Positions 1-10,898 of a stretch of 10,898 bases of DNA are shown here, one piece after another (position 1 is the first letter of the stretch; every line of letters begins with the position of its first letter). The position numbers were made by a program, and so were the translations under genes. The DNA is from Calditrichota bacterium (GTDB lineage Bacteria > Calditrichota > Calditrichia > RBG-13-44-9 > J042): assembly GCA_013150955.1 (NCBI GenBank), contig JAADJD010000016.1:1-10898 (forward strand). Reading direction: 5' to 3'. The notes beneath the pieces were generated by a model, which saw only the letters and a program-made list of their open reading frames with translations, was not told where the DNA came from and did not search any database.

Positions 1-204
1 CGCGAATCACGCGAATGAAACCCAAAAATATCAATAAAATCGCGAATAAACCTCGAAACGAATTTTCATCCAGATCTGATCTAATGTATTTTTTTATTTT
101 TATTTGTGTTGATTCGTGTAATTCGTGGTCTAATGCATAATCTGTGTTTAATCATTTTTATTTGTGTTCTTTCGTGTCATTCGTGGTCTAACGCATCATA
201 TGGG
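1..204. repeat. MITE-like inverted-repeat element, left copy, with a duplicated right end
   Basis: This is a copy of the same non-coding element found at 8740-8904 and 10736-10898. By alignment with the right copy its first ~19 bases lie outside the window. It starts with the CGCGAATCACGCGAAT arm and ends with the opposing arm (ATTCGTGTAATTCGTGG then TCTAATGCATAATCTG, ending at 144). Unlike the other copies, the right arm is present twice in tandem: 97-154 and 155-204 share TTTTTATTTGTGTT, TTCGTGT, ATTCGTGGTCTAA and GCAT at an offset of 58 bases. It contains no open reading frame of note. Its structure suggests a transposase-less element spread by an enzyme encoded elsewhere; the mobility is inference. 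Confidence 0.7.
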
Positions 205-205
205 T

Positions 206-379
206 TCAAAACCCCTCCCTCTCCTCCCTCCCCTGAATGATCAAAAGCACGATATGGCCCACCAAGACCTGGATGAATCCAATCGGGCTCAGAATGACGC
301 TGGCAATCAATAAATACCCCACCACATTATTCACTTTCACCAGAAATTTTAGATGTTCCATTTCCATAATCTCTATCAT
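206..379 (-). CDS. possible small membrane protein (57 aa), unrecognised
   Basis: Reading the minus strand from ATG at 379 to TGA at 206 gives a 57-residue protein starting MIEIMEMEHLKFLVKV. A hydrophobic middle (about residues 19-32 and 34-48, split by a Ser-Pro-Ile-Gly turn) could form a membrane hairpin, and the tail GREEREGF is charged. The amino acid make-up looks protein-like. I see no Shine-Dalgarno motif; Met5 and Met7 are alternative starts. The frame stays open upstream to 434 without another usual start codon, so this could also be the remaining 3' end of a longer gene. The stop codon lies right at the edge of the left MITE-like element, so the C-terminus may have been altered by the insertion. 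It follows the operon on the same strand, 136 bases after the response regulator stop. I do not recognise the family and assign no function. Confidence 0.35.
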   Translation of the reverse strand: MIEIMEMEHLKFLVKVNNVVGYLLIASVILSPIGFIQVLVGHIVLLIIQGREEREGF

Positions 380-514
380 TTCTAAAAGATGTTCACAACA
401 AAAATGCCAGAAGGGATAATCACCTGTTTTTACTGGGATTACGCTTATAAAGGTAGGCGGGGAATTTTAAAAACTGTCAAATTTATTTTACACTATGCGG
501 GGAAAGAATCTCAG

Positions 515-1843
515 CTATTTCTCTGAAACGCTGATCCCATATTCACGGATAATTTTCTGCAGCATCTGACGGGATAACCCAATGGCTTTCGATGCCCGGG
601 TAATGTTTCCATCGTGCTGAACCAGGGCTTTCCGGATATAATTCACCATGAAGCGACGTCGTGCTTCGTCGTAAGGTTCCAGCTCCTCCCCATCCAGCTT
701 ACGCTTTAACATAAAATCCGAAGCATGAATCAAACGCCCGTCGCTGGCAACAACTGCCTGTTCAATCGCGTTTTTCAATTCTCGTACGTTGCCTGGCCAG
801 TGGTAATTTTTTAATACCAGAAGCGCATCTTTACTGAATTCTTTCTTCCCAATGCCGTTGCGTTTACAACTATCTTCCAGAAAATGATGGCATAAGGGCA
901 AAATGTCGTCCGGGCGTTCACGCAGGGGCGGCACATGAAACGGATACACCGCCAATCGATAGTACAGATCTTCCCGAAACTGCTTATTCTCCACCAGTTT
1001 TTCCAGATTACTGCGGGTCGCGCTAATGATCCGCACATCGATGGGGATCGATTTATTGCTGCCCAACCGCTCCACGACCAGATCCTGGGTAATCCGCAGG
1101 AGCTTTGCCTGCGCGGAAAGCGAAAGCTCTTCCACCTCATCCAGGAACAGCGTGCCCCCATTGGCAGCCTCGAATTTGCCAATCCGGCGAAAGCGGGCAT
1201 CGGTAAACGCCCCGGCTTCATGCCCGAAAAATTCGCTTTCAAACAATGTATCCGGGATCGCCGCACAATTGACGGCTACAAAAGGCCCGTTCTTCCGGGC
1301 ACTGTGAGCATGGATGTAACGAGCAAATTCTTCTTTTCCCACCCCACTTTCGCCAGTGATTAAAATGAAACAATTTGCTTGTGCCAGTTTCCGCGCCTCT
1401 TTTAATTTCTTTTTACTCAGGGGATCAAACACCAGAAGCTGATCATTTCCATTCCGACGGCCGTGATTTTCTACCTGACGTTGTGCCAACAGATTCTCAA
1501 TGGCGGTCTTCAAGATGTCCAGATCTTCCGATTTGATAAAAAAGTCATCCGCACCCAGTTCCAGCGCTTCCCGAAAAATCAGGTGGGAATCCCAATTGGT
1601 CACAATAATGATCGGAAGCTCGGGATACCGTGCTTTGATGTCCGGCAGTGCCTGTAACCCTTCCTTTTCTGAGTTCAATCGAATGTCCAGCAATAAAACA
1701 TCCGGCTGGAATTCGTCCATCTGTTTAAAACCATCGTCCAGGGTCAGCGCAGTGGCCACCTGATAATGCTGGCTTAGCATACTGCGATACATGCGCAAAA
1801 ACATTTCATCGTCATCGATCATCAGTAAACGGATCTTATCCAT
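515..1843 (-). CDS. sigma-54-dependent response regulator (NtrC/AtoC type)
   Basis: This 442-residue protein is a full-length NtrC-type activator, cytoplasmic, expected to be phosphorylated by the adjacent kinase and to drive open-complex formation at sigma-54 promoters using ATP. The receiver is at about 4-120 (acidic cluster D10-D12, phosphoacceptor D53 in LLLDIRL, T82, K104). The AAA+ domain is at about 135-365: Walker A GESGVGKE at 164-171, sigma-54 contact loop GAFTDA at 211-216, Walker B TLFLDE with D235-E236, the NxREDLYYRL region near 288-297, and WPGNVREL at 349-356. A Fis-type helix-turn-helix lies at about 400-436 (GNITRASKAIGLSRQMLQK). The contact loop is GAFTDA rather than the textbook GAFTGA. 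The start overlaps the sensor gene by 8 bases and has AAGGGAG 6 bases upstream. It is the last gene of the operon. Its target promoter was not identified: no -24/-12 site is visible ahead of this operon. Confidence 0.95.
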   Translation of the reverse strand: MDKIRLLMIDDDEMFLRMYRSMLSQHYQVATALTLDDGFKQMDEFQPDVLLLDIRLNSEKEGLQALPDIKARYPELPIIIVTNWDSHLIFREALELGADDFFIKSEDLDILKTAIENLLAQRQVENHGRRNGNDQLLVFDPLSKKKLKEARKLAQANCFILITGESGVGKEEFARYIHAHSARKNGPFVAVNCAAIPDTLFESEFFGHEAGAFTDARFRRIGKFEAANGGTLFLDEVEELSLSAQAKLLRITQDLVVERLGSNKSIPIDVRIISATRSNLEKLVENKQFREDLYYRLAVYPFHVPPLRERPDDILPLCHHFLEDSCKRNGIGKKEFSKDALLVLKNYHWPGNVRELKNAIEQAVVASDGRLIHASDFMLKRKLDGEELEPYDEARRRFMVNYIRKALVQHDGNITRASKAIGLSRQMLQKIIREYGISVSEK

Positions 1844-4800
1844 GAGTGACTCCCTTTAGATATATTCTAAATGTGGTTCCTTTTCCAGGGGCAGATTTCA
1901 GTAATTGAATATTGCCGCCAAATTTTTCCAGTAATTTACGCGCATGGAACAAACCCAATCCGGTTGATTTTTTTGTTGAAAAATGATCCTCAAAAATTCT
2001 GGATTGAATGTGTGGTTTAATTCCCTGTCCATAATCCGTTATGAGAATTTCCACGCCATCCCCGGCGGCCTGGACGTGAACATCCAGTTTCTTCTGGGGC
2101 TGCTCCTTCATGGCCTCCAGCGCATTCTGAAACAAATCTCCCAGCACACGGCTCAATACATCCTCAGGAATAACCACCAGCGGCAGCGTCACACCGGGTG
2201 ATCTTAAAAAGGTTACTTCCGTTAATTCGTGATATCGCCGGAGGGTTTGGGCAATGACCTGAGTAACGTCGCAGGAGACCGCCAATTCCGTTTGCTTCCG
2301 AATGACCAGTAATTCGCTTTTTAAATGCAATAATTGGGCTTTTAATTTGACCAAACGCTTCGGCGATATGTCCTTTATAAAATACAACTGCTGAAGTTGA
2401 TGTTCAATAGTTTTTAATAACCGAATGGCCTGACGGGCACTCTCCCGGGTGGTCTTCAATTTAACGGCCATTTTCAACACGGAATGAATAAAGGGCACGG
2501 TAAACATCCGGAAATAATTCACTTCTTTCAGAAACTCGCGCAAAACATCGGGATTGTCTCCATCTTTGATGTTGCTGCAGAAAAAAATCAAATGGTTAAT
2601 CTGCACCAATCCATTCCTGCTGTGATGAAACTGGCGAAACAGGTCGAACAATTCGAATTTAAATTCGCTGCCGAATTTGTAGCTGGTGTATTTTTCAATC
2701 ACATAATAGGCAATGCCGCCGGCTAACAACACGAAATAAAACGGCACCAGCCAGTTCATCTGAGGATCTAAAGTGAACAACAGGATGTCCAACAAAAGAT
2801 AAGTCGAAAATAAAATGGTGTTAAAAAACAGAACATGCATGACCGGCCAGAAGGATAAATACCGGATCAAGACATTGAACAACAGGAAAACCACCATGAA
2901 GGCCAAAAAGCGATAAATATGAATGCGCTTATTTTCCCGGAAAATCCACTCCTTGCCAGCGGTTATCAGCGTGTGCCATAATTGATTTACTCCAGTGACT
3001 TCCAGAATCTGATAGGTACGTCCGGGACGAAGATTAAAAGCGCGAACGATTCGGCCATTGGGAAAAAGCACCTCCACATTGTAGAGACGATCCTTCCGGA
3101 CACCAAAATACGCCTGCGGGTATTTGTAGGCATTGTATCCCGTGTGGCTTCGCAGGTAACGCATTCCGGCAAATCGCTGGCCATCCCCCACGGTATCCCT
3201 TTCAAATAATCGTACCGTACATCCCAGCCCATCGCGATTGTTTTGAGCACCACCCTGGACTTGAATAATCAGGTAGGCCGGATCTTCCATTGTGTTGATG
3301 TACATCCGATCGGAACCGATCAAGTAATTGGCCATGGCCACATCCAGATCCCCGTCCCGATCCAGATCGATCACTGCCGTGGCGGTGGTGTAAGACAATT
3401 CATTATTAATGAAGGTTGTGGAATCAATCTGAAAACGTTCACCGTTGAGATTCCAGAAAATGTAGTTTTTCCCCAGCGTTCCCAGCACCAGATCCAGATC
3501 CCCATCCGCATCCAGATCACCCCAATCTCCTCCGTATGCCATAAAGCGGTAATGCACTCCTTTTTCCCGGGACACGTCCCGGAATCGAAAATTGCCCTCA
3601 TTTTCGAACAATTTCAAACGGCGGTTTCGATTGGCCAGCAGGATGTCCAGATCGCCGTCGTTATCAAAATCAGCAAAGGAAACCGACTGGGTAAAGAAGA
3701 AGGGATTTCGGGTCAGCTGAGGAGATCGTTGACTGCGTTCCTCAAAAATGGGCAGTCGATTGGAATCCAGTCCCACATTTTCAAAATAACGAATCGGCCC
3801 ATAGATGCTGTAGAGCACCACATCCGCATCGGCATCCCCGTCCAGATCGGCAAATGCGGGAAGATAGGAGCGAAACTGGCGGGATAGCGCCATGCTTTCC
3901 GATACATCCTCGAACCGAAGGAACCCACGATTTCGAATAAAATAATTGTGCCCCAGTTCGTTTCCCAGCACCATATCCAGCAACCCATCCTGATCAAAAT
4001 CCACAAATTCAATCTGGGTAATGCGCGTGGTGATGCTTAAACCCACCTCCCGGGTGATATTGCGGAATTGATCCGATCCCACATTCTCAAAAAACTGGGT
4101 CTGACCATTCAGACTAAACAACACGGCATCCCGATCACCGTCATTATCCAGATCGGCAAATCCCAAGCCCCCATCAAAAATCCCTCGCTGGCGTTCGTAT
4201 TCCAGCAATCCGGTTTTAAAAATAATGTCATCAACCTGATAGATTTGAATCCCGCCAACTTGCCGAATATTAACGGTGTGGAATTGATTGATGCGGTCAG
4301 GGATGGACAGGTAAATCAGGGTTTTTCCTTCATCGTTTATATAAAAACTCATCCCCAGTGTTCGATTATTTCCCATTGGGAAACTTTCAAAAAACGGTTT
4401 TACGTCAGATAAAGGCCTTCCCAGATCGGACGATCCATAATAAAACATCTGGTTATTGTAAAGGATCAGGTATCCAGATGAGACGGGCATGATTTTAGCA
4501 AATTTAGGGAAATCAAACAGTTTGAGCGGTTGGCCGTCATACCCGATTTTCCAGAATGCGCCCCCCTCCCAGAAATAGAACCTCTTTTCGTCCCGATTCA
4601 AAATGAAGGGCAATTTTATGTAATCTGTTTTAATCTGAAACAACAATCGGAGGGTGTCATTCTGGAAGCGGTAAACCATTCCCTTATTGGAAACGATCAA
4701 TCCCGAATCGGGGTGCCAGATGTACCCTGTGTATGCCCTTCTGGGGATTTTTGCGATTTTTTCCCAATTCCCATGTGCATATTTAAGAACATAGGTCTCA

Positions 4801-5363
4801 TTCAGGTCAACCTGCTCACTGGAACCAATCACATACAGGGTATTGGGGGAGATCACCCATAATCTGGAATAATTCATGGCTGGCAAACTGGGTAAAATCC
4901 GGGTGGAATCTCCATTAAAATAAATAAAACTCCCCCAGATGCCCACCGCATAAAAACGGAGTGAATCCACAAAATCCACTGTTGTAATTTTGTAGGGTTG
5001 TTTGGCTGCAATAGAGCGCCAGCGGTTCCCATCATAAAAAAGTATGCCGGAATGATAATAATATTCGGTTGGGGAATAGGTGATGACAAATCGGGAAGCA
5101 TCGTACGGGAAAATTTCTCGAACTTCCACGGCTTCCTTTAAGGGAACGTTCACCCGCTTCCACCCCGCTCCCGTCCAGCGATAAAAATCCTTATCGCTTT
5201 GCAAAAAGATGGTAGACGGGTTTCGATAAATCACTCGGTGAATGGATACCGTATCCAGTTCCGGAAAGTAGCGTAAATCATTCAAATGAATGGCCCGACC
5301 GGGGGGCACGCCCCAGAATCCCAAAACAAAAATAACCATGCTGAACACGAAAGCCCTGACCAT
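1836..5363 (-). CDS. membrane sensor histidine kinase with large exported VCBS/FG-GAP and ASPIC-like sensor region
   Basis: This 1175-residue protein is a probable transmembrane sensor kinase for the following response regulator. Residues 1-24 look like a signal peptide (hydrophobic stretch, then PPGRA). Residues ~25-390 are rich in short Tyr/Trp/Gly strands and look propeller-like. About 395-690 contain six calcium-type loops of the form DxDxDGxxD, the first at D404 (DLDNDGDRD) and the last at D666 (DLDRDGDLD). About 695-790 resemble an ASPIC/UnbV domain (NRDGLG at 709-714, GRTYQILE ending at 788). Membrane helices lie at about 819-833, 839-863 and 871-889; three helices after an exported N-terminus put the C-terminus in the cytoplasm. 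The kinase core has an N-box at N1080 (FQNALEAM), G1 box DYGQGI at 1110-1115, and G2 box TGLGLFHA with G1135 and G1137. There is no standard HisKA H-box; the likely phosphoacceptor is H913 or H914 in QFHHSRN. The start abuts the upstream stop (TAAATG) and has GAGGGAG 6 bases away. The ligand is unknown. Confidence 0.9.
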   Translation of the reverse strand: MVRAFVFSMVIFVLGFWGVPPGRAIHLNDLRYFPELDTVSIHRVIYRNPSTIFLQSDKDFYRWTGAGWKRVNVPLKEAVEVREIFPYDASRFVITYSPTEYYYHSGILFYDGNRWRSIAAKQPYKITTVDFVDSLRFYAVGIWGSFIYFNGDSTRILPSLPAMNYSRLWVISPNTLYVIGSSEQVDLNETYVLKYAHGNWEKIAKIPRRAYTGYIWHPDSGLIVSNKGMVYRFQNDTLRLLFQIKTDYIKLPFILNRDEKRFYFWEGGAFWKIGYDGQPLKLFDFPKFAKIMPVSSGYLILYNNQMFYYGSSDLGRPLSDVKPFFESFPMGNNRTLGMSFYINDEGKTLIYLSIPDRINQFHTVNIRQVGGIQIYQVDDIIFKTGLLEYERQRGIFDGGLGFADLDNDGDRDAVLFSLNGQTQFFENVGSDQFRNITREVGLSITTRITQIEFVDFDQDGLLDMVLGNELGHNYFIRNRGFLRFEDVSESMALSRQFRSYLPAFADLDGDADADVVLYSIYGPIRYFENVGLDSNRLPIFEERSQRSPQLTRNPFFFTQSVSFADFDNDGDLDILLANRNRRLKLFENEGNFRFRDVSREKGVHYRFMAYGGDWGDLDADGDLDLVLGTLGKNYIFWNLNGERFQIDSTTFINNELSYTTATAVIDLDRDGDLDVAMANYLIGSDRMYINTMEDPAYLIIQVQGGAQNNRDGLGCTVRLFERDTVGDGQRFAGMRYLRSHTGYNAYKYPQAYFGVRKDRLYNVEVLFPNGRIVRAFNLRPGRTYQILEVTGVNQLWHTLITAGKEWIFRENKRIHIYRFLAFMVVFLLFNVLIRYLSFWPVMHVLFFNTILFSTYLLLDILLFTLDPQMNWLVPFYFVLLAGGIAYYVIEKYTSYKFGSEFKFELFDLFRQFHHSRNGLVQINHLIFFCSNIKDGDNPDVLREFLKEVNYFRMFTVPFIHSVLKMAVKLKTTRESARQAIRLLKTIEHQLQQLYFIKDISPKRLVKLKAQLLHLKSELLVIRKQTELAVSCDVTQVIAQTLRRYHELTEVTFLRSPGVTLPLVVIPEDVLSRVLGDLFQNALEAMKEQPQKKLDVHVQAAGDGVEILITDYGQGIKPHIQSRIFEDHFSTKKSTGLGLFHARKLLEKFGGNIQLLKSAPGKGTTFRIYLKGVTHG
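1850..1856 (-). promoter_or_regulatory. Shine-Dalgarno site for the response regulator gene
   Basis: On the minus strand AAGGGAG lies inside the 3' end of the kinase gene, 6 bases before the ATG at 1843. It fixes the 442-residue start and, with the 8-base overlap, points to translational coupling with the kinase. Confidence 0.75.
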
Positions 5364-8300
5364 TTACGGCTCCCTCACTACCGATATCTGTGGGCTTTTG
5401 AGCCGATCACCGGCATCAAAGCGGGTTAGCCAGAAATAATTCCCCCAGAAGGCTGGCGATATTCCCTTGCGAATATAATCCATCTGCACATCCTGAATGG
5501 CCGCTCCGATGTCCCCGTCTTTTAACCGCGCATAAAAACGGGCGTTAAAATCCGCCGCAAACGGATCCGGCAACACCAGTGGTGAAACCAGCACATTTTC
5601 AGCGCCCTTTTGTAAAAACTGCACTGCAAAATTGGATTGCAATGCCATAGTCCCCCTACCCGCTGCGGCGGGCATCTCAATTTGACGGCACACGCTCAGG
5701 TTTACCAGAAAGGCATTCACCGTCAACGGTTCCAGTTCATACAGATACACATAGCCGTCATTCATGGCGTCCGATCGAAATTTTAAGTAAGAGAAGATGG
5801 GCTGATAGGCACTGAACTGACCATGAGTGGCCAGGTGAATCACCCGCGCCGCTGCCAGTTGCCGTTTGAAACGGGATTCCGTGGCCGCCTCCCGCACGTA
5901 AACCGCCACCTCATTCTGAAAATGACGCGCTGCCTGCTGGACTTCTTTTCCTGAATGGGGCATTTCCTCCGGGAAGGGCGCCATCCCCAAAAAATCAACC
6001 ATTTTTGCCGGCAGCTTCCGTTCTTTTGAAATTACAGGCACGCTGTATCGGATTTCATAAATCTCTGTTAAATACTGCCTCCCGTCGTAAGCCATATTCC
6101 AGGGAAGAAAAGCCAGTCCATCTTCCAGCGCAATCTCAATTTCCTGCACCTGCCGGGATCGCAACCATTGATCCACCGGGGCGATGAACGCCTGATAAAA
6201 TTCCTGTAGGTGATGGGTCTTCAGCCGATGTGAATTCTCTTGTAGATCATTCTCCATCAGAGCCTTCCAGAAAGCCACCCGCTGGTAAATCCGGGAAGCC
6301 GGTGTTGCAATCAGGATGGCAACGGTCTCTTCCGCTGTTTGAACCAGGTAAAGCAGGGTATCCGGGAAAATCAGGGGCACAACCATCGCCTGTGCCGGCG
6401 CAAATTGTGGAAGAAAATCCCCGGCCTTTTGCGGTGAAAACGCCTTTTCGGAACGGGCAAGAAGCTGGATATAGGCCCATTTTTCTTCCAGTTGCTTTTT
6501 AATGAACTGCAGGCGGCGGTTGACTACCGAGCGTCCCCGAACCGAGAGATTCTCATTCTGCAATAATTGCTGCAGAGCCCCAAGCTGTCGATTCAACATC
6601 CAGATGGATTGCCACACCTCGTCTGGCGGAGCCTCTGGACGAACCGTCGCGGTGTAGAAAACCGAAGCGTACTTCAAATAAGCACGAATGGCATCTTCAA
6701 GTTTTCCCTGTCGGTACCAGAAATAAACATATTTCTTATAAAATGTGCGCATTTGCTGGAATAGTTCATCGGGAGACGGGGTGATGGTGGCATAAGAAGC
6801 ATAGGCAGCAGTGAGTGCCAACCCGGACTGGAAAATGGACGTTAATTCAGACCAACGCTCTTGCTTCAGGTACAGATCGCTCAGAAAATTGTACACTTCA
6901 AATAGCAGCAATGGGGCTCCCTGCGCCTCAGCCTGTTTCCGCGCCTGCTGCCCATACTTTTCTGCACGGGGCCAGTCCTTTTCCTGAAGAGCCAGTTCTC
7001 CCAGCAGGATCAAAGCCTTTAACCGATATTGTGGTAAGGCATCTTCCTCCAATTCATTCAGAAGCCGGTTCAAATATATCCGGGCCGTGTCCGGTTGCTG
7101 TTGAGCAATGGCCAGCCGTCCTTTTAATATCCAGAAATTCACTATTCCCGGGAAAAAACGAATCCGCTGCACCATTCGTTGATACCGGGTTAAGTAAGTC
7201 TGAGCCTTTGAATATTGTTCGATCTTCTCATACAGCACAATCAATTGATAAAGGGTTTGAATGTGATCCAGGTGGTTGTCGGTAAACGCACTCATTTCCA
7301 GCGATTGCTGGCATAGCGCTTCGGCCTGGGCGTATAATCCCATCTTCTCATAAATCATGGCAATTTGTCCCAGTGTGCTGCTTTTTAATTGCACGTATTG
7401 AATATGATCCTGGAGCTCCAGCGAACGGTTCAGGAAATGCAGCGCCTCGTTCCACAAGCCCATGCGCCAGTAGACTTTACCCAGTCCAAAATAGTCGTAA
7501 CACATGCCGATGGAATCCTGATTGGACTTATCCAGATCCAGGGTTTTCTGTAAATACTCGATGGTTAACTGAAATTTACCCTGGTTAAAGTAAACCATGC
7601 TCAAATTCCAGAAAGCTTTGGCCAGGTTCACTGAATTCCGGTTTTCCCGGGACAGCCGGATGGCTTTCTGGAACTCCGCAATGGCATTGTCATAATCCCC
7701 AATATCCTGGGAGAGGTTGCCCAGATTGATCCACAACATGGCCTGCGCTTCCCGGTCGTGGGTTTTCTGAGCCAGTTGCAGCGCCTGCTGATAATACGCC
7801 CGTGAGGCTTCGAATTCCCCTTCTTCCTTTAACAAGATTCCCAGATTGTTCAGGATGTTGATCTCCAGCTCCGCATATCCCCTGCCCTTCAAATCGTTCC
7901 AGACCTGCAGATAGGCTTCTTTTACGTGAGCTAATTTCCCGGCGTCTTCTCTTGCCAGTACCAGATTGTACCGCGCTTTGAAGGTTAAATATTCAGCAGG
8001 AGTGGTTCGTAGAAGGTCATACGCCGCCTCATAATAATATTCTGCAGAGTCCAGCATACCGCGGTTGTAGCAGGTATTTCCTTTCCCAATCAACCGTTCG
8101 GCCTGCAGGATCTGTTGAAGCAATTCCATCTTTGATTTTACGGCGGGGTGAAGCCTCTCTGGAATCTGACGGTAACACCCCCATGCTTTTCGCCATTCCT
8201 TTTGCGCCATCCAGAAATCGCCGAGCCCTATCTGCGCGGAAGGCCCTTCCCGCAGCAAACGATCCGTCAGAATGCGAAACTGGGCACGATCCAGCAGCTG

Positions 8301-8501
8301 CTGTTGTGCCGTGATGTACTGAAAATACCAGCGCGGATCCCGTTGCTCAGATGGGATTCGCTCGAGCCATTCCACAAGGGCAGCATAATTTCCGGTCTTC
8401 CAGTAGTAGAATTGCTGAAGCGGCACCCGGTACACATATACTCCACTACCGGCAATCAGCAGTAGCAGAATAAGGATTGGGCCAAAGACCCGTTTTTTCA
8501 T
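5364..8501 (-). CDS. membrane-anchored TPR-CHAT protein (caspase-like peptidase candidate)
   Basis: This 1045-residue protein has a CHAT (HetF-type caspase-like) peptidase domain at about 695-1035. H893 in HLATHG and C938 in NLSVCRQ are the expected His-Cys catalytic pair, 45 residues apart. Other family landmarks are ALEDGLAFLPWNMAYDG (791-807), a stretch like the usual AF..AGA..V..SLW region (QFLQKGAENVLVSPLVL, 961-977) and FWGNYFWL near 1018-1025. Tetratricopeptide repeats fill about 140-610 (for example NLGNLSQDIGDYDNAIAEFQKA at 259-280, split here as NLGNLSQDIGDY and DNAIAEFQKA). Residues 2-4 (KKR) precede one hydrophobic helix at 8-24, so by the positive-inside rule the TPR-CHAT body should lie outside the cytoplasm; this is inference. 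The usual SACETG around the Cys is SVCRQIE here. It is the first gene of the operon. Its start lacks a good Shine-Dalgarno and has only G-rich sequence upstream (GGGGGTGTGGGTGA). The substrate is unknown; TPRs probably bind a partner or regulator. Confidence 0.92.
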   Translation of the reverse strand: MKKRVFGPILILLLLIAGSGVYVYRVPLQQFYYWKTGNYAALVEWLERIPSEQRDPRWYFQYITAQQQLLDRAQFRILTDRLLREGPSAQIGLGDFWMAQKEWRKAWGCYRQIPERLHPAVKSKMELLQQILQAERLIGKGNTCYNRGMLDSAEYYYEAAYDLLRTTPAEYLTFKARYNLVLAREDAGKLAHVKEAYLQVWNDLKGRGYAELEINILNNLGILLKEEGEFEASRAYYQQALQLAQKTHDREAQAMLWINLGNLSQDIGDYDNAIAEFQKAIRLSRENRNSVNLAKAFWNLSMVYFNQGKFQLTIEYLQKTLDLDKSNQDSIGMCYDYFGLGKVYWRMGLWNEALHFLNRSLELQDHIQYVQLKSSTLGQIAMIYEKMGLYAQAEALCQQSLEMSAFTDNHLDHIQTLYQLIVLYEKIEQYSKAQTYLTRYQRMVQRIRFFPGIVNFWILKGRLAIAQQQPDTARIYLNRLLNELEEDALPQYRLKALILLGELALQEKDWPRAEKYGQQARKQAEAQGAPLLLFEVYNFLSDLYLKQERWSELTSIFQSGLALTAAYASYATITPSPDELFQQMRTFYKKYVYFWYRQGKLEDAIRAYLKYASVFYTATVRPEAPPDEVWQSIWMLNRQLGALQQLLQNENLSVRGRSVVNRRLQFIKKQLEEKWAYIQLLARSEKAFSPQKAGDFLPQFAPAQAMVVPLIFPDTLLYLVQTAEETVAILIATPASRIYQRVAFWKALMENDLQENSHRLKTHHLQEFYQAFIAPVDQWLRSRQVQEIEIALEDGLAFLPWNMAYDGRQYLTEIYEIRYSVPVISKERKLPAKMVDFLGMAPFPEEMPHSGKEVQQAARHFQNEVAVYVREAATESRFKRQLAAARVIHLATHGQFSAYQPIFSYLKFRSDAMNDGYVYLYELEPLTVNAFLVNLSVCRQIEMPAAAGRGTMALQSNFAVQFLQKGAENVLVSPLVLPDPFAADFNARFYARLKDGDIGAAIQDVQMDYIRKGISPAFWGNYFWLTRFDAGDRLKSPQISVVREP
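5370..5376 (-). promoter_or_regulatory. Shine-Dalgarno site for the sensor kinase gene
   Basis: On the minus strand GAGGGAG sits in the last codons of the CHAT gene, 6 bases before the ATG at 5363. Stop and start abut as TAAATG, a usual sign of coupled translation, so kinase and CHAT protein are likely made in linked amounts. Confidence 0.75.
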
Positions 8502-8739
8502 TCACCCACACCCCCACATGTAAAGCCGCAAAATCTGACGATCGTTTATTCCAAATTAACTACGCCGTTGACAGTGAATAACGCGAATTAACGTCTAAAA
8601 TATGATTTTTCACATTCGGGTAAGCAGAGTTCCTCTCGGCCTGAACAATGACTCATCCCAAAACGCATCGATTCAATCCCCCTTTATTCCCTGCTACCGG
8701 ATGGTCATCGCCTGGCTGCGATGAACGATTTTTCTTAAT
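8502..8739. other. 5' flank of the operon, no convincing promoter seen
   Basis: This stretch must hold the operon's control region unless transcription starts further up. I looked for a sigma-54 -24/-12 pair on the minus strand and found none with correct spacing. AT-rich stretches (around 8544-8560 and 8595-8611) could serve as -10 regions but cannot be assigned. Around 8576-8594 the sequence GAATAACGCGAATTAACG resembles an arm of the MITE-like family and may be an old remnant. Confidence 0.4.
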
Positions 8740-8904
8740 CCCAGATTATGCATTAAAACCACGAATTACACGAATAATCACCAATAAAAATAATAGAATA
8801 CACTTGATTCTATCAGGATAAAATGTTTTCCCGAATATATTCGCTATTTTTTTGATATTATTCGAATTCATTCGCGTGATTCGTGGTTTAACGCATTATT
8901 TGGG
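8740..8904. repeat. MITE-like inverted-repeat element, middle copy (165 bp)
   Basis: The left end CCCAGATTATGCATTAAAAC then CACGAATTACACGAAT (from 8740) matches, with a few mismatches and one indel, the reverse complement of the right end (CCCAAATAATGCGTTAAACC then ACGAATCACGCGAAT, read from 8904). The ends therefore form terminal inverted repeats of about 35 bases around an AT-rich core with no coding potential. The ends match those of the other two copies but the core does not. Its length equals that of the right copy. It lies between the divergent operon and the probable gene remnant at 8937. Confidence 0.75.
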
Positions 8905-8936
8905 TTAACAATTTTTATTTTCATCATGCTGCTTGA

Positions 8937-9139
8937 TTCCCATTTGAAAAAATTCGTGTTCTCCTGCCCAATCCAGATGACTGAAAATGCATCACCTGCT
9001 GTTGGAGAATCTCCAGAAGGGAACCACCGGGTTTCAGAATGCGCCAGAGCTGGTGGACATTCCACAGATTGGGTGGAAAAATTCCGGGATTCTCCTTTTA
9101 TTTCTCCAAAAAAATGGTAAATTTGCTGGTGTCCAATAA
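8937..9139 (+). pseudogene. probable decayed start of a response-regulator-like (receiver) gene, frameshifted
   Basis: In one frame 8937-8981 reads FPFEKIRVLLPNPDD and then stops at 8982. In another frame ATG at 8987 opens a 50-residue reading: MHHLLLENLQKG, then TTGFQNAPELVDIPQIGWKN, ending at TAA 9137-9139. Joined across a frameshift near 8979-8986 they resemble the first ~60 residues of receiver-like proteins: a beta strand of the IRVLLANRP type, an amphipathic helix (LLLENLQK), then a second strand and a VxxIPQIG stretch. The rest of the domain is absent. The start may have been lost by the MITE-like insertion that ends 33 bases upstream. This rests on recollection of the family pattern, not a search; both readings could be chance. 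Confidence 0.35.
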
Positions 9140-9174
9140 TATTCAAAATTTTGTTAAGATTCAAATCATTTTTT

Positions 9175-9999
9175 ATGAGTGATTTATTCTCCAACGAGGG
9201 CACGATTCTCCATTGCTTATCCTTACTGGCACGTCCGGTATATCACTGGCGGCGCTGGTTTCCGGGGATGTCCCGTCAACAGAAGCAGCGCTGTGTTCAG
9301 TTGCGTCAGCGAATTCGGAAGGCCTTCCAGGATTACAGCAGGCACGTCCTGACTCCCCCGCGCACCGAAGTCTGTCTGGATGATTATGCCATCAGCAATT
9401 ATGTTCATGGTACGGCGGAGCCGGAAGCCGTGAAATCAATGGAGCAACACCTGGAAACCTGCGATTGGTGTCTGCTCCGCACCTGGGCCATTCAAAAAAG
9501 GAATGTGCGCTTGTATCATCAGATCACTCATGCGGGGAGCGATCTGGAGTCCCCCATCTGGGCCAGTGAGGTTCCGGGAGCAGGAAAGTTTGTTAAAGGA
9601 GTGGTAGGCTTCCTGTTGATTGTGGCGATATTTTTCCTGTTGTTTTTTATTCAGAAGTACAAAGCGCAACGGGGCATTACAGAGAGTGGGCAACCAATTT
9701 TCAGGGAAGAGCCGCCGGCTTCTCTGGAAATTCCGGCGGCCGTCTGGGAGAAACGGGAAGCCTATCTGCACTTCAAATGGCAACCGGTGCCGGAAGCGCA
9801 GTTTTATCGCATCACCATCTGGGATGCGGAAACGGGGAAGGTGATCGTTGAAAAGCAGTTGCGGGAGTCCCGGCTGGCGGTGCAGGTGACTCCTCATTTT
9901 TCACCCGATGGGCAATATGTATGGAAGGTGGAGGCCATCGCCTATCAGCGGGTGCTTCGGAGTTATCCTTCCATGAGTTTTACGCTGGGTGAGAATTAA
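9175..9999 (+). CDS. single-pass membrane protein with anti-sigma-type zinc motif and FN3-like C-terminus
   Basis: This 274-residue protein has three parts. Residues ~60-115 resemble the zinc-binding anti-sigma domain (zf-HC2/ZAS type): C67, then HLETCDWC with H92, C96 and C99, in a helical context (DDYAISNYVHGTAEPEAVKS). One membrane helix lies at about 140-159 (VKGVVGFLLIVAIFFLLFF). The C-terminal part, about 185-272, looks like a fibronectin type III or similar beta-sandwich (LHFKWQPVPEAQFYRITIWD, then QYVWKVEAI). The expected topology is zinc domain in the cytoplasm and sandwich outside, as in anti-sigma factors. No sigma factor gene is adjacent, so that function is inference; it could also be a general zinc-finger membrane adaptor. 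ATG at 9175 is chosen; an in-frame TTG at 9151 would add 8 residues. Neither has a clear Shine-Dalgarno. It is transcribed divergently from the CHAT operon. Confidence 0.8.
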   Translation: MSDLFSNEGTILHCLSLLARPVYHWRRWFPGMSRQQKQRCVQLRQRIRKAFQDYSRHVLTPPRTEVCLDDYAISNYVHGTAEPEAVKSMEQHLETCDWCLLRTWAIQKRNVRLYHQITHAGSDLESPIWASEVPGAGKFVKGVVGFLLIVAIFFLLFFIQKYKAQRGITESGQPIFREEPPASLEIPAAVWEKREAYLHFKWQPVPEAQFYRITIWDAETGKVIVEKQLRESRLAVQVTPHFSPDGQYVWKVEAIAYQRVLRSYPSMSFTLGEN

Positions 10000-10102
10000 G
10001 GGATACAGTTGTGGGTGATCCATGCATCTTCGGGATATGTTCCAGGGATTTGGGTTACCCGAAGGACACCGACATAATATCCAAACGCAGCGGGATAAAG
10101 TT

Positions 10103-10214
10103 GGATTTCGGATTTCGGATTGCGGATGTCGAATTTCAGATTGCGGATTTGGGGAGTTGAATTTCGGATGTCGGATTTCGAATGTTGGATTTGGGATTGC
10201 GAATTGCGGATTTG
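10103..10214. repeat. degenerate heptamer array, 16 units in one phase
   Basis: Sixteen consecutive 7-base units, all in register over 112 bases, follow the pattern GGATTTC/GGATTGC with variants such as GGATGTC, GAATTTC, GGATTTG and one outlier (GGGAGTT at 10152). It begins 103 bases after the stop of the zinc-motif gene and has no sign of being coding. Heptanucleotide arrays of this sort are known from cyanobacteria (STRR elements); whether these are related is unknown. Confidence 0.85.
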
Positions 10215-10292
10215 GGGGTGATAGCAAATCCCGGGGCTGGGGTTATTTTGCTTCTTTTGATGGAAATGCAGGGTATAACAATGGGACGATTT

Positions 10293-10335
10293 GCCCGAAG
10301 GGCAAAAAGAGGGTAGCCCCGCGCAGCGCGTGGGG
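10293..10335 (-). repeat. two-hairpin module, inverted copy
   Basis: On the plus strand this is GCCC-GAA-GGGC (10293-10303), 13 bases, then CCCCGCGC-AGC-GCGTGGGG (10317-10335), preceded directly by GTAG. Read on the minus strand it has the same order as the copies at 10480 and 10636: an 8-bp stem with a three-base GCT loop, a spacer of 12-13 bases beginning CT, then a short GCCC hairpin. The GTAG next to the stem recalls REP elements, but no RAYT transposase gene is in the window. Confidence 0.65.
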
Positions 10336-10435
10336 TACAGATGGTGCTACCTTAATTCCCTGCGTTTACTGAATGGCAACGATCATCCATACTTGATTGT
10401 TCATCTCCAAATTCATATCCCGTGTTACTTATTCT

Positions 10436-10592
10436 GCCCCTACAGGGCGTGGGGATTGGTGAACCGTTGTTTATCCTCCCCCGGGGCGCTGCCCCGGGCT
10501 GTCCTATGGTGCCCCTACGGGGCGGGAAGGGATTCGAATTTCGAATTGCGGATTTCGGATGGCGGATTTGGGAGCCGCCTGTTTATTATTAT
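10436..10592 (+). repeat. composite repeat unit 1 (hairpins plus heptamers)
   Basis: In order: a short hairpin GCCCCTACAGGGC (10436-10448), the two-hairpin module (CCCGGGGC-GCT-GCCCCGGG at 10480-10498, a 12-base spacer, GCCCCTACGGGGC at 10511-10523), then six heptamers in phase (10529-10570) and CCTGTTTAT. The same order recurs 156-157 bases later. No coding potential is apparent. Confidence 0.7.
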
Positions 10593-10735
10593 GCCCTTAC
10601 AGGGCGCGTTTGTTTTTTTGGGAATCTCTCCGATTCCCGGAGCGTTGCTCCGGGCTAACGTATTTTGCCCCTACGGGGCGGGATCGGATTGCGGATTAGG
10701 GGGATCATTTCCCGATTGTTGGTTCACCTGTTTAT
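10593..10735 (+). repeat. composite repeat unit 2 (hairpins plus heptamers)
   Basis: In order: GCCCTTACAGGGC (10593-10605), the two-hairpin module (CCCGGAGC-GTT-GCTCCGGG at 10636-10654, a 12-base spacer, GCCCCTACGGGGC at 10667-10679), two clear heptamers (GGATTGC, GGATTAG at 10686-10699) and CCTGTTTAT. It ends where the right MITE-like element begins. The spacer sequences differ from unit 1 while hairpins and spacings are kept. Confidence 0.7.
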
Positions 10736-10898
10736 CCCAAATAATGCATTAAACCGCGAATCACGCCAATGAAACCCAAAAATATCAATAAAATCGCGAA
10801 TAAACCCCGAAACGAATTTTCATCCAGATCTGATCTAATGTATTTGATTATTTTTATTTGTGTTAATTCGTGCAATTCGTGGTCTAATGCATAATCTG
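10736..10898. repeat. MITE-like inverted-repeat element, right copy (nearly complete)
   Basis: It starts CCCAAATAATGCATTAAACC and runs to the window edge at TCTAATGCATAATCTG, whose reverse complement (CAGATTATGCATTAGACC) mirrors the left end. Judging by the middle copy, only about two bases are cut off, giving about 165 bp. Positions 10755-10898 match 1-144 with 6 mismatches and no indels, in the same orientation. It has no coding content. Confidence 0.75.

Follow-up and report, generated by a model that had tools for sequence, protein, structure and literature searches.

Analysis of the window, which is the whole stretch of DNA analysed here (the complete contig G000:C2, 10,898 bases, of a 4.07 Mb genome), showed an operon of three minus-strand ORFs that read in the order TPR-CHAT protein, sensor histidine kinase (HK), and response regulator (RR), in which the CHAT gene appears to have been added recently and locally to an older, phylum-level sensor/regulator pair. 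The TPR-CHAT protein (positions 5364 to 8501, minus strand, 1045 amino acids) was characterised with Pfam, hydropathy, and alignment with G001 and other CHATs, the sensor kinase (positions 1836 to 5363, minus strand, 1175 amino acids) with Pfam, an alignment of 10 homologues, hydropathy, and a PDB match, and the NtrC-type sigma-54 response regulator (positions 515 to 1843, minus strand, 442 amino acids) with Pfam, NCBIfam, and an alignment of 10.

The CHAT and kinase genes were joined at TAAATG and the kinase and regulator genes overlapped by 8 bases, just as the earlier note had described for these three genes. The contig stopped 514 bases past the regulator, with the downstream region lying outside the visible sequence. 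The CHAT-HK-RR order and the tight spacing recurred in G001, the only other genome of the genus, where identity to the window was 44%, 57%, and 77% for the CHAT protein, the kinase, and the regulator, respectively; zero-gap and 31-base junctions were maintained in G000 and G001 despite the 44-57% identity. This recurrence of order and spacing indicates that the predicted three-gene operon exceeds chance at the genus level. The tight junctions in both genomes suggest co-expression, and we infer that CHAT, HK, and RR are co-transcribed. A scan of 881 bases that took in the operon start and the sequence before it revealed no sigma-54 site. Degenerate tandem repeats of 7/14/21/28 bases were also seen at window positions 10100-10213 and 10538-10569, in the apparently non-coding right contig end.

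The distribution of the genes was determined in 40 genomes of the phylum, and the CHAT orthologue was searched for in 385 genomes. Full-length relatives of the sensor were found at nine loci in eight genomes, and G033, G030, and G007 added three further sensor-regulator pairs of greater divergence, which gave a total of 12 loci in 11 of the 40 genomes, with the regulator adjoining the kinase at each. The CHAT orthologue was present in only two of the 385 genomes (G000 and G001, same genus), directly before the kinase in both, and the pair stood without it at the 10 other loci. At G008, G027, G018, G034, and G033, the neighbour preceding the kinase was visible and was not CHAT; the visible upstream sequence at G031:C70 and G020 was only 600-960 bases, and the contig ended at, near, or inside the kinase gene at G031:C91, G030, and G007. 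The genomes carrying the ten other pair loci, including the five with short upstream sequence, yielded no CHAT orthologue at any position. Since CHAT occurred in two genomes and the pair at 12 loci, the pair appears to be the older of the two, with CHAT added only in this genus, and since the pair was retained without CHAT elsewhere, CHAT would not be needed for its core function. A conserved CHAT-sensor-regulator system was rejected, as just two of the 12 pairs, both in one genus, were accompanied by CHAT; the gene-neighbourhood comparison that the earlier note proposed found the pair largely without CHAT in relatives, an outcome which that note had named as counting against its reading. A scan of the genome contigs with the sensor as query produced weak domain-level matches only.

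The sensor began with a signal segment, followed by a region (amino acids 26-390) without a confident family or known fold, FG-GAP repeats at about amino acids 400-700, and an ASPIC-like region at about amino acids 701-790. Three hydrophobic segments (amino acids 819-889), H914, and a HATPase domain (amino acids 1068-1170) came next, and the Pfam scores were 113.5 bits for FG-GAP_3 and 71.4 bits for HATPase_c. The FG-GAP repeats matched cartilage acidic protein 1 (PDB 9etn, E 8.8e-20). The ASPIC label given earlier to this protein was sub-threshold in the window sensor alone (14.2 vs 23.4 bits) but was borne out at the family level, where 7 of 10 sensor family members matched UnbV_ASPIC with E values no higher than 0.1 and as low as 1.4e-8. 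In the alignment of 10 homologues, N1080, D1110/G1112/G1114, and G1135/G1137 were conserved, in agreement with the N, G1, and G2 boxes noted previously, to which the invariant H914 is added here. None of the HisKA models matched the kinase H-box, and H914 is the likely phosphoacceptor on its invariance. By its motifs (His, N, G1, and G2 boxes), the predicted sensor is an orthodox membrane histidine kinase.

The regulator matched Sigma54_activat (220 bits) and Response_reg (70 bits) in Pfam, while its Fis-type helix-turn-helix scored 20.9 bits for HTH_8, slightly below the cut-off of 22. D53 and Walker A (G164-E171, GESGVGKE) were conserved in the alignment of 10, which upheld the previous description of an intact D53 and intact Walker motifs. 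The loop was a GAFTDA variant in the window and GAFTGA in G001. With its receiver Asp, Walker A, loop, and HTH, the third protein is a predicted sigma-54 response regulator, and the two-component core as a whole is well supported by sequence motifs and co-conservation. A sigma-54 gene was found in 37 of the 40 phylum genomes, including the source genome (G000:C29).

G027, G018, and G034 had sigma-54-like sites with three or fewer mismatches downstream of the regulator, and two of these three sites preceded genes for CsgG/LpoB-TPR lipoproteins. Autoregulation or local targets of sigma-54 were considered and rejected, as about 1.6 sites are expected by chance in the 10.9 kb scanned and none lay upstream of the window operon. 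The CsgG/LpoB-like lipoprotein with C-terminal TPRs was located just downstream of the pair in three genomes (L063 9372-10358, L066 14252-15283, and L067 14771-15757), and a weak -24/-12-like site stood between the pair and the lipoprotein gene in two of the three. This lipoprotein was rejected as a universal partner; it adjoined the pair in only these three genomes and was also found without the pair.

The TPR-CHAT protein contained a membrane anchor (amino acids 5-23), a TPR array at about amino acids 200-560, and a CHAT domain (amino acids 765-1022). The CHAT match (PF12770) scored 116.8 bits against a cut-off of 24 and covered profile positions 4-284 of 289. The His/Cys pair that had been reported as intact (H893/C938) was present in the window CHAT and retained in G001, and conservation between the two genomes was highest in the CHAT region (50% vs 32-46% elsewhere). 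After the Cys, this CHAT domain had lost conserved positions (SPL or SPF in place of SLW), and the window and G001 CHATs stood together on one long branch whose position the CHAT tree did not resolve. The protein is thus assigned to the CHAT caspase-like family by sequence, with its peptidase function a prediction, and given the long branch and the conserved positions lost after the Cys, the domain may be non-catalytic. No significant sequence match was found between the CHAT region and solved chains, and single-sequence structure prediction of the protein gave a mean pLDDT of 45.7, with the CHAT part below 50, values too low for a usable model. Hydropathy showed N-terminal anchor segments on the CHAT protein in both genomes of the genus; taken together with the exported portion of the sensor, this makes it plausible that CHAT and the ectodomain share one side of the membrane.

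CHAT domains were found in 22 of the 40 phylum genomes, and most of the phylum TPR-CHATs at the loci read had an export-type N-terminal segment and the His/Cys motif. Among 77 proteins encoded 5' of CHAT genes, eight matched Sigma70_r2 and four matched zf-HC2, and a sigma-factor gene was near about a fifth of the TPR-CHAT loci. In two genomes of the same order as the source, the gene order was sigma-like gene, zf-HC2 membrane protein, and TPR-CHAT (G011) and zf-HC2 membrane protein and TPR-CHAT (G005). The window also contained a divergent ORF (positions 9151 to 9999, plus strand) for a zf-HC2-like single-span membrane protein, which was sub-threshold for zf-HC2 in Pfam (19.1 vs 22.2 bits) and matched the zf-HC2 neighbours in G011 (E 2e-6) and G005 (E 6e-6). 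A genome search at E 0.001 found no match to this ORF elsewhere in the phylum, G001 included, and its protein is probably outside the operon. Descent of the window CHAT from a zf-HC2 cassette is possible; this origin was not adopted, as the tree placing the window and G001 CHATs on their long branch did not resolve it.

In G005, a TPR-CHAT (L089 3436-6756) had the second motif His replaced (HFATT for HLATH) with the Cys kept; this CHAT without the motif His is probably non-catalytic, and such CHATs probably exist in the phylum. L110 4402-6496 (G031:C247) carried a sigma factor, a zf-HC2-like TPR protein, and a CHAT gene that is truncated and contains an in-frame stop, which together look like a decayed cassette. 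Near the second G031 pair, a WD40 protein (L064 9148-12000) was seen by eye to have a C-terminal end resembling the start of a caspase (peptidase C14) domain, the end being cut by the fetched stretch.

Comparison with known systems placed the pair closest to sigma-54 systems of the AtoSC/ZraSR type, with a membrane kinase whose HATPase was most like AtoS/ZraS and a regulator whose receiver-AAA+-HTH arrangement was most like PEP-CTERM/AtoC regulators in NCBIfam, both scoring well under the NCBIfam equivalog cut-offs. The window differed from these systems in its very large exported FG-GAP/ASPIC ectodomain, its H-box without a HisKA match, and the extra upstream CHAT. The ectodomain repeats were shared with CRTAC1-type FG-GAP/UnbV_ASPIC proteins, whereas the window sensor joined such an ectodomain to membrane segments and a histidine kinase.

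Most of what is known of TPR-CHAT proteins comes from defence and development. Csx29 of Craspase/CASP (type III-E CRISPR) resembled the window CHAT in having TPRs followed by CHAT, a His/Cys pair, and transcription regulators alongside (PMC10028731), but the window CHAT had a membrane anchor and is probably extracytoplasmic. The window ORFs and the Pfam, PADLOC, and NCBIfam matches included no Cas7-11, Csx30, CRISPR genes, or sigma partners, and the window locus is not a Craspase locus. HetF of cyanobacteria also combined CHAT, TPR, and one membrane segment; in the portions of PMC8406250 drawn on here, it is described as a putative protease required for development, with roles in division and heterocyst formation, its domain order is reversed (CHAT in amino acids 1-555), and no sensor kinase partner is mentioned. 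A defence island was rejected, the PADLOC match being a generic TPR model for CHAT only, and the RtcR-type PADLOC matches of the regulator were set aside as reflecting the shared AAA+ domain. No gasdermin gene was recognised in the window, as covered by general Pfam and PADLOC searches, or in the G001 locus, with part of the small ORFs included.

The reading that we tentatively prefer, with somewhat less than even confidence, is that an older FG-GAP/ASPIC kinase and sigma-54 pair gained an upstream TPR-CHAT as an extracytoplasmic accessory of the sensor, acting as a protease or a TPR scaffold. By its topology, the anchored TPR-CHAT would lie outside the cytoplasmic membrane beside the propeller-rich ectodomain of the sensor, where it would bind a protein or ligand state by its TPRs and, as a caspase-like protease or a scaffold, would alter what the ectodomain reports. 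H914 of the kinase would then phosphorylate D53 of the regulator, leading to sigma-54 transcription of envelope or exported genes. His-to-Asp phosphorylation followed by sigma-54 transcription is established for these kinase and regulator families; contact between CHAT and the sensor, cleavage, and the direction of the signal are the parts of the model that we infer. Conserved adjacency in two genomes only is weak evidence of functional coupling. The accessory role is most likely, a shared transcript comes next, and cleavage of the sensor or a partner is less likely.

CHAT may instead be an output or a bystander: a protein of the envelope that has only its promoter in common with the pair and does not touch the sensor. 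This account is rather unlikely, although the pair is complete without CHAT at most of its loci, CHAT proteins are found in many other settings across the phylum, and the window-type CHAT is confined to one genus; the junctions kept in G000 and G001 through marked divergence argue against it, as does the compartment that the exported parts of CHAT and sensor probably share. A site-specific protease that cuts the exported part of the sensor or of a partner, and so switches the relay, would be analogous to Csx29, a TPR-CHAT protease that needs H615/C658 and cuts Csx30, a sigma-factor inhibitor, freeing the sigma factor (PMC10028731). That precedent makes the idea reasonable, and H893/C938 in both genomes and the sigma-factor genes near phylum TPR-CHATs are in its favour, but with no cleavage site or substrate identified, divergent active-site surroundings, and the loss of His in the G005 relative, which points to probably non-catalytic CHATs in the phylum, it is considered improbable. 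In the bolder form, the anchored TPR-CHAT protein would cut the kinase's propeller ectodomain as a protease, or gate it through a change in conformation, and proteolysis outside the cytoplasmic membrane would drive the sigma-54 relay; this is slightly more doubtful still. The smallest chance was given to CHAT being a displaced member of a sigma/zf-HC2/TPR-CHAT cassette, rearranged to stand before the sensor operon, with the 9151-9999 protein as its partner. The zf-HC2 and TPR-CHAT order in G011 and G005 and the resemblance of both zf proteins to this ORF speak for such a displacement, while the zf ORF was not found in G001, the CHAT tree did not group the window CHAT with the G005/G011 CHATs, and the window had no sigma gene.

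Full-text searches of the open-access literature turned up neither CHAT genes described within a two-component operon nor the sensor family formed by a kinase with a CRTAC1-like ectodomain and an NtrC-type regulator; the earlier note likewise knew of no described system with this gene set. CHAT-TPR genes have been reported near genes for receiver-domain proteins in Candidatus Maribeggiatoa and T. ingrica (PMC5108060). The proposal of that note that CHAT is wired into a two-component relay was retained as to the operon, the motifs, and a plausible shared extracytoplasmic location, but not as a conserved system. The locus appears to represent a recent local addition to sensing machinery of a known type, not a conserved system that is itself new. 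The kinase with a CRTAC1-like ectodomain and its NtrC-type regulator represent a sensor family found across the phylum. If the CHAT protein is coupled to it, a genus-specific anchored TPR-CHAT in a two-component relay would show rewiring to different transcription switches, namely sigma-factor cassettes and sigma-54 relays.
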